Shown: positions 1-64,000 of the stretch, piece after piece
Position numbering within the stretch: the stretch's first letter is position 1
Layout of the letters: every line of letters begins with the position of its first letter
Origin: Paenibacillus sp. oral taxon 786 str. D14
GTDB taxonomy: Bacteria > Bacillota > Bacilli > Paenibacillales > Paenibacillaceae
Reading direction: 5' to 3'
NCBI RefSeq assembly: GCF_000159955.1
Contig: NZ_GG695978.1
Span: 33,256-97,255, forward strand
DNA: 64,000 nt
Notes under the pieces: model-generated
What the model saw: only the letters and a program-made list of their open reading frames with translations
The model's database searches: none
Told to the model about the DNA's origin: nothing
Program-made: the position numbers and the translations under genes

Positions 1-726
1 GGCCGCTTGCGCGATATTCAAATCCGACAGATTGCTGACGTTAAAGAGACCTTTGGCTGCGGCTTTGATGCCGTAAACCTGGTACCCATTCGAACCGTTG
101 CCGAAGGGAACCTTATTCAAATAAGCCGTAATGATTTCTTCCTTGGATAAAAAACGCTCCAGCCTAAGTGCCAGCAGCATTTCCTTAACCTTCCGGTCTT
201 CGGTCTTATCCAGGTTCAGGAACACGCGTCGCGCCAGCTGCTGGGTCAGCGTACTGCCGCCGGTCTGCACGTCCTCTTTAAGCACCCGCTGCTTAACCGC
301 TCGCAACGTCCCTTTAAAGTCGATCCCGATGTGTTCCTCAAAGTGGTTGTCTTCGATGGCGATCACAGCATCGAGCACGATTTGCGGGATTTCCTTATAG
401 GTGACAGGACGGCGATCCTCTTCCGAGCGAAGCTGGCCAATCGGCTGGCCGTCACGGAAATAGGCGAAACCTGTCATTTCATTATGATTGATTTTTGCTT
501 GAATGTCGGCACGCGACCGTACCGGATCGTCCTTAACGATGGAGGATACGTATCCGAATACGGCTCCACCGGCAAACATCACGCCGGCAAATCCAAACAG
601 AACGAGCCAACCCACAATCGCCCAGGCTAATCTGCCTTTTTTGCGCTTCCGGGCGGGTTTTGAGTTTTTTTCGCTCCGGTTATTGCGCCGCAGCTTGCCG
701 GAGTTCTTGTCGTTCTCATGATCCAT
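1..726 (-). CDS. class A penicillin-binding protein (glycosyltransferase 51), N-terminal part
   Basis: Partial gene running off the left edge; 242 codons are present and the C-terminal transpeptidase domain would lie outside. A basic cytoplasmic tail (about residues 1-30, many K/R/N) is followed by a membrane anchor (about 32-58). The GT51 lipid II polymerase domain then shows its signatures: EDNHFEEHIG, GGSTLTQQ and the RK/E helix before the YLNKVPFGNG stretch. It would polymerise glycan strands outside the membrane. The ATG at 726 is chosen because AAGGAGGATC lies just upstream; a second ATG three bases further upstream hits a stop at once. Which PBP1 subtype this is cannot be told without the C-terminus. 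Confidence 0.9.
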   Translation of the reverse strand, partial: MDHENDKNSGKLRRNNRSEKNSKPARKRKKGRLAWAIVGWLVLFGFAGVMFAGGAVFGYVSSIVKDDPVRSRADIQAKINHNEMTGFAYFRDGQPIGQLRSEEDRRPVTYKEIPQIVLDAVIAIEDNHFEEHIGIDFKGTLRAVKQRVLKEDVQTGGSTLTQQLARRVFLNLDKTEDRKVKEMLLALRLERFLSKEEIITAYLNKVPFGNGSNGYQVYGIKAAAKGLFNVSNLSDLNIAQAA

Positions 727-847
727 GCATGATCCTCCTTTATAAACAGCAACATTATAGCATAAAAAAGGGGATTTGGATGTTTTTTCAGCGTATTTTG
801 GCGTGTGATGGAGCCTAGTTCCTGCTCATGACCTAGCTTTCGTAGAT

Positions 848-879
848 TTGACTTTGGGAATGCATCTGTGTTATATAAT
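848..879 (+). promoter_or_regulatory. sigma-A-type promoter of the tyrS T-box transcript
   Basis: A -35 element TTGACT (848-853) is followed by an AT-rich -10 region; TTATAT (871-876) gives a 17-bp spacer and TATAAT (874-879) a 20-bp spacer. It lies directly upstream of the T-box leader, so transcription should begin near 885. Confidence 0.6.
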
Positions 880-885
880 ATTTTA

Positions 886-1186
886 AATTGCAAATCGTCA
901 AAGGCTTAGAAAGACTCAGTAGAAGGCGGAATCCCGTCGCTCAGAGAATCGGTGGTTGCTGCGAACCGAATGGGCGGATCCCTTTTGAATTACCGTCTGG
1001 AGCCGTCCGGGGGAACGCGCGTAGAATGCGCCAGTAGTCCGGTACCGGGAAATCCCGTTATGTGAATGAAGTGAAAACCGTCATCGGTTCGTCTGGCAAT
1101 CCGCCGCAGGATCCGCAAACGGTTTTAATTAGGGTGGTAACGCGAGTGCTCCTTCTCGTCCCTTGGGATGAGAAGGAGCTTTTTTG
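886..1186 (+). promoter_or_regulatory. T-box riboswitch (tRNA-Tyr sensing) upstream of tyrS
   Basis: The leader has the Stem I signature AGAGAATCGGTGG...GCGAACC (about 943-967). The likely specifier codon TAC (Tyr) is at 991-993 in the usual GAAT-TAC...TGGAG context, and the T-box proper AGGGTGGTAACGCG is at 1131-1144. It ends in a strong terminator hairpin (1148-1186) whose 5' arm should pair alternatively with the T-box antiterminator. Uncharged tRNA-Tyr is expected to stabilise the antiterminator and allow tyrS transcription. The codon matches the downstream gene, which supports the specifier assignment. Confidence 0.95.
1148..1186 (+). terminator. T-box regulatory terminator
   Basis: GCTCCTTCTC pairs with GAGAAGGAGC around a short loop, followed by a run of T. 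This is the regulated attenuator of the tyrS leader rather than a constitutive stop. Confidence 0.92.
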
Positions 1187-1235
1187 CGTTCCGTTTTCTA
1201 AGCAGGACTAACGAATATGGAGGGAAAGAAGAGCA

Positions 1236-2489
1236 ATGAAATGGGAAGAATTAAGCGCGGCCCAGCAAGCCGAGGTGGAACGCCAACTTCAGGTGATTTC
1301 CCGCGGTGTTGTGGAGATCGTGCCGGAGGATGAGCTGAAGCAAAAAGTGATCCAGTCGGTTGTGACCGGCAAGCCGCTGAAAGTTAAACTGGGGCTGGAC
1401 CCTTCCGCGCCGGACATTCATATCGGCCATACGGTGGTTATGCAGAAGCTGCGGCAGTTTCAGGAGCTCGGCCATCAGGTGCAGCTGATCATCGGCGACT
1501 TTACGGGGCGGATCGGCGATCCGACCGGCAAATCGGAAACCCGCAAACAATTAACCGAAGAAGACGTACAACGGAATGCGGAAACGTACCGCCAGCAAAT
1601 CTTTAAAATTCTGGACCCGGAAAAAACGCAAGTTAACTTTAACTCGGAATGGCTGGCACCGATGACGTTTGCCGACGTCGTGAAGCTGTCCGCGAAGGTG
1701 ACCGTGGCACGTATGCTGGAACGCGACGATTTTACGAAGAGGTATACAAGCGGTCAGCCGATTAGCATCCACGAGTTTTTCTACCCGCTGATGCAAGGCA
1801 TGGATTCGGTGGCGCTGGAAAGCGATATCGAGCTGGGGGGAACGGACCAGAAGTTTAACTTGCTCATGGGCCGGACCTTGCAGAAAGAATATGGCAAAGA
1901 CACGCAAGTCGCGATCATGACCCCAATCATCGAAGGCTTGGACGGCGTGCAGAAGATGAGTAAAAGCCTTGGCAACTACATCGGCATCGATGAAGCGCCA
2001 AACGAAATCTACGGTAAAGCGATGTCTGTGCCGGACGAGCTGATGACGAAGTACTTTGAGCTGGTGACTGACCTGTCCCTCGAAGAATTGGCTGAACTCA
2101 CCGAAGGCCTCAAATCGGGAGCCGTGCATCCGCGCGACGCCAAGATGAAACTGGCCCATACGCTCGTCCGGATGTACCATGGTCAAGAAGCTGCCGATGC
2201 AGCGCAGGAGCATTTCGTAACGGTGTTCCAGCAACGTGCGCTGCCGGAGGATATCGAGGAGAAAGAAATTCCTGCCGCTGAGCTGGACAATGGGAAAATC
2301 CGTCTGATCAAGTTGCTGACGTTGCTAGGGTTCGCCGCATCAAATGGGGAGGCAAGACGCAGCATCCAGCAGGGTGCGGTTAAGCTGAACGAAGAGAAGA
2401 TCAGCGACCCGAATGCGGAAGTAGAGCTGGCGGGCGGAGAGATCATCCAGGTCGGTAAACGCAAATTCGCCAAGTTGTCGGTAAAATAA
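1236..2489 (+). CDS. tyrS: tyrosyl-tRNA synthetase
   Basis: Charges tRNA-Tyr with tyrosine. The 417-residue protein has the class I motifs HIGHT (about residue 62) and KMSKS (about 240), and a C-terminal S4-like RNA-binding domain (about 345-417). The [13 protein letters not shown] context and the insertion pattern resemble the second bacterial TyrRS subtype (TyrZ-like) more than the E. coli/TyrS1 form; this subtype call is from memory of family sequences. The start follows a GGAGGG-type ribosome binding site. Expression should depend on the T-box leader directly upstream, and a hairpin terminator follows. Confidence 0.96.
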
Positions 2490-2548
2490 GAGGAATGGAC
2501 TATATAAAGATCCCTCGCCAATTTTTGCATATAATCATGCATAATCAG

Positions 2549-2585
2549 CTAAAAGAGGAACAGAACTTTACTGTTCCTCTTTTAG
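2549..2585 (+). terminator. hairpin after tyrS
   Basis: A perfect 15-bp inverted repeat (CTAAAAGAGGAACAG / CTGTTCCTCTTTTAG) with a 7-nt loop. The 3' arm itself ends in a T-rich stretch, and the symmetric A/T flanks allow action in both directions. Confidence 0.7.
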
Positions 2586-2601
2586 TCAGAGAAAGGGTCT
2601 A

Positions 2602-2861
2602 ATGATGGTTGATTGTATACTTTGCAATGTATTAGAAACCCGAGAAGCTGTGGTTCTACACGAGTCAATACATGTTCTGTGTATTTTCGATCTATATCCG
2701 GCTACCAAGGGGCATTTATTGATTTTTCCGAAGCAGCATATTGAACGCTTGCACCTGATCGAAGATGATCGCTTACAAAATGAGCTGTTCCAAACGTTAG
2801 TGACCGTATGTAAGTGACTGGTGGAAAGTCAATTGTGTACGGATTACAGCATTATGACCAA
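2602..2861 (+). pseudogene. truncated HIT-family nucleotide hydrolase
   Basis: The 71-codon reading frame starting at 2602 looks like the N-terminal half of a HIT protein: CILCNVLE metal-binding-like start, then the strand pattern ending in GHLLIFPKQHIERL. It stops at TGA (2815-2817). Reading through the stop in the same frame gives residues similar to the next HIT segment (LVESQLCTDYSIM) until TAG at 2859-2861. The catalytic His-x-His-x-His segment is absent, its place taken by the rpsD terminator. I read this as a decayed gene. The short peptide could still be made, but it could not be an active hydrolase. Confidence 0.65.
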
Positions 2862-2877
2862 ATAGCCAAAGGTAGGC

Positions 2878-2919
2878 ACAAAAAAACCGACCCAAGTTGA
2901 GAACAACTTGGGTCGGTTT
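2878..2919 (-). terminator. rpsD terminator
   Basis: Perfect 15-bp stem (2885-2899 with 2904-2918) with a 4-nt loop. Read on the minus strand it is followed by a T run, immediately downstream of the rpsD stop codon. Confidence 0.9.
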
Positions 2920-2930
2920 GCTTCCGAATC

Positions 2931-3530
2931 TTAACGGTTGTAGAACTCGACGATTTGCTTCTCGTCGATGTCTTGCGACAGCTCGGAACGTTCTGGCAAA
3001 CGGATGTATTTGCCTTCCAGAGTCGTGTCGTTGAATTCCAGGTAAGCCGGAACATGCGTACGGTTCTCCAGAGCTTCCTTCACGGAAGAGAGACCACGGC
3101 TTCTTTCACGAAGGCCGATTACGTCGCCAACGTTTACGCGGTAAGAAGCGATGTCTACTTTCTTGCCGTTAACCGTTACGTGACCGTGGGATACGAGCTG
3201 ACGTGCACCAGCACGGGAGTTCGCGAAGCCCAGACGGTAAACAAGGTTGTCCAAACGGCTTTCAAGCAAGATCATAAACGTTTCGCCCGCGATACCAGGC
3301 ATGTGCTGCGCTTTCTCGAACAGGGTGCGGAATTGCTTCTCACCCAAACCGTACATGTGGCGCAGTTTTTGTTTCTCGAGCAATTGTGCTCCGTAGTTAC
3401 TTACTTTTCTACGTTGGTTAGGACCGTGTTGCCCCGGAGGGAACGGACGTTTCAAATCTTTGCCAGTGCCGCTCAAGGAAATGCCAAGACGGCGGCTGAG
3501 TTTAAATTTAGGACCTGTGTAACGTGCCAT
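2931..3530 (-). CDS. rpsD: 30S ribosomal protein S4
   Basis: The 199-residue protein starts [16 protein letters not shown] and carries the S4 RNA-binding domain (about 90-150, with the [12 protein letters not shown] and [14 protein letters not shown] strands). It is a primary 16S rRNA binder that nucleates the 30S body. In Bacillus it also represses its own mRNA. It is monocistronic here, with its own promoter, a leader of about 200 nt and a terminator. The ATG at 3530 is preceded by AAAGGAG. Confidence 0.98.
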
Positions 3531-3728
3531 TGTATAGGTAGACTCCTTTGTTAGTTAAATTTCGTCTAGGGTTCTACTTGCGCGGGTTTTGTTTGGTTGA
3601 GCGAAGGATAGATAATGATACGCTCCCTGACAGGAAAGTTCAGCCGCTGTCCCGTCAGCAACAAAAACCGAGAGGGTGCTCGCATGCGTTACGCCCTAAG
3701 TAAGACTCTATCCAGTCTTCATCAACAA
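3531..3728 (-). promoter_or_regulatory. rpsD 5' leader, probable S4 autoregulatory RNA
   Basis: An untranslated leader of about 200 nt lies between the promoter and the rpsD start codon. It contains several self-complementary segments, for instance the GACAG / CTGTC pair within 3630-3660. Known biology: B. subtilis rpsD is repressed by S4 binding its leader. That this leader does the same is inferred from position, length and structure potential; the consensus structure was not folded here. Confidence 0.5.
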
Positions 3729-3733
3729 TATAT

Positions 3734-3761
3734 ATTATATGAATTGAGGTTATAAAGTCAA
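3734..3761 (-). promoter_or_regulatory. sigma-A promoter of rpsD
   Basis: On the minus strand: -35 TTGACT (complement of 3756-3761), 16-bp spacer, -10 TATAAT (complement of 3734-3739). Confidence 0.8.
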
Positions 3762-3828
3762 TAAGTGATTTTGTAGAGATGGGTGGATTTTTGTCGATAG
3801 GGCTTTAGTCCCAAAAAAATACCTTAAA

Positions 3829-3858
3829 CCTTAGGATTTATAATGCAAAACCCTAAGG
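3829..3858 (+). promoter_or_regulatory. inverted repeat around a possible -10 upstream of the diguanylate cyclase
   Basis: CCTTAGG (3829-3835) and CCTAAGG (3852-3858) form a 7-bp inverted repeat with TATAAT (3839-3844) between the arms. No good -35 is visible. A regulator binding here would cover the promoter; its identity is unknown. A second inverted repeat, GGACAAGCT / AGCTTGTCC, lies further down at about 3905-3938 in the leader. Confidence 0.35.
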
Positions 3859-3998
3859 AAGATAGTAAAATAGAGATATCAGACAAGATCGGATATGGCG
3901 GAGATGGACAAGCTTGAACTTCAGGACAAGAGCTTGTCCGTTTAATATTTATCGCAGAAGGGTTACAATTCCAACGCAGCATATAAAGGAGCTTTTTT

Positions 3999-5993
3999 AT
4001 GGCCGATCAATCCTTGGGTCAGCCGATGCTGAACCTGAATAACGCTTCCGGCCTGCCGCGGCTTGATGATGTCAACGATTATACCGATTGGCTGCGGCAG
4101 CTAGATATTAACGCCCACGATTTTCCCTACATCGATTCCATATTACAACAGGGATTTGCGGAATGGCGCAAACAGATCAGCGATATGCCGGAACTCGGCG
4201 AGGCTGATTTCTTCCTTGCCGGCAGCCGCGGCGAGAAGCTGCTTGCCGATTCGTTGAACCCGCGGCAACCGCTGGAACGTTCCTGGCCTAGCGGAATGGA
4301 AGAGGTCATCAAGCAGAGCTTGTATGAGCGCAAAGCCATCGCAGCCCAGAAGGCCGACGGAGTTTATGCGGCTGTACCGGTGTATACACGCATTCATGGC
4401 GAGTTGTTTGCGGTGTTTGGCTGTCTCATTCGTGAGAGCTGCACTTCAGAGGCGATCTTGTTAGCCAAGATGGCGGCCCGGCTGTTTCAAACCTGTTTTT
4501 ATCGTTGCTTTGAGGGAATGTTCATTACGGATTTGGTCCGCATCCAGCAGCAAGCCAAGCGGGAGGAGCAGCGCCGCTCTAAGCTTTTTCAAATGGTGCA
4601 GAAGCTTCATGATAAGATCGACGTGGATTCGGTCCTGACCGAGGTGTTCGAGCGGGTGTCCGGCATGTATCCGAATGCCCGTCTGGAGTTGCTTATGTCT
4701 CAGGATCATGTAAGTCTCGATCCGCGGGTTAAATCGTTTCAATTGCTTGGACAAGGCGATGAGCTGCTCGTGAGGGCTTTCATGGAGGGCAGAATGCAGG
4801 TTAGGGAAACCGTGGATCCGAAGGGAGAAGGCGAAAGAAATTTGGAAATCGCCGTACCTCTCAGTGGCAAACAAGGGGTGTACGGGGTTTTCCACTTGCG
4901 CATCCAGCGTGAGGAGATCGATGATGTGGATTTGCAGCTGATCGGCATGCTGGCCGATACGGCCGGCACGGCATTTGAGAACGCGAAGCTGTATGAACAA
5001 TCGAATTTGCTGATCAACGAGCTGAGGCTGATCAATGAATTAACGAAACGGCTGAATCAAAGTCTGCGGCTCAAGGAAGTTTTCCAATTTGCAACCGAAG
5101 AGTTGCTATCGATTTTTCAGGCGGAGTATTGCTGTATTTCCCAATTAAACAAAGAGACAGAAACGTTCGAGATTGTGTCCAGCAATGTTCCGGGGCTGTC
5201 GAAGGAGCATTTTCCGAAAAACTATGGATTCAGCGGGCTGGTATATTCCACGCAGGAGCCGATCATTCTGTCGGACTTTCAAGCCTATGGGAAGGTATCC
5301 TCGAGATTTATGGAGGAGACGAACTCCCGCTCGCTGATCACCGCACCTTTGTTCGTCCGGGGAGAAGTGAACGGGGTAATCATGCTGGCGCACCGCAAGA
5401 CCCGCTTTTTTTCTTATGATAATTACAAGCTGCTTCAGGTCTTATCCTCACACATCGGTCTTGCAATCGCCAACGCGTCGCTGCATGCGGAGGTACGCCG
5501 GATGGCCAATCGCGATATGCTGACTGGACTTTACGCCCGCCATTACGTCGATGATGCGATCCAGGAATTCCAGAAGAAAGACACGAACGGTTCCTTAATC
5601 ATCGTGGATATTGATCAGTTTAAGCAAGTCAACGACACGTACGGGCACCAAACCGGGGATAAAATCCTGAAGCAGGTGTGCGCAATCGTCAAGAGCTCAA
5701 TCCGCAAGACAGATATCGCCGCCCGCTGGGGAGGCGAAGAACTGGCGGTGTACCTGCCCGGTGCAAGCGCTGAGAACAGCTACCAAATCGCAGAAACGAT
5801 TCGGCTGCGCGTCGCGATGGATACCGATCCGCCGGTGACCGTCTCATGCGGTATTGCTGAGTGGGTAAAGGGCGATGAGAAGCTTAGCGTGGAGTCGCTT
5901 TTCTATGAGGCGGATATGGCGCTGTATAAAGCCAAGAACAACGGGCGGAACCAGACGCAAGTCGGATCCAGAGAGGACGCCCCCTCCTCGTAA
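3999..5993 (+). CDS. GAF-domain diguanylate cyclase
   Basis: A 664-residue cytoplasmic signalling protein with no membrane segment. Residues 1-190 are not assigned but look sensory. Two GAF-type domains follow (about 195-335 and 355-495), then a GGDEF domain (about 500-650) starting at RDMLTGLYARHY. The active-site motif is GGEEL (about 577-581) in the context ARWGGEELAVYLP, with Leu where Phe is usual; this variant occurs in active enzymes. RKTD five residues upstream matches the RxxD inhibitory I-site. It should make cyclic di-GMP from GTP, with feedback inhibition. It is monocistronic, with a good SD (AAAGGAG) and a terminator at 6013-6058. Confidence 0.9.
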   Translation: MADQSLGQPMLNLNNASGLPRLDDVNDYTDWLRQLDINAHDFPYIDSILQQGFAEWRKQISDMPELGEADFFLAGSRGEKLLADSLNPRQPLERSWPSGMEEVIKQSLYERKAIAAQKADGVYAAVPVYTRIHGELFAVFGCLIRESCTSEAILLAKMAARLFQTCFYRCFEGMFITDLVRIQQQAKREEQRRSKLFQMVQKLHDKIDVDSVLTEVFERVSGMYPNARLELLMSQDHVSLDPRVKSFQLLGQGDELLVRAFMEGRMQVRETVDPKGEGERNLEIAVPLSGKQGVYGVFHLRIQREEIDDVDLQLIGMLADTAGTAFENAKLYEQSNLLINELRLINELTKRLNQSLRLKEVFQFATEELLSIFQAEYCCISQLNKETETFEIVSSNVPGLSKEHFPKNYGFSGLVYSTQEPIILSDFQAYGKVSSRFMEETNSRSLITAPLFVRGEVNGVIMLAHRKTRFFSYDNYKLLQVLSSHIGLAIANASLHAEVRRMANRDMLTGLYARHYVDDAIQEFQKKDTNGSLIIVDIDQFKQVNDTYGHQTGDKILKQVCAIVKSSIRKTDIAARWGGEELAVYLPGASAENSYQIAETIRLRVAMDTDPPVTVSCGIAEWVKGDEKLSVESLFYEADMALYKAKNNGRNQTQVGSREDAPSS

Positions 5994-6012
5994 ATGGTTG
6001 CTTTATTGGTAT

Positions 6013-6058
6013 AGAACGCTCTCGACCGGACATATGGACGGCGGGAGCGTTCTTTTTT
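6013..6058 (+). terminator. terminator of the diguanylate cyclase gene
   Basis: AGAACGCTC (6013-6021) pairs with GAGCGTTCT (6045-6053), followed by TTTTT. Confidence 0.85.
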
Positions 6059-6177
6059 GGGTTGCCGGTCGAACCTGCGAATAGAGTGACCGTCCCTGTG
6101 GCAGGATACTGCTAGAACTAGCAAAAGGAATGATCCGGTGGGGAACCGGGTTTATTTTTTCAGGCGGGGGCTTGCAT

Positions 6178-7050
6178 ATGAAGGGGATATCACGGAGAAG
6201 GCCAACGTATAAATATCGGTTAGGGAAGATCATCTATGGCCTGCTAGTCACGCTAATCTTGGCGTCGTGCGGGATCAACGAAGCGAGGACGCCGGAGCAG
6301 TGGTTTGACTTCACCTGGTCCGGGCTGGCGGGATGTGACACGTTAACCTTTCGCGGCTTAGCCGCCTTGCAGCGCGGAAACAGGCAAGGGCTGGAAGAGA
6401 GTTTCAGTTATACGGGACGTCTTCAAGAGCATAGGGAATTAAGTATCCGAGGCGAGCCGATGGGTCAACGGGCGGGAAACCCTGCAGGCCATCTGCAAAC
6501 GGCGGGATTAGCAGAGCCGAATGGCTGGGAAGCCAAGCTCCGGTTAGAGCACGGGAACTGGCTGGTGCAATCCGATGACCACAATGCGCTGCTGCAAGGG
6601 GTGGTCCGTCTGAACCCGCTGGAACAACTAGAGGAGATTCGAATGGCCGCTAAGAAAACGATCACTTCCGAAAGCGGTGCTGCACGGGGGACGAAGGTGC
6701 TTCGGATCGAGATGGATCCAGCCGAAGCTACCATGCGGTTAAAGGATCGCTTGCTGTCGGAAATGGAGCTCACGCGTGAGGCCGGGCTGGCGCAATTAGA
6801 ACAGGTGCCGGCTTCACAGAAGGAGCAGCTGCGAAACGAGTTGTCGCAGATCTGGACGACGGGCAGCAAGCAGTTAGCGGTCATGCTGAAGCAAATGAAA
6901 GCGACCGTCGTCTACCATTTGACGATTGACCGCAAATCGGGATTACCTTCCAGGCTGACCTCGGAGACGACGTTGAATTATTTGTCACCCAAAGGCGTGC
7001 CGCAGCGGGAGGTGCTGCGAACCGATAACCGGTTTGAGGGTTATCAGTAG
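6178..7050 (+). CDS. putative lipoprotein, unknown function
   Basis: A 290-residue protein with a basic N-terminus, a hydrophobic segment and a lipobox ending LASC-G (Cys about residue 31), so it is probably lipid-anchored outside the membrane. The rest is hydrophilic and mixed alpha/beta, with several charged helices and no motif I recognise; the overall style resembles sporulation or germination-associated lipoproteins, but that is weak. Start chosen at ATG 6178 because AGGCGGGGG precedes it by 7 nt. An in-frame ATG at 6130 has no properly spaced SD and would put 16 extra residues before the signal peptide. Confidence 0.65.
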   Translation: MKGISRRRPTYKYRLGKIIYGLLVTLILASCGINEARTPEQWFDFTWSGLAGCDTLTFRGLAALQRGNRQGLEESFSYTGRLQEHRELSIRGEPMGQRAGNPAGHLQTAGLAEPNGWEAKLRLEHGNWLVQSDDHNALLQGVVRLNPLEQLEEIRMAAKKTITSESGAARGTKVLRIEMDPAEATMRLKDRLLSEMELTREAGLAQLEQVPASQKEQLRNELSQIWTTGSKQLAVMLKQMKATVVYHLTIDRKSGLPSRLTSETTLNYLSPKGVPQREVLRTDNRFEGYQ

Positions 7051-7074
7051 GCGTGAGTGACATCCTAGGTTAGG

Positions 7075-7103
7075 CTGACTTTCCGACCCTATCGTGCTAC
7101 AAT
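7075..7103 (+). promoter_or_regulatory. extended -10 promoter of the aminopeptidase gene
   Basis: CTGACT (7075-7080), 17-bp spacer, TACAAT (7098-7103), with an upstream TGC that makes an extended -10. Confidence 0.65.
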
Positions 7104-7113
7104 AGCAGAAGAA

Positions 7114-7128
7114 TTAACCAATGGTTAA
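7114..7128 (+). promoter_or_regulatory. 15-bp palindrome at the aminopeptidase transcription start
   Basis: TTAACCA-A-TGGTTAA is a perfect palindrome about 4-18 nt after the predicted start site, a typical repressor position. A second half-like TTAAACCAATGG follows directly. No candidate regulator is encoded next to it. Confidence 0.45.
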
Positions 7129-7207
7129 ACCAATGGGGTGTTTGGACGGCCGGCACGGGTTGTAATACCAAATCCCACAACGAATATTGAGGAGAGTGTG
7201 AAGCCAG

Positions 7208-8323
7208 ATGCGAGATCCTAGAATTCAGAAGCTGGCGGAAAACCTGGTTGGTTATTCCGTAAATGTACAACCGGGAGAGAACGTCCTGGTCGAAATGATT
7301 GGCGATGAACGTGATTTGCTGAAAGCGGTCGTGGAAGAGGTTGGGAAGAAGGGCGGGAACGCCTTCGTTGAGATTACTGACCGGGCTGTACAACGTGCGC
7401 AATTGAAATACGCCACGGAAGACGGCATCAAAACCTGGGCGGAATACGATTTAAAACGGATGCAAATGATGGACTGTTACATCGGCATTCGTGCGGGTTC
7501 TAACGTCAACGATCTGTCCGACGTACCCGAAGATAAGATGAAGCTGTACAATTCGCTTTATTCCCACCCTGTACATAGCGAACAACGGGTGAAACGTACG
7601 AAATGGGTGGTTCTCCGTTATCCGAACGCCAGCATGGCCCAATTGGCCAATACGAGCACGGAAGCGTTCGAGGATTTCTATTTTGACGTATGTAACCTGG
7701 ATTATGCCAAAATGGATCGGGCGCAAGATGCCTTGGCTGATCTGATGAACAGAACGGACAAAGTCCGGATCGTTGCTCCGGGCACCGACCTGACCTTCTC
7801 GATTAAAGACATTCCGGCGGTCAAGTGCTCCGGTCAAAGGAATATCCCGGATGGCGAAGTCTATACGGCTCCGGTCCGCGATTCCGTAAACGGCACGATC
7901 AGCTACAATACGGCTACGCTGTACAACGGAGTTACGTTCGAGAATATCAAATTCCGCTTCGAGAACGGTAAGATCGTTGAAGCTACGAGCAACGACACGA
8001 AACGGATGAACGAAATCCTGGATTCGGACGAAGGGGCTAGATATATCGGGGAGTTTGCGATCGGATTCAACCCGTATATTTTGCATCCGATGAAGGACAT
8101 CTTGTTCGACGAGAAAATTGCGGGCAGCCTTCACTTTACCCCAGGTCAAGCTTATGAGGAAGCCGATAACGGCAACCGTTCCTCGATTCACTGGGATCTT
8201 GTGCTGATCCAGCGTCCGGATTACGGCGGCGGAGAAATTTATTTTGACGATGTACTGATCCGTAAGGATGGCATTTTTGTGCTGCCTGAGCTTGAGGGAT
8301 TGAACCCGGAAAACCTGAAGTAA
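7208..8323 (+). CDS. M29-family aminopeptidase (AmpS/T type)
   Basis: A 371-residue cytosolic metallo-aminopeptidase of the thermophilic M29 family, which removes N-terminal residues from peptides. Expected metal ligands are visible: Glu in IPDGEVYTAP (about 218), Glu in GEFAIGFN (about 280), His in GSLHFTPGQAYEEA, His-Trp-Asp in SIHWDLV, and the Asp/Glu of GGGEIYFDD near the C-terminus. Length is close to the family norm of about 370-410. It has its own promoter and operator-like palindrome; the HPr-like gene follows 82 bp later. Confidence 0.9.
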   Translation: MRDPRIQKLAENLVGYSVNVQPGENVLVEMIGDERDLLKAVVEEVGKKGGNAFVEITDRAVQRAQLKYATEDGIKTWAEYDLKRMQMMDCYIGIRAGSNVNDLSDVPEDKMKLYNSLYSHPVHSEQRVKRTKWVVLRYPNASMAQLANTSTEAFEDFYFDVCNLDYAKMDRAQDALADLMNRTDKVRIVAPGTDLTFSIKDIPAVKCSGQRNIPDGEVYTAPVRDSVNGTISYNTATLYNGVTFENIKFRFENGKIVEATSNDTKRMNEILDSDEGARYIGEFAIGFNPYILHPMKDILFDEKIAGSLHFTPGQAYEEADNGNRSSIHWDLVLIQRPDYGGGEIYFDDVLIRKDGIFVLPELEGLNPENLK

Positions 8324-8405
8324 TCAGAAATCCTCCTTGCTAGGAAAGCGGATTCAATGTATGATTGAAGTATGTTATTTCCAATGTTAAAGACGGAGGG
8401 ATCCT

Positions 8406-8651
8406 ATGGCCACGAACAATGAAGCGGTAGTCGAAATTGCCCAAACAGCAGGCAAGTTCACTTCTTCCATTGTGCTTCAAGCGGACAATAAGTACATCGA
8501 TGTAAAAAGTATCCTCGGCCTCTTCACCACGCTCGTAAATACGAAGAGCTATGAGCTTCACGTTCACGGACCGGATGCGGAAGAAGCGAAGAAAGCCGTA
8601 ACCGAAGTGTTTGCGAAACACGGGTTGGACGTCAAAGTTGTTGCCGATTAA
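8406..8651 (+). CDS. HPr-like protein lacking the phospho-histidine region
   Basis: An 81-residue protein that aligns by eye with HPr/Crh from the first helix onward: VEIAQTAGKF, then KSILGL equivalent to the Ser46 regulatory site, then the last helix AEEAKKAVTEVFAKHG. The first strand and the GLHARPA loop with the phospho-accepting His15 are missing. An in-frame TAA just upstream (8388-8390) and a well-placed GGAGGGATCCT site show this is the true start. The C-terminus ends in a strand-like DVKVVAD that HPr does not have. It cannot relay PTS phosphate through His15; a regulatory role through the Ser site is possible but unproven. Confidence 0.75.
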   Translation: MATNNEAVVEIAQTAGKFTSSIVLQADNKYIDVKSILGLFTTLVNTKSYELHVHGPDAEEAKKAVTEVFAKHGLDVKVVAD

Positions 8652-8662
8652 TGTCAATGAGA

Positions 8663-8695
8663 AACACTCCCGACTTAGGTCGGGGGTGTTTTTTA
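8663..8695 (+). terminator. terminator after the HPr-like gene
   Basis: AACACTCCCGAC pairs with GTCGGGGGTGTT, followed by TTTT. Confidence 0.9.
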
Positions 8696-8833
8696 ATGCC
8701 TGCGAACAGCGGTACTCAGCGGTTTTTCATAGATAGGTTAATTTAAGCAGGTTCTTGTATTGGCTTTCGATTTCGTCTAATATTAAGATTAGAGATGAAT
8801 GGTAGGCGATTTTGGACATAGGGGGGAAGAAGC

Positions 8834-9124
8834 ATGACTTCATCTGAGTTGCAGGAGCAACTAAACCTGAAGGCACTTAATCTTCTGAAAGAAGATGCAG
8901 ATAAAATTGAGAAGCTGATCGAAGTACAGATGGAGAACTTGGCCACACGTTATTGCCCTCTCTATGAGGAAGTGCTGGATACCCAGATGTATGGATTCTC
9001 CAGACAAGTAGATTACGCAATTCGCGTCGGACTTATTCAAGAAACGGTAGGTAAACAAATCCTCAGCAGATTGGAACGTAATTTGGCCTCGCTGTATGAA
9101 GCCATGAACAATAGACAACAGTAA
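8834..9124 (+). CDS. ylaN: YlaN family protein
   Basis: A 96-residue helical protein matching the YlaN/UPF0358 family through the stretch [18 protein letters not shown] (about 41-58) and the following VDYAIRVGL. In B. subtilis YlaN is an iron-linked protein reported to interact with Fur, and ylaN sits next to ftsW. Here ftsW is also close but on the other strand, with two genes between. SD GGGGGGAAGAAGC precedes the ATG. A bidirectional terminator separates it from the convergent antiporter gene. Confidence 0.88.
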
Positions 9125-9150
9125 GGCATTTGCTGTTGCTGCTAAATAAT

Positions 9151-9197
9151 ACAAGCGTATGCTTCGGAAGTTGCCGAAGACATACGCTTGTTTTGTT
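9151..9197. terminator. bidirectional terminator between ylaN and the Ca2+/H+ antiporter gene
   Basis: ACAAGCGTATG (9151-9161) pairs with CATACGCTTGT (9181-9191), with an inner CTTCGG / CCGAAG stem. It is T-rich after the stem on the plus strand, and lies between convergent stop codons. Confidence 0.8.
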
Positions 9198-9205
9198 GTT
9201 GAGGG

Positions 9206-10276
9206 TTATACGAGATAAAACGAAACGCCGAGAATCATATAGACCGCCAGCAGCAGTACCCCTTCAAACCAGTTGGTTTGGCCGTCCTGCGTGATGGATT
9301 TGGCGATAAATACCGAGACGCCAATCGCGGCCAACTCGATGACGGTAAATACGATATCCATCGGCTTGCCAAACAGATGGCTGACGAAGATGAGCACAGG
9401 AGCCACGAACAAAGCGATCTGCAAGCTAGAGCCGACGGCGATTTCTACGGCTGCCCCGATTTTGTTCTTCATCGCCAGCATGATGGCAGCGCTGTGTTCG
9501 GCGGCATTACCAACGATCGCAACGACAAAGGCACCGACGAACAGCTCGCTCAGACCGAAATCGGCGGTCAGCGTGTCAAGCGTATGTACCAACCATTCGC
9601 TGACGAACGCAACCATAACGGTAGCGATCACCAGATATAAAATCGACTTCCCCTTGGACCAGGCCGGGGCATGTTCATGCGGAAGCTCTTCCGCGTCCTT
9701 CTCGCTGATATCTGCCAGATGGTTCTTGTGCGTGATCATGGAGAAGATCAGCCAGAGGATATAGGCGACAATCAGAACGCCGGCAACAACCAAACTGAGC
9801 GCGAAACGATCGTCCTCGTGCAGCACGTGGGTTTGCAGGAAGATCGCCGGGACGAACAATGCGATGATCGCTACGATCATCAGCGAGCCGTTCATGCCGG
9901 CTAACGTGACGTTATATTTTTGCACCTTGTGCTTTAAGCCTCCCGCAAACAAGCTGAGCCCCAGCACGAGCAGCAGGTTGCCGATGATGGACCCGGTAAT
10001 ACTGGCCTTCACCATGTCGAACAGCCCTTCGCGGACCAGCATGATGGCGATAATCAATTCGGCCGCATTACCGAAGGTGGCATTTAGGAAGCCGCCCAGG
10101 CGTTGACCCGCGTAATGCGCCACGCTCTCCGTTGCCCGGCCGAGAAAGCCCGCGACAAGAATGACGGCGATCGCGGAGATGACAAATTCTAACGTTGCTG
10201 ACCAGTGCGCGTAATGCCCCATGGCGCTAAGTGCAAAGAAAATCAGCAACAATGCGGGTGAAATAAACTTTTTCAT
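9206..10276 (-). CDS. Ca2+/H+ antiporter (CaCA family, ChaA/YfkE-like)
   Basis: A 356-residue integral membrane protein with about 10-11 hydrophobic segments. The two CaCA alpha-repeat signatures are present: NATFGNAAELIIAI in the first half and VGNAAEHSAAIMLAMKN in the second, each with the ion-binding Gly-Asn-Ala-Ala-Glu. It exchanges cytosolic calcium for protons. The ATG at 10276 (MKKFISPALLL) is preferred over one at 10324, because GAGGTG lies 9 nt upstream and the extra 16 residues would be non-membrane. A cytosolic His/Glu-rich loop (EKDAEELPHEHAP) separates the halves. Confidence 0.92.
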   Translation of the reverse strand: MKKFISPALLLIFFALSAMGHYAHWSATLEFVISAIAVILVAGFLGRATESVAHYAGQRLGGFLNATFGNAAELIIAIMLVREGLFDMVKASITGSIIGNLLLVLGLSLFAGGLKHKVQKYNVTLAGMNGSLMIVAIIALFVPAIFLQTHVLHEDDRFALSLVVAGVLIVAYILWLIFSMITHKNHLADISEKDAEELPHEHAPAWSKGKSILYLVIATVMVAFVSEWLVHTLDTLTADFGLSELFVGAFVVAIVGNAAEHSAAIMLAMKNKIGAAVEIAVGSSLQIALFVAPVLIFVSHLFGKPMDIVFTVIELAAIGVSVFIAKSITQDGQTNWFEGVLLLAVYMILGVSFYLV

Positions 10277-10414
10277 GGAACACCTCGAGTTAGTCATTTT
10301 TTGGCAATAAACTGAATGTAACAATTTTACTCAAAATTAATCGAAAGGTCTACATTTGCTTTAATACGACTTCCGATTTACAATGAAATTAATGAGGTTG
10401 AAGGAGGAATGACC

Positions 10415-10777
10415 ATGACCGAACAACTGCAGTTGGATAGCGGGCAAATTCGGATTTCAGACGATGTTGTCGCCAAAATCGCCGGAATGGCTGCTCTAGA
10501 GACACCGGGGATTGCCGCGATGTCCGGGGGGCTTTCCGAAGGTTGGGCTAAACGGTTAAGCGGCAAAAATGTGCAAAAGGGCGTCACGGTCGAAGTTGGT
10601 CAATTGGAGGCGGCAATCGACCTGCGAATTATCGTGTTATATGAGACGCCGATCCACGAAGTTTGCCGGATGCTTCAGCAAAATGTTCGAGAAGCGGTAG
10701 AGAGCATGACGGGACTTAAAATTGTAGAAGTGAACGTGAAAGTCGAGGGCGTGGCGTTTAAGGACGATGAAATCTGA
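10415..10777 (+). CDS. Asp23/Gls24 family envelope stress protein
   Basis: A 120-residue protein of the Asp23 (alkaline shock) family, recognised by the GQIRISDDVVAKIAGMAALETPGIAAMSGG-type start (about 8-38), the GVTVEV-AAIDLRIIV strand and the C-terminal GLKIVEVNVKVEGV strand. ATG 10415 is used because AGGAGG ends 7 nt upstream; the in-frame ATG at 10409 is too close to it. A second Asp23-type protein (YloU) lies at 46897. Members are membrane- or envelope-associated in Staphylococcus; the function here is unproven. Confidence 0.85.
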   Translation: MTEQLQLDSGQIRISDDVVAKIAGMAALETPGIAAMSGGLSEGWAKRLSGKNVQKGVTVEVGQLEAAIDLRIIVLYETPIHEVCRMLQQNVREAVESMTGLKIVEVNVKVEGVAFKDDEI

Positions 10778-10863
10778 TCGCCCCTTCCTTGACCTTCTGC
10801 AGCATACCTGAGTTTCGCTTTCGGCCTCGAATGACCGGATTGCTGGCATATGCAGTAAGCATA

Positions 10864-10903
10864 AAGAAGACTACGGAGATCATCACTCCGTAGTCTTCTT
10901 TTG
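10864..10903. terminator. bidirectional terminator before ftsW
   Basis: AAGAAGACTACGGAG pairs perfectly with CTCCGTAGTCTTCTT, with A and T runs on the two sides. It serves the Asp23-like gene and the convergent ftsW. Confidence 0.88.
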
Positions 10904-10914
10904 TTAGCTTCAAA

Positions 10915-12168
10915 TTATAAACCGCGCCGGGCTTCTCTGCGCAGTTCGAACGGCGTTGGTTCGCGGATGATCACCGATTTGGTGCGTTCCTGCTTCAATG
11001 GCAGAGATGATTCGCGCGAAATGCTAAGCACAATGCCCATCGAGACCATCATAACGAGCAGCGAAGAGCCGCCGTAGCTAATGAAGGGCAAGGTGACGCC
11101 GGTCACCGGAATCGTGTTGGTGACGCCGCCGATGTTAACGAACGCCTGGATGGCGATCAAGCCCATAATCCCAACCCCAACTAACGTGCCAAACGTGCTT
11201 TGGCAGCGCAGCGACACGAGCAGCCCGCGCCAAATGAAATAAATATAAAACAGCAGGAAGATCAACGTACCGATAAACCCGAATTCTTCGCCGATGACGG
11301 AGAAAATAAAATCGTTATACGCATTCGGCAAATAATGCAGCTTCTGAATGCCTTGTCCGAATCCAGTACCGGTTAGTCCGCCATGGCCAATCGCGGTGAG
11401 CGATTGAATCAGGTTGTAGCCGGTTCCTTGCGTATCATGCCATGGGTCGAGGAAGGCTTCGATCCGGCCCATCCGATAATCGCTGCTCGCAGCGACGGTG
11501 GGATCGGGCGGATTGATCTTGTCCCACAACGCTTCGACGCCTAGCACGATGCTGGCACCTAATATGAGCAACCCAATGGAACCGAGAATGTGCTTCAAAT
11601 TCGCGCCGCCGGCGAAAATAATCAGCCCGGCGGTAGCCACAAGAATCAGACAAGAGCCAAGGTCAGGCTGGAGCATGATCAAGCCGGCGACAAAACCAAC
11701 GATGACCATGACCGGGATATACCCGGTTCTTAGATCCCGGAACCGCTCGCCTTTCTTGGAGATGAGGGCCGACAGGTACAAGATCGTCGTGATTTTAGCA
11801 AGCTCCGTCGGTTGAATCCCGAGCGTACCAATCGTGAACCAGCTGGTCGCGCCATTGATGCGTCCGCCGATAAAGGGTACAAGCAGCAGCATAATGATGG
11901 CCAGGATGAACACAGGGATAAACAGCTTCTTATATTTCTCGTAAGGGATATTCATCGTCACGAACATGCCGACTAACCCGATTAAGGCGAATATAATCTG
12001 CCGTTTCGTAAAATACATCGGGTCATAACCAAATTTGGCATCAACCAGCGTGATGCTGGAGCTGGAGCTGAACACCATAACGATTCCGAAACCGGCCATC
12101 AGCAAGGTTAAGATGAGCAACTGAAAATCGGGGGCTCCGCGTCTTGGTTTCTCTGTGCCTTCTTTCAT
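10915..12168 (-). CDS. ftsW: FtsW/RodA/SpoVE-family peptidoglycan glycosyltransferase, probably FtsW
   Basis: A 417-residue polytopic membrane protein (about 10 segments) of the SEDS family, which polymerises lipid II with a class B PBP at the septum. Signature stretches are present: NGATSWFTIGTLGIQPTELAK, LQPDLGS, the large extracellular loop with LPNAYNDFIFSVIGEEFG, and TGVTLPFISYGGSS near the C-terminus. FtsW rather than RodA is favoured by the IGEEFGFIG context and the short basic cytoplasmic tails; SpoVE cannot be excluded. It lies 11 bp downstream of the YugN-like gene and is probably co-transcribed with it. Confidence 0.88.
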   Translation of the reverse strand: MKEGTEKPRRGAPDFQLLILTLLMAGFGIVMVFSSSSSITLVDAKFGYDPMYFTKRQIIFALIGLVGMFVTMNIPYEKYKKLFIPVFILAIIMLLLVPFIGGRINGATSWFTIGTLGIQPTELAKITTILYLSALISKKGERFRDLRTGYIPVMVIVGFVAGLIMLQPDLGSCLILVATAGLIIFAGGANLKHILGSIGLLILGASIVLGVEALWDKINPPDPTVAASSDYRMGRIEAFLDPWHDTQGTGYNLIQSLTAIGHGGLTGTGFGQGIQKLHYLPNAYNDFIFSVIGEEFGFIGTLIFLLFYIYFIWRGLLVSLRCQSTFGTLVGVGIMGLIAIQAFVNIGGVTNTIPVTGVTLPFISYGGSSLLVMMVSMGIVLSISRESSLPLKQERTKSVIIREPTPFELRREARRGL

Positions 12169-12179
12169 CGCGTTACCGA

Positions 12180-12521
12180 TTAGGCCTCAAGAAGTTCCTT
12201 TAATTCCGTCAACTTATGATTGGCGGTCTTCATGACCATCGCAGGAATCTCCGATTCATACTCCAAGCCGTGCGGAAAAGTGGCCCGCCCCATATAGACC
12301 GCTTCGATTGCCAGTACCGTGTCTGGACGTTCCAGTTTGCCTTCTACCACCCGTGTATTGATGCGGAGGTAATAGTCGCTGTTATTATATTCAATTTTAT
12401 AATCGTATGTAGCGCGGTAATATTCCCATTGCCAACGGATGAAGCCTACCTTCTCCGCAGCTTCGTCTAAGTAAGCCAAATCGCTTTGCAGTCCGTCCAA
12501 TCCGGTATTTTCTACGATCAT
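12180..12521 (-). CDS. YugN-like family protein
   Basis: A 113-residue soluble protein resembling the YugN family of Bacillus through the pattern GFIRWQWEYYRATYDYKI (about 27-44), YYLRINTRVVEGKL and the PHGLEYE segment. Family function is unknown. ATG 12521 is preferred over the upstream TTG at 12542, although its G-rich SD (AAGGGGG) is about 11 nt away. It lies directly upstream of ftsW on the same strand. Confidence 0.65.
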   Translation of the reverse strand: MIVENTGLDGLQSDLAYLDEAAEKVGFIRWQWEYYRATYDYKIEYNNSDYYLRINTRVVEGKLERPDTVLAIEAVYMGRATFPHGLEYESEIPAMVMKTANHKLTELKELLEA

Positions 12522-12710
12522 TGTAAAGAGTGCCCCCTTCAAAATATTGGTCCAAAGTTCACGGATCGATTCAAATGTGAACTTTTTTCATCAAAGTTAT
12601 CACACTTATCCCCATGATATTATGTTTCCATCGGTTGTGCAAGCATGGGAAAACCTCGCAAATCGGCGGCTTTCCTTAAGGTAAATCTGAACGAGTCACC
12701 CGTTTTCTGC

Positions 12711-12716
12711 TACAAT
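12711..12716 (+). promoter_or_regulatory. extended -10 of the M20 amidohydrolase gene
   Basis: TGC-TACAAT extended -10 element located 35 nt before the start codon; the -35 (TGAACG, 17 bp upstream) is poor. Confidence 0.4.
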
Positions 12717-12751
12717 AAGCTAAACGAGATCGTGGAAAGAGGAGTGGGACG

Positions 12752-13921
12752 ATGGAGGAGAAGCTGTTAAGCGATTTGTTTCCATCCATGGTGGAGCGGC
12801 GGCGTCATTTTCACCGCTATCCGGAGCTTTCCTTCATGGAAAAGGAGACTTCAACGCTGGTCGCCGATAAGTTGCGGGAGCTGGGGATCGAAACGACAAC
12901 TAATGTCGGCGGGTTTGGCCTTGTAGCCCGCATCCGGGGAGAGCTTCCCGGCAAAACGGTGGCGCTTCGGGCTGATATGGACGCGTTGCCAATCCAGGAC
13001 GAAAAAACGTGCGAGTACGCCTCTCAGCACCCCGGCGTGATGCACGCCTGCGGTCACGACGGCCACACGGCAACGCTGCTGGCACTGGCGGAGTACTACA
13101 GCCGCACCAAAGCGAAGCTTCGCGGGGAGATCCGTCTAATCTTCCAGCCGGCGGAAGAGGTTTGCCCGGGAGGGGCGAAATCGATGATCGAGGAAGGTGC
13201 GCTGGACGGCGTGGACGTTATTTACGGAGTGCACCTGTGGACGCCGATTCCGGTCGGCACGGTGGCGAGCGCACCGGGACCGTTGATGGCTTCGACCGAC
13301 GAGTTCTTCATCGATGTGCAGGGACGCGGGGGGCATGGTGGCATGCCGCATAAAACGGTGGACAGCGTGGTGGCCGCTTCGGCGCTTGTGCTGCAGCTGC
13401 AAAGCGTGGTGAGCCGCTCGGTGGATCCGCTGGACCCGGCCGTTGTGACGATCGGCTCGATCCAGGGCGGCACGGCGCAGAACATCATCGCCGACCGCTG
13501 CAGATTGTCCGGCACGGTCCGCTGCTTCCGCGAGGAGACGCGGGAGCTCATCCGCGAGCGGATTCATGTGTTGGCCCAAAGCACGGCGGAAGCATACGGT
13601 GCGAAGGCGCAAATCAACTATATGATGGGCTACCCGAGCTTGGTGAACGATGAAGGTGAATACCATCGTTTTACGAAGGTGGCTCCGGGGGTGTTCGGAC
13701 TGCGGGCCGAGCTGTCGCCGAAGATCATGCCGGCGGAGGATTTTGCCTACTATTTGCAATGGGTTCCGGGCTGTTTCATGTTTGTTGGCGCGGGAAATCC
13801 CGGCAAGGGCGCAATGTATCCGCACCATCATCCCAAATTCGATATCGACGAAGACGCCATGCTGCATGCGGCGGGGCTGCTGGCGGCGATGGCGGAATCC
13901 TATCAGGACGAACACGCATAA
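12752..13921 (+). CDS. M20D-family amidohydrolase (N-acyl-amino-acid or hippurate hydrolase type)
   Basis: A 389-residue metal-dependent amidohydrolase. Metal-binding motifs are visible: ADMDALP (about 74-80), MHACGHDGHT (about 96-105), the EE of QPAEEVCPGGA (about 131-141), the dimerisation-domain GRGGHGGMPHKTVD (about 190-203) and the C-terminal PAEDFAYY and HHHPKFDIDE. It probably removes N-acyl groups from amino acids; the exact substrate cannot be inferred. Its start follows GGAGTGGGACG, with an extended -10 upstream. The CBS-domain gene follows 42 bp later and may be co-transcribed. Confidence 0.9.
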   Translation: MEEKLLSDLFPSMVERRRHFHRYPELSFMEKETSTLVADKLRELGIETTTNVGGFGLVARIRGELPGKTVALRADMDALPIQDEKTCEYASQHPGVMHACGHDGHTATLLALAEYYSRTKAKLRGEIRLIFQPAEEVCPGGAKSMIEEGALDGVDVIYGVHLWTPIPVGTVASAPGPLMASTDEFFIDVQGRGGHGGMPHKTVDSVVAASALVLQLQSVVSRSVDPLDPAVVTIGSIQGGTAQNIIADRCRLSGTVRCFREETRELIRERIHVLAQSTAEAYGAKAQINYMMGYPSLVNDEGEYHRFTKVAPGVFGLRAELSPKIMPAEDFAYYLQWVPGCFMFVGAGNPGKGAMYPHHHPKFDIDEDAMLHAAGLLAAMAESYQDEHA

Positions 13922-13963
13922 TCGGATTCCTACTTTGGCACGCTATGTTCAAAGGAGGGATTT

Positions 13964-14389
13964 ATGTTGAGAAAAGTTAGCGAGATTATGACCCAAAACG
14001 TCGTTACTGTGACGCCGCAGGATAATGTTTACGAAGTAGCGGTTAAAATGAAAGAACACGACACGGGTTTCATTCCGGTAGTTGAAGGCGGAGATAAGCT
14101 GATTGGCGTCATCACAGACCGGGATTTGGTGATCCGCGGTATCGCCGAGAAGCGTCCCGGCTCGACGGCAGTCTCCGAAGTGATGACCAAAGGGATCAAA
14201 ACCGCTTCCCGCGACATGTCGGTGGACGAGGCCGCAGAACTGATGGCCGAGCAGCAAATCCGCCGGCTCCCGGTATGCGAAGGGGATCGCTTGATCGGGA
14301 TCGTATCGCTTGGCGATTTGGCGGTACGTAATATTTTTGCCGACAATGCCGGGGAGGCTCTGTCCGAAATCTCGGAGCAGGTACATTAA
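13964..14389 (+). CDS. two-CBS-domain protein
   Basis: A 141-residue protein made almost wholly of a CBS pair: CBS1 about 8-60 (SEIMTQNVVTVTPQDN ... LIGVITDRDLV) and CBS2 about 70-125 (VSEVMTKGIKTASRDM ... LIGIVSLGDLAV). Such stand-alone pairs bind adenine nucleotides and regulate partner proteins; no partner is evident. SD AAAGGAGG is 8 nt before the ATG. A terminator follows. Confidence 0.9.
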   Translation: MLRKVSEIMTQNVVTVTPQDNVYEVAVKMKEHDTGFIPVVEGGDKLIGVITDRDLVIRGIAEKRPGSTAVSEVMTKGIKTASRDMSVDEAAELMAEQQIRRLPVCEGDRLIGIVSLGDLAVRNIFADNAGEALSEISEQVH

Positions 14390-14410
14390 TGACGAAGAGA
14401 AAGTAAGCGG

Positions 14411-14447
14411 GAGAGGTTCGCAGCCTTGGCGGCGGACTTCTCTTTTT
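14411..14447 (+). terminator. terminator after the CBS-domain gene
   Basis: GAGAGGTTCGC pairs with GCGGACTTCTC (including G-T pairs), followed by TTTTT. Confidence 0.75.
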
Positions 14448-14486
14448 GCTGGTTGCAAGAGGCTGATCTAAAGGAGGGCATAACCG

Positions 14487-16181
14487 ATGATAGAAACGGG
14501 AGCATGTATCGTTCAGCGAGATTTAACGGTGCTGCTGGAGAAGGAGCATCCCGGCTTCGAAACGGCGCGGGAACAGTTGTCCCATTATGCCGAGTTGGTG
14601 AAGAGCCCGGCTTATTATCATACATATCGAATTACTCCGCTCACATTATGGCATGCCGCTTCCTGCGGGATCGATGCGGATCGAGTGCTGGAAGAACTTC
14701 AGTCTATGGCCCGATATGGACTGCCGAGCGGCGCGGCTGAAGACATCCGCAACTGGATGGGAAGGTTCGGGCAGCTGAAGCTGCGTCCGGTTCCAGGTGA
14801 ATCGGACCGATTGGAACTGGAGTACGTTGGAACCGAAGAAGAGGGTTTTCTGGAGCAGTTATCCCGACAACTGGATTTACCGGCGGGGACTTGGAGCCTG
14901 GTGGACAAGCGCCATCTCCATCTGCCGGCCGCATGGCGCGGCAGCTTAAAACGAGAACTTGCCCGGCTGGGTTATCCTGTCCTGGACGAAGCAGGCTACC
15001 ACCAAGGCCGCAACCTGAAGTTTGCTCTCCGGGAGGAACTGGAAGGAGGAAGGCCGTTTCGGCTCAGACCGTACCAACAGGAAGCGGTCGCTGCATTTGC
15101 CGGCAAGGCTGGTGAAGGCGGAAGCGGTGTTGTCGTACTTCCCTGCGGAGCGGGAAAGACCGTAGTTGGACTGGCCGCCATGGAACGGTTCCAGTGCGAG
15201 ACGCTGATTTTAACCTCCAATGTGACCTCGGTACGTCAATGGATTTCCGAAATGATTTCGAAAACGACTTTGCCGCCGGAAGCGGTTGGAGAATATTCAG
15301 GAGAGAAAAAACAAGTCAAACCGGTGACGGTTTCGACCTATCAAATATTGACCCATCGAGCCCGCAAAGAGGAGGGCTTCAAGCATATGTCCCTGTTCCA
15401 AGAACGGGATTGGGGATTAATCATTTACGATGAAGTTCATCTTCTTCCGGCGCCGATTTTCCGGGCAACCGCCGATATTCAGGCGACCCGTCGGCTTGGG
15501 CTGACCGCCACCCTGATTCGCGAGGACGGTTGCGAGCGGGACGTCTTCTCCTTGATCGGACCCAAACGGTATGATGTCCCATGGAGAACGCTTGAAGAGA
15601 GCGGTTTTATCGCGCAGGTTGATTGCCAGGAGATCCGGGTGGCGATGCCCGAGCCACAACAGAATCAATACGCCCGGGCGGAAGGGCGGGAGAAGTTTCG
15701 AATCGCCGCGGAGAACCCGTATAAGAACGAGATCGTACGGCGATTGCTGGACCGGCATCGGGACCGTCAGGTACTGATTATCGGGCAATATTTGGATCAG
15801 CTGCAAAGCATCGCCGCGGAACTCCACGTTCCGCTCATTACCGGGAGTACGCCGCAGGCGGAACGGAGCAGATTGTTTCAGGCGTTCCGCGAAGGGGAAA
15901 TTCCGGTTCTGGCCGTGTCCAAAGTAGCCAATTTTGCGGTAGATTTGCCGGATGCGTCGGTGGCGATTCAAATCTCCGGCAGCTTTGGTTCGCGTCAAGA
16001 GGAGGCGCAGCGTCTCGGACGGATTCTGCGGCCGAAGCGAGACGGCGGCAGGGCTTATTTTTATACCCTCGTGTCGGAGAACACCCGCGAACAGGAATTT
16101 GCCCTCCGGCGGCAATTGTTTTTGCTGGAGCAGGGTTATGAGTATGCCGTGCGGCGCGAGCAGGAGGGGATCGAAGCATGA
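14487..16181 (+). CDS. XPB-type superfamily 2 DNA helicase
   Basis: A 564-residue helicase. An N-terminal damage-recognition-like domain (about 60-190) precedes the motor: LPCGAGKT Walker A (about 217-224), DEVH Walker B (about 315-318), TATLIRED containing the XPB-type RED motif (about 335-342), and motif VI QRLGRILRPK (about 511-520). These mark it as a bacterial XPB (Ssl2/RAD25) homolog that would unwind or translocate on duplex DNA. It overlaps the next gene by ATGA (16178-16181), so the two products are likely made in step and may act together. XPB homologs are well known in Actinobacteria and some archaea; the role in Bacillota is little studied. Confidence 0.9.
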   Translation: MIETGACIVQRDLTVLLEKEHPGFETAREQLSHYAELVKSPAYYHTYRITPLTLWHAASCGIDADRVLEELQSMARYGLPSGAAEDIRNWMGRFGQLKLRPVPGESDRLELEYVGTEEEGFLEQLSRQLDLPAGTWSLVDKRHLHLPAAWRGSLKRELARLGYPVLDEAGYHQGRNLKFALREELEGGRPFRLRPYQQEAVAAFAGKAGEGGSGVVVLPCGAGKTVVGLAAMERFQCETLILTSNVTSVRQWISEMISKTTLPPEAVGEYSGEKKQVKPVTVSTYQILTHRARKEEGFKHMSLFQERDWGLIIYDEVHLLPAPIFRATADIQATRRLGLTATLIREDGCERDVFSLIGPKRYDVPWRTLEESGFIAQVDCQEIRVAMPEPQQNQYARAEGREKFRIAAENPYKNEIVRRLLDRHRDRQVLIIGQYLDQLQSIAAELHVPLITGSTPQAERSRLFQAFREGEIPVLAVSKVANFAVDLPDASVAIQISGSFGSRQEEAQRLGRILRPKRDGGRAYFYTLVSENTREQEFALRRQLFLLEQGYEYAVRREQEGIEA

Positions 16182-18094
16182 GCAGGCGGTCGGAAATGCC
16201 AGCTTACGAAGATTCTTTGATAGATGGGCCAGTTAGGGAGCCATTAAACGAAGCGGAGATGGAGGCGCTCCGGCTCCTGTTTCGGCGTTATGCAGGACAG
16301 CCGTTTCGGCTGGAACAAGCTAACGCCGCCGCGGCTGGCAGCTCGAGCGGAGCCGACATTCGCGCTGCATTGCCGGTGCTCCTGCGCTCTGGAGAAATCG
16401 CTGCGGTACGCAAGGCTTGGGGAGAGAAGCTGTTTTACATCCCGCTAGACCGCCAGCTAGAGATGTGGAAGATATGGGGGTACGCGGAGCTGCGGGAGCA
16501 GAACCCGGTGCGCGTGGAACTTGAACGGGAGGCCAAACCTGGATTGGCGTTGGATTTGTTCCGCGCTTTGACCTGGATTGCCGGCAATGGACTGCGGATG
16601 ACGGCGAAAGGGACGATTCACCAGAAGGAACACAGCAAGTTGGAAGACCGAATTGCGCTGAAAGCGGAAGACATCGCAGGTCTGCAGCTCAACTATCCGC
16701 ATCCGGACGTATATTCTCCCGCACTTGCGGTTGTGATGGATCTGCTGCTGGCGCTAGGGCTGATCGCCAAGGAGAGGGCGGTTTGGCGGGCGGATGTCCC
16801 GGGAATGGCGGCATGGCTGTCCTTGGATGTGCCGGCGATGAACTTCGTTCTAATGCGCGAGCTGCAGCGCTATGTTCCGGCTGACGTTGGACTGCAGCAT
16901 GTCGCCTTGCGACTAACGGCACCGGATTTAAAACCCGGCGCGTGGTATTCGGTGGAGGAACTGCTGGGTTCGCTCCAAGACCAGGGGCTGCTGGGGGGGG
17001 AGAGCGGCGATCTGTCACCGGAGCGCGCCGCTTGGATCGAAGGATGGCTTGAAGCTTTGTGCGGCTGTGGCTGGATGGAGCTTGGCCGCCATCCGGAGGA
17101 TGGCCGGATGTTCCGTTGGCTGATTGAACGGGACGCTTCTTCGCCGACGGCTTCCCCATCGGCGAAAGGGAAGCTGATCGTGCAGCCTGATTTCGAGCTG
17201 CTGGTTCCGCCAGACGTACCGTTTACGGTCCGGTTTGAGCTGGAGGCTTGCGCTGAACTGGCCTCGTCAGGCGTAATGAGCGTCTACCGTTTGACGCGTG
17301 CGGGCCTGGAGCAGGCATGCAAGTTGGGTCGTACGCCGCAGGAGATCCTGCAGCTGCTGGAGGAGCATTCTGCCGGTGTACCAGCGTCTGTTCGCGACGG
17401 CTTGCTCCAATGGGGGCGGGAAATCGGCCGTACCACGCTCACCGAAGTGAAGCTGCTCAGCTGTGCGGATACGGAAGCCGCGGATCGCATTGCAGATTTG
17501 CCATCGCTGGCCGGCAAGCTGGAGCGGATTGGTCCGCTTCATTTTCTCGTAACGACGGACAGCGAGGCGGAAGTGATCAAGATTCTAGAAAGTGAGCGAT
17601 TGGCTCCGGTTCACCGGGGCACTCCAGCCCCCAATGAACCGATTCTTCCGAAGCTTACGGAAATGGAAATCACCTGGTCAAATGATGAGGGGCCGAGCGG
17701 GCAGAAGGGTCAAGGCTGGATTTATAAAGGAGCGGATCTGCACTTTTATGAGCCGGAAACCCGTCCGCCAGAAGTAGACGAGCTGTTCCCGGGTTTGTCG
17801 GAGATCCCCGTCATGTGGTGGAAGGAATTGCGGCGTTATCACGCCTCGACCGCCCGTGAACTGATCGAACGGGCTTTGGCCTGGTCTGCCAAGCTGATGC
17901 TGCAGATCGGAGGAGAGAGCGTTGTTTGCGTGCCGCTGGCAGTCGTGGAAAGTGAAACGGATTGGCAAGTCAGAGTGCGTAAGCTACCCTCATCTGAGGC
18001 ACAGGGAAAAGAGACTCCAGGAGAGGAAGTGCTGCTGTCACCCCGAGATTGGCAGGCGATCCGCCTAATTCTCCCAACAGGCTTACGCAAATGA
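16178..18094 (+). CDS. helicase-associated protein paired with XPB
   Basis: A 638-residue soluble protein translationally coupled to the XPB helicase. The middle-to-C-terminal part (about 325-490) begins KGKLIVQPDFELLVPPDV and continues SVYRLTRAGLEQACKLGRT; this is the pattern of the helicase-associated (Helicase_C_3-like) domain found beside XPB in Actinobacteria. Residues 1-300 are helical with winged-helix-like stretches; the last 150 residues are unassigned. No nuclease motif was seen. The family assignment is by recall; a function as XPB partner is inferred from coupling alone. Confidence 0.6.
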   Translation: MSRRSEMPAYEDSLIDGPVREPLNEAEMEALRLLFRRYAGQPFRLEQANAAAAGSSSGADIRAALPVLLRSGEIAAVRKAWGEKLFYIPLDRQLEMWKIWGYAELREQNPVRVELEREAKPGLALDLFRALTWIAGNGLRMTAKGTIHQKEHSKLEDRIALKAEDIAGLQLNYPHPDVYSPALAVVMDLLLALGLIAKERAVWRADVPGMAAWLSLDVPAMNFVLMRELQRYVPADVGLQHVALRLTAPDLKPGAWYSVEELLGSLQDQGLLGGESGDLSPERAAWIEGWLEALCGCGWMELGRHPEDGRMFRWLIERDASSPTASPSAKGKLIVQPDFELLVPPDVPFTVRFELEACAELASSGVMSVYRLTRAGLEQACKLGRTPQEILQLLEEHSAGVPASVRDGLLQWGREIGRTTLTEVKLLSCADTEAADRIADLPSLAGKLERIGPLHFLVTTDSEAEVIKILESERLAPVHRGTPAPNEPILPKLTEMEITWSNDEGPSGQKGQGWIYKGADLHFYEPETRPPEVDELFPGLSEIPVMWWKELRRYHASTARELIERALAWSAKLMLQIGGESVVCVPLAVVESETDWQVRVRKLPSSEAQGKETPGEEVLLSPRDWQAIRLILPTGLRK

Positions 18095-18198
18095 GAGCTT
18101 AGGAAGGATGAACCTCTTCTGCTCGCTAAAGGATTGTGGTATGATAGTGACGTCTACCTGTTGGGTGGAACAATAACCACAAAAGCGAGATGAAATTC

Positions 18199-18636
18199 AT
18201 GAGCGTAATCGCGAAGAATACGGTCGACATGGCCGAAGTGCTGATCAACGCCTATGAATTGGGCGATATGATAAATCAATCCGCCGCCGTTTCCGAATAT
18301 TTGTATTGGAAAAAGCGCGTGGAAGAAGATAGTGAGATTCAGGCATGGGTCAAGAAGCTGGAAGCTCAGAAGGAACTGTTCCGGGAAACCGAGCGCTTTG
18401 GACATTTCCATCCGAATTATCACGAGGCCAAGGATAAAGTGGCCGAGGTGGAGCGGGAATTAGAGCGCTTCGAGGCGGTTCGGAAGTTTAAAGCCGCTGA
18501 GAACGAACTCGACGATATCCTCCACCAGATGTCGGAAATGATCGCTTATGCCGTTTCCGATACGATCAAGGTGCCAAGCAATGATCCGAATCCGAAAGGC
18601 GGATGCGGCGCCGGTGGAAGTTGCAGCTGCGGCTAA
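18199..18636 (+). CDS. ylbF: YlbF/RicF family protein
   Basis: A 145-residue helical protein with the YlbF pattern (AEVLINAYELGDMINQSA..YLYWK, FHPNYHEAKDKV) and a Cys-rich tail GGCGAGGSCSCG. In B. subtilis RicF works with RicA and RicT in a complex that carries iron-sulfur clusters and promotes mRNA processing by RNase Y, affecting competence, biofilm and sporulation; the tail cysteines are cluster ligands there. Start set at the fourth in-frame codon (18199), where a GAGAT-like SD is 6-8 nt upstream; an in-frame ATG at 18190 is possible. ylbG follows, as in B. subtilis. Confidence 0.88.
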   Translation: MSVIAKNTVDMAEVLINAYELGDMINQSAAVSEYLYWKKRVEEDSEIQAWVKKLEAQKELFRETERFGHFHPNYHEAKDKVAEVERELERFEAVRKFKAAENELDDILHQMSEMIAYAVSDTIKVPSNDPNPKGGCGAGGSCSCG

Positions 18637-18712
18637 GAGCATAAGCAGCCGATCATTCCGGAAGATTGGTTTCCGGAAGTTCCAGGTAGTTAAGCCACGG
18701 GAGGGGAAAGTC

Positions 18713-18976
18713 ATGTTTCCGGAGCGTACAGGATATATCATATGGGTAAGCGACTTGAAAGCGGCAAGGAACTTAGAAAAATACGGAAGCGTGCATTATC
18801 TATCCCGCCGCATGCATTATGTGGTTATGTATGTGAATGCCGATCGGGCGGAAGAGACGATGCGGAATATCCGTAAGTTATCCTATGTTCGCAAAATTGA
18901 GCGGTCTTACCGTGGGGAAATTAAAACCGAATACAGTAAGGACGTCCCGGACAAAACCCGCTTCTACGGACTCTAA
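18713..18976 (+). CDS. ylbG: YlbG family protein (UPF0298/DUF2129)
   Basis: An 87-residue protein starting MFPERTGYIIWVSDLKAAR, matching the small YlbG family that accompanies ylbF in Bacillus; function unknown. ATG 18713 follows GGGAGGGGAAAGTC. A longer frame from 18548 overlaps ylbF and has no SD, so it was not used. A terminator follows at 19007. Confidence 0.85.
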   Translation: MFPERTGYIIWVSDLKAARNLEKYGSVHYLSRRMHYVVMYVNADRAEETMRNIRKLSYVRKIERSYRGEIKTEYSKDVPDKTRFYGL

Positions 18977-19006
18977 CCGAAGGTTAGACCAAGCGATTCG
19001 AATGCC

Positions 19007-19045
19007 AAAGCCGCGCAGCGAGCTACTCGTTGCGCGGCTTTTTTG
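19007..19045 (+). terminator. terminator after ylbG
   Basis: AAAGCCGCGCA (19007-19017) pairs with TGCGCGGCTTT (19031-19041), followed by TTT. Confidence 0.9.
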
Positions 19046-19080
19046 TGTTTATACTGTCTCCTATGGATTTATAGTTCTAG

Positions 19081-19221
19081 AGACCTTATTTTTTGGCAAA
19101 AAACACTTGAATCTTGTAGAAAATTAGGGAATGATGTAATATAATAGGCAAAAGAGCTTAGTTAAAAAGACCTAATTATTGGCAAATCACTTACTTATCT
19201 ATTTACAAAGACCTATACAAT
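19081..19221 (+). repeat. three short direct repeats in the promoter region of the 19234 gene
   Basis: AGACCTTATTTTTTGGCAAA (from 19081) and AGACCTAATTATTGGCAAAT (from 19168) are near-copies, each followed by a CACT; a shorter third copy AGACCTATAC starts at 19209. A candidate -10 TATAAT (19140-19145) lies between the first two. The arrangement looks like operator sites around a promoter. Confidence 0.4.
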
Positions 19222-19233
19222 GAGAGGTGCGGC

Positions 19234-19671
19234 ATGAGAGACAAGGCAACGGAACGCTGGAGAACCTATGAATCCTTCTATATTCAACTAGGGGACAAGA
19301 GAGTTGCCGATATCGTAGTAACGAACCATGCCAAGCTCCGATACCAGGACAGAATTGATCGGGATAATGTCGGGGTTGAACAGATTGCCGGATGGGCTTG
19401 GGAATGTTTAAAGCAGGGACGCATAACGCCATATTATCGCAAGGAAGAGGACGTCTATTTAATTGATGACGATCTCGTGATGGTGGCTGAATTTGCGGAA
19501 ATTCCCGGAGAGTTCGACCTTGCCGGACGCCCGATGCACCGCATGATCATCGTTACCTTTCTTGGACGGATGTCGGAAACCATTGAATTGCGCGATTTGA
19601 AATCTTATTATTCCTGGCTTCGCCATTCCCGGCGAATGACGCTGATGAAGAACAGCCGCAAGCACCGCTAG
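19234..19671 (+). CDS. conserved-looking hypothetical protein
   Basis: A 145-residue, strongly basic C-terminal (SRRMTLMKNSRKHR) soluble protein I do not recognise. The segment VVTNHAKLRYQDRI (about 29-42), followed by a helix and a beta hairpin (YYRKEEDVYLIDDDLVMVAEF), resembles in layout small toxin-like or DUF4258-type folds that begin with a His-Ala...Arg helix, but the similarity is loose. GAGAGGTGCGGC provides the SD. It is a single gene with its own repeat-bearing promoter region and a hairpin terminator after it. No antitoxin-like partner is adjacent. Confidence 0.55.
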   Translation: MRDKATERWRTYESFYIQLGDKRVADIVVTNHAKLRYQDRIDRDNVGVEQIAGWAWECLKQGRITPYYRKEEDVYLIDDDLVMVAEFAEIPGEFDLAGRPMHRMIIVTFLGRMSETIELRDLKSYYSWLRHSRRMTLMKNSRKHR

Positions 19672-20115
19672 GAGCTGCGGGAGTAGGTCAAGACAGAAAC
19701 TAGGCCGAAGCCGAAGATGAGAAAGAAGACGTAGAACGATTTGGAAAGAAGCATGCCGTTAACCGGTCTGCTTCTTTTGACATTTTAGCCTGTTGTGTCA
19801 AATACGATTTCACCGATTTTTCTGCAACTCAAATACACCGCTCCTCCGTTCCTCGCATCCTTCCCGTCTCCTGCATCCCTGGCGTCCCTCACGTCCCTCA
19901 TGGCCCTCACGTCCTTCCCAGTGCGGGGGTGGCAGTGGCAGGATAACGTAGTTTCTCCGCCCCTTTTTAACGATTATCCCGTTGCGTCAGGTCATGGAGG
20001 AAGAGAAACTGGGAACAGGAAATGCTCTGAAGTTGATAAAGTTAAAAATACGTTGCAAAAAAGCGGATCGGGTGGTTTATTGCGAAAAATATAGATATGT
20101 TGATAAGCATCTCGA
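19672..20115. other. intergenic stretch with a terminator and a pyrimidine-rich repeat
   Basis: The first part holds the hairpin at 19745-19778. About 19841-19922 is strongly C/T-biased on the plus strand, with the unit CCCTCACGTCC repeated imperfectly (about 19887-19917). No convincing gene is seen; the plus-strand open frame through the repeat lacks an SD. The rest up to the 3' end of the transposase-like gene shows nothing I can name. Confidence 0.5.
19745..19778 (+). terminator. terminator after the 19234 gene
   Basis: AAAGAAGCA (19745-19753) pairs with TGCTTCTTT (19769-19777). Confidence 0.75.
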
Positions 20116-21024
20116 TTAAGCCGCATCTGCAATGGTTGAGATCCGGCGGATTACGATTAGCTGGCGGTACGAGATTGCTGGAATGGACAGGCACATCTGC
20201 AGCATGTTCTGGCGCATTTCTTCCTCGGAAAAGGACATGCGCAGGTAACGGCGTACGGTGTACTCATTCAAATACGCCTGCAAATGTGTTATTCCCAAGG
20301 CGACATACGTGCGTCTGATAGAGTCCCGTGCTTCTCTCACGACTTTCCGTAAGGGCAGATACATCCCATAAACGAAAGGGAACCACCGCTTGGTTGAGGT
20401 ATGGACGTCTACATGCTTGTTGATGAACGTAGCGAGATCGTGCCGGGTAGCCCATTGCTCGCCTCCTCTTTTATGCGGTATCAGTTGAATCTTCACACGC
20501 TCGGGCTCACCAGACTCCGTGACCGTGCAGCCGGCGACGACTGCGGTGGCATAAGGTTGAGAAGCTGGATGAAAGCGGTTGGGATCCGTCCCATACTGAT
20601 CGCGGTTCACCTTCACCTCTCCAGAGAGCAGCTCCCGGGCATCACATTCACCGAGGGTATGGCGGATTTTGTGCAGCATGAGCCACGCGGTCTTGTAGGT
20701 AACTTGGATCACCTGACTCAACCGCAGCGCTGAGATACCGTCGGGAAGCAGGAACAGCTCCATAGCTTGAAACCATTTCACCAAAGGCAGATGGGTTCTT
20801 TCAAAAATCGTACCCACCAAAGGCGAGGCTTGATAGCTGCATCTTCTGCACTCAAACAAAGGAAGTCGTCGGGAGGACAGGCGGGTGCATTCGGTATATG
20901 CGCAGCGCGGGCAGACGAAGCCGTCTGGCCACTTCATAGCGATGATCGCCTCGATACAGTCGGCCTCACTTTGAAAACGGCTGCTGATAGGTTGAAGCAG
21001 CTCTTTATTCATACCTAACTCCAT
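20116..21024 (-). CDS. IS1595-family transposase relative, probably not active as a transposase
   Basis: A 302-residue protein with the IS1595/ISXO2 layout. An N-terminal helix is followed by a zinc ribbon (CPRC ... CRRC, about 38-65) ending TIFERTHLPLVKWFQAMELF, a DDE-like core, and a C-terminal HLQAYLNEYTVRRYLRMSF resembling the usual HLQ-YLDEF-RFNRR end. Where active members have GEVEVDET, this protein has GEVKVNRDQYG, so the usual first catalytic Asp is Asn. No terminal inverted repeats were found. ATG 21024 follows GGAGGGATCCGAC. The promoter is strong and carries two LexA boxes, unusual for an insertion sequence. This may be a domesticated protein; a decaying IS is the alternative. Confidence 0.65.
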   Translation of the reverse strand: MELGMNKELLQPISSRFQSEADCIEAIIAMKWPDGFVCPRCAYTECTRLSSRRLPLFECRRCSYQASPLVGTIFERTHLPLVKWFQAMELFLLPDGISALRLSQVIQVTYKTAWLMLHKIRHTLGECDARELLSGEVKVNRDQYGTDPNRFHPASQPYATAVVAGCTVTESGEPERVKIQLIPHKRGGEQWATRHDLATFINKHVDVHTSTKRWFPFVYGMYLPLRKVVREARDSIRRTYVALGITHLQAYLNEYTVRRYLRMSFSEEEMRQNMLQMCLSIPAISYRQLIVIRRISTIADAA

Positions 21025-21066
21025 GTCGGATCCCTCCAATGTGAATCTTCCCAACTCCAAAATTAC

Positions 21067-21116
21067 GAACTAATGTTCTCTTTTTAAATTATACCAAACA
21101 TATGTTCTGTACACAA
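21067..21116 (-). promoter_or_regulatory. SOS promoter with two LexA (DinR) boxes
   Basis: On the minus strand: -35 TTGTGT (complement of 21111-21116), exactly 17-bp spacer, -10 TATAAT (complement of 21088-21093). The spacer contains GAACATATGTTT (complement of 21096-21107), matching the Bacillus LexA consensus CGAACRNRYGTTYG except the first base. GAACATTAGTTC (complement of 21067-21078) lies just past the predicted start site. Repression by LexA and induction by DNA damage follow from this placement. Confidence 0.75.
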
Positions 21117-21435
21117 GAAAAAACTACCAAAAAATCAACTTACTCAATTGATCCCAATTAATCCTGAAGGGTCAGCTTTCTGGGACTGTCTCATTTAGAA
21201 AACCTCCTTCCACAATTCCTAATTTCTGAGCGAAAGGGATAATGGTGCAAAAGAGGCGCGCACAAGACCATATGCGGGCACATAAAGGGCACAGAAGTGA
21301 TAAGAGCCATCGGATGTAGGGCAGGCGTTTTTTGATAGGGCAACAATTCATGGGACTAGCACTTTATGTAGTTGGCCCGGGCATGCTATTGTTAATGGAG
21401 AGCTTTGCAATGGAAAGAAAGGGGAGTGCCGGACG
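21117..21435. other. intergenic stretch, nothing recognised
   Basis: Between the SOS promoter and the LysR gene. It contains GGGACTGTCTCATTTAG (about 21182-21198), which looks like the terminus of some insertion sequences, but no partner end or transposase remnant was found. The SD of the LysR gene (GAAAGGGGAG) closes the stretch. Confidence 0.3.
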
Positions 21436-22341
21436 ATGGCGTTAAACTATCACCAGCTTCATATTTTCTATACGGTGGCGCAGCGTGGCAGCTTCTCGGC
21501 TGCAGCCCAGGCACTGCACATGACTCAGCCTGCGGTTACGATGCAAATCCAATCGCTGGAAGATTACTTCGGCACGAAGCTACTGATCCGTTCTACGAAA
21601 AAGATCGAATTAACGGAAGCCGGCCAAACTTTGCTGCCGTTTGCTCGCCAGAGCGTGGAGTTAATTCGTGAAACAGAGCAGGCCATGTCGCGGCATACAT
21701 CGATGCTGGAGGGGCGGCTGCAGCTCGGCTCCAGCTTGACGATCGGGGAATACGTCCTCCCTCGGCTCCTTGGGCCGTTTGGACAGCGATACCCTCATAT
21801 CTCAATCGTGATGAAGGTGATCAACACGACGCAAATCATCGAGGAGATCCTGAATCACCAGCTGAGTTTCGGGTTAGTTGAAGCGCCGGTTCAACATCCG
21901 GACTTGGTATCCGAGCCTGTCATGGAGGATGAGCTCAAGCTAATTGTTCCCGCAGGCCACCCGTTGTCGGGGAGAAGGTCTGTAACGGTGGAGGAAGCGA
22001 TTCATTACCCTTTTGTACTGCGGGAAAAAGGCTCTGGCACTCGTCAGGTGATGGAGGATGAACTGCGGAGATGCGGTGTTGACATCAATCAAATTCGTAC
22101 TGTTATGGAACTCGGCAGCACGGGGGCGGTAAAATCGGCGGTCGAGGCCGGGATTGGCATCACGATTATTTCACCTTCTTCCGTTAAGCATGAGCAGGCG
22201 CTGGGACTGCTGGAGGTGCTGGATATTGAAGGGTTGTCTTTTAAACGGATGTTTTATTCGATCCACTTGAAATCGACGCTGTTGCCGGTCACAGCGGTGA
22301 CGTTTTTGACTTTCCTGCGGGAATATCCGCAAACTACGTAA
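21436..22341 (+). CDS. LysR-family transcriptional regulator
   Basis: A 301-residue regulator with an N-terminal winged helix-turn-helix (about 3-60: LHIFYTVAQRGSFSAAAQALHMTQPAVTMQIQSLE) and a periplasmic-binding-like effector domain (about 90-295). Ligand and targets are unknown; it resembles the CysL/YwfK-like branch with its SLTIGEYVLPRLL start of the effector domain. No divergent gene faces its promoter, so its target is probably elsewhere or the downstream PHP gene, 31 bp away. Confidence 0.9.
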   Translation: MALNYHQLHIFYTVAQRGSFSAAAQALHMTQPAVTMQIQSLEDYFGTKLLIRSTKKIELTEAGQTLLPFARQSVELIRETEQAMSRHTSMLEGRLQLGSSLTIGEYVLPRLLGPFGQRYPHISIVMKVINTTQIIEEILNHQLSFGLVEAPVQHPDLVSEPVMEDELKLIVPAGHPLSGRRSVTVEEAIHYPFVLREKGSGTRQVMEDELRRCGVDINQIRTVMELGSTGAVKSAVEAGIGITIISPSSVKHEQALGLLEVLDIEGLSFKRMFYSIHLKSTLLPVTAVTFLTFLREYPQTT

Positions 22342-22372
22342 AAGACATTGCGAAAATGAAGGATGGGATAAC

Positions 22373-23257
22373 ATGGAACCACATATGGCAAACGAACGTT
22401 ACGACCTTCATTCACATACCCAAGCTTCGGACGGGATGAATAAGCCGGCGGAAAACGTAAGGCTGGCCAAGGAGAAAGGGCTGACGGGCTTGGCCATCAC
22501 AGATCACGATACCGTTGCCGGGATTGAGGAGGCTTTGCTGGCCGGGAAGGAGCTTGGCGTGGACGTTGTCCCCGGCATCGAAATCAGCACCCGCGCCGGG
22601 GGCAAAGACATCCATGTGTTGGGGTACTTCCTGAATTTCGAGGATGAACACCTTCTGGAGCGCTTGGCCCGGCTTCGGTCGGTTCGGGAGGAGCGAAATA
22701 CCCTAATTATCGCGAAGCTGCAGCAATTAGGCCTTGAGATTACGATGGAGGAAGTGAAGGCTGGGGTGGCCCGGCCGCTGCGTCCGGGTGAAAGCTTGGG
22801 CCGGCCTCATATCGCCGATGTTCTCGTCCGCAAGGGGTACGTGTCGGATATGCGCGAGGCCTTTGATCGGTATTTGTCCGAAGGCAAACCAGGATATGCT
22901 TCTCTGCCGCGTATATCGCCGGAGGAGGCGATCACGTGGATTCATGAGGGAGGCGGCGCGGCGGTGTTAGCGCATCCGGGCTTGTACGGGGACGACGAGC
23001 TGGTGCGGTCGATCCTGGAGCGTGGGAAGCCGGACGGGATAGAAGTGTACCACTCTGACCACGGGGCGGAGGAGGAGATCCGTTATGCCGCCATGGCCGA
23101 GCAGTACGGGCTTATCGTGACCGAGGGATCCGATTATCACGGCGTGCGGCAGGGTGTTGTTTTTCACGGTGATTTGGGTGGACGCACGGCACCGCCGGGT
23201 ACGGTGGAACGGTTGAAACAGGCGGCGGAGGCGGCCAGACGGGCTGAGAAAAACTGA
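22373..23257 (+). CDS. PHP-domain phosphoesterase (TrpH / 3',5'-nucleoside bisphosphate phosphatase type)
   Basis: A 294-residue protein of the PHP family. Metal ligands are visible: DLHSHTQASDG (about 11-21), AITDHDT (about 41-47), PGIE (about 66-69), VLAHPG (about 199-204), EVYHSDHG and TEGSDYHG (about 248-255). Members hydrolyse 3',5'-bisphosphates such as pAp or act on short RNA 5' ends. SD GGATGGGATAAC precedes ATG 22373. Close spacing after the LysR gene suggests co-transcription. A strong terminator follows. Confidence 0.88.
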   Translation: MEPHMANERYDLHSHTQASDGMNKPAENVRLAKEKGLTGLAITDHDTVAGIEEALLAGKELGVDVVPGIEISTRAGGKDIHVLGYFLNFEDEHLLERLARLRSVREERNTLIIAKLQQLGLEITMEEVKAGVARPLRPGESLGRPHIADVLVRKGYVSDMREAFDRYLSEGKPGYASLPRISPEEAITWIHEGGGAAVLAHPGLYGDDELVRSILERGKPDGIEVYHSDHGAEEEIRYAAMAEQYGLIVTEGSDYHGVRQGVVFHGDLGGRTAPPGTVERLKQAAEAARRAEKN

Positions 23258-23316
23258 AAAAACGGTGGTCCAAAGGGTCAATGAATCGATGATCCCTTTT
23301 GGAGCACCGTTTTTTA
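23257..23316 (+). terminator. terminator after the PHP gene
   Basis: A long interrupted stem: AAAACGGTG...TCCAAAGGG with CCCTTTTGGA...CACCGTTTTTT, ending in a T run. Confidence 0.85.
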
Positions 23317-23321
23317 TTGGG

Positions 23322-23456
23322 CAAATGTAAAAGTGCAGTCCGTTAGGCGTGAATCCGTGCAAATCCCCAGGTGAAGCTGAGAATCTACTGTACTTTTGCA
23401 TCTGATTGATTCAATTCGGCGGTTTTGGATGGGGTTCGACTGCACTTTTACATTTG
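23322..23456. repeat. 135-bp element bounded by perfect 19-bp inverted repeats
   Basis: CAAATGTAAAAGTGCAGTC (23322-23340) and its exact reverse complement (23438-23456) enclose 97 bp. A third, imperfect copy in the second orientation (CTGTACTTTTGCAT, about 23389-23402) lies inside. There is no reading frame and the element sits between convergent genes. It could be a MITE-like or REP-like element. Confidence 0.7.
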
Positions 23457-23474
23457 AGACTTTGCCAACAATCA

Positions 23475-25244
23475 TCAGCCGTTCTTCACTGTGTTCGGCA
23501 ACGATTTAATGAGCTGTTCATCTGGCGTGACGTACAACGTCCGCTGGTGGTCGTAAATGACGAAGCCAGGCTTGGCGCCGTTTGGTTTGCGGACGTAGCG
23601 GATGAGGGTGCAGTCCACCGGGACGCTGCTTGATTGCTTCGCCTGGCTGAAATAGGCGGCAAGCTGCGCAGCTTCGTTTAACGTCGCATCGCCATATGAG
23701 TCGCTTCGGATTAGCACGTGTGAGCCCGGGATATCCTTCGTATGGAGCCAGGTATCGTTGGGTTTGCCGAGCCGGTTGGTGACGTATTCGTTTTGCAGAT
23801 TGTTTTTGCCCACGTAAATTTCGATGCCCTCCGACGAAGTATAGACGTGCAACGTCGGACGGTCGTTCTTTTTCTTCTTCTTGCCCCGTTTGGCCCGGTC
23901 CCGCAAATATCCCTGCTGGGTCAACTCCTCGCGGATCTCGTCGATATCGCTTAACGTCGCATCGTTCAACTGCTGCAGCAAGCCATCGAGGTAAGCAATT
24001 TCCTCTTTAGCCAGCTTCATCTGTTCCTCGATGACGGCGAGGCTGTTTTTGAATTTGTTGTACTTCTTAAAGTACCGCTGGGCGTTCTCCGAAGGGGTCA
24101 GCAGCGGATCCAGCGGGATGGTCTCCATTCCCTGCGCTTCATCGTAGTAGTTGACCAACTCAACGCTGGTGTCGCCTTTGCGGATCGTATGCAGCGAAGG
24201 CAGCAGCAGCTCGCCCCAGATGCGGTAACGTTCGGCATCTTCGGCTTCGCTCAGATCTTTCTCCAGGTTAGTTAGCTTCTTTATGTTCTTGTTCCGCTCG
24301 TTTTGCAGGAAGCGCAGCAGGTCGCTCGTTTTCTGCTTGACCGTATCCCGCAGCGCTTTATCCCCGTAGTAGTCCTCCATGCATTCGCTGATCGAAGGAT
24401 AGGTTCGAATCTCCCCGTGGGCGCTTGTGAGCCGAATGGCGGAGAAGATGCTTTTCCCTTTGGCGTTTTCGCCGGTCATGGGGGCATACTTCTGGCTGCG
24501 AACCTCCTCCATCAATCCGTCAAAAGCTAACCATAACCGCTCCGCTTCCTCCGGATTCAGCCCGATCTCCGCTGCAACGCCGCTGACCCCGGCGCGGGCA
24601 TAGATTTCGCCGGCGATCAGCGGGCTCAGCCCGGCGAAGGCATCGACCAGCCAGCCGCTGCCGGTGCCTTTGCCTTCGGCTGTTGCCGCTTGCCAGGCGG
24701 CCATAAAAGCCGCACGATCCGCTTCGAGCGGATGAAGCTTGTGCTGCTCCGGCGGCGCTGTATAGGCGAAGCCGGGCATGACGATCCGATAGCCGGAAAT
24801 GGCCGGCGTCACGTGATGAATTCCGTCCAACTGGGTACCGGTGGCCGGGTCGACCAGGATGATGTTGCTGTGCCGTCCCATCAATTCGATGATGATCCGC
24901 TTGATAGACAAATCGCCGAGCTCATCGCGCGTGCGGACGTCGATATGGATGATCCGCTCCATGCTGACCTGCGTCACCGCTTCGATAGTCCCACCCTCGC
25001 AGTGCTTGCGCAGCAGCATGCAGAACATCGGCGCCTCCAGCGGATTCGGAAACGAGGCTTCCGTAAAATGAACCCGCGGGTACGTCGGATTCGCCGACAG
25101 TAGGAGCCGCTTATTGCCGGCCTGCGTGCGCAGGTGAAAGACGAGGTCGCTTTCCGCGGGCTGATGTATTTTATTGATGCGACCGCCGATGCAGGTTTGC
25201 AATTCGTGTACGATCGCTCGGGTTACGATGCCGTCGAGTGCCAT
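23475..25244 (-). CDS. rqcH: RqcH (NFACT family ribosome quality-control protein)
   Basis: A 589-residue NFACT protein (YloA/FbpA). It has an NFACT-N domain (about 1-220, starting MALDGIVTRAIVHEL and containing LRKHCEGG and ELMGRHSN), HhH and coiled-coil arms (about 280-440), and the NFACT-R domain (about 460-570: YVGKNNLQNEYVTNR ... DTWLHTKDIPGSHV). In B. subtilis RqcH binds stalled 50S-peptidyl-tRNA and adds C-terminal alanine tails that mark chains for degradation; earlier annotation as fibronectin-binding protein is based on surface assays. ATG 25244 is chosen over 25379 because family members begin here; AGGAG lies about 11 nt upstream. Confidence 0.93.
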   Translation of the reverse strand: MALDGIVTRAIVHELQTCIGGRINKIHQPAESDLVFHLRTQAGNKRLLLSANPTYPRVHFTEASFPNPLEAPMFCMLLRKHCEGGTIEAVTQVSMERIIHIDVRTRDELGDLSIKRIIIELMGRHSNIILVDPATGTQLDGIHHVTPAISGYRIVMPGFAYTAPPEQHKLHPLEADRAAFMAAWQAATAEGKGTGSGWLVDAFAGLSPLIAGEIYARAGVSGVAAEIGLNPEEAERLWLAFDGLMEEVRSQKYAPMTGENAKGKSIFSAIRLTSAHGEIRTYPSISECMEDYYGDKALRDTVKQKTSDLLRFLQNERNKNIKKLTNLEKDLSEAEDAERYRIWGELLLPSLHTIRKGDTSVELVNYYDEAQGMETIPLDPLLTPSENAQRYFKKYNKFKNSLAVIEEQMKLAKEEIAYLDGLLQQLNDATLSDIDEIREELTQQGYLRDRAKRGKKKKKNDRPTLHVYTSSEGIEIYVGKNNLQNEYVTNRLGKPNDTWLHTKDIPGSHVLIRSDSYGDATLNEAAQLAAYFSQAKQSSSVPVDCTLIRYVRKPNGAKPGFVIYDHQRTLYVTPDEQLIKSLPNTVKNG

Positions 25245-25443
25245 TTTATGATAATCTCCTGTTCTGAAACTTTTGTATGAAAGCGGCGGCTTCACGAGAA
25301 AGCCCACCTCTATGATGCCATACTTCGGGCAAAAACTTAAGGGCTCCCCTGTGATAATTTGGGACTGGCTAGAATACATTTACCCTAGGTGGAAAAGCCT
25401 TCACGCCGATACTGCATAATAAACGGAAGGGGAATTAAGGAGG

Positions 25444-28248
25444 ATGGAACAAAAAAACTGGCACCAGTGGAGCAGTGATGCGCTTCTGCAACACTTCGGC
25501 GTCACGCGTGAACAGGGCCTGACCGATGAAGAAGCGCAGAAGAGACGCGAGGAATTTGGCTGGAACGAACTGCAGGAAGGAGAGCGCATCTCCCCGATTC
25601 TGCTGTTCCTGAACCAGTTCAAGGATTTTATGATGCTGGTGCTGATGGGTGCCACGCTGATTTCCGGTTTTCTCGGCGAGTATCTGGATGCCGTCACAAT
25701 CATCGCCATCATCATTCTGAACGGGGTGCTTGGATTCATCCAAGAATTCCGTGCGGAGCGTTCCCTGCGGGCATTAAAAGAGCTGTCCGCGCCCCATGCC
25801 AATGTGCTGCGCCAAGGCGTCGTCAAGAACATTCCAGCCAGAGAGCTTGTTCCAGGGGATATCGTCCTGCTGGAAAGCGGGGACCGGATTCCAGCTGACA
25901 TCCGGTGGTTATCTACGAACAGCCTGGACGTGGAAGAATCCGCTTTGACCGGCGAATCGCATCCGGTGGGCAAACATGCGGGGGTGCTGAGTGAAAGTGA
26001 CGTTCCGCTGGGAGACCAGAAGAACATCGGCTTCATGGGCACGATGATCACCCGCGGTACGGGCCGGGGGATCGTGATCCGCACGGGCATGGACACCGAG
26101 ATGGGGAAAATCGCCGATTTGATTCAAAATACCGAGGTCCAGGAAACCCCGCTACAACGGCGTCTGGAGCAGCTCGGCAAAATTTTGATTTATATGGCGC
26201 TTGGCTTGACCGTCGTTGTGGTGCTCCTGGGGATTCTGCAAGGGCAGCCGGCCGCCAGCATGTTCTTTGCCGGAGTGAGTCTTGCCGTTGCTGCTATACC
26301 GGAAGGTCTGCCGGCCATCGTGACGATTGCGTTGGCGCTGGGTGTGCAGCGCATGATCAAACGCAAAGCAATCGTTCGCAAGCTGCCGTCGGTGGAGACG
26401 CTGGGCTGCGCTACGGTCATCTGTTCGGACAAGACCGGTACGCTAACCCAAAACAAAATGACCGTAACCCGGTTGTGGCTGGAAGGCAGATCGCTGGAAG
26501 TGACGGGCGAAGGCTACGAGCCGGTTGGCAATATTCTGGACCAAGGCGTGCCCGTCGATTTGCGCAATGACCAAAGCTTGCGCCGGATGCTGCAGATCAG
26601 CGCGTTGTGCAGCAATGCGGTCATCTATGACGACGATCCGGAGAAGCGCGGCCGCCGCAAGACGAAGGAGGACGCCGCTGCAGGCGGATCGGTCTGGAAG
26701 CTGAAGGGCGATCCAACCGAGGGGGCGCTGGTGACGCTGGCGTCCAAAATGGGCATGACGCCGGCAGCCTTAAGCGGAACGTATGTCCGCGATCTGGAGT
26801 TTCCTTTTGATTCCAAGCGGAAGCGGATGTCCGTCATCGTCTCCCATCAAGGCGGCAAAATGGCGCTCGTCAAAGGAGCACCGGATATGCTGCTCGAGCG
26901 CTGCTCCTATATCCTGTGGGATGGCAAAGTGGTGCCTTTCACGGGCACATTCCGGCAGAAAGTGCAAGCGGCCAACGAACAAATGGCCCGCAGTGCACTC
27001 CGGGTGCTTGGGTTGGCCTACCGCGACTTGAAGCCAACCGAAGGGGCGGAGCATGAAGATCAAGTGGAATCGCAGCTGATCTTCGTGGGTCTGACCGGTA
27101 TGATCGACCCGCCGCGCCGCGAAGCGCGGGACGCGATTACCGTCTGCCGCCGCGCAGGCATCAAAACGGTGATGATCACCGGCGACCATGGGCTGACCGC
27201 CGAAGCGATTGCTGCCGATCTGGGGATTTTGCCGCGGGGCGGTACCTCGATGTCGGGCCAGCAGCTGGAGGCGCTGAGCGATGAGGAGCTGGAGAAGCAG
27301 GTAGACAACATCTATGTCTATTCCCGGGTGTCGCCGGAGCATAAGCTGCGGATCGTGAAGGCACTGCAGCGGAACGGGCATGTGGTGGCGATGACCGGCG
27401 ATGGGGTAAACGACGCGCCGGCGATCAAAGCCGCTGATATCGGCATCGCCATGGGCATGACGGGCACGGACGTCTCCAAAGAAGCGTCCTCGCTGATCCT
27501 CAACGACGATAACTTTACGTCAATCGTTGCCGCAATCGAGGAAGGACGCAGCATTTACGAGAACATCCGTAAATTCATCCGTTATTTGCTGGCCTCCAAT
27601 GTCGGCGAAATCCTGACGATGTTCTTCGCCATGCTGGCGGGCTTGCCGCTGCCGCTGCTGCCGATCCAAATTTTGTGGGTCAACCTGGTGACCGATGGTT
27701 TGCCGGCGATGGCACTGGGCGTCGATCAACCGGAAAAAGACTTGATGGAGCACAAGCCGCGCGGCGCAAACGAAAACATTTTTGCCCGCCGGTTAGGTTG
27801 GAAAATCATCAGCCGCGGAGTGCTGATCGGCGTATGCACGCTGGGCGCGTTTTGGTTGACGCTGCGCTATGCGCCATCGGATCCGGCCCAACTGGTCAAA
27901 GCGCAATCGGTCGCCTTTGCCACCCTGGTCATGGCGCAGCTGATCCATGTGTTCGATTGCCGCAGCTCGCGGTCGATTTTTCACCGTAATATTTTGCAAA
28001 ATAAATATCTGGTTGCCGCTGTCCTGTCGTCGATTGTGTTGCTGCTTGGCGTAATGTACATTGAACCGCTGCAGCCGATCTTCAAAACGGTACCGCTTGG
28101 CACGCGGGAGTGGGCGATCACCCTGGTGGCCGCTGGCATTCCGACCTTCCTGATGGGCGCGGGCAGCGTCTGGTCAGGCAATCGGAGACGACGCAGCAGC
28201 GGGCCGCGTCCATTTGTCACCGCGAAAAGTACAAATATTCGTGCATAA
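25444..28248 (+). CDS. yloB: P-type Ca2+-transporting ATPase (YloB/SERCA-like)
   Basis: A 934-residue P2A ATPase pumping calcium out of the cytosol. Visible: actuator motif TGES (in [10 protein letters not shown], about 170), PEGLP in M4 ([12 protein letters not shown], about 281), phosphorylation site DKTGTLT (about 329), nucleotide-binding [14 protein letters not shown] (MITGDHG) and hinge GDGVNDAPA (about 652). Ten membrane segments fit. It corresponds to B. subtilis YloB, reported to support calcium handling in sporulation and germination. SD AAGGAGG precedes the ATG. It is divergent from rqcH, as in the yloA-yloB order of B. subtilis but with opposite orientation of rqcH. Confidence 0.95.
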
Positions 28249-28319
28249 AATCAATAGCTTTTGAACCTGGCAAAAGCTAGACTAACCCTATCATCCAACG
28301 ATGCAGGAGTGGGGTTAGC

Positions 28320-29156
28320 ATGGAATTTACAAAAATGCATGGACTAGGTAACGACTTTCTCGTATTTTATGGTGAACAACAGCTGCCGGATAACGTATCT
28401 GAACTGGCGATTCGGTGGTGTGACCGATATTTTGGCGTCGGCGGAGACGGATTGGTGTTTATTCTCCCGTCGGACAAAGCGGATTTCAAAATGCGGATCA
28501 TTAATTCAGACGGCACGGAAGCTGAACAATGCGGCAACGCGATTCGCTGCGTAGCCAAATACGTCTACGACAACCGTCTGGTGGATAAAGACAGCGTAAC
28601 GATTGAAACGTTGGGAGCAGGCGTTCAGCAAGTGACCTTGCAGGTCGAGGACGGTGTGGTCAAAACGGTGCGGGTCGACATGGGCGAACCGATCCTGGAC
28701 GGCCTGACGATCCCAACGACGCTGAATCAGAATCCGGTGGTGAGCCAGCCGATTGAGACGAACGGCCAGGAATTTAAGTTTACGGCCGTCTCTATGGGCA
28801 ATCCGCATTGCGTCATCTATGTGGATGATGCGCCGAATTTCGATGTGACGACATGGGGACCAAAGCTGGAGGTACATCCGTACTTCCCGCGCAAGATCAA
28901 CGTAGAGTTCGCCACCGTGACGAACCGCCAGCGGGTGGAGATGCGCGTATGGGAACGCGGGGCGGGCCCAACGCTGGCTTGCGGTACTGGTGCTTGCGCC
29001 ACACTGGTATCCTCCGTACTGAACGGATTGACGGATCGTGCCGCCTGGATTGGACTCAAGGGCGGAGACCTGTTTATCGAATGGGATGAACGCGACAATC
29101 ATGTATACATGACGGGGCCGGCCGAAGCGGTGTACAAAGGCAGCGTCGAAATATAA
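28320..29156 (+). CDS. dapF: diaminopimelate epimerase
   Basis: A 278-residue enzyme converting LL- to meso-diaminopimelate for lysine and peptidoglycan. The two catalytic cysteines are in EQCGNAIRC (about 71) and ACGTGACA (about 221). Start MEFTKMHGLGNDFLVF is typical. Not part of this cluster in B. subtilis, so this is a lineage-specific arrangement. A hairpin without a T run (TAGCTTTT / AAAAGCTA, about 28253-28277) lies between yloB and dapF, and a good terminator follows. Confidence 0.96.
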   Translation: MEFTKMHGLGNDFLVFYGEQQLPDNVSELAIRWCDRYFGVGGDGLVFILPSDKADFKMRIINSDGTEAEQCGNAIRCVAKYVYDNRLVDKDSVTIETLGAGVQQVTLQVEDGVVKTVRVDMGEPILDGLTIPTTLNQNPVVSQPIETNGQEFKFTAVSMGNPHCVIYVDDAPNFDVTTWGPKLEVHPYFPRKINVEFATVTNRQRVEMRVWERGAGPTLACGTGACATLVSSVLNGLTDRAAWIGLKGGDLFIEWDERDNHVYMTGPAEAVYKGSVEI

Positions 29157-29185
29157 GAGGTTCATTAAATTAGGATGGAACGATT

Positions 29186-29219
29186 GCCGGGATCCCTGAT
29201 CGGGGACCCGGCTTTTTTT
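29186..29219 (+). terminator. dapF terminator
   Basis: GCCGGGATCCC pairs with GGGGACCCGGC, followed by seven T. Confidence 0.9.
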
Positions 29220-29354
29220 ACGATAACTGCCAGCGATATTCGGGAACGATACCTTATCAATCGGAGCGATTTATGATAAATTAATATGATAATAGTTTGC
29301 GCCGGGATTGATTCATACAGCGATATAACATCACGGCAGTCAGGGGGCAGAAGC

Positions 29355-31280
29355 ATGAAACCGGATTTGCGTACGACTTTGGAGCGCGAAATTATTGTCG
29401 GCGACGGGGCCATGGGGACGTATTTGTACCAGTTGGGTTTTCCGGTCGGCATTTCTTATGAAGAATTTAATTTGCTGCGCCCCGACGTGATCGGCGACAT
29501 CCATCGCCGTTATCTCGATGCCGGGGCACGGCTGCTGGAAACCAATACGTTTTCGGCGAATTACTATAAATTGTCCAAATTCGGACTGGAGGCCAAGGTG
29601 GAGGACATCAACCGGGCTGCGGTACGGATCGCCAAGCAAGCGGCGGGCGAACGTGCGTATGTCGCGGGAGCGGTTGGTTCCATCCGCGGCGGCAAGCGGG
29701 CGAACGTCACCGTCCAAGAGCTCGGGAAATACTTCGAGCAGCAAATTGCTGCCTTGCTGAGCGAAGGGGTGGATGCGCTGCTGTTCGAGACGTTTTACGA
29801 CCTTGGGGAAATGCGGATCGCTTTGGGACAAGCCCGCAAGCTGACGGATGTTCCGGTCATTTGCCAGTTCGCCGTCGATCAAATCGGACGCACGCTGGAC
29901 GGATTTACGATTCCGCAGGCGTTTGGAGCGCTGGTTGAAGAAGGGGCAGACGTGGTTGGCTTCAACTGCCATTCCGGTCCAAAAGGAATCATGGGTGTCA
30001 TGGACGACGTGGAGGGGCCGCTCAACGTGCCGATGTCCGTTTTCCCAAATGCAGGTTTGGCGGACTATATCGATGGAGAATATGTATATGGAGCGACTCC
30101 CGATTATTTTGGGGAGTGCGCCCGTGCTTTTGCCGATTTGGGGGCGAGATTGATCGGAGGCTGCTGCGGTACGACGCCGGAGCATATCGCCGCCATGGCC
30201 AAGGCCTTGGAAGGGTATGCCGCTCAGCCGCTGGCGAAGGAACGGAAGCTGCCTGAACCGCATCTATCCGCTAGCGTATCGCTCAACGAGCAGCCGAATG
30301 CGGTGCCTGCGGGCTCCAGCGAAACGGGTGCTGTTTCCGGCGGCGGGGAGAATCGCAAGCTTCCGAGCTTGACCGAGCTCGTGAAAGAGCGGCATACCGT
30401 CATCGTTGAGCTGGACCCGCCGCGCGACCTGGATATCGGGAAATTCATGGAGGGCGCAGCCGCTTTGAAAGAGGCGGGCATCGATGCGCTCACGCTGGCA
30501 GATAACTCGCTGGCCGTAACGCGGATGAGCAACATGGCGCTTGGACATCTTGTCCAATCTCAGCTCGGCCTGAGACCGCTGGTGCATATCGCCTGCCGGG
30601 ACCGCAATCTCATCGGCACACAATCGCATATGATGGGCTTCGATGCGCTGGGCATCGACCACGTGCTCGCTGTGACGGGCGACCCTGCCCGCTTTGGCGA
30701 TCTGCCGGGAGCGAGTTCTGTGTACGACTTGACGTCGTTTGAAATCATTCGCATGATCAAGCAGCTGAACGAAGGGATTTCTTTTTCCGGGAAGCCTTTG
30801 AAGCAAAAAGCCAAATTCGTCGTAGGCGCTGCGTTTAATCCGAATGTGAAGCATTTGCACAAAGCGGTGGAGCGATTGGAGAAGAAGATCGCTTCCGGCG
30901 CCGATTACATCATGACCCAGCCAGTATACGATCCGGAGCTGATCGTGGCGATCAAGCAGGCGACGGCGCATTTGGACGTGCCGATCTTCATCGGCATTAT
31001 GCCGCTGGCCAGCGGCAAAAACGCCGAATATTTGCATAATGAGGTGCCCGGAATCCAGCTGTCGGATGAAGTCCGCAAGCGGATGGAAGGACTGCAAGGC
31101 GAAGAGGGGCGGGCGATGGGCGTCGAGATCGCCAAAGAGCTGCTCGACACGGCGATGGAGCATTTTAACGGAATTTATCTCATGACGCCGTTTATGTTCT
31201 ATGAAATGAATGTCGCTTTAACGAATTATATTCGCGAGAAGTCCAAACGGGACTCGGCCCACTTGTCTCGGTTGTCATAA
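29355..31280 (+). CDS. yitJ: bifunctional homocysteine S-methyltransferase / methylenetetrahydrofolate reductase
   Basis: A 641-residue fusion like B. subtilis YitJ. Residues about 1-300 form the homocysteine methyltransferase barrel, with GDGAMGTYLYQ at the start and zinc cysteines in GFNCHSGP (about 210) and GGCCGTTPEHI (about 275). A linker of about 45 residues (SLNEQPNAVPAGSSETG) leads to a FAD-dependent MTHFR barrel (about 350-615). It supports methionine synthesis from folate one-carbon units. ATG 29355 follows AGGGGGCAGAAGC; an upstream frame start at 29286 has no SD. No SAM riboswitch was recognised in the 135-bp gap after the dapF terminator. Confidence 0.93.
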   Translation: MKPDLRTTLEREIIVGDGAMGTYLYQLGFPVGISYEEFNLLRPDVIGDIHRRYLDAGARLLETNTFSANYYKLSKFGLEAKVEDINRAAVRIAKQAAGERAYVAGAVGSIRGGKRANVTVQELGKYFEQQIAALLSEGVDALLFETFYDLGEMRIALGQARKLTDVPVICQFAVDQIGRTLDGFTIPQAFGALVEEGADVVGFNCHSGPKGIMGVMDDVEGPLNVPMSVFPNAGLADYIDGEYVYGATPDYFGECARAFADLGARLIGGCCGTTPEHIAAMAKALEGYAAQPLAKERKLPEPHLSASVSLNEQPNAVPAGSSETGAVSGGGENRKLPSLTELVKERHTVIVELDPPRDLDIGKFMEGAAALKEAGIDALTLADNSLAVTRMSNMALGHLVQSQLGLRPLVHIACRDRNLIGTQSHMMGFDALGIDHVLAVTGDPARFGDLPGASSVYDLTSFEIIRMIKQLNEGISFSGKPLKQKAKFVVGAAFNPNVKHLHKAVERLEKKIASGADYIMTQPVYDPELIVAIKQATAHLDVPIFIGIMPLASGKNAEYLHNEVPGIQLSDEVRKRMEGLQGEEGRAMGVEIAKELLDTAMEHFNGIYLMTPFMFYEMNVALTNYIREKSKRDSAHLSRLS

Positions 31281-31306
31281 TCAATTACAATAGGGTAACG
31301 GATGTG

Positions 31307-32200
31307 ATGCCTATGTCGCACAGTATGACTGGGTACGGTGGGGCCGTCAGATCGTATGGCGGTTACGTCGTCCAATTTGAAATCAAGTCCGTCAACCATC
31401 GGTATGCTGAGGTTGTTCTGCGGATGCCGCGGGAATGGACGTGCTACGAAGACGGACTAAGGCGCCTGGTTCAGCGCCATATCAAACGGGGACGCATTGA
31501 TGTATACATCAGTAAAGAACGCGATGAATCCGGCACCCTTCCTTACGTATTAAACCGTCCGGTCGTCGAAGCGTACCTAAAGGCAGCGGGTGAGCTCGCC
31601 AAGCACTATGGTGTCGACGCGAAGCTAAGCGCCAGAGATTTGCTATCCCTGCCGGATGCCTTGACGACGCCCGAGGAAGCAGCCCCGGCCGGCAGTGCTG
31701 ATCCCGGATGGGAACAGGTGCTGACCGAAGGCTTGGAGGAAGCGCTGATTGGGCTTTTAGGTATGCGGGAACGGGAAGGGAAGCATTTGGCCGCCGATTT
31801 GGGTGAGCGACTGCAGCGGCTGGAAGCGATCCACGGCGAAATGGTTCGGTTGGCTCCGGAAGTCGTGAAAGAGTACCGGAGCCGTCTGAAAAATCGGCTA
31901 GCCGAACTGTTGGAGGGGAACTACGACGAGCAGCGATTTGCGATGGAAGTGGCCGTGTTTGCGGACCGGTCTAACATCGATGAGGAGCTGATTCGGCTGA
32001 AGAGCCACTTCGAACAGTGCCGCAGTCTGCTTCAAGCTTATGAACCGGTAGGGCGCAAGCTGGATTTTCTCATACAGGAAATGAACCGGGAAACCAATAC
32101 GATTGGATCTAAAGCCAATCATTTGGCTCTAGTCAACCTGGTTGTCGAGTTGAAGGCCGAGTTAGAGAAGATCCGCGAGCAGGCGGCGAATCTCGAGTAA
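31307..32200 (+). CDS. yloC: YicC/YloC family endoribonuclease
   Basis: A 297-residue protein starting SMTGYGGAV and ending with the family pattern DFLIQEMNRETNTIGSKA (about 249-266) and LKAELEKIREQAANLE. E. coli YicC is an endoribonuclease of a distinct family; YloC has ribonuclease activity in B. subtilis. Start codon is uncertain: GTG 31304, ATG 31307 and ATG 31313 are all in frame. It begins the yloC-remA-gmk-rpoZ run found in B. subtilis. Confidence 0.9.
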   Translation: MPMSHSMTGYGGAVRSYGGYVVQFEIKSVNHRYAEVVLRMPREWTCYEDGLRRLVQRHIKRGRIDVYISKERDESGTLPYVLNRPVVEAYLKAAGELAKHYGVDAKLSARDLLSLPDALTTPEEAAPAGSADPGWEQVLTEGLEEALIGLLGMREREGKHLAADLGERLQRLEAIHGEMVRLAPEVVKEYRSRLKNRLAELLEGNYDEQRFAMEVAVFADRSNIDEELIRLKSHFEQCRSLLQAYEPVGRKLDFLIQEMNRETNTIGSKANHLALVNLVVELKAELEKIREQAANLE

Positions 32201-32253
32201 GCCATCTACCCGGCGCCGGGTGAGTCAAGCAAATTAGGGGGAACTACCTGAAT

Positions 32254-32514
32254 ATGGCAATTAAACTTATTAACATCGGCTTCGGTAATATCGTATCGGC
32301 CAACCGGATCATATCGATCGTCAGCCCCGAGTCTGCGCCGATCAAGCGGATCATTCAGGAGGCGAGAGATCGCCACATGCTGATCGATGCTACATACGGG
32401 CGGCGTACGCGCGCGGTGATCATCACGGACAGCGATCATGTGATATTATCGGCGGTACAGCCAGAGACCGTCGCTCATCGTTTGTCCACCAAGGAAGAAG
32501 ACAACGACGAATAA
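32254..32514 (+). CDS. remA: RemA extracellular matrix regulator
   Basis: An 86-residue protein ([20 protein letters not shown]) of the RemA/DUF370 family. In B. subtilis RemA forms ring-like oligomers that bind DNA and activate matrix and osmoprotection genes. The conserved basic stretch [19 protein letters not shown] (about 48-66) is intact. SD GGGGGAACTACCTGAAT. It is followed by gmk after 13 bp. Confidence 0.95.
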
Positions 32515-32527
32515 AATGGAGAGAGCT

Positions 32528-33106
32528 ATGTCTAAAGGGTTACTTATCGTATTATCCGGACCGTCTGGCGTTGGCAAAGGAACAGTATGCACTGAGCTGC
32601 GCAAGCGGATGCCGGAGCTGGTTTATTCCGTCTCGGCCACCACACGGCAACCCCGGGCGGGGGAAGAGAACGGCGTCAATTATTTTTTCAAAACCCGTGA
32701 GCAATTCCAGGAAATGATCGAGAACGATCAGCTTCTGGAGTATGCGGAGTACGTAGGCAATTTTTACGGGACTCCCCGCGATTTCGTGGAGGAGACGCTG
32801 GCTGGCGGGAAAGATATCATTTTGGAAATCGAAGTTCAGGGGGCGCTCAAGGTTAAGGAGAAATTCCCTGAGGGCGTGTTCGTGTTCCTGCTTCCCCCGT
32901 CGCTTGATGAGCTGAAAGGCCGGATTCAAGGTCGGGGAACGGAGAACCAGGCGACGATCGATCACCGCATGAGCGTGGCGGCCCATGAGATCGGACTGAT
33001 GGAGAATTATGATTACGCCGTCGTCAATGACGAGATCGATTTAGCTTGCCAGAGAATACAATCCATTATCATCGCTGAGCATTGCAGAATCCGAAAGTCG
33101 TACTAG
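32528..33106 (+). CDS. gmk: guanylate kinase
   Basis: A 192-residue enzyme phosphorylating GMP to GDP. P-loop GPSGVGKGT (about 11-19), GMP-binding [11 protein letters not shown] and YFF, and the lid region are present. ATG 32528 is preferred because GGAGAGAGCT precedes it; an in-frame ATG at 32516 has no SD. Confidence 0.97.
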
Positions 33107-33156
33107 CTAACGCTTCATATGGCGATGAGTCCAAATAAGAAGAGGTGTTTTTGAAC

Positions 33157-33381
33157 ATGCTGTATCCATCGATTGACAAGATGCTTGGAAAAGTCGGCAG
33201 CAAATACTCTTTGGTCGTTGCGGCTTCCCGGCGCGCGAGACAGCTGCGCGAAGGCGAGAAGAGCGAACTGAAGCAACCGAAGTCGCACAAGCCAGTGGGC
33301 ATTGCCCTCGAAGAGATCTACGGGGACTACATTAAGCTGAAACAAGATGACGTAGTGTCGGAAGAGATCAACAAAGACTAA
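33157..33381 (+). CDS. rpoZ: RNA polymerase omega subunit
   Basis: A 74-residue protein (MLYPSIDKMLGKVGSKYSLV ... ARQL) that stabilises the beta-prime subunit. ATG 33157 has AGAGGTG upstream; a GTG at 33145 is in frame but would lack an SD. It follows gmk as in most bacteria and is followed by terminators. Confidence 0.94.
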   Translation: MLYPSIDKMLGKVGSKYSLVVAASRRARQLREGEKSELKQPKSHKPVGIALEEIYGDYIKLKQDDVVSEEINKD

Positions 33382-33413
33382 TTCCAGACTAACTCAGAGA
33401 ACAAAGCATATAC

Positions 33414-33465
33414 GAAAGGCCTCCGGGCTTCTTTTTACGACAACCGCGAGGTTGTTATTTTTTTC
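33414..33465 (+). terminator. tandem terminator between rpoZ and coaBC
   Basis: A weak hairpin with T5 (33414-33436) is followed by a clear one: ACAACC-GCGA-GGTTGT (33440-33455) and a T-rich tract. Confidence 0.7.
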
Positions 33466-33489
33466 GTTTGGGGAAAGCGAGGGGTAGCG

Positions 33490-34710
33490 ATGTTAACCGG
33501 CAAGAAGGTTTTATTAGGCGTGACCGGCGGCATTGCCGCGTTTAAAGCGGCATCCTTGTGCAGCAAGCTGGTGAAGGAAGGCGCGGAGGTCCGCGTCATT
33601 ATGACCCAATCTGCAACCAAATTTATCACAGAGCTGACGATGCAGGCGTTATCGAAAAATTTCGTATACACCGATACCTTTGACGAAAAACACGCCGAAT
33701 CCATCGCACATATTAATTTAGCGGATTGGGCTGATCTGGTGCTGGTCGCTCCGGCCACCGCAAATATCATCGGCAAAATGGCGGCGGGGATCGCAGATGA
33801 GATGCTCTCGACGACGCTGCTGGCGACCCAGGCGCCGATTATGCTGGCACCGGCGATGAATGTGCACATGTACGAGCACCCGGCGGTTGTCCGCAATATG
33901 GCGGAGCTGACGGCGCGCGGCGTCATGATGATCGAGCCCGGCGAAGGCCTCCTGGCGTGCGGATATGTCGGGAAAGGACGGATGGAGGAGCCGGAGACGA
34001 TCGTCCGGGTGGTGAAGGATTATTTTGCACGGGGAGCTCGCATCGCGCAGAAGCCTTTGGCCGGCAAAAAAGTCGTCGTCACCGCGGGAGGGACCGTGGA
34101 ACGAATTGACCCGGTTCGCTATATCACCAACGATTCCTCGGGAAAAATGGGCTTCGCCATCGCCAAAGCGGCGCAGCGCCTTGGTGCCGAGGTCGTGCTG
34201 ATCGCCGGGCATACGCAGGTGGAGCCTCCGGTCGGCATTCCGGTTACCCGCGTACAGTCGGCTCAAGACATGTTTGAGGCGGTGCAGGCGGCATGGGCGA
34301 ATACCGACATCCTCGTTAAGGCCGCCGCCGTAGCGGATTACCGGCCGAAGGAAGCGGCCGTACAGAAGATCAAAAAAACCGGGGATTCGCTTGTGCTGGA
34401 GCTCGTAAAAAACATCGATATCCTGGAGACCCTAGGCAAGCAAAAAACAACGCAGTTCCTGATCGGCTTTGCCGCCGAAACGGAAAATGTGGAGCAGCAC
34501 GCCATGGATAAGCTGAAGCGCAAAAACTGCGATCTTCTGGTTGCTAACGATGTGACCGTGCAGGGAGCGGGATTTGGTTCCGAAACCAACATCGTGAACA
34601 TCTACGACGCATCCGGCTTAGTTCGATCTGTGCCGCAGATGACCAAGGATGAGGTGGCGTTGCAGATTATGGAGCTGGCTGCCGAACGGTTGGCGGGAAA
34701 TGACCGATGA
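33490..34710 (+). CDS. coaBC: bifunctional phosphopantothenoylcysteine decarboxylase / phosphopantothenate-cysteine ligase
   Basis: A 406-residue coenzyme A biosynthesis enzyme. The N-terminal CoaC flavoprotein (about 1-185) has GVTGGIAAFKA, the PAMN motif (about 115) and the active-site Cys in LLACGYVGKGRMEEP (about 157). The C-terminal CoaB ligase (about 190-400) has VTAGGTVERIDPVRYITN and VKAAAVADYRP. The stop overlaps priA by ATGA (34707-34710). Confidence 0.97.
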   Translation: MLTGKKVLLGVTGGIAAFKAASLCSKLVKEGAEVRVIMTQSATKFITELTMQALSKNFVYTDTFDEKHAESIAHINLADWADLVLVAPATANIIGKMAAGIADEMLSTTLLATQAPIMLAPAMNVHMYEHPAVVRNMAELTARGVMMIEPGEGLLACGYVGKGRMEEPETIVRVVKDYFARGARIAQKPLAGKKVVVTAGGTVERIDPVRYITNDSSGKMGFAIAKAAQRLGAEVVLIAGHTQVEPPVGIPVTRVQSAQDMFEAVQAAWANTDILVKAAAVADYRPKEAAVQKIKKTGDSLVLELVKNIDILETLGKQKTTQFLIGFAAETENVEQHAMDKLKRKNCDLLVANDVTVQGAGFGSETNIVNIYDASGLVRSVPQMTKDEVALQIMELAAERLAGNDR

Positions 34711-37271
34711 CCTACCGTATGGCCAAAGTGATTGTTGATGTGCCGAGCCGGGAAACCGACCGGCCTTTTGACTATTTAATCCCTGAATCGATGGCCGGCT
34801 GGATCGAGGTGGGCAGCCGGGTAGGTGTTCCGTTCGGGCGCCGTACGGTTCAGGGCTTTGTCGTGTCCTTACATGAGCAGCCGGAGATGGACCCGGCGCG
34901 GATGAAGCCGATTCAGGAACTGCTTGACATGATGCCGCCGCTGCCGCCGGACCTGGTGGAATTGGCGGAGTGGATGAGCCGCAAATATGCCTGCAGTCTG
35001 ATTGCAGCGCTGCAAGCGATGATTCCAGCGGCACTGAAGGGCAAGGCCGAGCGGTATATTCGTGTGGCGGATGACGCAGCTGAAGAAGGGGCATTGACCG
35101 GGGCGGATGGACGGGCAGAAGGCGAAAACCATGCCTTTACGTTCCCACATTTGCTCACGCCTGAGGAAGAGGAAATTTTACGTTTCGTCCGGGCCTCCGA
35201 TACCGTCACGATGAATCAGCTTGGGGCTAAATATCCGGAGGCTGCCGGCCTCATCAAAGATATGCTGGCCCGGGGCGTGCTGACGGAAAGCCAGGCGATC
35301 AAGGACAAGGTGCGCAAGAAGACGGTCAAAACCGTTGCTGCCGCTGTCAGCGGTCAGGCGGCGCAGGAGGCGCTCGCGTCGTTTGGCCCGCAGGCGCGCC
35401 GGCAAAAGGAAGTGCTGCAATACTTGCTGGAGGTTGGGTTGCCGCAGTCGCTTCAAGATGTCCTGTCGACGCTGCAGGTGACCGCCGGTACCGTGAAGAA
35501 GCTGGCGGAGAAGGGCTTTGCCGTCATCGAGGATGTCGAGGTGTTCCGCGATCCATACCAAGGCCGGCGCTTCCAACGCAGCGAGCCGCTGCCGCGCACG
35601 CCGGAGCAGGAGCTGGTGTACCGCCGTCTCGCGGAAACGCTGGACGCCCAGCGGCATGAAGTGTTCTTGCTGCACGGCGTGACGGGCAGCGGCAAAACCG
35701 AGGTGTACTTGCAGACGATCGAACGCTGCATCGCTTCGGGTCGTCAGGCGATCGTGCTCGTGCCGGAAATTTCGCTAACCCCGCAAATGGTTGAACGGTT
35801 TAAGGGGCGCTTTGGCGCGAAGGTGGCGGTACTGCACAGCCGCCTGTCCACCGGCGAACGGTACGACGAATGGCGCAAAATCCGCGAAGGCCGCGTGGAA
35901 GTGGCGATTGGCGCGCGCTCGGCCATCTTCGCCCCGTTCAGCCGGCTTGGTCTGATTGTGATGGACGAAGAGCATGAAACCTCCTACAAGCAGGAGGAAA
36001 CGCCAAAATACCATGCCCGCGATGTGGCGGTGAGACGGGCCCGCCAGCATGGGGCCGCCGTGATTCTAGGTTCGGCCACGCCGTCGCTGGAAAGCTACCA
36101 CGCGGCGCGTTCCGGAGGCGGCGAGTTCGGGGAGTTTGCCCCGATCCTGCTGGAGATGAAGCAGCGTCCGGCTGGCAGCCGGCTGCCCGGCGTTCAGATC
36201 GTCGATATGCGCGAGGAGCTGAAGGAAGGCAACCGCTCGATGTTCAGCCGCGCGCTGCATCAAGGCATTGCCGCCCGCCTGGAGCGCGGCGAGCAAACCG
36301 TGTTGTTGCTGAACCGGCGTGGGTATTCGACGTTTGTGATGTGCCGGACCTGCGGATATGTGGCGAGTTGTCCGAATTGCGACATCTCGTTGACCTATCA
36401 TCAGAAGTCAAACAACCTGCGTTGTCATTATTGCGGTTATGCGGAAGCCGCACCGTCTGTTTGCCCGGAATGCGGCAGCGAGCATATCCGTTATTTCGGT
36501 ACTGGAACCCAGCGGGTGGAAGGGGAGCTGGCCAAGCTGTTTCCTGGCATCCGCGTCATTCGCATGGACGTTGACACGACTAGCGAAAAAGGCGCCCATG
36601 AGAAGCTGTTGCAGGCGTTCCGCGAGAAAAAAGGCGATGTACTGCTAGGCACGCAGATGGTAGCAAAGGGGCTGGATTTTCCTGACGTGACGCTGGTTGG
36701 CGTAATCGCGGCGGATACGGCGCTGAATTTCCCGGATTTCCGTTCGGCGGAGAAAACGTTCCAGCTGCTCACGCAGGTTGCCGGCCGCGCAGGGCGGCAC
36801 CAGCTGCCCGGAGAGGTATTTATCCAGTCTTACATGCCGGAGCATTATTCGATCGTACACGCCAGCGGCCACGATTATTTATCGTTTGTCCGCGAGGAGC
36901 TGAAGACGCGTAAGACGATGCATTATCCGCCGTACAGCCGGCTGATCCTGGTTACGCTGTCGCATGAGAAGCTGCCGCTGCTGCTGCGGATGGCTGAGAA
37001 TTTTGCCGGCGACCTGCGGGCGAAAGCCCAGCGCCAGGGATGGTTCGGCAGCCTGGACCGGTTCGTGCCGGCGGCGCTGGACATTCTTGGCCCGGTAGCT
37101 TCGCCGATCCCGCGTATCAAGAACCGCTATCGGATCCAGTGCATGGTGAAATACCGCGGCGACCTTGATGCGGTGAGCCTGGTCCAGGAGACAGCAGCGG
37201 CGACGCTGGACCAATGGCGCGATGCATTGCTTCAGATCAGTATCGATGTCGATCCGCAAATGCTGATGTAA
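34707..37271 (+). CDS. priA: primosomal replication restart helicase PriA
   Basis: An 854-residue helicase that recognises abandoned forks and reloads the replicative helicase. It has an N-terminal 3'-DNA-binding domain (about 1-110), Walker A GVTGSGKTE (about 323-331), DEEH (about 417), and a zinc-binding block of eight cysteines (about 545-592: CRTCG, CPNC, CHYCG, CPECG). It is longer than E. coli PriA (732), mainly through an insert at about 115-215, similar to Bacillus PriA. It overlaps coaBC. Confidence 0.97.
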   Translation: MTYRMAKVIVDVPSRETDRPFDYLIPESMAGWIEVGSRVGVPFGRRTVQGFVVSLHEQPEMDPARMKPIQELLDMMPPLPPDLVELAEWMSRKYACSLIAALQAMIPAALKGKAERYIRVADDAAEEGALTGADGRAEGENHAFTFPHLLTPEEEEILRFVRASDTVTMNQLGAKYPEAAGLIKDMLARGVLTESQAIKDKVRKKTVKTVAAAVSGQAAQEALASFGPQARRQKEVLQYLLEVGLPQSLQDVLSTLQVTAGTVKKLAEKGFAVIEDVEVFRDPYQGRRFQRSEPLPRTPEQELVYRRLAETLDAQRHEVFLLHGVTGSGKTEVYLQTIERCIASGRQAIVLVPEISLTPQMVERFKGRFGAKVAVLHSRLSTGERYDEWRKIREGRVEVAIGARSAIFAPFSRLGLIVMDEEHETSYKQEETPKYHARDVAVRRARQHGAAVILGSATPSLESYHAARSGGGEFGEFAPILLEMKQRPAGSRLPGVQIVDMREELKEGNRSMFSRALHQGIAARLERGEQTVLLLNRRGYSTFVMCRTCGYVASCPNCDISLTYHQKSNNLRCHYCGYAEAAPSVCPECGSEHIRYFGTGTQRVEGELAKLFPGIRVIRMDVDTTSEKGAHEKLLQAFREKKGDVLLGTQMVAKGLDFPDVTLVGVIAADTALNFPDFRSAEKTFQLLTQVAGRAGRHQLPGEVFIQSYMPEHYSIVHASGHDYLSFVREELKTRKTMHYPPYSRLILVTLSHEKLPLLLRMAENFAGDLRAKAQRQGWFGSLDRFVPAALDILGPVASPIPRIKNRYRIQCMVKYRGDLDAVSLVQETAAATLDQWRDALLQISIDVDPQMLM

Positions 37272-37377
37272 GCACGGAAGAAATGATCCATTTTTCATCC
37301 GCTAGCATATATTTGGGATAAAATAGGGAAAGAGCAAAAGAAACTATGAAAGTGAAGACGGGAAAGGGAGTGCCATC

Positions 37378-37860
37378 ATGGCGATTCGGATTATTGTTAA
37401 GGAACCGGATGAAGTGCTACATCAGGTAGCTAAAGAAGTGAAGAAGATTACGCCTAATATTCAAAAACTGTTGACGGATATGGCGGATACGATGTACGAC
37501 GCGGAGGGCGTAGGTCTGGCTGCACCGCAAATCGGCATCCTCAAGCGGGTGATCGTGGTTGATGTCGGCGATGAGCACGGGCTGATTGAGCTGATCAATC
37601 CCGAGATCGTGTCCAAGGAAGGCGAGCAATTCGGACCGGAAGGCTGCCTCAGCATTCCGGGGTATCGCGGAGATGTTCGCCGTGCCATGACCGTCACCGT
37701 CAAAGGGCTGGACCGCAATGGCAACGAAGTGACTTATACGGGCTCCGAGCTGCTGGCGCGCGCGTTCCAGCATGAAATCGACCATCTGAACGGCGTATTG
37801 TATACGGACATTGCGGAAAGAGTGTACGAGATTACCCCTGAGGGTGAAGAGAAGGAGTGA
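37378..37860 (+). CDS. def: peptide deformylase
   Basis: A 160-residue metal enzyme removing formyl groups from new proteins. All three family motifs are present: GVGLAAPQIG (about 43), EGCLSIPG (about 88) and QHEIDHLNG (about 129). SD AAAGGGAGTGCCATC. fmt follows after 10 bp; its SD lies in the end of def. Confidence 0.97.
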   Translation: MAIRIIVKEPDEVLHQVAKEVKKITPNIQKLLTDMADTMYDAEGVGLAAPQIGILKRVIVVDVGDEHGLIELINPEIVSKEGEQFGPEGCLSIPGYRGDVRRAMTVTVKGLDRNGNEVTYTGSELLARAFQHEIDHLNGVLYTDIAERVYEITPEGEEKE

Positions 37861-37870
37861 ACAGCGCCCG

Positions 37871-38830
37871 ATGAATATCGTATTTATGGGGACGCCAGCG
37901 TTTGCGGTGCCTTCGCTGGAAGGACTGCTGCGCGAAGGGTACAACGTCGTAGGCGTGGTCACGCAGCCGGATCGGCCGCAGGGGCGCAAAAAAGTGCTGA
38001 CGCCAACGCCGGTCAAGGAAGCCGCTTTGCGTCATGGGCTTCCCGTGCTGCAGCCGGCGCGGATGCGTGCGCCGGAGGCGGTGGCCGAGGTCGCCGCTTT
38101 GCAGCCCGATTTGATCGTCACTGCGGCGTACGGGCAAATTCTGCCGAAGGGCGTGCTGGACCTGCCGAAGTACGGCTGCCTGAACGTGCACGGCTCGCTG
38201 CTGCCGAAATACCGCGGCGGGGCACCGATCCAACGGGCGATTATGGGCGGCGAGAAAGAAACGGGCATCACCTTGATGTACATGGCCGAGGGGCTTGACA
38301 CCGGCGATATGATCGCCAAGACGGTGGTGCCGATCGACGATGAGGATACGTCGGGGACGTTGTTCGAGAAGCTGAGCGAAGCCGGGGCGCGGCTGCTGCT
38401 GGAGCAGCTTCCGCTGATCCTTGAGGGTAAGGCGGAGCGGATTCCGCAGAACGATGCGGAAGCGACTTATGCACCAAATCTGACACGGGAGGATGAGCGC
38501 ATCGATTGGAGCGCGACCTCGCGGCAAATTTATGATCGCGTGCGGGGGCTGGTGCCTTTTGCCGGCGGGTTTACGACTTGGAACGGTGAGGTATTTAAGG
38601 TTTGGGCGGTGGCCAAGCCTGCGGAGGCAGGAACTTCTGCGGGCGGGGCCGCGTCGACGTCTGAACCAGCGCCGGGGACGGTGCTTGAGCTTTCGTCACA
38701 GGGCATCAAAGTGAAAACCGGGGACGGCGCGGTATGGCTGACTCGGGTTCAGCCCGCAGGCAAGAAGGCGATGGAGGCCAGCGATTTCATTCGCGGCGGC
38801 GTGATGCAAGTCGGGACGGTCTTGTCATGA
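37871..38830 (+). CDS. fmt: methionyl-tRNA formyltransferase
   Basis: A 319-residue enzyme formylating initiator Met-tRNA. N-terminal MNIVFMGTPAFAVPSLE, catalytic SLLPKYRGGAPIQRAI (about 112-127) with the Asn and His just before it (NVHGS), and a C-terminal OB-like domain. ATG 37871 is the homologous start; GGAG at the end of def is the SD. A Gly/Ala/Ser-rich insert (about 257-270) interrupts the C-terminal domain. It overlaps rsmB by ATGA. Confidence 0.97.
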   Translation: MNIVFMGTPAFAVPSLEGLLREGYNVVGVVTQPDRPQGRKKVLTPTPVKEAALRHGLPVLQPARMRAPEAVAEVAALQPDLIVTAAYGQILPKGVLDLPKYGCLNVHGSLLPKYRGGAPIQRAIMGGEKETGITLMYMAEGLDTGDMIAKTVVPIDDEDTSGTLFEKLSEAGARLLLEQLPLILEGKAERIPQNDAEATYAPNLTREDERIDWSATSRQIYDRVRGLVPFAGGFTTWNGEVFKVWAVAKPAEAGTSAGGAASTSEPAPGTVLELSSQGIKVKTGDGAVWLTRVQPAGKKAMEASDFIRGGVMQVGTVLS

Positions 38831-40347
38831 GCGGCGCAGGAAAGCGGCCGGGTTTAGGCTCGGGCGGAGGCAAGGGACCTGGAACCGGTGCGAAAGCAGC
38901 TGGACAAGCCAGCCGCGGCCAGGGTTCGGTTCAGCCGTCTGGCACGCCTTCATCCTGCGGGCGGGGCCGAAATCAGGCGGCTGCGTCGGCCCGCAGCGTA
39001 GCGCTGCAGGTGCTGACCGCCGTTGAGCAGGAGGGCGCCTACAGCAATCTGCTGCTCAACGGGGCGCTGCAAAAGTCCGGATTAACCGGACCGGATGCAG
39101 GTCTTGCAACCGAGCTGGTCTACGGCACCATTCAGCGGCTTAACACGATCGATTATTTTCTCGAGCAGTTTGTGACGAAGGGGCTGGCGAAATTAGCGCC
39201 TTGGGTGCGAAATCTGCTCCGGCTCAGCTTCTATCAGCTGCAATATCTGGACCGGATCCCTCCGCATGCGGCCGTGAACGAAGCGGTGAACCTGGCGAAA
39301 CGCAAGGGACATCAGGGGATTTCCGGCATGGTGAACGGTGTGCTTCGCAACGTGCTGCGCCGCAAAGAGGAGCTGCGTTTGCCGGAGGGGCTGGACCCTG
39401 TGCAGCGCATCGCCCTGGAGCATTCCCATCCGGAATGGATGGTCGCGCTCTGGATCCAGCAATACGGCGAATCTGCCGCAGAAGCGATTTGCCGTGCCAA
39501 CAATGAGCCGCCTTCGGTCAGCGTTCGGGTTAATCGCACGAAAGCGAGCCGGGACGAGGTGCTGCGCCTCATGGAAGAGCAAGGGCTGCGAGCCTCGGCC
39601 TCGCCGATCTCGCCGGACGGCATTGTGGTCCACAGCGGCGGCAATATGGCGCTGACCTCCTGGTACCGGGAAGGCTTGATTTCCGTACAGGACGAAAGCT
39701 CTATGCTCGTTGCCGAAGCGTTGGATCCGCAGCCGGGGATGAATGTACTGGACTGCTGCGCTGCGCCCGGCGGCAAGACATGCCATATCGCTGAGATCAT
39801 GGAGGGCCGCGGCCGGGTGCTGGCGAACGACATCCATCCGCACAAGGCGAAGCTGATCGAGGACCATGCCAAGCGGCTAGGGCTGGACAACGTGGATACG
39901 TTATCGGGCGACGCCCTGCAACTCGCGGAGCGGCTGAAGGCAGCTTCCTTCGACCGGATTTTGCTGGACGTTCCTTGTTCCGGACTTGGCGTGATCCGCC
40001 GCAAGCCGGATTTGAAGTGGGCGAAGAAGCCGGAGGACGTGACGGAGATCGCCGGCGTCCAGCGGACTTTGCTCGACTCGGTGAGCGGGCTGCTGAAGCC
40101 GGGCGGCTTGCTCGTCTACAGCACTTGCACGATTGAACCGCGCGAAAATGCCGAGATGGTCGCCTCCTTCCTGAGCCGCCATCCGGAATTCGAGCTGGCG
40201 GATGAGCCGATCAGCTGGAAGGAGCGCGGTGCTTTGGCAGCTGCCGCTGGGCGGGTCGAGGCTGGGCTGCAGATTTTGCCTCAGGACGCCCATTCGGACG
40301 GATTTTATATTGCTCGACTCCGCAGGAAGTTGATAGAGAAGGATTGA
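38827..40347 (+). CDS. rsmB: 16S rRNA m5C967 methyltransferase RsmB
   Basis: A 506-residue enzyme: NusB-like domain (about 57-190), SAM-binding NCL1 core with DCCAAPGGKT (about 311-320), PCSGLG (about 380) and the catalytic TCTIEP (about 434). An N-terminal extension of about 55 residues, almost all Gly, Ser, Ala, Gln, Lys and Arg, precedes the normal start at ARSVALQVL; B. subtilis RsmB lacks it. The ATGA overlap with fmt supports the long start; an internal start without the tail cannot be excluded. Confidence 0.94.
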   Translation: MSGAGKRPGLGSGGGKGPGTGAKAAGQASRGQGSVQPSGTPSSCGRGRNQAAASARSVALQVLTAVEQEGAYSNLLLNGALQKSGLTGPDAGLATELVYGTIQRLNTIDYFLEQFVTKGLAKLAPWVRNLLRLSFYQLQYLDRIPPHAAVNEAVNLAKRKGHQGISGMVNGVLRNVLRRKEELRLPEGLDPVQRIALEHSHPEWMVALWIQQYGESAAEAICRANNEPPSVSVRVNRTKASRDEVLRLMEEQGLRASASPISPDGIVVHSGGNMALTSWYREGLISVQDESSMLVAEALDPQPGMNVLDCCAAPGGKTCHIAEIMEGRGRVLANDIHPHKAKLIEDHAKRLGLDNVDTLSGDALQLAERLKAASFDRILLDVPCSGLGVIRRKPDLKWAKKPEDVTEIAGVQRTLLDSVSGLLKPGGLLVYSTCTIEPRENAEMVASFLSRHPEFELADEPISWKERGALAAAAGRVEAGLQILPQDAHSDGFYIARLRRKLIEKD

Positions 40348-40353
40348 CATGAC

Positions 40354-40396
40354 AAGGTCAAGCAGCCGCTCGAAACGGCGGGCTTGGCCTTTTTGC
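40354..40396 (+). terminator. terminator between rsmB and rlmN
   Basis: AAGGTCAAGC (40354-40363) pairs with GCTTGGCCTT (about 40382-40391), followed by TTTT. Confidence 0.75.
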
Positions 40397-40500
40397 GCCG
40401 CTGCGGCGGGAAGGTCGACTTTAGTCGGAAGTCAATTTATGATAAAATGGGAAGAATGAGTGGGCAACTTTTCAAAATAGATATGGACAGGTGTGTGAAA

Positions 40501-41547
40501 ATGAAACCTTTTATATATGATTATACGTTGGAAGAATTACAGGAATGGGCCGTATCGCAGGGAGAACCTGCGTTTCGCGGCGGACAGATCTTCGATTGGC
40601 TGTACGTGAAACGCGTCAGCTCCTTCGATGAGATGACCAACCTGTCCAAGGCGCTTCGGCAGAAGCTGGCTGACGAATTTGCGTTCGTTACGCTGCAGGA
40701 GATTACGAAGCTGGAATCCAAGGACGGAACGGTGAAGTTCCTGTTCGGGCTGCATGATGATCATGCTATTGAAACGGTCATTATGAAGCATAACTACGGC
40801 AACAGCATCTGCGTGACCACCCAGGTCGGCTGCAAGGTCGGCTGTACGTTTTGTGCCTCGACATTAGGGGGGCTGAAGCGGAATCTGACGCCGGGAGAAA
40901 TCGTCGCCCAGGTCGTGCAGGCGCAAAAGATTCTGGACGCCAAAGGCGAACGCGTCAGCAGCATCGTGATCATGGGGACCGGCGAGCCATTTGAAAACTA
41001 TGATGCCACGATGAAATTTTTACGGATTATGATCCATGAAAAGGGCTTGAACATCGGACAACGGCATATTACTGTATCAACGAGCGGGATTGTCCCGAAC
41101 ATTTACCGGTTTGCGGACGAGAACACGCAAATTAACTTGGCGATCTCGATCCATGCGCCAAATGATGCGCTCCGCTCGAAGTTGATGCCGGTCAACCGGC
41201 GCTTTCCGTTTGACGACGTGATGGAGGCGCTCCGCTACTACATCGCCAAAACCGGCCGCCGCATTACGTTCGAGTACGCGCTGATCGGCGGGGTGAATGA
41301 CCAGCCGGAGCATGCGGAGGAACTGGCCGACGTGATCAAGGATATGCTTTGCCACGTCAATTTGATTCCGGTCAACTATGTGCCGGAGCGCAAATACGTG
41401 AGAACGTCGCGTAACGATATTTTTAAGTTTCAGCGCATACTGGCGGATAAAGGCATCAATGTGACGATCCGCCGGGAGCAAGGCCATGATATTGCCGCTG
41501 CCTGCGGACAACTGCGGGCGAAGCACATGGAGTCTGGTGCGAGGTGA
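40501..41547 (+). CDS. rlmN: dual-specificity RNA methyltransferase RlmN
   Basis: A 348-residue radical-SAM enzyme making 2-methyladenosine in 23S rRNA (A2503) and some tRNAs. The cluster motif CKVGCTFC (C111, C115, C118 approx.) and the C-terminal catalytic Cys in AACGQLRA are present. ATG 40501 ([13 protein letters not shown]) follows AGGTGTG. An upstream in-frame region (40384-40500) lies in the promoter/terminator area and is not counted. It leads into prpC-prkC as in B. subtilis. Confidence 0.96.
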
Positions 41548-41553
41548 GCGAAT

Positions 41554-42327
41554 ATGATGAATTGTGTTTTTGTAAGTGATGTGGGACGAGTCCGTTCCGT
41601 CAATGAGGACTGCACATGGGTGGACCAGCTGGAATCGGGATACACGCTGGCGATTGTCGCGGACGGAATGGGCGGCCATCAGGCTGGAGACATTGCCAGC
41701 CGCATGGCGGTTGAGACCATTACCGAGGATTTGGGGGCGCTGCCGACAGGATTGTCGGTGGAGGCTTGCGGGGAAGAATTGAAGAAGGCGATTCTTCACG
41801 CCAACGAAGCCGTATTCCGCAAAGCGTCAGAGCATGTGGAATACCATAGTATGGGCACCACGGTTGTCGCTGGGATCTTTGCAGGCCGCGACGGCGTAAT
41901 CGCTCATATCGGCGACAGCCGGGCCTACCATTTCCGGCAGGGCCAGCTCATCCAATTGACGGATGACCACTCGCTGGTCAACGAGCTGCTCAAGAACAAT
42001 CAGATCAGCGCTGAGGAGGCAACGGTGCATCCGCATCGGAATGTCGTGACCCGCGCGCTGGGAACCGATGAGCAAGTCGAGGTCGACATGAACCGGGTAT
42101 CGCTGGAGCCGGGGGATATTTTGCTGCTCTGCAGCGACGGGCTCAGCAACTACGTGACACCGGAACAAATGGCTCTGACGCTTGGCTCAGAAGATCTTGG
42201 GTTACAGGGCCGGGCCGACCGATTGCTCCAGCTGGCGCTAAGCGCAGGAGGCGACGATAACATTAGCGTTGCCCTGCTGGAACAACATGAGGATGCCGGG
42301 TCGGGCAAAAAGGAGTGGAATTCATGA
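41554..42327 (+). CDS. prpC: PP2C-type Ser/Thr phosphatase PrpC
   Basis: A 257-residue metal-dependent phosphatase with GRVRSVNEDC, VADGMGGHQAGDIAS (about 35-49), IGDSRAYHFR, and the late DDNIS. It reverses phosphorylation by PrkC and acts on EF-G and other targets in B. subtilis. ATG 41554 or 41557 could start it. It overlaps prkC by ATGA (42324-42327). Confidence 0.96.
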   Translation: MMNCVFVSDVGRVRSVNEDCTWVDQLESGYTLAIVADGMGGHQAGDIASRMAVETITEDLGALPTGLSVEACGEELKKAILHANEAVFRKASEHVEYHSMGTTVVAGIFAGRDGVIAHIGDSRAYHFRQGQLIQLTDDHSLVNELLKNNQISAEEATVHPHRNVVTRALGTDEQVEVDMNRVSLEPGDILLLCSDGLSNYVTPEQMALTLGSEDLGLQGRADRLLQLALSAGGDDNISVALLEQHEDAGSGKKEWNS

Positions 42328-44492
42328 TCGGACACGAATTGGGCGGTCGTTATCAAATTATCGAGAGGATCGGCGGAGGGGGCATGGCGCTTGTCTACAA
42401 AGCGCAGGACCTGCTGCTGAACCGCTACGTGGCCATCAAAGTGCTGCGTCAACAATTTGTGAACGACGAGGAATTTATCCGGCGTTTCCGCCGGGAGGCG
42501 CAGTCTGCTGCATCCTTGTCGCACCCGAATATCGTCAGCGTGTATGACGTTGGACAAGAAGATGAGATCCATTACATCGTGATGGAATACGTTGAAGGGC
42601 AGAATCTCAACGAAATTATTAAGGAGCGGGCCCCGCTGCAGGTTGAAGAAGCCGTTCGCATTGCGTCGCAAATCGCCGATGCGCTGGACCACGCCCATCA
42701 TAACCAAATTATTCACCGGGATATCAAACCTCATAACATATTGATTGGACGAAACGGACGCGTCAAAGTGACCGATTTCGGGATTGCCCGTGCCGTCACG
42801 TCGGCGACCATTACGCAAACCGGCTCAGTGGTGGGCTCGGTGCATTATTTCTCGCCGGAGCATGCGAAAGGCGTAGCCACTGGGGAGAAATCCGACCTGT
42901 ACTCGCTGGGGATCGTGTTGTACCAGATGCTGACCGGTCGGTTGCCGTTCCTTGGTGAAAGCCCAATCAGCGTAGCATTAAAGCATTTGCAGGAGCAATT
43001 CGATGAGCCGCGTATGGTGAATCCGATGATTCCGCAAAGCGTGGAGAACATCATCTTGAAATCGATGCGGAAAAATCCGAACGAACGCTACCAGTCTGCC
43101 AAAGAGATGCTGCGCGACCTGGAAACCTGCTTGTTGCCGGAACGAAGAATGGAATCGAAATTGGCCTTTATAGATGATCATGACGAAGACAGCACGCGAA
43201 TCATTCCGGCGATCCGTCCGCAGCATCAACCTCAAGGTGTGGCGGCAGGGCCGTCCAAACTGTCCCGCGACAGCGGAGCGGCGATGGTGGAGGAACGGGA
43301 GAGCGCTCCTAAGAAAAAGGCTTGGAGCAAGCCGGCGCTTTGGGTCAGCCTGACGCTGGTCGTCCTGCTTGCCTTGGCCGGCGTTGCCTGGTACGTGACG
43401 AAATTGGTGACCGTCCCAGAAGTCGCGGTGCCAAACGTGCTTAATCTGCACGAGGAACAGGCGATTCAGACCCTGACCGATAAAGGGATTGCCGTTGGGG
43501 AGATCACCCGGGAATACAAAGAAGGCGTGGACGAGGGGATCGTCTATGAGCAGAGCAAGCCGGAGGGGACGATGGTCAAGGAAGGCTCAGTCATCGACTT
43601 GAAGGTGAGCACGGAGAAGCCGCTGGCAAAAATGCCGGCATTAACGGGAAACTATGATGATGCGCTGCAGCAGCTGAAAGAGCTTGGCGTAGACGAGGCC
43701 CGCGTGCGGAAAGTGGAGGAAAACAACAGCGAGATTGAGCCAGGCATGATCATCAGCCAATCGCCGGAAGCCGGAGAGGAATTTGATCCCGAGACGGATA
43801 CGATCGTGCTGAAGGTCAGCAAGGGACCGTCTGAGGTGAAAATGCCGGACCTCGTGAACAAGACGCAAGCGGAAGCGGAAAAATTGATCCGAGACGCAGG
43901 GCTGGTGCTGGCTGAAGACGGAATCAAAGAGGAATCGAGCTTTGAGGTCGAGGCGGGCAGAGTAACGAAACAGTGGCCTTATGCCCCGGACGACCTGGTG
44001 GTGCCAGGCTCGAAAGTGACGTTGTTTATCAGCACCGGTTATCCGCAGGAAGCGATCAACTATACGTTCCAAGTACCGGCTGCACCTGCACAGGAAGGCC
44101 AAATCAGCAAATATACGATCGTGTATGGGGATGCTCGTGGAGAAGGGCGCGAATGGGGCACGCAAAAGGTAGGCAAACCGCAATACCTGTCGGTTGACCT
44201 GGTTCTGGCGCCGAACAAGAACGGTTACGTGACAGTAACGCGCGACGGCGTCTTGCTGGATACTTACCCGATCTCGTACATCGATGCGAAGCAAGGAACT
44301 GTACCTGTGCCGCAATTCCCGGATCAAGGCGGTACGGAAGATGAGGACACAATGGACATGAACTCGGGTGATAATCCACCCGATACCGGCATGATCTTAT
44401 CCGGTAAGCTGGCTTCGCTCCAGAATGAGCAAGGCGCAGCCCAAGGTAAAGGAAAGGCGGGTAAACGAAACAAACATGGCAATGGCAATTAA
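42324..44492 (+). CDS. prkC: PASTA-domain Ser/Thr protein kinase PrkC
   Basis: A 722-residue membrane kinase. The N-terminal Hanks kinase has the glycine loop IGGGGMALVYKA, Lys in VAIKVL (about 39), HRDIKPHN (about 133) and DFG. A single membrane segment (about 338-360) is followed by three extracellular PASTA domains (about 365-570) that bind muropeptides, and a C-terminal Ig-like region. In B. subtilis it triggers germination in response to muropeptides. ATG 42324 has AAAGGAGTGGAATTC upstream; a GTG at 42315 is less likely. A Lys/Gly/Asn-rich tail ends the protein. Confidence 0.96.
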   Translation: MIGHELGGRYQIIERIGGGGMALVYKAQDLLLNRYVAIKVLRQQFVNDEEFIRRFRREAQSAASLSHPNIVSVYDVGQEDEIHYIVMEYVEGQNLNEIIKERAPLQVEEAVRIASQIADALDHAHHNQIIHRDIKPHNILIGRNGRVKVTDFGIARAVTSATITQTGSVVGSVHYFSPEHAKGVATGEKSDLYSLGIVLYQMLTGRLPFLGESPISVALKHLQEQFDEPRMVNPMIPQSVENIILKSMRKNPNERYQSAKEMLRDLETCLLPERRMESKLAFIDDHDEDSTRIIPAIRPQHQPQGVAAGPSKLSRDSGAAMVEERESAPKKKAWSKPALWVSLTLVVLLALAGVAWYVTKLVTVPEVAVPNVLNLHEEQAIQTLTDKGIAVGEITREYKEGVDEGIVYEQSKPEGTMVKEGSVIDLKVSTEKPLAKMPALTGNYDDALQQLKELGVDEARVRKVEENNSEIEPGMIISQSPEAGEEFDPETDTIVLKVSKGPSEVKMPDLVNKTQAEAEKLIRDAGLVLAEDGIKEESSFEVEAGRVTKQWPYAPDDLVVPGSKVTLFISTGYPQEAINYTFQVPAAPAQEGQISKYTIVYGDARGEGREWGTQKVGKPQYLSVDLVLAPNKNGYVTVTRDGVLLDTYPISYIDAKQGTVPVPQFPDQGGTEDEDTMDMNSGDNPPDTGMILSGKLASLQNEQGAAQGKGKAGKRNKHGNGN

Positions 44493-44524
44493 GTCAGACC
44501 GATATGAAAGCGAGGCCGGCGGAT

Positions 44525-45439
44525 ATGCCTGAAGGCTTGATTGTGAAGGCATTAAGCGGATATTACTACGTGAAGCCGGCGACGGCACAGGACGGGGCAG
44601 CGGATGCTTATATCCAGTGCCGCGGACGAGGGATTTTTAAGAAGAAAGGCATTACTCCCTTGGTAGGCGACAGGGTGGTCTATTCCCCCACCGAAAACGG
44701 GGAAGGCACCGTGGACGAAATCCTGCCAAGGGAAACCGAGCTGATCCGTCCGCCGATCGCCAACGCCAAGCTGGCGGTGCTGCTGTTCTCCCTGCGGGAG
44801 CCGGATCTCAATTTGCAGCTGCTGGACAAGTTTCTGGTGCATATCGAGCACGCTGGTCTGCAAGCATTGATCTGCCTCACCAAGGAGGATTTGCTGGAGG
44901 AGGACGGGGCGGAAGAAACTCCCGAAATCATTCGCCAGGTCAAAGCAATGTATGAATCAATCGGCTATGAGGTCATTGTCACCAGCTCCGTGACCGGGAT
45001 GGGAACCGAGGAGGTAAAATCCCGTTTGGCTGGGGAGATCAGCGTCTTCTCGGGGCAGTCGGGGGTCGGAAAATCCTCGTTGCTTAACGCGATGCTCGGG
45101 TTATCGCTGGAGACAAGTGAAATCAGCCTCAAGCTGGGCCGGGGACGTCATACGACGCGGCATGTCGAGCTGATTGAGCTGGAGAACGGTGGTTACGTGG
45201 CTGACACCCCGGGCTTTAGCCAGCTGGATTTTCTCGAGTTAGGGATCGAGGAGTTATCCAGCTGCTTCCGGGAATTTGCCGATTACGCGGAGGGCTGTAA
45301 ATTCCGCGGCTGCAGCCATTTGCATGAGCCGGGCTGCAAGGTCAGAGAGGCTGCGGACAATGGAGAAATCGCCGCCAGCCGTTATGAGCATTATGTACAG
45401 TTCTATGAAGAGATGAAGGACAAGAAGCGGAGGTATTGA
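44525..45439 (+). CDS. rsgA: ribosome small subunit GTPase RsgA
   Basis: A 304-residue circularly permuted GTPase assisting late 30S assembly. It has an OB domain, the G4 LTKEDL (position of NKxD), P-loop GQSGVGKSS (about 180-188), DTPG, and the zinc knuckle with C, CSH, H and C ([14 protein letters not shown]). ATG 44525 is chosen (GAGG about 10 nt upstream); an ATG at 44504 is also in frame. It follows prkC as in Bacillus. Confidence 0.96.
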
Positions 45440-45443
45440 CGTC

Positions 45444-46118
45444 ATGAGCAACAACATCTATATCGCGCCGTCGATTTTGTCGGCGAATTTCGCCAAGCTG
45501 GGCGAGGAGGTCGCTGACGTAGAGCGGGGAGGCGCTGACTGGCTGCATGTGGACGTGATGGACGGCCATTTCGTCCCGAACCTGACGTTTGGTCCGCTGG
45601 TGCTGCAAGCGATTGCTCCGCAGACCAAGCTGCCGCTGGACGTCCATCTGATGATCGAGAAGCCCGAGGAATATATCCCGGCCTTTGCCAAAGCGGGCGC
45701 GCATCTTATCACCGTACATGCGGAAGCTTGCGTGCATCTGCACCGGGTGCTGCACCTGATTAAGGAGCAAGGGGTTAAGGCGGGCGTGGCGATTAATCCA
45801 GCCACACCGGCTTCGGCCGTTCGCGAGGTGCTGGAGGACGTCGATCTCGTACTTGTGATGACGGTAAATCCCGGCTTTGGCGGACAGGCGTTTATTCCGG
45901 GAACGCTGCGCAAAATTCGGCAGCTGAAGGCCTGGAAGGATGAGCTGGGCTTAAACGATTTGCGGATTGAAGTGGACGGCGGGATCGCCGCTGCGACGGC
46001 GCCGCTGGTTGTAGAAGCGGGAGCGGATGTGCTGGTTGCCGGCAATGCGGTGTTTGGCCAAGCTGACCGGCGTGCTGCGATGGCAGAAATCCGCGAGAGC
46101 CTGGCCGGATTGGCATAG
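45444..46118 (+). CDS. rpe: ribulose-phosphate 3-epimerase
   Basis: A 224-residue TIM barrel of the pentose phosphate pathway. [12 protein letters not shown] start, [31 protein letters not shown] and the phosphate-binding VDGGI are present. SD GGAGG overlaps the end of rsgA (4-bp gap). In B. subtilis thiN lies between rpe and spoVM; here it is missing and a terminator follows rpe. Confidence 0.97.
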
Positions 46119-46141
46119 GCGCTTCAAGATGCGCATACATT

Positions 46142-46181
46142 GGTTACATGAGCGAAGGTTCTCATGTAGCCTTTTTTTTTG
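46142..46181 (+). terminator. rpe terminator
   Basis: GTTACATGAG pairs with CTCATGTAGC around a short loop, followed by nine T. Confidence 0.9.
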
Positions 46182-46257
46182 TGGCGGGAATACACGAGTA
46201 AATGACATCAAACATAGAATATGGGTGAAGGCATGAGCACGATGGGGAGGGTGAACG

Positions 46258-46338
46258 ATGAAATTTTACACATTCAAGCTGCCTAAGTTTTTGGGAGGAT
46301 TCGTTAAGGCGGTACTGAACACGTTTCACAAGAACTAG
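46258..46338 (+). CDS. spoVM: stage V sporulation protein M
   Basis: A 26-codon gene beginning MKFYTFKLPKFLGGF and ending NTFHKN, nearly identical in pattern to B. subtilis SpoVM (MKFYTIKLPKFLGGI...). It is an amphipathic helix that recognises the positive curvature of the forespore membrane and anchors SpoIVA to start coat assembly. The conserved Pro9 (LPKF) is present. SD GGGGAGGGTGAACG is excellent. Location between rpe and rpmB matches Bacillus. CATAGAAT at 46213-46220 could be a sigma-E -10, but the -35 is not clear at normal spacing. A GC-rich hairpin (GCGGGCGGG / CCCGCCC) follows the stop. Confidence 0.96.
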   Translation: MKFYTFKLPKFLGGFVKAVLNTFHKN

Positions 46339-46442
46339 CGGGCGGGGCCTGAGAACCCGCCCCAAGCAGCGGAAGAGCGCGCCTGGCGGTTCCCGCCATC
46401 AAGGATTGCTTGGGCCGCTGACTTCAAGGGAAAAAGCGCAGT

Positions 46443-46476
46443 AAAAAAGCACCTCCATAGGAAAAGGTGCTTTTTG
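46443..46476 (-). terminator. rpmB terminator
   Basis: AAAAAGCACC pairs with GGTGCTTTTT; on the minus strand it follows the rpmB stop and ends in a T run. It may also stop spoVM transcription from the other side. Confidence 0.8.
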
Positions 46477-46496
46477 TCTATAATTCGTCCCGTCTG

Positions 46497-46685
46497 TTAC
46501 ACGCGGGTCACTTTACCGGATTTCAAAGCCCGAGTGCTAACGTATACGCGTTTCGGTTTGCCGTCTACCAAGATCCGGACCTTCTGCACGTTTACGCCCC
46601 AAGAGCGCCGATTGCGATTGTTTGCGTGAGATACATGGTTACCGCTGCCTGGCTTCTTGCCAGTCACATAACATTTGCGAGCCAT
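46497..46685 (-). CDS. rpmB: 50S ribosomal protein L28
   Basis: A 62-residue basic protein ([23 protein letters not shown]) with the L28 pattern [10 protein letters not shown] and [11 protein letters not shown]. Of the CxxC positions found in some L28 forms only a single early Cys is present. Convergent with spoVM and divergent from yloU, as in B. subtilis. SD AGGAGGTG lies upstream. Confidence 0.97.
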
Positions 46686-46768
46686 TCATTACACCTCCTG
46701 TTCCAGATACACCTGTCTTGAAAATAACACTAACAATACAATATCACGGTTATTGACAATACTTAAAT

Positions 46769-46798
46769 ATAATATCACAGTAAAAAAAGCTCCGTCAA
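46769..46798 (-). promoter_or_regulatory. sigma-A promoter of rpmB
   Basis: On the minus strand: TTGACG (complement of 46793-46798), 18-bp spacer, TATTAT (complement of 46769-46774). Confidence 0.6.
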
Positions 46799-46896
46799 CA
46801 GCTATTGACGTTCGACTCTTTTATTTATTTCTCTCTGGTCTTATAGTACAATATAGTTTAGTCCATAATAATTTCTATGGAAGGAGTGAGATAGGC

Positions 46897-47256
46897 GTGG
46901 CTGTAAATCTTACGACCAAATATGGACGAATCGATATTTCGGAGGAAGCCATTAAGGTGATCGCCGGATCGGCCGCCATGGAGTGTTATGGACTGGTTGG
47001 AATGGCAAGCCGAAAGCAGTTGAAGGACGGCATTGCCGAATTGCTGGGGCGCGAGAATTTGGCCCGGGGTGTGGAAGTGAACCTGGATAATCATCGATTA
47101 GCTATTTATCTTTATATTATAGTCAGTTATGGCACGAAAATTTCCGAGGTCGCACACAACATACAGCTCAAAGTGAAATACGTACTAAGTGAAATCGTTG
47201 GACTCGAAGTGGATCAGGTGAATATCGTAGTCCAAGGTGTACGCGTATCAAGCTAG
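46897..47256 (+). CDS. yloU: Asp23/Gls24 family protein YloU
   Basis: A 119-residue Asp23-family protein (GRIDISEEAIKVIAGSAAMECYGLVGM-type start, YGTKISEVAHNIQLKVKYVL, then QVNIVVQGVRV). GTG 46897 is the likely start, with AAGGAG about 10 nt upstream; the longer frame to 46675 crosses the rpmB promoter. It precedes fakA by 15 bp, the usual yloU-yloV pair, so a role linked to fatty-acid or membrane state is plausible but unproven. Confidence 0.9.
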   Translation: MAVNLTTKYGRIDISEEAIKVIAGSAAMECYGLVGMASRKQLKDGIAELLGRENLARGVEVNLDNHRLAIYLYIIVSYGTKISEVAHNIQLKVKYVLSEIVGLEVDQVNIVVQGVRVSS

Positions 47257-47271
47257 GAAGGGGAATTTTCA

Positions 47272-49047
47272 TTGAGTAAGCGTTCTTTAACTGGAACAGA
47301 TTTCACCGCTATGGTATTGGCAGGCGCAAAGCGGCTGACAGAGCATGCTGAGCACGTCAATTCCCTGAACGTATTCCCGGTACCCGATGGGGACACCGGA
47401 ACGAATATGAATTTGACGATGACCGCCGGCGTAACGGAATTGAAAGATCACGGAACCGGGGGTTTGGGCAGCAGAGCAGCCACTTTATCCAAAGGCCTGT
47501 TGATGGGCGCACGCGGGAATTCCGGCGTGATCTTGTCCCAGCTGTTCCGCGGCTTTAGCCGTTATGCTGCATCATTGGAAGAGATGAATGCAGCTCAATT
47601 TGCCGCCGCTCTACAAAGCGGGGTAGATACCGCTTATAAAGCGGTCGTCAAACCGGTGGAAGGCACGATCCTGACGGTGGCGAAGGAAGCCGCCAAGCAT
47701 GCCGTCTATTATTCGCGCAGAACAACGGATATCACGGAATTGATGAGCGAGGTGCTGGCCAAAGCGAAGGAAGCGCTCGCGAATACGCCGGAGCTGTTGC
47801 CGGTGTTGAAACAGGTTGGCGTCGTGGATTCGGGCGGTCAAGGACTTGTTTATATTTATGAAGGATTTTTACAATGGCTGCAAGGCGGCGCCAGCAGTGA
47901 AGCCGCAGCGACATTGGGACAAGCCCCCGCACCAGTTGCCAAACCAGAGCAGCGTGCTCAAACGGCCGTACCGGTGCATGCTCCAGCTTCGGCACAGGCC
48001 AAGCTCGAAACAGAGGATATCGAATACCTCTATGACATGGAATTTTTCATTAATCGAAAAATCGGTGAAATCAAGGATGCTGTTTTTGACGAGGATCAGT
48101 TCCGGAAAGCGCTTTCGGTCAATGGGGATTCGATTATCGTGATCGCGGACGACGAGATCATCAAAGTCCATGTCCATTCCAAAACGCCGGGCGACGTGCT
48201 GAATCTGGCGCTGCGTTACGGTGAAATTACACAAATTCATATCTTGAACATGCGTGAGCAGCACCGGGATCTGTTGATTGCAGGGATGGATGCCGCGCCG
48301 CCGATGCCGGAGCTGTTCGCCGAAATTCCGGCAGAACCGGCCCAACCGGTGGATCCGGCAGGGATTCCTGCGGATGAGCTGGCGCCTTATGGCTTTATCG
48401 CCGTTGCTTCCGGTCAGGGAATTTCGGAAATTTTCAAGAGCTTAGGTGTGGATGTCGTCCTGTCCGGCGGGCAGACGATGAACCCAAGCACTGAAGATTT
48501 CGTGAAGGCGATCCGGTCGATTTCGGCTCAGCACGTGTTCGTTCTGCCGAATAACTCGAATATTATTCTGGCTGCACAGCAGGCGCGTGATTTGCTTGAA
48601 GGGGAGCGCAATGTGACAGTCATCCCAAGCAAGAGCATTCCTCAGGGGATTGCCGCAGCGTTTGCTTTCCAAGAAGAAGAAAGCGTGGAAGTCAACACGG
48701 ATAACATGCAGAACGCCGTGCAACACGTAAAGACAGGTCAAGTGACGTATGCGGTCCGTGACACGATGTTTGATGATTTGGAAATTACCGCAGGTCATTA
48801 TATCGGTATTGCCGATTCTAAAATTGTGGCCACTGAAGAGGGCTTGCTGGAAACGAGTCAGGGCTTATTAGCCAAGATGCTCGCTGGCGGCGATGAAATC
48901 GTTACGGTACTCGCCGGTGAAGAAGCTGACGAAGAGATGACGAATGCGCTGGTGGCCTGGATTCATCAGGAATATCCCGACGTCGAGGTAGAGGTCCATA
49001 ACGGCGGGCAACCGATTTATTATTATCTGTTTTCGGTAGAGTCCTAA
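47272..49047 (+). CDS. fakA: fatty acid kinase catalytic subunit FakA (YloV)
   Basis: A 591-residue DAK2-type kinase that phosphorylates fatty acids presented by FakB (DegV) proteins. The Dak nucleotide-binding domain (about 1-210) has NVFPVPDGDTGTNM and GARGNSGVILSQLFRGF; a middle domain and a C-terminal DegV-like domain (about 370-590) follow, joined by an Ala/Pro-rich linker (about 222-245). The start codon is TTG (47272) with AAGGGG upstream. The next gene is a DegV protein, a probable partner. Confidence 0.94.
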   Translation: MSKRSLTGTDFTAMVLAGAKRLTEHAEHVNSLNVFPVPDGDTGTNMNLTMTAGVTELKDHGTGGLGSRAATLSKGLLMGARGNSGVILSQLFRGFSRYAASLEEMNAAQFAAALQSGVDTAYKAVVKPVEGTILTVAKEAAKHAVYYSRRTTDITELMSEVLAKAKEALANTPELLPVLKQVGVVDSGGQGLVYIYEGFLQWLQGGASSEAAATLGQAPAPVAKPEQRAQTAVPVHAPASAQAKLETEDIEYLYDMEFFINRKIGEIKDAVFDEDQFRKALSVNGDSIIVIADDEIIKVHVHSKTPGDVLNLALRYGEITQIHILNMREQHRDLLIAGMDAAPPMPELFAEIPAEPAQPVDPAGIPADELAPYGFIAVASGQGISEIFKSLGVDVVLSGGQTMNPSTEDFVKAIRSISAQHVFVLPNNSNIILAAQQARDLLEGERNVTVIPSKSIPQGIAAAFAFQEEESVEVNTDNMQNAVQHVKTGQVTYAVRDTMFDDLEITAGHYIGIADSKIVATEEGLLETSQGLLAKMLAGGDEIVTVLAGEEADEEMTNALVAWIHQEYPDVEVEVHNGGQPIYYYLFSVES

Positions 49048-49072
49048 TCCCCATGAGAGGATGAAGATACCT

Positions 49073-49945
49073 ATGAATCAGGCTGTCATTATTGCCGACA
49101 GTACGGCGGATATCCCGCAGGCGACCGTCTCGGAATACGGAATTCACATCGTACCGATGCGGCTGGCCTTCGGAGACCAATCTTATCTTGAAGGCATCGA
49201 CATCACCGCGGAAGAGTTCTACGATAAGTTGATCAAATCGAAGGAACTGCCTACTACTTCGCAGACCTCGCCGTCTCAGTATGTGGAGGTATACCGCAAC
49301 TTGCTTGCCGCCTATCCCGGTTCACCGATCATTTCGATCCATATCTCCTCCGGGATGAGCGGAACTTATCAATCCGCAGTGCTGGCGAAGGAGATGCTGG
49401 AAGAAGAGCTGGGGCATCCGGTCGATGTCACGGTCATTGACTCGCTGTGTGCGACGTACGGTTTTGGCCTTCAGGTTGTGCATGCCGCGCGGATGGCGAA
49501 GCAAGGGGCTTCGGTCGAGGAAATTCGAGCTGAGGTTGAGCGGCTCGGGAAGGCGCGTCGGTTATATTTTCTCGTCGATACGCTGGAATACTTGCAAAAA
49601 GGCGGACGGATCGGTAAAGCCGCAGCCATTCTGGGCAACCTGCTGAACATTAAGCCGATCTTGTCGGTGGACCAGGAGGGCGTGATTTACGCTGTCGATA
49701 AAGTCCGAGGCCGCAAGAAGGCTATGGCCCGCGTCATCGAGTTGTTTGTGAATGATTTTGCCGGGGTGAAGGACATTAACGTGGCCGTTTGCGATTGCGT
49801 GAATCCGGAAGGCTCCGAGGAGATCCTGGCTCTGCTGCGGCAGCACTTTACGCTGCATGAGGTTGTCCGCAACAGCATCGGTGCCGTGGTTGGCACGCAC
49901 GTAGGTCCGGGGACCGTGGCGACGTTTATTTGGCCGGCGAAGTGA
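49073..49945 (+). CDS. DegV-family fatty-acid-binding protein (FakB-like)
   Basis: A 290-residue EDD-fold protein: ADSTADIP start, TSQTSPSQY (about 60-68), HISSGMSGTYQSA (about 87-99), YLQKGGRIG and the GPGTVA end. Members bind a fatty acid and hand it to FakA for phosphorylation. ATG 49073 (MNQAVIIADST) is used rather than the ATG at 49061, which sits on top of the SD. It is probably in one operon with yloU and fakA. Confidence 0.92.
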   Translation: MNQAVIIADSTADIPQATVSEYGIHIVPMRLAFGDQSYLEGIDITAEEFYDKLIKSKELPTTSQTSPSQYVEVYRNLLAAYPGSPIISIHISSGMSGTYQSAVLAKEMLEEELGHPVDVTVIDSLCATYGFGLQVVHAARMAKQGASVEEIRAEVERLGKARRLYFLVDTLEYLQKGGRIGKAAAILGNLLNIKPILSVDQEGVIYAVDKVRGRKKAMARVIELFVNDFAGVKDINVAVCDCVNPEGSEEILALLRQHFTLHEVVRNSIGAVVGTHVGPGTVATFIWPAK

Positions 49946-50285
49946 TGTTTGGAAGTTGCGGTGTGGGTGCGGCTGTGGCTGTGGTTGTGGCTGTGGTCCG
50001 TGGCCGTGGCTCTGGACGATTTTAACGGAACTGAGGGCCCTTATTTGACCATTTCCCGGCGATTTCCCGGTGTAACGGAACTCAGAGACCTTATTTGGCT
50101 CGAAAGGCTGATCATAAGCTGCTAAAGCTCCAAATAAGGTCTTTCCGTTCCGTTAGCCACAGTAATCGCTGCAAAAAGGATAAATAACGTCTCTCAGTTC
50201 CGTTAGGCTGCTGTCCGGGTTGCGTCTGAACTACGTGATCCGAAGATGCGTTTTTGAACTACCTCTATAAAGTGAGGGGATGAAG
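49946..50285. repeat. intergenic region with a hexamer tandem repeat and four copies of a 25-bp repeat
   Basis: About 49969-50011 is a degenerate GGCTGT/GGTTGT tandem. Then a unit of the form TAACGGAACTCAGAGACCTT + ATTTGG occurs four times: forward at 50023-50047 and 50073-50098, reverse at 50130-50155 and 50181-50205. The inner pair can form a long stem. No reading frame is present. This looks like a REP/BIME-type array between the DegV gene and recG; it may also act as a terminator or mRNA end. Confidence 0.75.
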
Positions 50286-52331
<2,046 letters not shown>

Positions 52332-52354
52332 ATTGATACGGCAAGCAAGCATCA

Positions 52355-52389
52355 AACCGTTCGCGGGATCCGCGGACGGTTATTTTTTT
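52355..52389 (+). terminator. recG terminator
   Basis: AACCGTTCGCGG pairs with CCGCGGACGGTT, followed by ATTTTTTT. Confidence 0.9.
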
Positions 52390-52540
52390 GCACAAAATAC
52401 ATCATAAGAAAAACGTCTATCGATGTACATTCAAAGTTGACAGACCGCGTTTAAGCGGAAGTTTTTCTTGCGATATCAGGATGCCAATGCCCCGAAGTTT
52501 ATACTTTCTGATAACTTAAAAAAACAGGAAGTAACACGAT

Positions 52541-52581
52541 TTGACATATTATTTCAATAAAAAAGTAATATATTGAAATAA
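52541..52581 (+). promoter_or_regulatory. promoter and probable MurR operator of the murQPR operon
   Basis: A -35 TTGACA (52541-52546) overlaps the start of an 11-bp perfect inverted repeat, TTATTTCAATA (52549-52559) and TATTGAAATAA (52571-52581), with an 11-bp spacer. The -10 must lie inside the repeat (AGTAAT 52564-52569 at 17 bp). TTTCA-type arms fit RpiR-family operators, and the operon encodes one, so MurR autorepression is the likely mechanism. Confidence 0.65.
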
Positions 52582-52655
52582 AATATCAAATAGATTATAA
52601 TTATGTCGAAATCACTTACAACTAGGATTGACGCAAACAAAGGAGTGTATCTTAT

Positions 52656-53561
52656 ATGCTGGAAAATCTGACAACCGAGGCGAGAAACGAGCGAACGATG
52701 CGCTTGGATGAAATGGAAGTGACCGAGCTGCTTACGGTGATGAACGAAGAGGACGCGAAAGTAGCCGGAGCGGTTAAAGAGGAAATTCCCAAAATCGCCC
52801 AGGCCGTGACTGCCATTACGGAGTCGCTCAAAAAAGGGGGCCGGCTGATTTATATGGGGGCTGGCACAAGCGGACGGATCGGTTTGCTGGATGCGGTGGA
52901 GTGTCCGCCGACATTTGGTACTTCCCCGGACCAGGTGGTTGGGCTGATCGCAGGCGGCAGCAACGCTTTTATCAAGGCCGTTGAGGGAGCGGAGGATCGG
53001 GCCGAGCTCGGTCGGACGGATCTGCAAAACCTCGGGCTTACCGCCAAGGATGCGGTCGTCGGAATCGCCGCGAGCGGTCGTACGCCTTATGTCATCGGCG
53101 GATTGGAATACGCCAAGCAAGTTGGTGCAAAGACGATTAGTATCAGCTGCAACAAGAATGCGGTGATCAGCACCATTTCTGACATCGCGATCGAGATCGA
53201 GAACGGTCCCGAGGTGCTGACTGGGTCGACGCGGCTTAAAGCGGGAACCTCGCAAAAGCTGGTCTGCAATATGCTGTCTACCGCGTCGATGATCGGCTTA
53301 GGTAAGGTTTACGGCAATTTGATGGTTGATGTTCAGCCCACCAATGAGAAGCTGGCCGATCGGGCGAAGCGGATTGTGATGGAGGCAACTGGCTGCGATG
53401 CATCAACCGCTGAGAACACCTTGCGCCTTGCCGAAGGGAAACCGAAACCAGCGATCCTGATGATTTTGACAGGATGTTCGTATGAGGTAGCCTTGGAGAA
53501 ATTGGAGGAGAACCAAGGGTTTATCGGTAAGGCTGCGAAGTCTGCGTCTGCAATACGTTGA
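52656..53561 (+). CDS. murQ: N-acetylmuramic acid 6-phosphate etherase
   Basis: A 301-residue SIS-domain lyase cleaving lactate from MurNAc-6-P to give GlcNAc-6-P. TEARNERTMRLD start, IYMGAGTSGRIGLLDAVECPPTFG (glutamate-containing active-site loop, about 66-88), IAASGRTPYV and LSTASMIGLGKV are present. First gene of a MurNAc recovery operon with its PTS transporter and regulator. Confidence 0.97.
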   Translation: MLENLTTEARNERTMRLDEMEVTELLTVMNEEDAKVAGAVKEEIPKIAQAVTAITESLKKGGRLIYMGAGTSGRIGLLDAVECPPTFGTSPDQVVGLIAGGSNAFIKAVEGAEDRAELGRTDLQNLGLTAKDAVVGIAASGRTPYVIGGLEYAKQVGAKTISISCNKNAVISTISDIAIEIENGPEVLTGSTRLKAGTSQKLVCNMLSTASMIGLGKVYGNLMVDVQPTNEKLADRAKRIVMEATGCDASTAENTLRLAEGKPKPAILMILTGCSYEVALEKLEENQGFIGKAAKSASAIR

Positions 53562-53604
53562 AGAAACAAGTAAGACCATCCTATAGAGAGCAGGAGGCTT
53601 CCCA

Positions 53605-55056
53605 ATGAGCAAATATGAAACTATGGCGAAACGGATCTTGGAATCCATCGGCGGTTCTGACAATGTGGAGCAATTTACGAACTGCATGACCCGGTTGCGG
53701 GTGTCGGTCCGGGACCGTAGCCAAATTGACGAAATCGGGCTCAAACAGATCGAGGGCGTACTTGGTGCGGTTGATGATGAGACGTATCAAGTAATCCTCG
53801 GACCGGGTGTTGTGAATAGTGTGGCGGAGGAATTTGGCAAACTTCTGAAAGAAGAGGGGCATGGCGGCCAAGGAGCAGCAGCTGGCGGCCAAACGGCGAC
53901 GCTCCGCGAGGGCTCGGAGATCAAGGCAGAGCTCAAAAAGAAGAACAACACGCCTTTCAAAAATTTCTTGCGAAAAATCGGCAACATCTTTATTCCACTG
54001 ATTCCCGCGTTGGTAGGGGCCGGGATTATCAACGGTATCGCCGGCTTGATCAATAACCTGATTACTTCCGGCAACGGGGCGGACTGGCTGCTTACGCTCC
54101 AACCGATTATTAGTGTCATTGGCTCGGCCTTCTTCGGGTATTTGACGATCTTTGCCGGGGTGAATGCCGCGAAAGAGTTCGGGGGAACGCCCGCGCTTGG
54201 CGGTGCCGTGGCCGCGATCATCGTTGCACCGGTGGTGGCGAATATCTCTTATACCTATCCCCTGTTTGGTGAAATTAAGCTGAATGCGGGGCAGGGCGGA
54301 ATCATCGGGGCGATTTTGGCCGCAGGGCTGATCTCTGTGTTGGAAAAATGGATTCGTAAACGGATGCCGGCAGCGATTGATATCATCGTAACTCCTACCA
54401 TTGCGCTGTTGCTTGCAGGCTTGGTTACCGTGTTCTTCCTGATGCCGGTCAGCGGTATTATCTCTCAAGGCATCGGACAGGTAACAACTTGGCTGTTGGC
54501 CCATGGCGGACCGCTGTCCGGCTTCGTTCTCGCTGCGCTGTTCCTGCCGCTGGTCATGTTCGGCTTGCACCAGGCGCTCATTCCGATTCATGCCGAATTG
54601 ATTTCGCAGGTCGGATACACGGCGTTGCTGCCGATCCTGGCCATGGCGGGGGCGGGGCAAGTCGGCTCGGCGATCGCCATTTATATCAAGCTGAAGCATA
54701 ACGCGAGAATGCGCAACATGATCAAAGGGGCGTTGCCCGTCGGATTTCTTGGCATCGGCGAACCGCTCATTTACGGGGTCAGCTTGCCTCTGGGCCGGCC
54801 GTTTGTAACCGCTTGTCTTGGCGGTGGGTTTGGCGGGGCTGTGCTTGGTTTGTTCGCGATGACGGGGAACTTCATCGGCTCGGTGGCGATTGGACCTTCC
54901 GGCCTCGTCCTGATCCCGCTGATTCAAGGCCCAATGGGAATCGGCATGACGATTCTCGGTTACTTGGCCGGGTTGATCGTCTCCTATGTCGCCGGATTCT
55001 TGCTCACGTATTTCTTTGGTTTTACAAAGCAGATGCTTATAGAGCATAATAGATAA
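53605..55056 (+). CDS. murP: PTS system MurNAc-specific EIIBC component
   Basis: A 483-residue transporter. EIIB domain (about 1-85) with the phospho-Cys in FTNCMTRLRV (about 28); an EIIC membrane domain of about 10 segments (about 125-480) of the glucose family with GIGEPLIYGVSLPL (about 373-386). No EIIA domain, so phosphate must come from an EIIA elsewhere. Context with murQ and murR points to MurNAc, though GlcNAc or sucrose specificity cannot be told from sequence alone. Confidence 0.9.
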   Translation: MSKYETMAKRILESIGGSDNVEQFTNCMTRLRVSVRDRSQIDEIGLKQIEGVLGAVDDETYQVILGPGVVNSVAEEFGKLLKEEGHGGQGAAAGGQTATLREGSEIKAELKKKNNTPFKNFLRKIGNIFIPLIPALVGAGIINGIAGLINNLITSGNGADWLLTLQPIISVIGSAFFGYLTIFAGVNAAKEFGGTPALGGAVAAIIVAPVVANISYTYPLFGEIKLNAGQGGIIGAILAAGLISVLEKWIRKRMPAAIDIIVTPTIALLLAGLVTVFFLMPVSGIISQGIGQVTTWLLAHGGPLSGFVLAALFLPLVMFGLHQALIPIHAELISQVGYTALLPILAMAGAGQVGSAIAIYIKLKHNARMRNMIKGALPVGFLGIGEPLIYGVSLPLGRPFVTACLGGGFGGAVLGLFAMTGNFIGSVAIGPSGLVLIPLIQGPMGIGMTILGYLAGLIVSYVAGFLLTYFFGFTKQMLIEHNR

Positions 55057-55169
55057 TACAAGCCAGCAGAGAAACGTTTGGCTGCCTTTAACCAGGCCGC
55101 CGCGTTTCTTTTGCGTTTTATGGGAATGGAAATAGCATCAGACGGATTGGGAATACGGAGGGGATGACC

Positions 55170-56024
55170 GTGACGACGGGAAGCGTACTTACGCAAATGG
55201 AGGCCATGCTGGAACAACTGCCTGAATCGGAAAGAAAGGCGGCCCAATATATTTTGACGGCTTCGGCGGAAGTCTCCGGCTTAAGTATCCATGCGGTCGC
55301 CGATAAAGCGGGGACCAGTGCGGCGGCGATTACCCGGCTATGCCGTTCGCTGGGGCTGAGCGGATTTCCTGATTTGAAAATGCGTTTGTCGGTCGATAAT
55401 GCCAAACCGCAAAGACCAGGCTATTATGACATTGAACGCGGGGAGACGATTCAAAACGTCATTCAAAAGACGGTCTCCAACAGTCTCCAAGCCATTCAAG
55501 ATATGATGCTTCACCTGCAGCCCGAACTGATCGAGCAGGTGGTGGACAGCTTCCGAGAGGCTTCCGTCATCCATATGTACGGGGTAGGCGCTTCGGCGAT
55601 CGTCGCAGCGGATGCCGCACAAAAGTGGCTGCGCCTGGGGAAGCAAGCGTTCGCTCTGCAGGACGAGCATCTAATTGCGGCCGCGCTGGCCAGCGCTCCG
55701 CCGGGGGCCTTGTTTATGGGCATCTCTTACAGCGGGAACACCAAGGAAGTGCTGCAATTGTTCCGGGTTGCCCAAAAGTACGGCGTGCGCACCATCGGCT
55801 TGTCCCGTTTCGGCAATCATAAAGTAGCCGAGCTGGCCGATTTGATGCTGTACACGCCGCAGGCGCCGGAAGCGACCCTGCGTAGCGGGGCGTCCAGCTC
55901 GCGGTTGGCACAATTGGTCATGATCGATATTTTGTTCTTCGCGTACGCCTCGACGCAATACGAAGAGACGATCCTCAGGTTGAGTCAAACCCATGAGGCA
56001 ACGGCGTTCCTCAAACAGAACTAG
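55170..56024 (+). CDS. murR: RpiR-family regulator, probable MurR
   Basis: A 284-residue regulator: N-terminal RpiR helix-turn-helix (about 1-75, SIHAVADKAGTSAAAITRLCRSLGLSG) and C-terminal sugar-phosphate-binding SIS domain (about 125-255, with GVGASAIVA and GISYSGNTKEV). It should sense MurNAc-6-P and control the murQP promoter. GTG 55170 is preferred (GGAGG 8 nt upstream); ATG 55164 is immediately next to the SD. Confidence 0.88.
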   Translation: MTTGSVLTQMEAMLEQLPESERKAAQYILTASAEVSGLSIHAVADKAGTSAAAITRLCRSLGLSGFPDLKMRLSVDNAKPQRPGYYDIERGETIQNVIQKTVSNSLQAIQDMMLHLQPELIEQVVDSFREASVIHMYGVGASAIVAADAAQKWLRLGKQAFALQDEHLIAAALASAPPGALFMGISYSGNTKEVLQLFRVAQKYGVRTIGLSRFGNHKVAELADLMLYTPQAPEATLRSGASSSRLAQLVMIDILFFAYASTQYEETILRLSQTHEATAFLKQN

Positions 56025-56128
56025 CGGCTTTCCCGCGTGCTTTTGGATTTTCAGGCACTATGGACAGCCTTACCGTCATATATTAGGGTTGAAGTCCGGA
56101 AATGACGGGACAGGAGGTGCTAGTCACG

Positions 56129-56419
56129 ATGCCCAGCTATTATCAGTATGGAATCAGTCCGCAGCTGGTCGAACGGGTGAAGTTGAAAATGAAAAATCCG
56201 GCGATCAAAGAGCGGATGAAACAGGTCGTCGACGGCCTCACCCGCGCGGATTTGCAGGATCGCGTTAAGGTGCGCAGGCTCGTTAGAACGGCCGCTTCTG
56301 TGCTTGGCGAAAGATTGAGCGGCGTTCAGGAAGAGCAAATCGTCCAATTCGTCATCGATCAGCGAATCGACCCGCGGAATACGCTTCACTTGCTGCGCTT
56401 ATGGGGAATGTTCCGCTAG
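56129..56419 (+). CDS. small protein resembling stage VI sporulation protein F
   Basis: A 96-residue helical protein (MPSYYQYGISPQLVERVK) with the pattern LQDRVKVRRLVRTAASVLGERLS...EEQIVQFVIDQRIDPRNTLHLLRLWGMFR. It resembles the SpoVIF family, needed for late coat assembly in Bacillus, through the K/R-R-L-V-R...S..-E-..IV.-I...-I pattern. The match is by recall and not certain. ATG 56129 follows AGGAGG by about 11 nt; a longer frame starts at 56102. Confidence 0.55.
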   Translation: MPSYYQYGISPQLVERVKLKMKNPAIKERMKQVVDGLTRADLQDRVKVRRLVRTAASVLGERLSGVQEEQIVQFVIDQRIDPRNTLHLLRLWGMFR

Positions 56420-56576
56420 AGCAAGCGCGCAGAGATGCGGCGGGACGGGTGATAAGGCCCTGGGGACCGGTACCCCGGCGGCCTTTTGCTATTTTCTCGG
56501 AGGGATGATCCGGGGCCAGGCGAGATAAGCTAAACGATACATGAGCGGGGCACAAAGCGCCGGGAGTCATTTCTGC

Positions 56577-56623
56577 TTGCCAATCTCCATGTTTTGTTTT
56601 ATATTGACATGAGAGTAGGTCAA
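56577..56623 (+). promoter_or_regulatory. promoter with operator-like inverted repeat before the tetR-map operon
   Basis: TTGCCA (56577-56582), 17-bp spacer, TATATT (56600-56605). TTGAC (56604-56608) and GTCAA (56619-56623) form an inverted repeat overlapping the -10 and the expected start site, a typical TetR autoregulation position. Confidence 0.55.
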
Positions 56624-56645
56624 AAATAAAAGGAGGTTGTGGCGG

Positions 56646-57326
56646 ATGACCCCGCGTACGAAGGAACAAAATGAAGAGATCAGGCTGCGCCGGCTTGCTC
56701 AAATTCGTGTCGCGGCCGCCGATGTGTTTCTTGAGAAAGGCCTGACGTTAGAGATTCGGGACGTGGCGACCAAGGCCGGGCTTGGTTACGGCACGGTCTA
56801 CCACTATTACAGTAATAAAGGGGATCTGCTGCATGACGTGCTGTGGACGGCGATGGACCGGGCCGGGGAATGGATCGACCTGAGGACGGAGGAGCAGGAA
56901 GCGGCCGCCGATTCCCTTGTTGCAGCAGGTACCCGGCTGCTGAAGCTGTGGGCCAAGGATCACGGCGTTTATCTGTTGTATAAGCTGGCGGCGGATGGCT
57001 TCCAGCTGCTGCCGGAAGCCCGGGCACTGCCGCTTGCGGAGACGTTCCGCCGCGAGGTGTTGCTGCCGTTCGCCGCGGTGCTGGAGCGCGGTTTGCCGCC
57101 GGGTTCCGGAGAGACCGCTGCGACTGCTAGCTTAGCGGCGGGACAAGGCGCTGGGGGAGAGGGCGTCCGTCAGGCGGAATTGTTGCTGGCTGCGCTGGCC
57201 GGCTGCGCCGGCTCTCCGCTGCGCCAAGGCACGCTGGACCACGAAGCGGCAGACATTGCGCGTCTGCTATTGTATCGGCTGTCGGAGCGAACCCGATGGA
57301 CCCTCGAAGGAGTGAGAGCTGAATGA
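56646..57326 (+). CDS. TetR-family transcriptional regulator
   Basis: A 226-residue regulator: basic N-terminus, then the TetR helix-turn-helix (about 15-60: AAADVFLEKGLTLEIRDVATKAGLGYGTVYHYYSNKGDL), then a variable ligand domain with an Ala/Gly-rich stretch (about 155-175). ATG 56646 follows GGAGG; a GTG/ATG-type start at 56637 is unlikely. It overlaps map by ATGA (57323-57326), an unusual pairing of a repressor with an essential aminopeptidase. Confidence 0.88.
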   Translation: MTPRTKEQNEEIRLRRLAQIRVAAADVFLEKGLTLEIRDVATKAGLGYGTVYHYYSNKGDLLHDVLWTAMDRAGEWIDLRTEEQEAAADSLVAAGTRLLKLWAKDHGVYLLYKLAADGFQLLPEARALPLAETFRREVLLPFAAVLERGLPPGSGETAATASLAAGQGAGGEGVRQAELLLAALAGCAGSPLRQGTLDHEAADIARLLLYRLSERTRWTLEGVRAE

Positions 57327-58069
57327 TTATATTGAAATCGCCGCGGGAAATTGAAGAGATGAAACGGGCGAATCAGATTGTTGCGGATTGTCACCGGGAG
57401 GTCGCCAAAATGATTCAACCCGGGGTCACGACAAAGGAAATTAATGATTTTGTAGTCCGGCATATTACGAAGCTGGGCGGCAAGCAGTTTACGAAAGGGT
57501 ACAACGGGTTCCCGGCCGAAACCTGCGCATCGGTGAACGATGTGGTGGCCCACGGGTTCCCTTCGGACCGGCCGCTGCAGAACGGCGATCTGCTCAAGCT
57601 GGACATCGTTGCGGAGGCGGACGGCTGGTTTGGCGATTCGTGCTGGTGTTATGCGGTAGGTCAGGTGAGTCCTGAGGCGGAAAAGCTGATGCGGGTGACG
57701 AAGGAATGTCTGGAGCTGGGGATCGCCCAAGCGATTCCAGGCAACCGGCTGGGCGATGTGACTTCGGCGATCCAGAAGCATGCGGAGGCGAACGGTTATT
57801 CCGTCGTACGCGATCTGCTCGGTCACGGGATCGGACGCAGCCTGCATGAGGAGCCCAACTACGAGCATGTCGGCGTAGCGGGTAAGGGCATTCGGCTCAA
57901 GGAAGGCATGGTGTTTACGATCGAGCCGATGATCAATGAAGGCACGTTCCGCATCATGATTGACGATGACGGCTGGACGGCGCGTACGGCGGACGGCAAA
58001 TTGTCGGCCCAATTCGAGCATACGATCGCGCTGACGGCGGACGGACCGCTGATTTTAACAGCTCAATAA
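57323..58069 (+). CDS. map: type I methionine aminopeptidase
   Basis: A 248-residue cytosolic metallopeptidase removing the initiator Met. The five ligands are visible: Asp in LKLDIVAEA (about 94), Asp in GDSCW (about 105), His in GHGIGRSLHEEP (about 168), Glu in TIEPM (about 201) and Glu in AQFEHT (about 232). It lacks the N-terminal SecM/zinc extension found in some Gram-positive forms. It is not the secY-linked copy typical of ribosomal clusters and is probably a second MAP. Confidence 0.95.
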   Translation: MIILKSPREIEEMKRANQIVADCHREVAKMIQPGVTTKEINDFVVRHITKLGGKQFTKGYNGFPAETCASVNDVVAHGFPSDRPLQNGDLLKLDIVAEADGWFGDSCWCYAVGQVSPEAEKLMRVTKECLELGIAQAIPGNRLGDVTSAIQKHAEANGYSVVRDLLGHGIGRSLHEEPNYEHVGVAGKGIRLKEGMVFTIEPMINEGTFRIMIDDDGWTARTADGKLSAQFEHTIALTADGPLILTAQ

Positions 58070-58086
58070 GCAGCAAGCAGGAAAGG

Positions 58087-58132
58087 AAGGCGGATGCCCA
58101 AAGTCCGAAGGGACAAGGGATCCGCCTTTTTT
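58087..58132 (+). terminator. map terminator
   Basis: AAGGCGGAT (58087-58095) pairs with ATCCGCCTT (58120-58128), with an inner short stem, then TTTT. Confidence 0.85.
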
Positions 58133-58182
58133 GGCATGCTTTCGCTCTGCCAAATTATCCAACATAAACCTGTTGCGAAAGG

Positions 58183-58224
58183 GAATGTTTGTTCGTATTA
58201 TGAGTATAATAGGAACAGATGTTC
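58183..58224 (+). promoter_or_regulatory. SOS control region with one good and one partial LexA box
   Basis: GAACAGATGTTC (58213-58224) fits the Bacillus LexA core GAAC-N4-GTTC. GAATGTTTGTTC (58183-58194) matches with one arm base changed. TATAAT (58205-58210) lies between them; the -35 is not clear. Binding of LexA to either site would cover the promoter. Confidence 0.7.
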
Positions 58225-58242
58225 TGATTAGAAGGTGAGCAT

Positions 58243-58275
58243 ATGACAGACAGTATGAAGAAGGGAGACGCATGA
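58243..58275 (+). CDS. possible 10-codon leader ORF of the SOS operon
   Basis: ATG 58243 with GAAGGTGAGC directly upstream opens MTDSMKKGDA and ends in a TGA that overlaps the ATG of the next gene (58272-58275). It could be a translational coupling device or a shifted start relic. The downstream gene also has its own AAGGGAG, so the peptide may be without function. Confidence 0.3.
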   Translation: MTDSMKKGDA

Positions 58276-58658
58276 GCCCTATTCCCTGGCAAACGCAGGA
58301 GGAAGCGGAGATGATCAAGCAATATGTGCTGCTTTCTCTGTTGCTTGATGTGCTGGAACGAGACCAGCGCGCATTGGCATCCGCTTCGTTGAAGCTGCCT
58401 CAGGTATACAAGGGGCTGATCCGCTTGCTGCAGAACGCCGCAGCCGCGGATTTGGCCCGGGTGCGCCAAGGCATGCGTGAGCATGGACTGAAGGTATTCG
58501 AAGAGCGGCGGACGAAGCTTGGGATTGAAGCCCGCTATTTATGCCGGGGGTATACGTACGAGTTCTCCATGCTGTGGGGATTGGTCAAGGCGGAACTGAT
58601 CCGCCGGCTTTGCGCCTATCTGGGGATCGATGTGAGGAAAGAGGGGATGTTCTCATGA
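58272..58658 (+). CDS. SOS-operon protein of unknown function, paralog A
   Basis: A 128-residue, mostly helical soluble protein. It is a clear paralog of the next gene's product; both share EEA/EED..IKQYVLLSLLLDVLERD-type starts, a central R/K-rich helix and the strongly conserved pair ARYLCRGY and FSMLW (about 86-101) followed by LVKAEL. I recognise no named domain and no catalytic motif; the Cys in YLCRGY is conserved in both. SD AAGGGAG is 5 nt before ATG 58272. It is first in a LexA-boxed operon with a Y-family polymerase and overlaps the next gene by ATGA (58655-58658). Confidence 0.8.
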   Translation: MSPIPWQTQEEAEMIKQYVLLSLLLDVLERDQRALASASLKLPQVYKGLIRLLQNAAAADLARVRQGMREHGLKVFEERRTKLGIEARYLCRGYTYEFSMLWGLVKAELIRRLCAYLGIDVRKEGMFS

Positions 58659-59044
58659 AAGGTATGCCCCCAGCACCCTTGGAGACAGAAGAAGATCTCC
58701 AGTTGGTCAAAGAATACATTTTACTCCCTGTTCTTTTGAATGTGTTGGAAAGGGATATGAAAGCATTGGGGACAGTAAAGCTAAAGATGGACGTGGTGTA
58801 CGCAAGAGCCTTACACACTGCCCAAGATGTGATCACTGCAGATTTGACGTCGGTTCGGAAACAAATGCGCGACAGAGGGATCAAGGTGTTCGAGCAACAA
58901 CGTACTGAATTGGGCATGGAGGCCCGCTATTTGTGCAGGGGCTATCAACATAGATTTTCCATGCTTTGGAGCTTGGTGAAAGCGGAGCTTAATCAATATT
59001 TGAGTAAGTATCTTAACGTCGACTTAAGGAGCGACGGCCTATGA
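58655..59044 (+). CDS. SOS-operon protein of unknown function, paralog B
   Basis: A 129-residue paralog of the preceding protein, about half identical over the alignable length by eye (LLxVLERDxxAL, VFExxRTxLGxEARYLCRGY, FSMLWxLVKAEL). Base composition is lower in GC than paralog A, so the two have diverged for some time. The ATG overlaps the stop of A, and the stop overlaps the polymerase start (ATGA at 59041-59044). All four genes of this operon are thus coupled. A role as accessory of the polymerase is inferred from context only. Confidence 0.8.
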   Translation: MKGMPPAPLETEEDLQLVKEYILLPVLLNVLERDMKALGTVKLKMDVVYARALHTAQDVITADLTSVRKQMRDRGIKVFEQQRTELGMEARYLCRGYQHRFSMLWSLVKAELNQYLSKYLNVDLRSDGL

Positions 59045-60285
59045 AAAGCGATAACAAAAGTCGAGTCATCATGCTGGCGGATTGTCAATCCTTTTACGCA
59101 AGTGTTGAGAAAGCGGCCCACCCCGAGTATGCAGACAAACCTGTTGTGGTTGCAGGAGACCCCGCGCGTCGTTCCGGGATTATCCTCGCCGCGTGTCCCC
59201 TTGCCAAGCAATATGGGATCACTACGGCAGAGAGGCTGGGAGAGGCACTTGCCAAATGCCCGGATCTTGTGGTCATTCGTCCCCGTATGGAGGAATACAT
59301 CAGAGTATCCTTGCAAATTACAGAAATTTATCAATCCTACACGGACTTGGTAGAGCCGTACAGCATAGATGAACAGTATTTGGATGTCACGGGAAGCTTA
59401 CAGCTTTTTGGCGGTCCTGATAAGATTGCGAGGAGCATTCAGGATAAAGTCATGAAGGAGACGGGCGTTCGTGTACGCATTGGAATTAGTGAAAATAAGG
59501 TGCTCTCCAAAATGGCCTGCGATAATTTCGCCAAACGTAATGCTTCGGGGATTTTTCACTTGCCTGTGAAAGATCTGCAAGAAGTGCTTTGGCCGTTGCC
59601 GATTCATCAGATGTTTATGGTGGGCTCCCGGATGCGCCGGCATTTAATGAAAATGGGGATATATACCATTGGCCAGCTGGCCCAGACTCCCCTGACCAAA
59701 TTAAGAGCCAAATGGGGAGTGAACGGGGAAGTTCTGTGGCTCATTGCCAACGGCAAGGATCATTCCCCGGTAACGCCAAGTACACACGATTTGCAAAAAG
59801 CCATCGGCCATCAAATGACCCTTCCCTACGATTATTGGGAGTTTGACGATATCATGGTTCCCCTATTAGAGCTCTCAGAGTTAGTATGTCAACGAGCTCG
59901 AATGAAAGGCTATATGGGCTGGGTGGTTTCGGTAGGGTGTCAAGGAGCGGATTTTGATCACCCTTCCGGCTTCTACAGACAAATGAAATTACCCGACCCG
60001 ACGAACCTCACGGATGAGGTGTTCCATGCAGCGAAAAAACTATTTAAACGACATTGGGATGGGTTGCCCATTCGAAAAATCGGGGTCACTCTAAGTCAAT
60101 TGGTAAGCGATCAGGAATACCAACTTACTTTATTCAATGACCGCGAGGCAAAGTTAGCGTTGGAAAGAACCACTGACCGAATTAAAGAGAAATACGGAAG
60201 TACCGCGATCATGAGGGCCTCTTCTTTAAAAGCTTCGGGCCAAGCGCGGGATCGAGCGCAAAAAATTGGAGGACATTATAAATGA
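59041..60285 (+). CDS. UvrX-type Y-family DNA polymerase
   Basis: A 414-residue translesion polymerase of the UvrX/YqjW branch. First metal Asp in MLADCQSFYASVE (about 14), catalytic YSIDEQYLD (about 106-114, Asp109 and Glu110), helix-hairpin-helix thumb (about 165-215), and a little-finger domain (about 240-350). A beta-clamp-binding motif QLTLF is at about 361. Relatives occur in SPbeta prophage and the B. subtilis yqj SOS locus. It is coupled at both ends to its neighbours. Confidence 0.93.
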   Translation: MKSDNKSRVIMLADCQSFYASVEKAAHPEYADKPVVVAGDPARRSGIILAACPLAKQYGITTAERLGEALAKCPDLVVIRPRMEEYIRVSLQITEIYQSYTDLVEPYSIDEQYLDVTGSLQLFGGPDKIARSIQDKVMKETGVRVRIGISENKVLSKMACDNFAKRNASGIFHLPVKDLQEVLWPLPIHQMFMVGSRMRRHLMKMGIYTIGQLAQTPLTKLRAKWGVNGEVLWLIANGKDHSPVTPSTHDLQKAIGHQMTLPYDYWEFDDIMVPLLELSELVCQRARMKGYMGWVVSVGCQGADFDHPSGFYRQMKLPDPTNLTDEVFHAAKKLFKRHWDGLPIRKIGVTLSQLVSDQEYQLTLFNDREAKLALERTTDRIKEKYGSTAIMRASSLKASGQARDRAQKIGGHYK

Positions 60286-60617
60286 GTAAAAAACTGCAAG
60301 GAAACGGTCTATTCGAATCGTCCAGAATGATGCTTCCGGAACACAAGGAGGCTTACATCCTGCACCAGCAGAACTTGCGAAAGAGTCCGCCGCCACAATT
60401 AGATGATCAAGAAATGGAACGGATATCCATGCTCATTGCTGAATCAATGCAGCTCAGGAAAGAGGTAATTTTAGTATTATTCGGTGAATTTAATGTAACG
60501 GAAATAACAGGAGTCGTGACAAAAATTGATCTACAACAAAAAAACATCAAATTCACCCATGGCAATGATTTTCGCTGGATAAAGGTATCGGACATTATTG
60601 ACGGTATGTGGAAATGA
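60282..60617 (+). CDS. YolD-like family protein
   Basis: A 111-residue protein with KLQGNGLFESSRMMLPEHK at the N-terminus and the FNVTEITGVVTKIDLQQKNIKF strand pair, typical of the YolD family that accompanies UvrX/YqjW polymerases in Bacillus and prophages. YolD is proposed as the UmuD-like partner. It overlaps the polymerase by ATGA; a terminator follows. Confidence 0.9.
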   Translation: MSKKLQGNGLFESSRMMLPEHKEAYILHQQNLRKSPPPQLDDQEMERISMLIAESMQLRKEVILVLFGEFNVTEITGVVTKIDLQQKNIKFTHGNDFRWIKVSDIIDGMWK

Positions 60618-60639
60618 TTTGTAATAAGGAAAACTTGAA

Positions 60640-60690
60640 GAGCTATCCTTAAAAGTCATCGCAGATGGCTTCCGGTATAGCTCTTTTTTA
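60640..60690 (+). terminator. terminator of the SOS operon
   Basis: AGAGCTAT (60640-60647) pairs with ATAGCTCT (60678-60685), with additional inner pairing, followed by TTTTT. Confidence 0.75.
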
Positions 60691-60782
60691 CTGAAATATG
60701 CAAAGGTCTGAAAGGAGCCAATAGATACAGAGGAACAATTAGTGGATCTCGAACCTGAATATTTTAGATGCCCTTGCGAAAT

Positions 60783-60848
60783 AATCAAATGAGTATTTGA
60801 ATAATCGATGGATTTATTGTATGATGATAATCAAATATTGATTTGATT
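60783..60848 (+). promoter_or_regulatory. cad promoter with two CadC operator dyads
   Basis: AATCAAAT-GAGT-ATTTGAAT (60783-60802) and AATCAAAT-ATTG-ATTTGATT (60829-60848) are two dyads with equal 4-bp centres. Between them: -35 TTGAAT (60797-60802), 17-bp spacer, -10 TATGAT (60820-60825). The dyads match the TCAAATAAATATTTGA core of the Staphylococcus cad operator. CadC should bind both sites and leave when Cd, Pb or Zn is bound. Confidence 0.85.
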
Positions 60849-60862
60849 GTTGAGGTGAGGAT

Positions 60863-61240
60863 ATGAACAGGAAAGAAAAGGATTCATGTGAAATTTACTG
60901 TTACGACGAACCTAAAGTCCGAAAGGTACAAAATGCGCTCGAAAGACAAAATATTCAAGGCATGATTAAGATGTTCAAGGTTTTAGCTGACGAAACAAGA
61001 ATGAAAATCGCCTTTGCCCTGTGCGAAGAGGATGAATTATGTGTTTGTGATGTGGCTAACATCATCGGCTCTTCAATGGCCACAGCCTCACACCACCTTC
61101 GCACCTTAAAACAGCTTGGCCTAGCCAAATACCGCAAGGATGGTAAATTAGTTTTTTATTCGCTGGAAGATGACCATGTTCGTCAACTGGTGCAGCTAGC
61201 TTCTACTCATTCGAGGGAGTTGATCATCAATGGAAAATAA
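60863..61240 (+). CDS. cadC: ArsR/SmtB-family cadmium-responsive repressor
   Basis: A 125-residue homolog of pI258 CadC. Metal-site cysteines are visible: Cys9 and Cys13 in [10 protein letters not shown], and ELCVCDV (about 58-60) in the alpha-3 region. The winged helix carries [31 protein letters not shown]. It overlaps cadA by 11 bp. Confidence 0.95.
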
Positions 61241-63368
61241 AATTGAAAACACCGAAGATAAAAACGTCTACAGGGTTCAAGGCTTTACCTGTACGAATTG
61301 CGCAGGCATTTTCGAGAAAAATGTAAAAAATTTGCCGGGCGTAAAAGACGCGCAAGTCAATTTTGGAGCATCTAAAATCACCGTTTATGGAAGGACTACA
61401 GTTGAGGAATTGGAAAAGGCCGGCGCGTTTGAAAACCTGAAAGTTACACCTGAAAAGCAACGATCTATTGAAAAGAAAAAGCCTTTCTGGAAAGAACATT
61501 GGAACGTACTGCTTTCGGCTATCTTGCTTGTCGCAGGGTACTTATTAGGTGAGCAGTACGGTGAGGAAAGCATCTTATCCGCTATTTCTTACGCGGCTTC
61601 TATTATTATCGGCGGTTATGAATTATTTAAAAAAGGAATCAAAAATCTTTTCCGGCTTCAGTTCGATATGAACACCCTAATGACGGTCGCCATCATCGGT
61701 GCCGCGGCGATCGGAGAATGGGGCGAAGGCGCGACTGTCGTTATCTTGTTTGCGATCAGTGAAGTTTTGGAACGTTACTCCATGGAAAAAGCGCGTCAAT
61801 CCATTCGTTCCCTGATGGATATTGCACCGAAGGAAGCTCTGATCCGCCGCGGTTCCGAAGAAATTACGGTAAACGTCGATGATATACAGGTTGGCGATGT
61901 CATGATTGTAAAGCCAGGTCAAAAACTTGCAATGGATGGTGTTGTTATTAAAGGAACATCAACCATTAACCAAGCCGCGATTACTGGCGAAACGGTTCCC
62001 GTGACGAAAACAATTGACGATGAAGTGTTCGCTGGTACATTGAACGAAGAAGGTTTGCTTGAAGTCAAAGTAACGAAGCGCGTCGAGGATACAACGATTT
62101 CTAAAATTATTCACCTTGTTGAAGAAGCTCAAGCTGAAAGAGCGCCATCTCAAGCGTTTGTTGACCGATTCGCGAAATACTATACACCTGCGATTATGAT
62201 TTTGGCATTAGGTATTGCGGTTGTTCCACCTCTGTTCGTCGGTGCAGATTGGGGCGATTGGGTATATCGAGGATTAGCGTTGCTCGTCGTCGGCTGTCCT
62301 TGCGCATTGGTCATTTCGACACCTGTTTCGATTGTTACAGCCATCGGCAACGCGGCGAAAAATGGCGTTCTTATCAAAGGCGGCATTCACCTTGAGGAAG
62401 CCGGCAGACTATCCGCAATTGCGTTTGATAAAACAGGTACTCTGACGAAGGGGGTTCCAGAAGTAACAGATGTCGTTACTTTCGGAACGAAAAACGAAAA
62501 TGAATTGCTTTCAATCGCGGCAGTTATCGAAAAAGGTTCGCAACATCCGCTCGCATCCGCGATTGTTCGTAAAGCGGAAAACCTCGGAGAAGACCTAACC
62601 CTAGTCGTTGAGGATTTCCAATCGATCACCGGGAAAGGTGTTAAAGCCAATGTAAACGGGGAATTGTATTACGTCGGTAGTCCGAAACTCTTTGCTGAAC
62701 TTCATTCCGACATCAGCGTTGAAACGAATCAGCGCATTGAAGAATTACAAAAACAAGGGAAAACGGTTATGGTATTAGGCACAGAACAACAGATTCTTGC
62801 CTTAATAGCAGTCGCTGATGAAGTGCGTGATTCCAGTACAGTCGTAATTAAGCAATTACACGAAATTGGAATCAAGAAAACGATTATGCTTACGGGTGAT
62901 AATCAAGCAACCGCCGAAGCAATCGGGCGGCGTTTGAATGTTACAGACGTTAAAGCTGATCTAATGCCCCAAGATAAATTAGATTACATCAAGCAGCTTC
63001 GTAAAGACTATGGTAATGTTGCGATGATTGGCGACGGCGTTAACGACGCGCCTGCGCTCGCGGCTTCAACGGTTGGTATCGCTATGGGCGGCGCGGGTAC
63101 GGATACTGCCCTCGAAACCGCAGATATTGCTTTGATGGCTGACGATTTAAGCAAATTACCCTATACGATTCGACTAAGCCGAAAAACCCTTGCAATCATC
63201 AAGCAGAACATTACGTTTTCACTTGGTATTAAGCTCTTAGCTTTGGCTCTAATTGTCCCTGGATGGTTGACGTTATGGTTGGCCATTTTCGCAGATATGG
63301 GGGCCACGCTTATTGTTACATTGAATAGCCTTCGTCTGTTAAAAGTCAGAGGTAATAATCGGATATGA
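61230..63368 (+). CDS. cadA: cadmium/zinc-transporting P1B-type ATPase
   Basis: A 712-residue metal efflux ATPase. One N-terminal metal-binding domain (GFTCTNCAG, about 14-22), TGE in ITGETVP (about 252), CPCAL membrane motif (about 357), DKTGTLT (about 400), HP in GSQHPLA and [10 protein letters not shown] (about 602). It exports Cd2+, Zn2+ and Pb2+. Base composition is clearly lower in GC than the housekeeping block, which suggests acquisition. Its stop overlaps the start of the methyltransferase remnant by ATGA. Confidence 0.95.
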
Positions 63369-63986
63369 ATAACCGTTGGAATAAAGTGATTTATCGGTTA
63401 TGGGCACCCTTTTATGATTCTCTTTTCAATTCCGGTCCTTTTTTAAAGGCACGGAAAAAGATCTTTGAGAACCTCGACATTAAGCCTAAAAGCAAAAGTT
63501 CTTTTTGTTTGTAGGCGTCGGGACAGGAGCAGATTTGCAGTTCATTATGGACAAAAATATTTCTGTATCTGCAATTGACTTATCATCCGAAATGCTTGAT
63601 CAAGCTAGGAATAAATATGACTCCCCCAATTTTAAGTTCATAGAAATGGATGCGCAAGAATTGACCTTTTCACCGGAATCGTTCGATATGGTTATTGCAA
63701 ATCTGATCTTATCCGTTGTCCCCGAGCCGAATCGATGTTTTCAAGAAATGATTCGGGTTACGCGAGCTGGGGGGCGAATAATCATTTTCGATAAATTTGC
63801 CCCTCCCTCGCAGGATTTGCCGGTAATAAAAAAATCCTTCGTCCCATCGTAGCAACGATGGGTACGGACATCGGACGACATTTCGAACAAATCATCATGC
63901 CGTATGAGAAACATATTCGAGTGGAGGAAGATGCATCAGCATTGTTTAACGGAATGTATCGAAAAATTATATTACAAAAAGTATAG
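63365..63986 (+). pseudogene. class I SAM-dependent methyltransferase gene broken by two frameshifts
   Basis: Starting at ATG 63365 (ATGA overlap with cadA) the frame gives [20 protein letters not shown], a typical start of UbiE-like methyltransferases, then stops at TAG 63512-63514. A shifted frame carries the SAM-binding FVGVGTGADL and IDLSSEMLDQA up to 63852, and a third frame after the A7 run near 63828 continues with RPIVATMGTDIGRHFEQII to TAG at 63984-63986. All three pieces together form one complete protein of about 206 residues. The breaks are in or next to homopolymers, so a sequencing or assembly error is possible as well as real decay. Confidence 0.75.
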
Positions 63987-64000
63987 AGTTACCAGTACCC

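Follow-up and report, generated by a model that had tools for sequence, protein, structure and literature searches.

Two tandem genes, A and B, stand ahead of a Y-family polymerase gene (polY) in the window, i.e., the whole 64-kb stretch of DNA that was analysed here. Both encode proteins of the YhjD family, and the two are of different origins. As judged from related genomes, the native operon of the genus consists of a LexA promoter followed by A, PolY and YolD, with A as the resident gene, and in the lineage of the window the native PolY-YolD pair has given way to a foreign B-PolY-YolD block, which is followed by cargo, B having come with the new polymerase. On balance, we favour a reading in which YhjD would be recruited to PolY as an accessory protein of the SOS response, and elements that bring in a replacement polymerase module would use polY as their docking site. 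The features of the region are the following:

58173 to 58201, plus strand: promoter-like site (TTGCGA, 17 nt, TATTAT; 9/12 consensus positions) with LexA core 1 in its spacer
58183 to 58194, no strand assigned: LexA core 1, GAATGTTTGTTC, one mismatch to GAAC-N4-GTTC, kept in 8 related loci
58213 to 58224, no strand assigned: LexA core 2, GAACAGATGTTC, perfect GAAC-N4-GTTC core, kept in 8 related loci
58243 to 58275, plus strand: 10-codon upstream ORF, MTDSMKKGDA, in ATGA overlap with A
58272 to 58658, plus strand: paralog A, YhjD family (PF26325 / phrog_34234; phrog_34234 E 5e-22), gene 1 of the native operon, GC 56.6%
58655 to 59044, plus strand: paralog B, YhjD family (phrog_34234 E 8e-25; homologs with PF26325), part of the incoming block, GC 46.2%
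58660 to 60705, plus strand: foreign block shared with genome G001; 58660 is the end of similarity to the native-type operon of genome G137 and 60705 the end of identity to G001
59041 to 60285, plus strand: Y-family polymerase of UvrX/YqjW type (NF002848, 660 bits)
60282 to 60617, plus strand: YolD-like protein (PF08863, 77.2 bits)
60638 to 60689, plus strand: terminator-like hairpin, AAGAGCTATCC ... GGTATAGCTCTT with a T run, found by eye
60863 to 63368, plus strand: first cargo, an ArsR-family regulator (60863 to 61240) and a heavy-metal P-type ATPase (61230 to 63368), not at this place in G001

A sequence-only reading of this DNA had described four genes joined by ATGA overlaps, namely two paralogs, a UvrX-type polymerase and a YolD-like protein, and this description holds. 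The ORF coordinates place all four genes as described, each in ATGA overlap with the next, and the profile scores of PolY and YolD lie well above their cut-offs (381 and 27.5 bits, respectively). The IMS domains of PolY were matched in a Pfam scan and the acidic motifs LADCQSFYA and SIDEQYLD were found; its C-terminus appears RecA-NT-like by eye. A and B have EARYLCRGY and FSMLW in common, as had been noted, and are 53.7% identical over 108 aa. Comparison of close strains gave dN/dS values of about 0.2 (A) and 0.15 (B), which points to modest purifying constraint on both. The hairpin behind YolD was not returned by the terminator scan, which accepts loops of 3-8 only. The short upstream ORF, which is not among the four genes described earlier, adds a further ATGA overlap ahead of A; its frame, length and overlap are conserved in 8/8 A-type loci (one with a TTG start), and it is possibly a leader peptide for translational coupling to A.

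The same reading had assigned the paralogs to no known family, which needs correction, as A and B are both YhjD proteins (PF26325, phrog_34234). Neither of them had a significant match in Pfam or NCBIfam, and no peptidase family of Pfam, including the UmuD-type S24 domain (E up to 1), was matched by A or B. All 37 proteins listed with B carry a precomputed PF26325 label, and a profile search returned 1,097 proteins, several of which, distant homologs among the matches listed, are named YhjD in UniRef. The nearest named match for B is in P. barengoltzii NBRC 101215. The phrog_34234 profile was matched in 148/148 sampled Paenibacillaceae genomes and in 88/299 Bacilli genomes (27 of those 88 being Paenibacillaceae); the single match among 14 control genomes was B. 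subtilis, whose yhjD gene belongs to the LexA regulon. Lone YhjD copies were also found in P. larvae phages (7 records) and on plasmids (17 records).

The proposed SOS control of the operon is supported by two predicted LexA cores placed around the promoter and conserved across relatives. The perfect core and the one-mismatch core ahead of A were both found where the earlier reading had placed them. Counts in the window do not make this case by themselves: two perfect cores were found in 64 kb when 1.0 was expected and 23/100 shuffles reached two, which is not significant alone, and the promoter-like site is likewise weak alone, since the region has seven of this kind and shuffles give 4.5 on expectation. 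The LexA box of the window is credible because of its position and its conservation. We searched for LexA cores within 200 bp upstream of the YhjD domain. Two cores with at most one mismatch each precede gene 1 in 24/28 operons beginning with an A/B-family gene, the corresponding controls being 493/20,000 random 200-bp stretches and 30/651 stretches upstream of other ORFs. In many of these operons the promoter/LexA layout of the window recurs, as judged by eye. A perfect core was present upstream of 24/28 such operons (27/28 with one mismatch allowed, the miss being an element-borne B at locus L038), of 27/37 lone Paenibacillaceae YhjD copies (37/37) and of 30/40 copies from other Bacilli (34/40), the lone-copy loci being the best-scoring ones and not a random draw. 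Controls gave 720/20,000 random stretches (3.5-3.6%) and 32/651 stretches upstream of other ORFs for perfect cores, and 2,184/20,000 and 91/651 for cores with one mismatch allowed. A perfect core was found upstream of 52/103 PolY genes lacking an upstream family member and of none of the 64 YhjD copies that are fused to an arm or lie downstream of PolY. Thus, as core positions in these loci show, YhjD genes in Bacilli usually lie behind a predicted LexA box, often as a lone gene.

The different origins of A and B become visible when the window is compared with its relatives. In four genomes of the same genus the operon reads A-PolY-YolD at 57-64% GC, and A is 87.0-93.5% identical to that of the window, whereas PolY is only 68.1-68.8% identical. 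In the window itself the GC content is 46% for B, 48% for PolY and 40% for YolD, as compared to 57% for A and for the gene preceding it. The B proteins of P. sanguinis and P. ihumii show 79-84% identity to that of the window. For PolY, identity reaches 93-94% when the second copies in P. ihumii, P. sanguinis and G015, a genome grouped in another genus, are compared with the polymerase of the window. The nearest genome compared, G001, is 98.4% identical to the window over 50282 to 60705. When G001 is set against G137, synteny extends up to the end of A and resumes inside the native yolD; the 5.4-kb block in between consists of B-PolY-YolD and arsenic genes, and stands in for the native polY and most of the native yolD. 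The right end of the block in the window lies beyond the window. The yolD DNA is 86% identical to that of G001, in comparison to 98.3% for PolY, and this gap indicates that a recombination break probably lies near yolD.

A close version of the B-PolY-YolD set was found at the left end of elements that split a native polY gene in P. sanguinis, P. ihumii and G015. In P. sanguinis, native residues 6-285 are followed by B-PolY-YolD, and residues 274-414 lie 13.9 kb after the first part; in P. ihumii the two parts are 20.0 kb apart, and in G015 the left and right parts are on two contigs. Identity among the three truncated polymerases is 56-57%, and all are broken in the conserved PLLEL codons. GTATC/GATAC is common to the element ends of the three species, with TGAGCATAA repeats near both ends. 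All three elements carry the same four recombination genes, the P. ihumii set being 87-94% alike to that of P. sanguinis: two whose products match Phage_integrase (one at E 4e-7, which passes the curated cut-off, and one at 3e-4, which does not), one encoding an HTH_17 protein and one a 196-aa protein without a Pfam match. No NCBIfam transposase name was returned for these proteins; the set may resemble the TnpA-TnpB-TnpC recombinases of Tn554-like elements. As cargo, the P. sanguinis element has CBASS genes (effector, cyclase, E1-E2, JAB) and the P. ihumii element a type II restriction-like set. In all three hosts a LexA core lies ahead of the native first gene and none was found between the polY stump and B; the absence of a core before the element B suggests that the element set is read from the resident SOS promoter, which the elements would thus probably borrow. 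Relatives of one of the recombinases (E <= 1e-20) occur in 23/394 Paenibacillaceae genomes, and in five of these 23 (P. sanguinis, P. ihumii, G015, G492 and, as a degenerate case, G519) a piece of polY lies within about 1.5 kb.

Did the block in the window arrive in the same way? A search of 70 kb of G001, 27 kb of P. barengoltzii and the window detected no recombinase genes, and the block does not have its left boundary at the PLLEL site where the elements are inserted. These two observations weaken the case for arrival by a site-specific element and make homologous recombination a possible origin. According to this alternative, to which we give an even chance, the block came from a relative by homologous recombination or transformation and was never part of a site-specific element at this locus. 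It agrees with the lack of a recombinase module nearby, with block edges at the polY start and inside yolD and not at PLLEL, and with the mosaic yolD. On the other hand, unrelated types of cargo follow the same B-PolY-YolD set across strains and species, which is island-like. The broadest form of the docking-site reading is a more tentative proposal: polY may be a dedicated landing site for recombinase-bearing elements with a matched, promoterless YhjD-PolY-YolD set that seizes the host SOS promoter and is followed by anti-phage or metal-resistance cargo, in which case the window would be a takeover derivative; YhjD may then be a polymerase-matched SOS factor and the third component of Gram-positive mutasomes.

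We assessed the link between YhjD and PolY in 131 loci, i.e., the window and 130 PolY loci drawn from at least 150 matches listed, a sample that leans to window-like polymerases. Among the matches listed, a YhjD domain lies beside PolY (on the same strand and within 700 bp) in 79/131 loci, and in 53 of them it is fused to a YolD-like N-terminal arm. The layouts, again among the matches listed, were PolY-YolD (46), PolY-(arm:YhjD) (41), YhjD-PolY-(arm:YhjD) (12), YhjD-PolY-YolD (10), PolY-YolD-YhjD (10), PolY alone (6), YhjD-YhjD-PolY-YolD (5) and YhjD-PolY-YolD-YhjD (1). These gene orders show that in Paenibacillaceae YhjD is also built into predicted UvrX/YqjW-type PolY operons, either as an arm-fused domain or as a gene of its own on one or the other side of PolY-YolD. 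The earlier suggestion that the paralog family is tied to translesion polymerases is supported by the 79 loci and the 53 fusions. Many family members have no PolY nearby. Among the loci examined outside Paenibacillaceae the link is rare, with 4/40 (L193, L194, L197 and L210) showing it and 36/40 having no PolY within about 3 kb. A and B gave no match in a YolD-profile search and hence have no arm, in contrast to the 53 fused loci. In a tree of 178 YhjD domains, the 53 fused copies form a clade (support 1.0) together with one downstream copy and one PolY-adjacent copy from another Bacilli family, and the upstream copies are scattered over several clades; seven loci labelled Paenibacillaceae in this tree belong to other Bacilli families, which affects no count. 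Over 20 operons, the distances of the YhjD copies next to PolY correlate with the distances of the PolY copies (r 0.951; 0/2,000 permutations as high). For the PolY of the window the row r is 0.870 with B and 0.697 with A, B being the better fit, and species relatedness is a confounder in both comparisons.

In genome G097 the locus still has A and its promoter but has lost polY and most of yolD. This, together with the many lone copies, counts against an obligatory polymerase role for YhjD, whose action may not depend on the polymerase. It could be argued, then, that YhjD serves the SOS response in general, with RecA, DNA, replication or division as its target, and that its seat in polymerase operons results only from common regulation. 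We regard this explanation as rather unlikely. LexA-boxed lone copies are indeed common, the family was matched in every sampled Paenibacillaceae genome, A outlasts the loss of the polymerase in G097, and lone copies travel on phages and plasmids. However, common regulation alone does not account for the fusion to a YolD arm in 53/131 loci (among the matches listed), an arm that was modelled as entering PolY according to the available text of PMC12926913, and the correlation of YhjD and PolY distances also speaks against it.

An obligate UmuD-like heterodimer of A and B working with the polymerase would fit two intact, translationally coupled genes under the purifying constraint given above and the recurrence of two YhjD domains per PolY operon (12 YhjD-PolY-(arm:YhjD) and one YhjD-PolY-YolD-YhjD in 131 loci, among the matches listed), but it is very unlikely, as A and B differ in origin, B is missing beside A in G097 and in four operons of the same genus, and B stands directly before PolY without A in the elements. 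Nor is the pair a conserved two-part unit, as had been supposed: tandem A/B-family genes before PolY amount to only 4 real cases in 131 loci (among the matches listed), i.e., the window, its near-twin L037, L039 and L040, which represent two lineages with unlike first genes, that of L039 and L040 being about 31-37% identical to the genes of the window and its relatives. Locus L038, a candidate fifth case, is really one broken B gene that was counted twice.

In the favoured reading of YhjD as a polymerase accessory and polY as a docking site, DNA damage would lead YhjD to bind the PolY-YolD-RecA machinery, or a stalled-fork partner common to both, and the bound YhjD would help to recruit or control the polymerase at damaged forks. 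Lone copies may serve the same fork partner. A matched YhjD-PolY-YolD set would let an element break the resident polymerase gene without the host losing its SOS polymerase. For YhjD, a widespread family without an assigned function, this offers a role in the Bacilli SOS response that can be tested, and its fusion to an arm modelled as entering the polymerase provides a physical lead. We also suggest that mobile islands may dock in a repair polymerase gene while a divergent replacement set keeps the host armed (compare Vibrio cholerae recA), and such docking would connect induced mutagenesis with the way in which islands of defence and metal-resistance genes spread.

Parts of this picture are known already. 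Genes of the umuC type are recognised insertion hot spots (PMC4542609, PMC13239906), and both the recA island with a divergent recA (PMC4405046) and an arm fusion of this type (PMC12926913) have been described. Replacement of a whole YhjD-PolY-YolD set, or the two-component A/B operon that results, was not found described in our literature search. As regards polY insertion, the closest systems are IME8 in Lysinibacillus yolD (PMC13239906) and the integron-like elements in rulB of pWW0 (PMC4542609), which are likewise tyrosine-recombinase elements in umuC/yolD-type operons; the polY elements carry a replacement polymerase set, however, and the available text of these two reports describes no complete set of this kind inside IME8 or the rulB elements. 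The V. cholerae recA island, as presented in the available text of PMC4405046, also sits in a DNA-repair gene and brings a divergent copy of that gene, whereas the elements described here target polY, bring a YhjD-PolY-YolD module and, in P. sanguinis and P. ihumii, have defence cargo.

Among YhjD proteins, lone LexA-boxed copies resemble A and B in family (phrog_34234 for A and B, PF26325 for homologs of B), but the window has two tandem copies inside a PolY-YolD operon. The 2026 report PMC12926913, in its available text, models the YolD-like arm as inserting into PolY. Its third variant of the small subunit, represented by Cohnella abietis YhjD, has a YqjX-like arm fused to an unrelated domain. 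From name and layout, we infer that this domain is the A/B domain; the C. abietis protein is likewise linked to a YqjW/UvrX-type PolY by gene neighbourhood, whereas A and B are armless and coexist with a normal YolD. Finally, the putative YqjW-YqjX / UvrX-YolD(-RecA) mutasome, as outlined in the available text of PMC6511836, has the same PolY and YolD families in one LexA-controlled operon, and the window differs from it by the extra YhjD-family genes in front.

Judged from DNA identity against G001, the nearest to the window of the genomes compared, and against P. barengoltzii, the A-B-PolY-YolD operon (58272-60617) is a mosaic. Window and G001 are 98.3% identical in the gene of the Y-family polymerase PolY, 94.8% in the YhjD-family paralog B and only 86% in yolD. 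The map gene preceding the operon is 99.3% identical between the window and P. barengoltzii. Two features flank the operon:

58243-58275, upstream ORF of 10 codons, joined to the paralog A by an ATGA overlap
60863-63852, genes 3' of the incoming B-PolY-YolD block for an ArsR-type regulator, a heavy-metal P-type ATPase and a methyltransferase

The short ORF is conserved in all eight related loci with an A-type first gene, and is possibly a leader peptide. For the ATPase region, the closest DNA match within the genus reaches 80% (G455).

Comparison of the loci showed that in G097 (L241, ~7460-7860) A is intact and is accompanied by both LexA cores and the leader, the native polY and most of yolD having been deleted at this A locus. 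In G492 (L268 / L293-L294), a recombinase module related to those of the elements that split the native polY at its PLLEL codons in other genomes adjoins a polY piece matching residues 159-414, which suggests a second insertion position in polY.

At L148 and L162, PolY is followed by arm:F, a fusion of the YolD-like N-terminus (arm) to the YhjD domain, and then by a YolD-like match without the arm, covering profile positions 28/30-105. This layout possibly represents a transitional stage in the transfer of the arm from YolD to YhjD.

YhjD-family genes are also carried by a phage and a plasmid:

5016-5402, P. larvae phage Tripp (L002), adjoining integrase and repressor genes
4998-5354, P. polymyxa plasmid pAP2 (L001), lone gene

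None of the annotations near the Tripp gene is a polymerase; on pAP2, a recombinase gene lies ~0.7 kb away.
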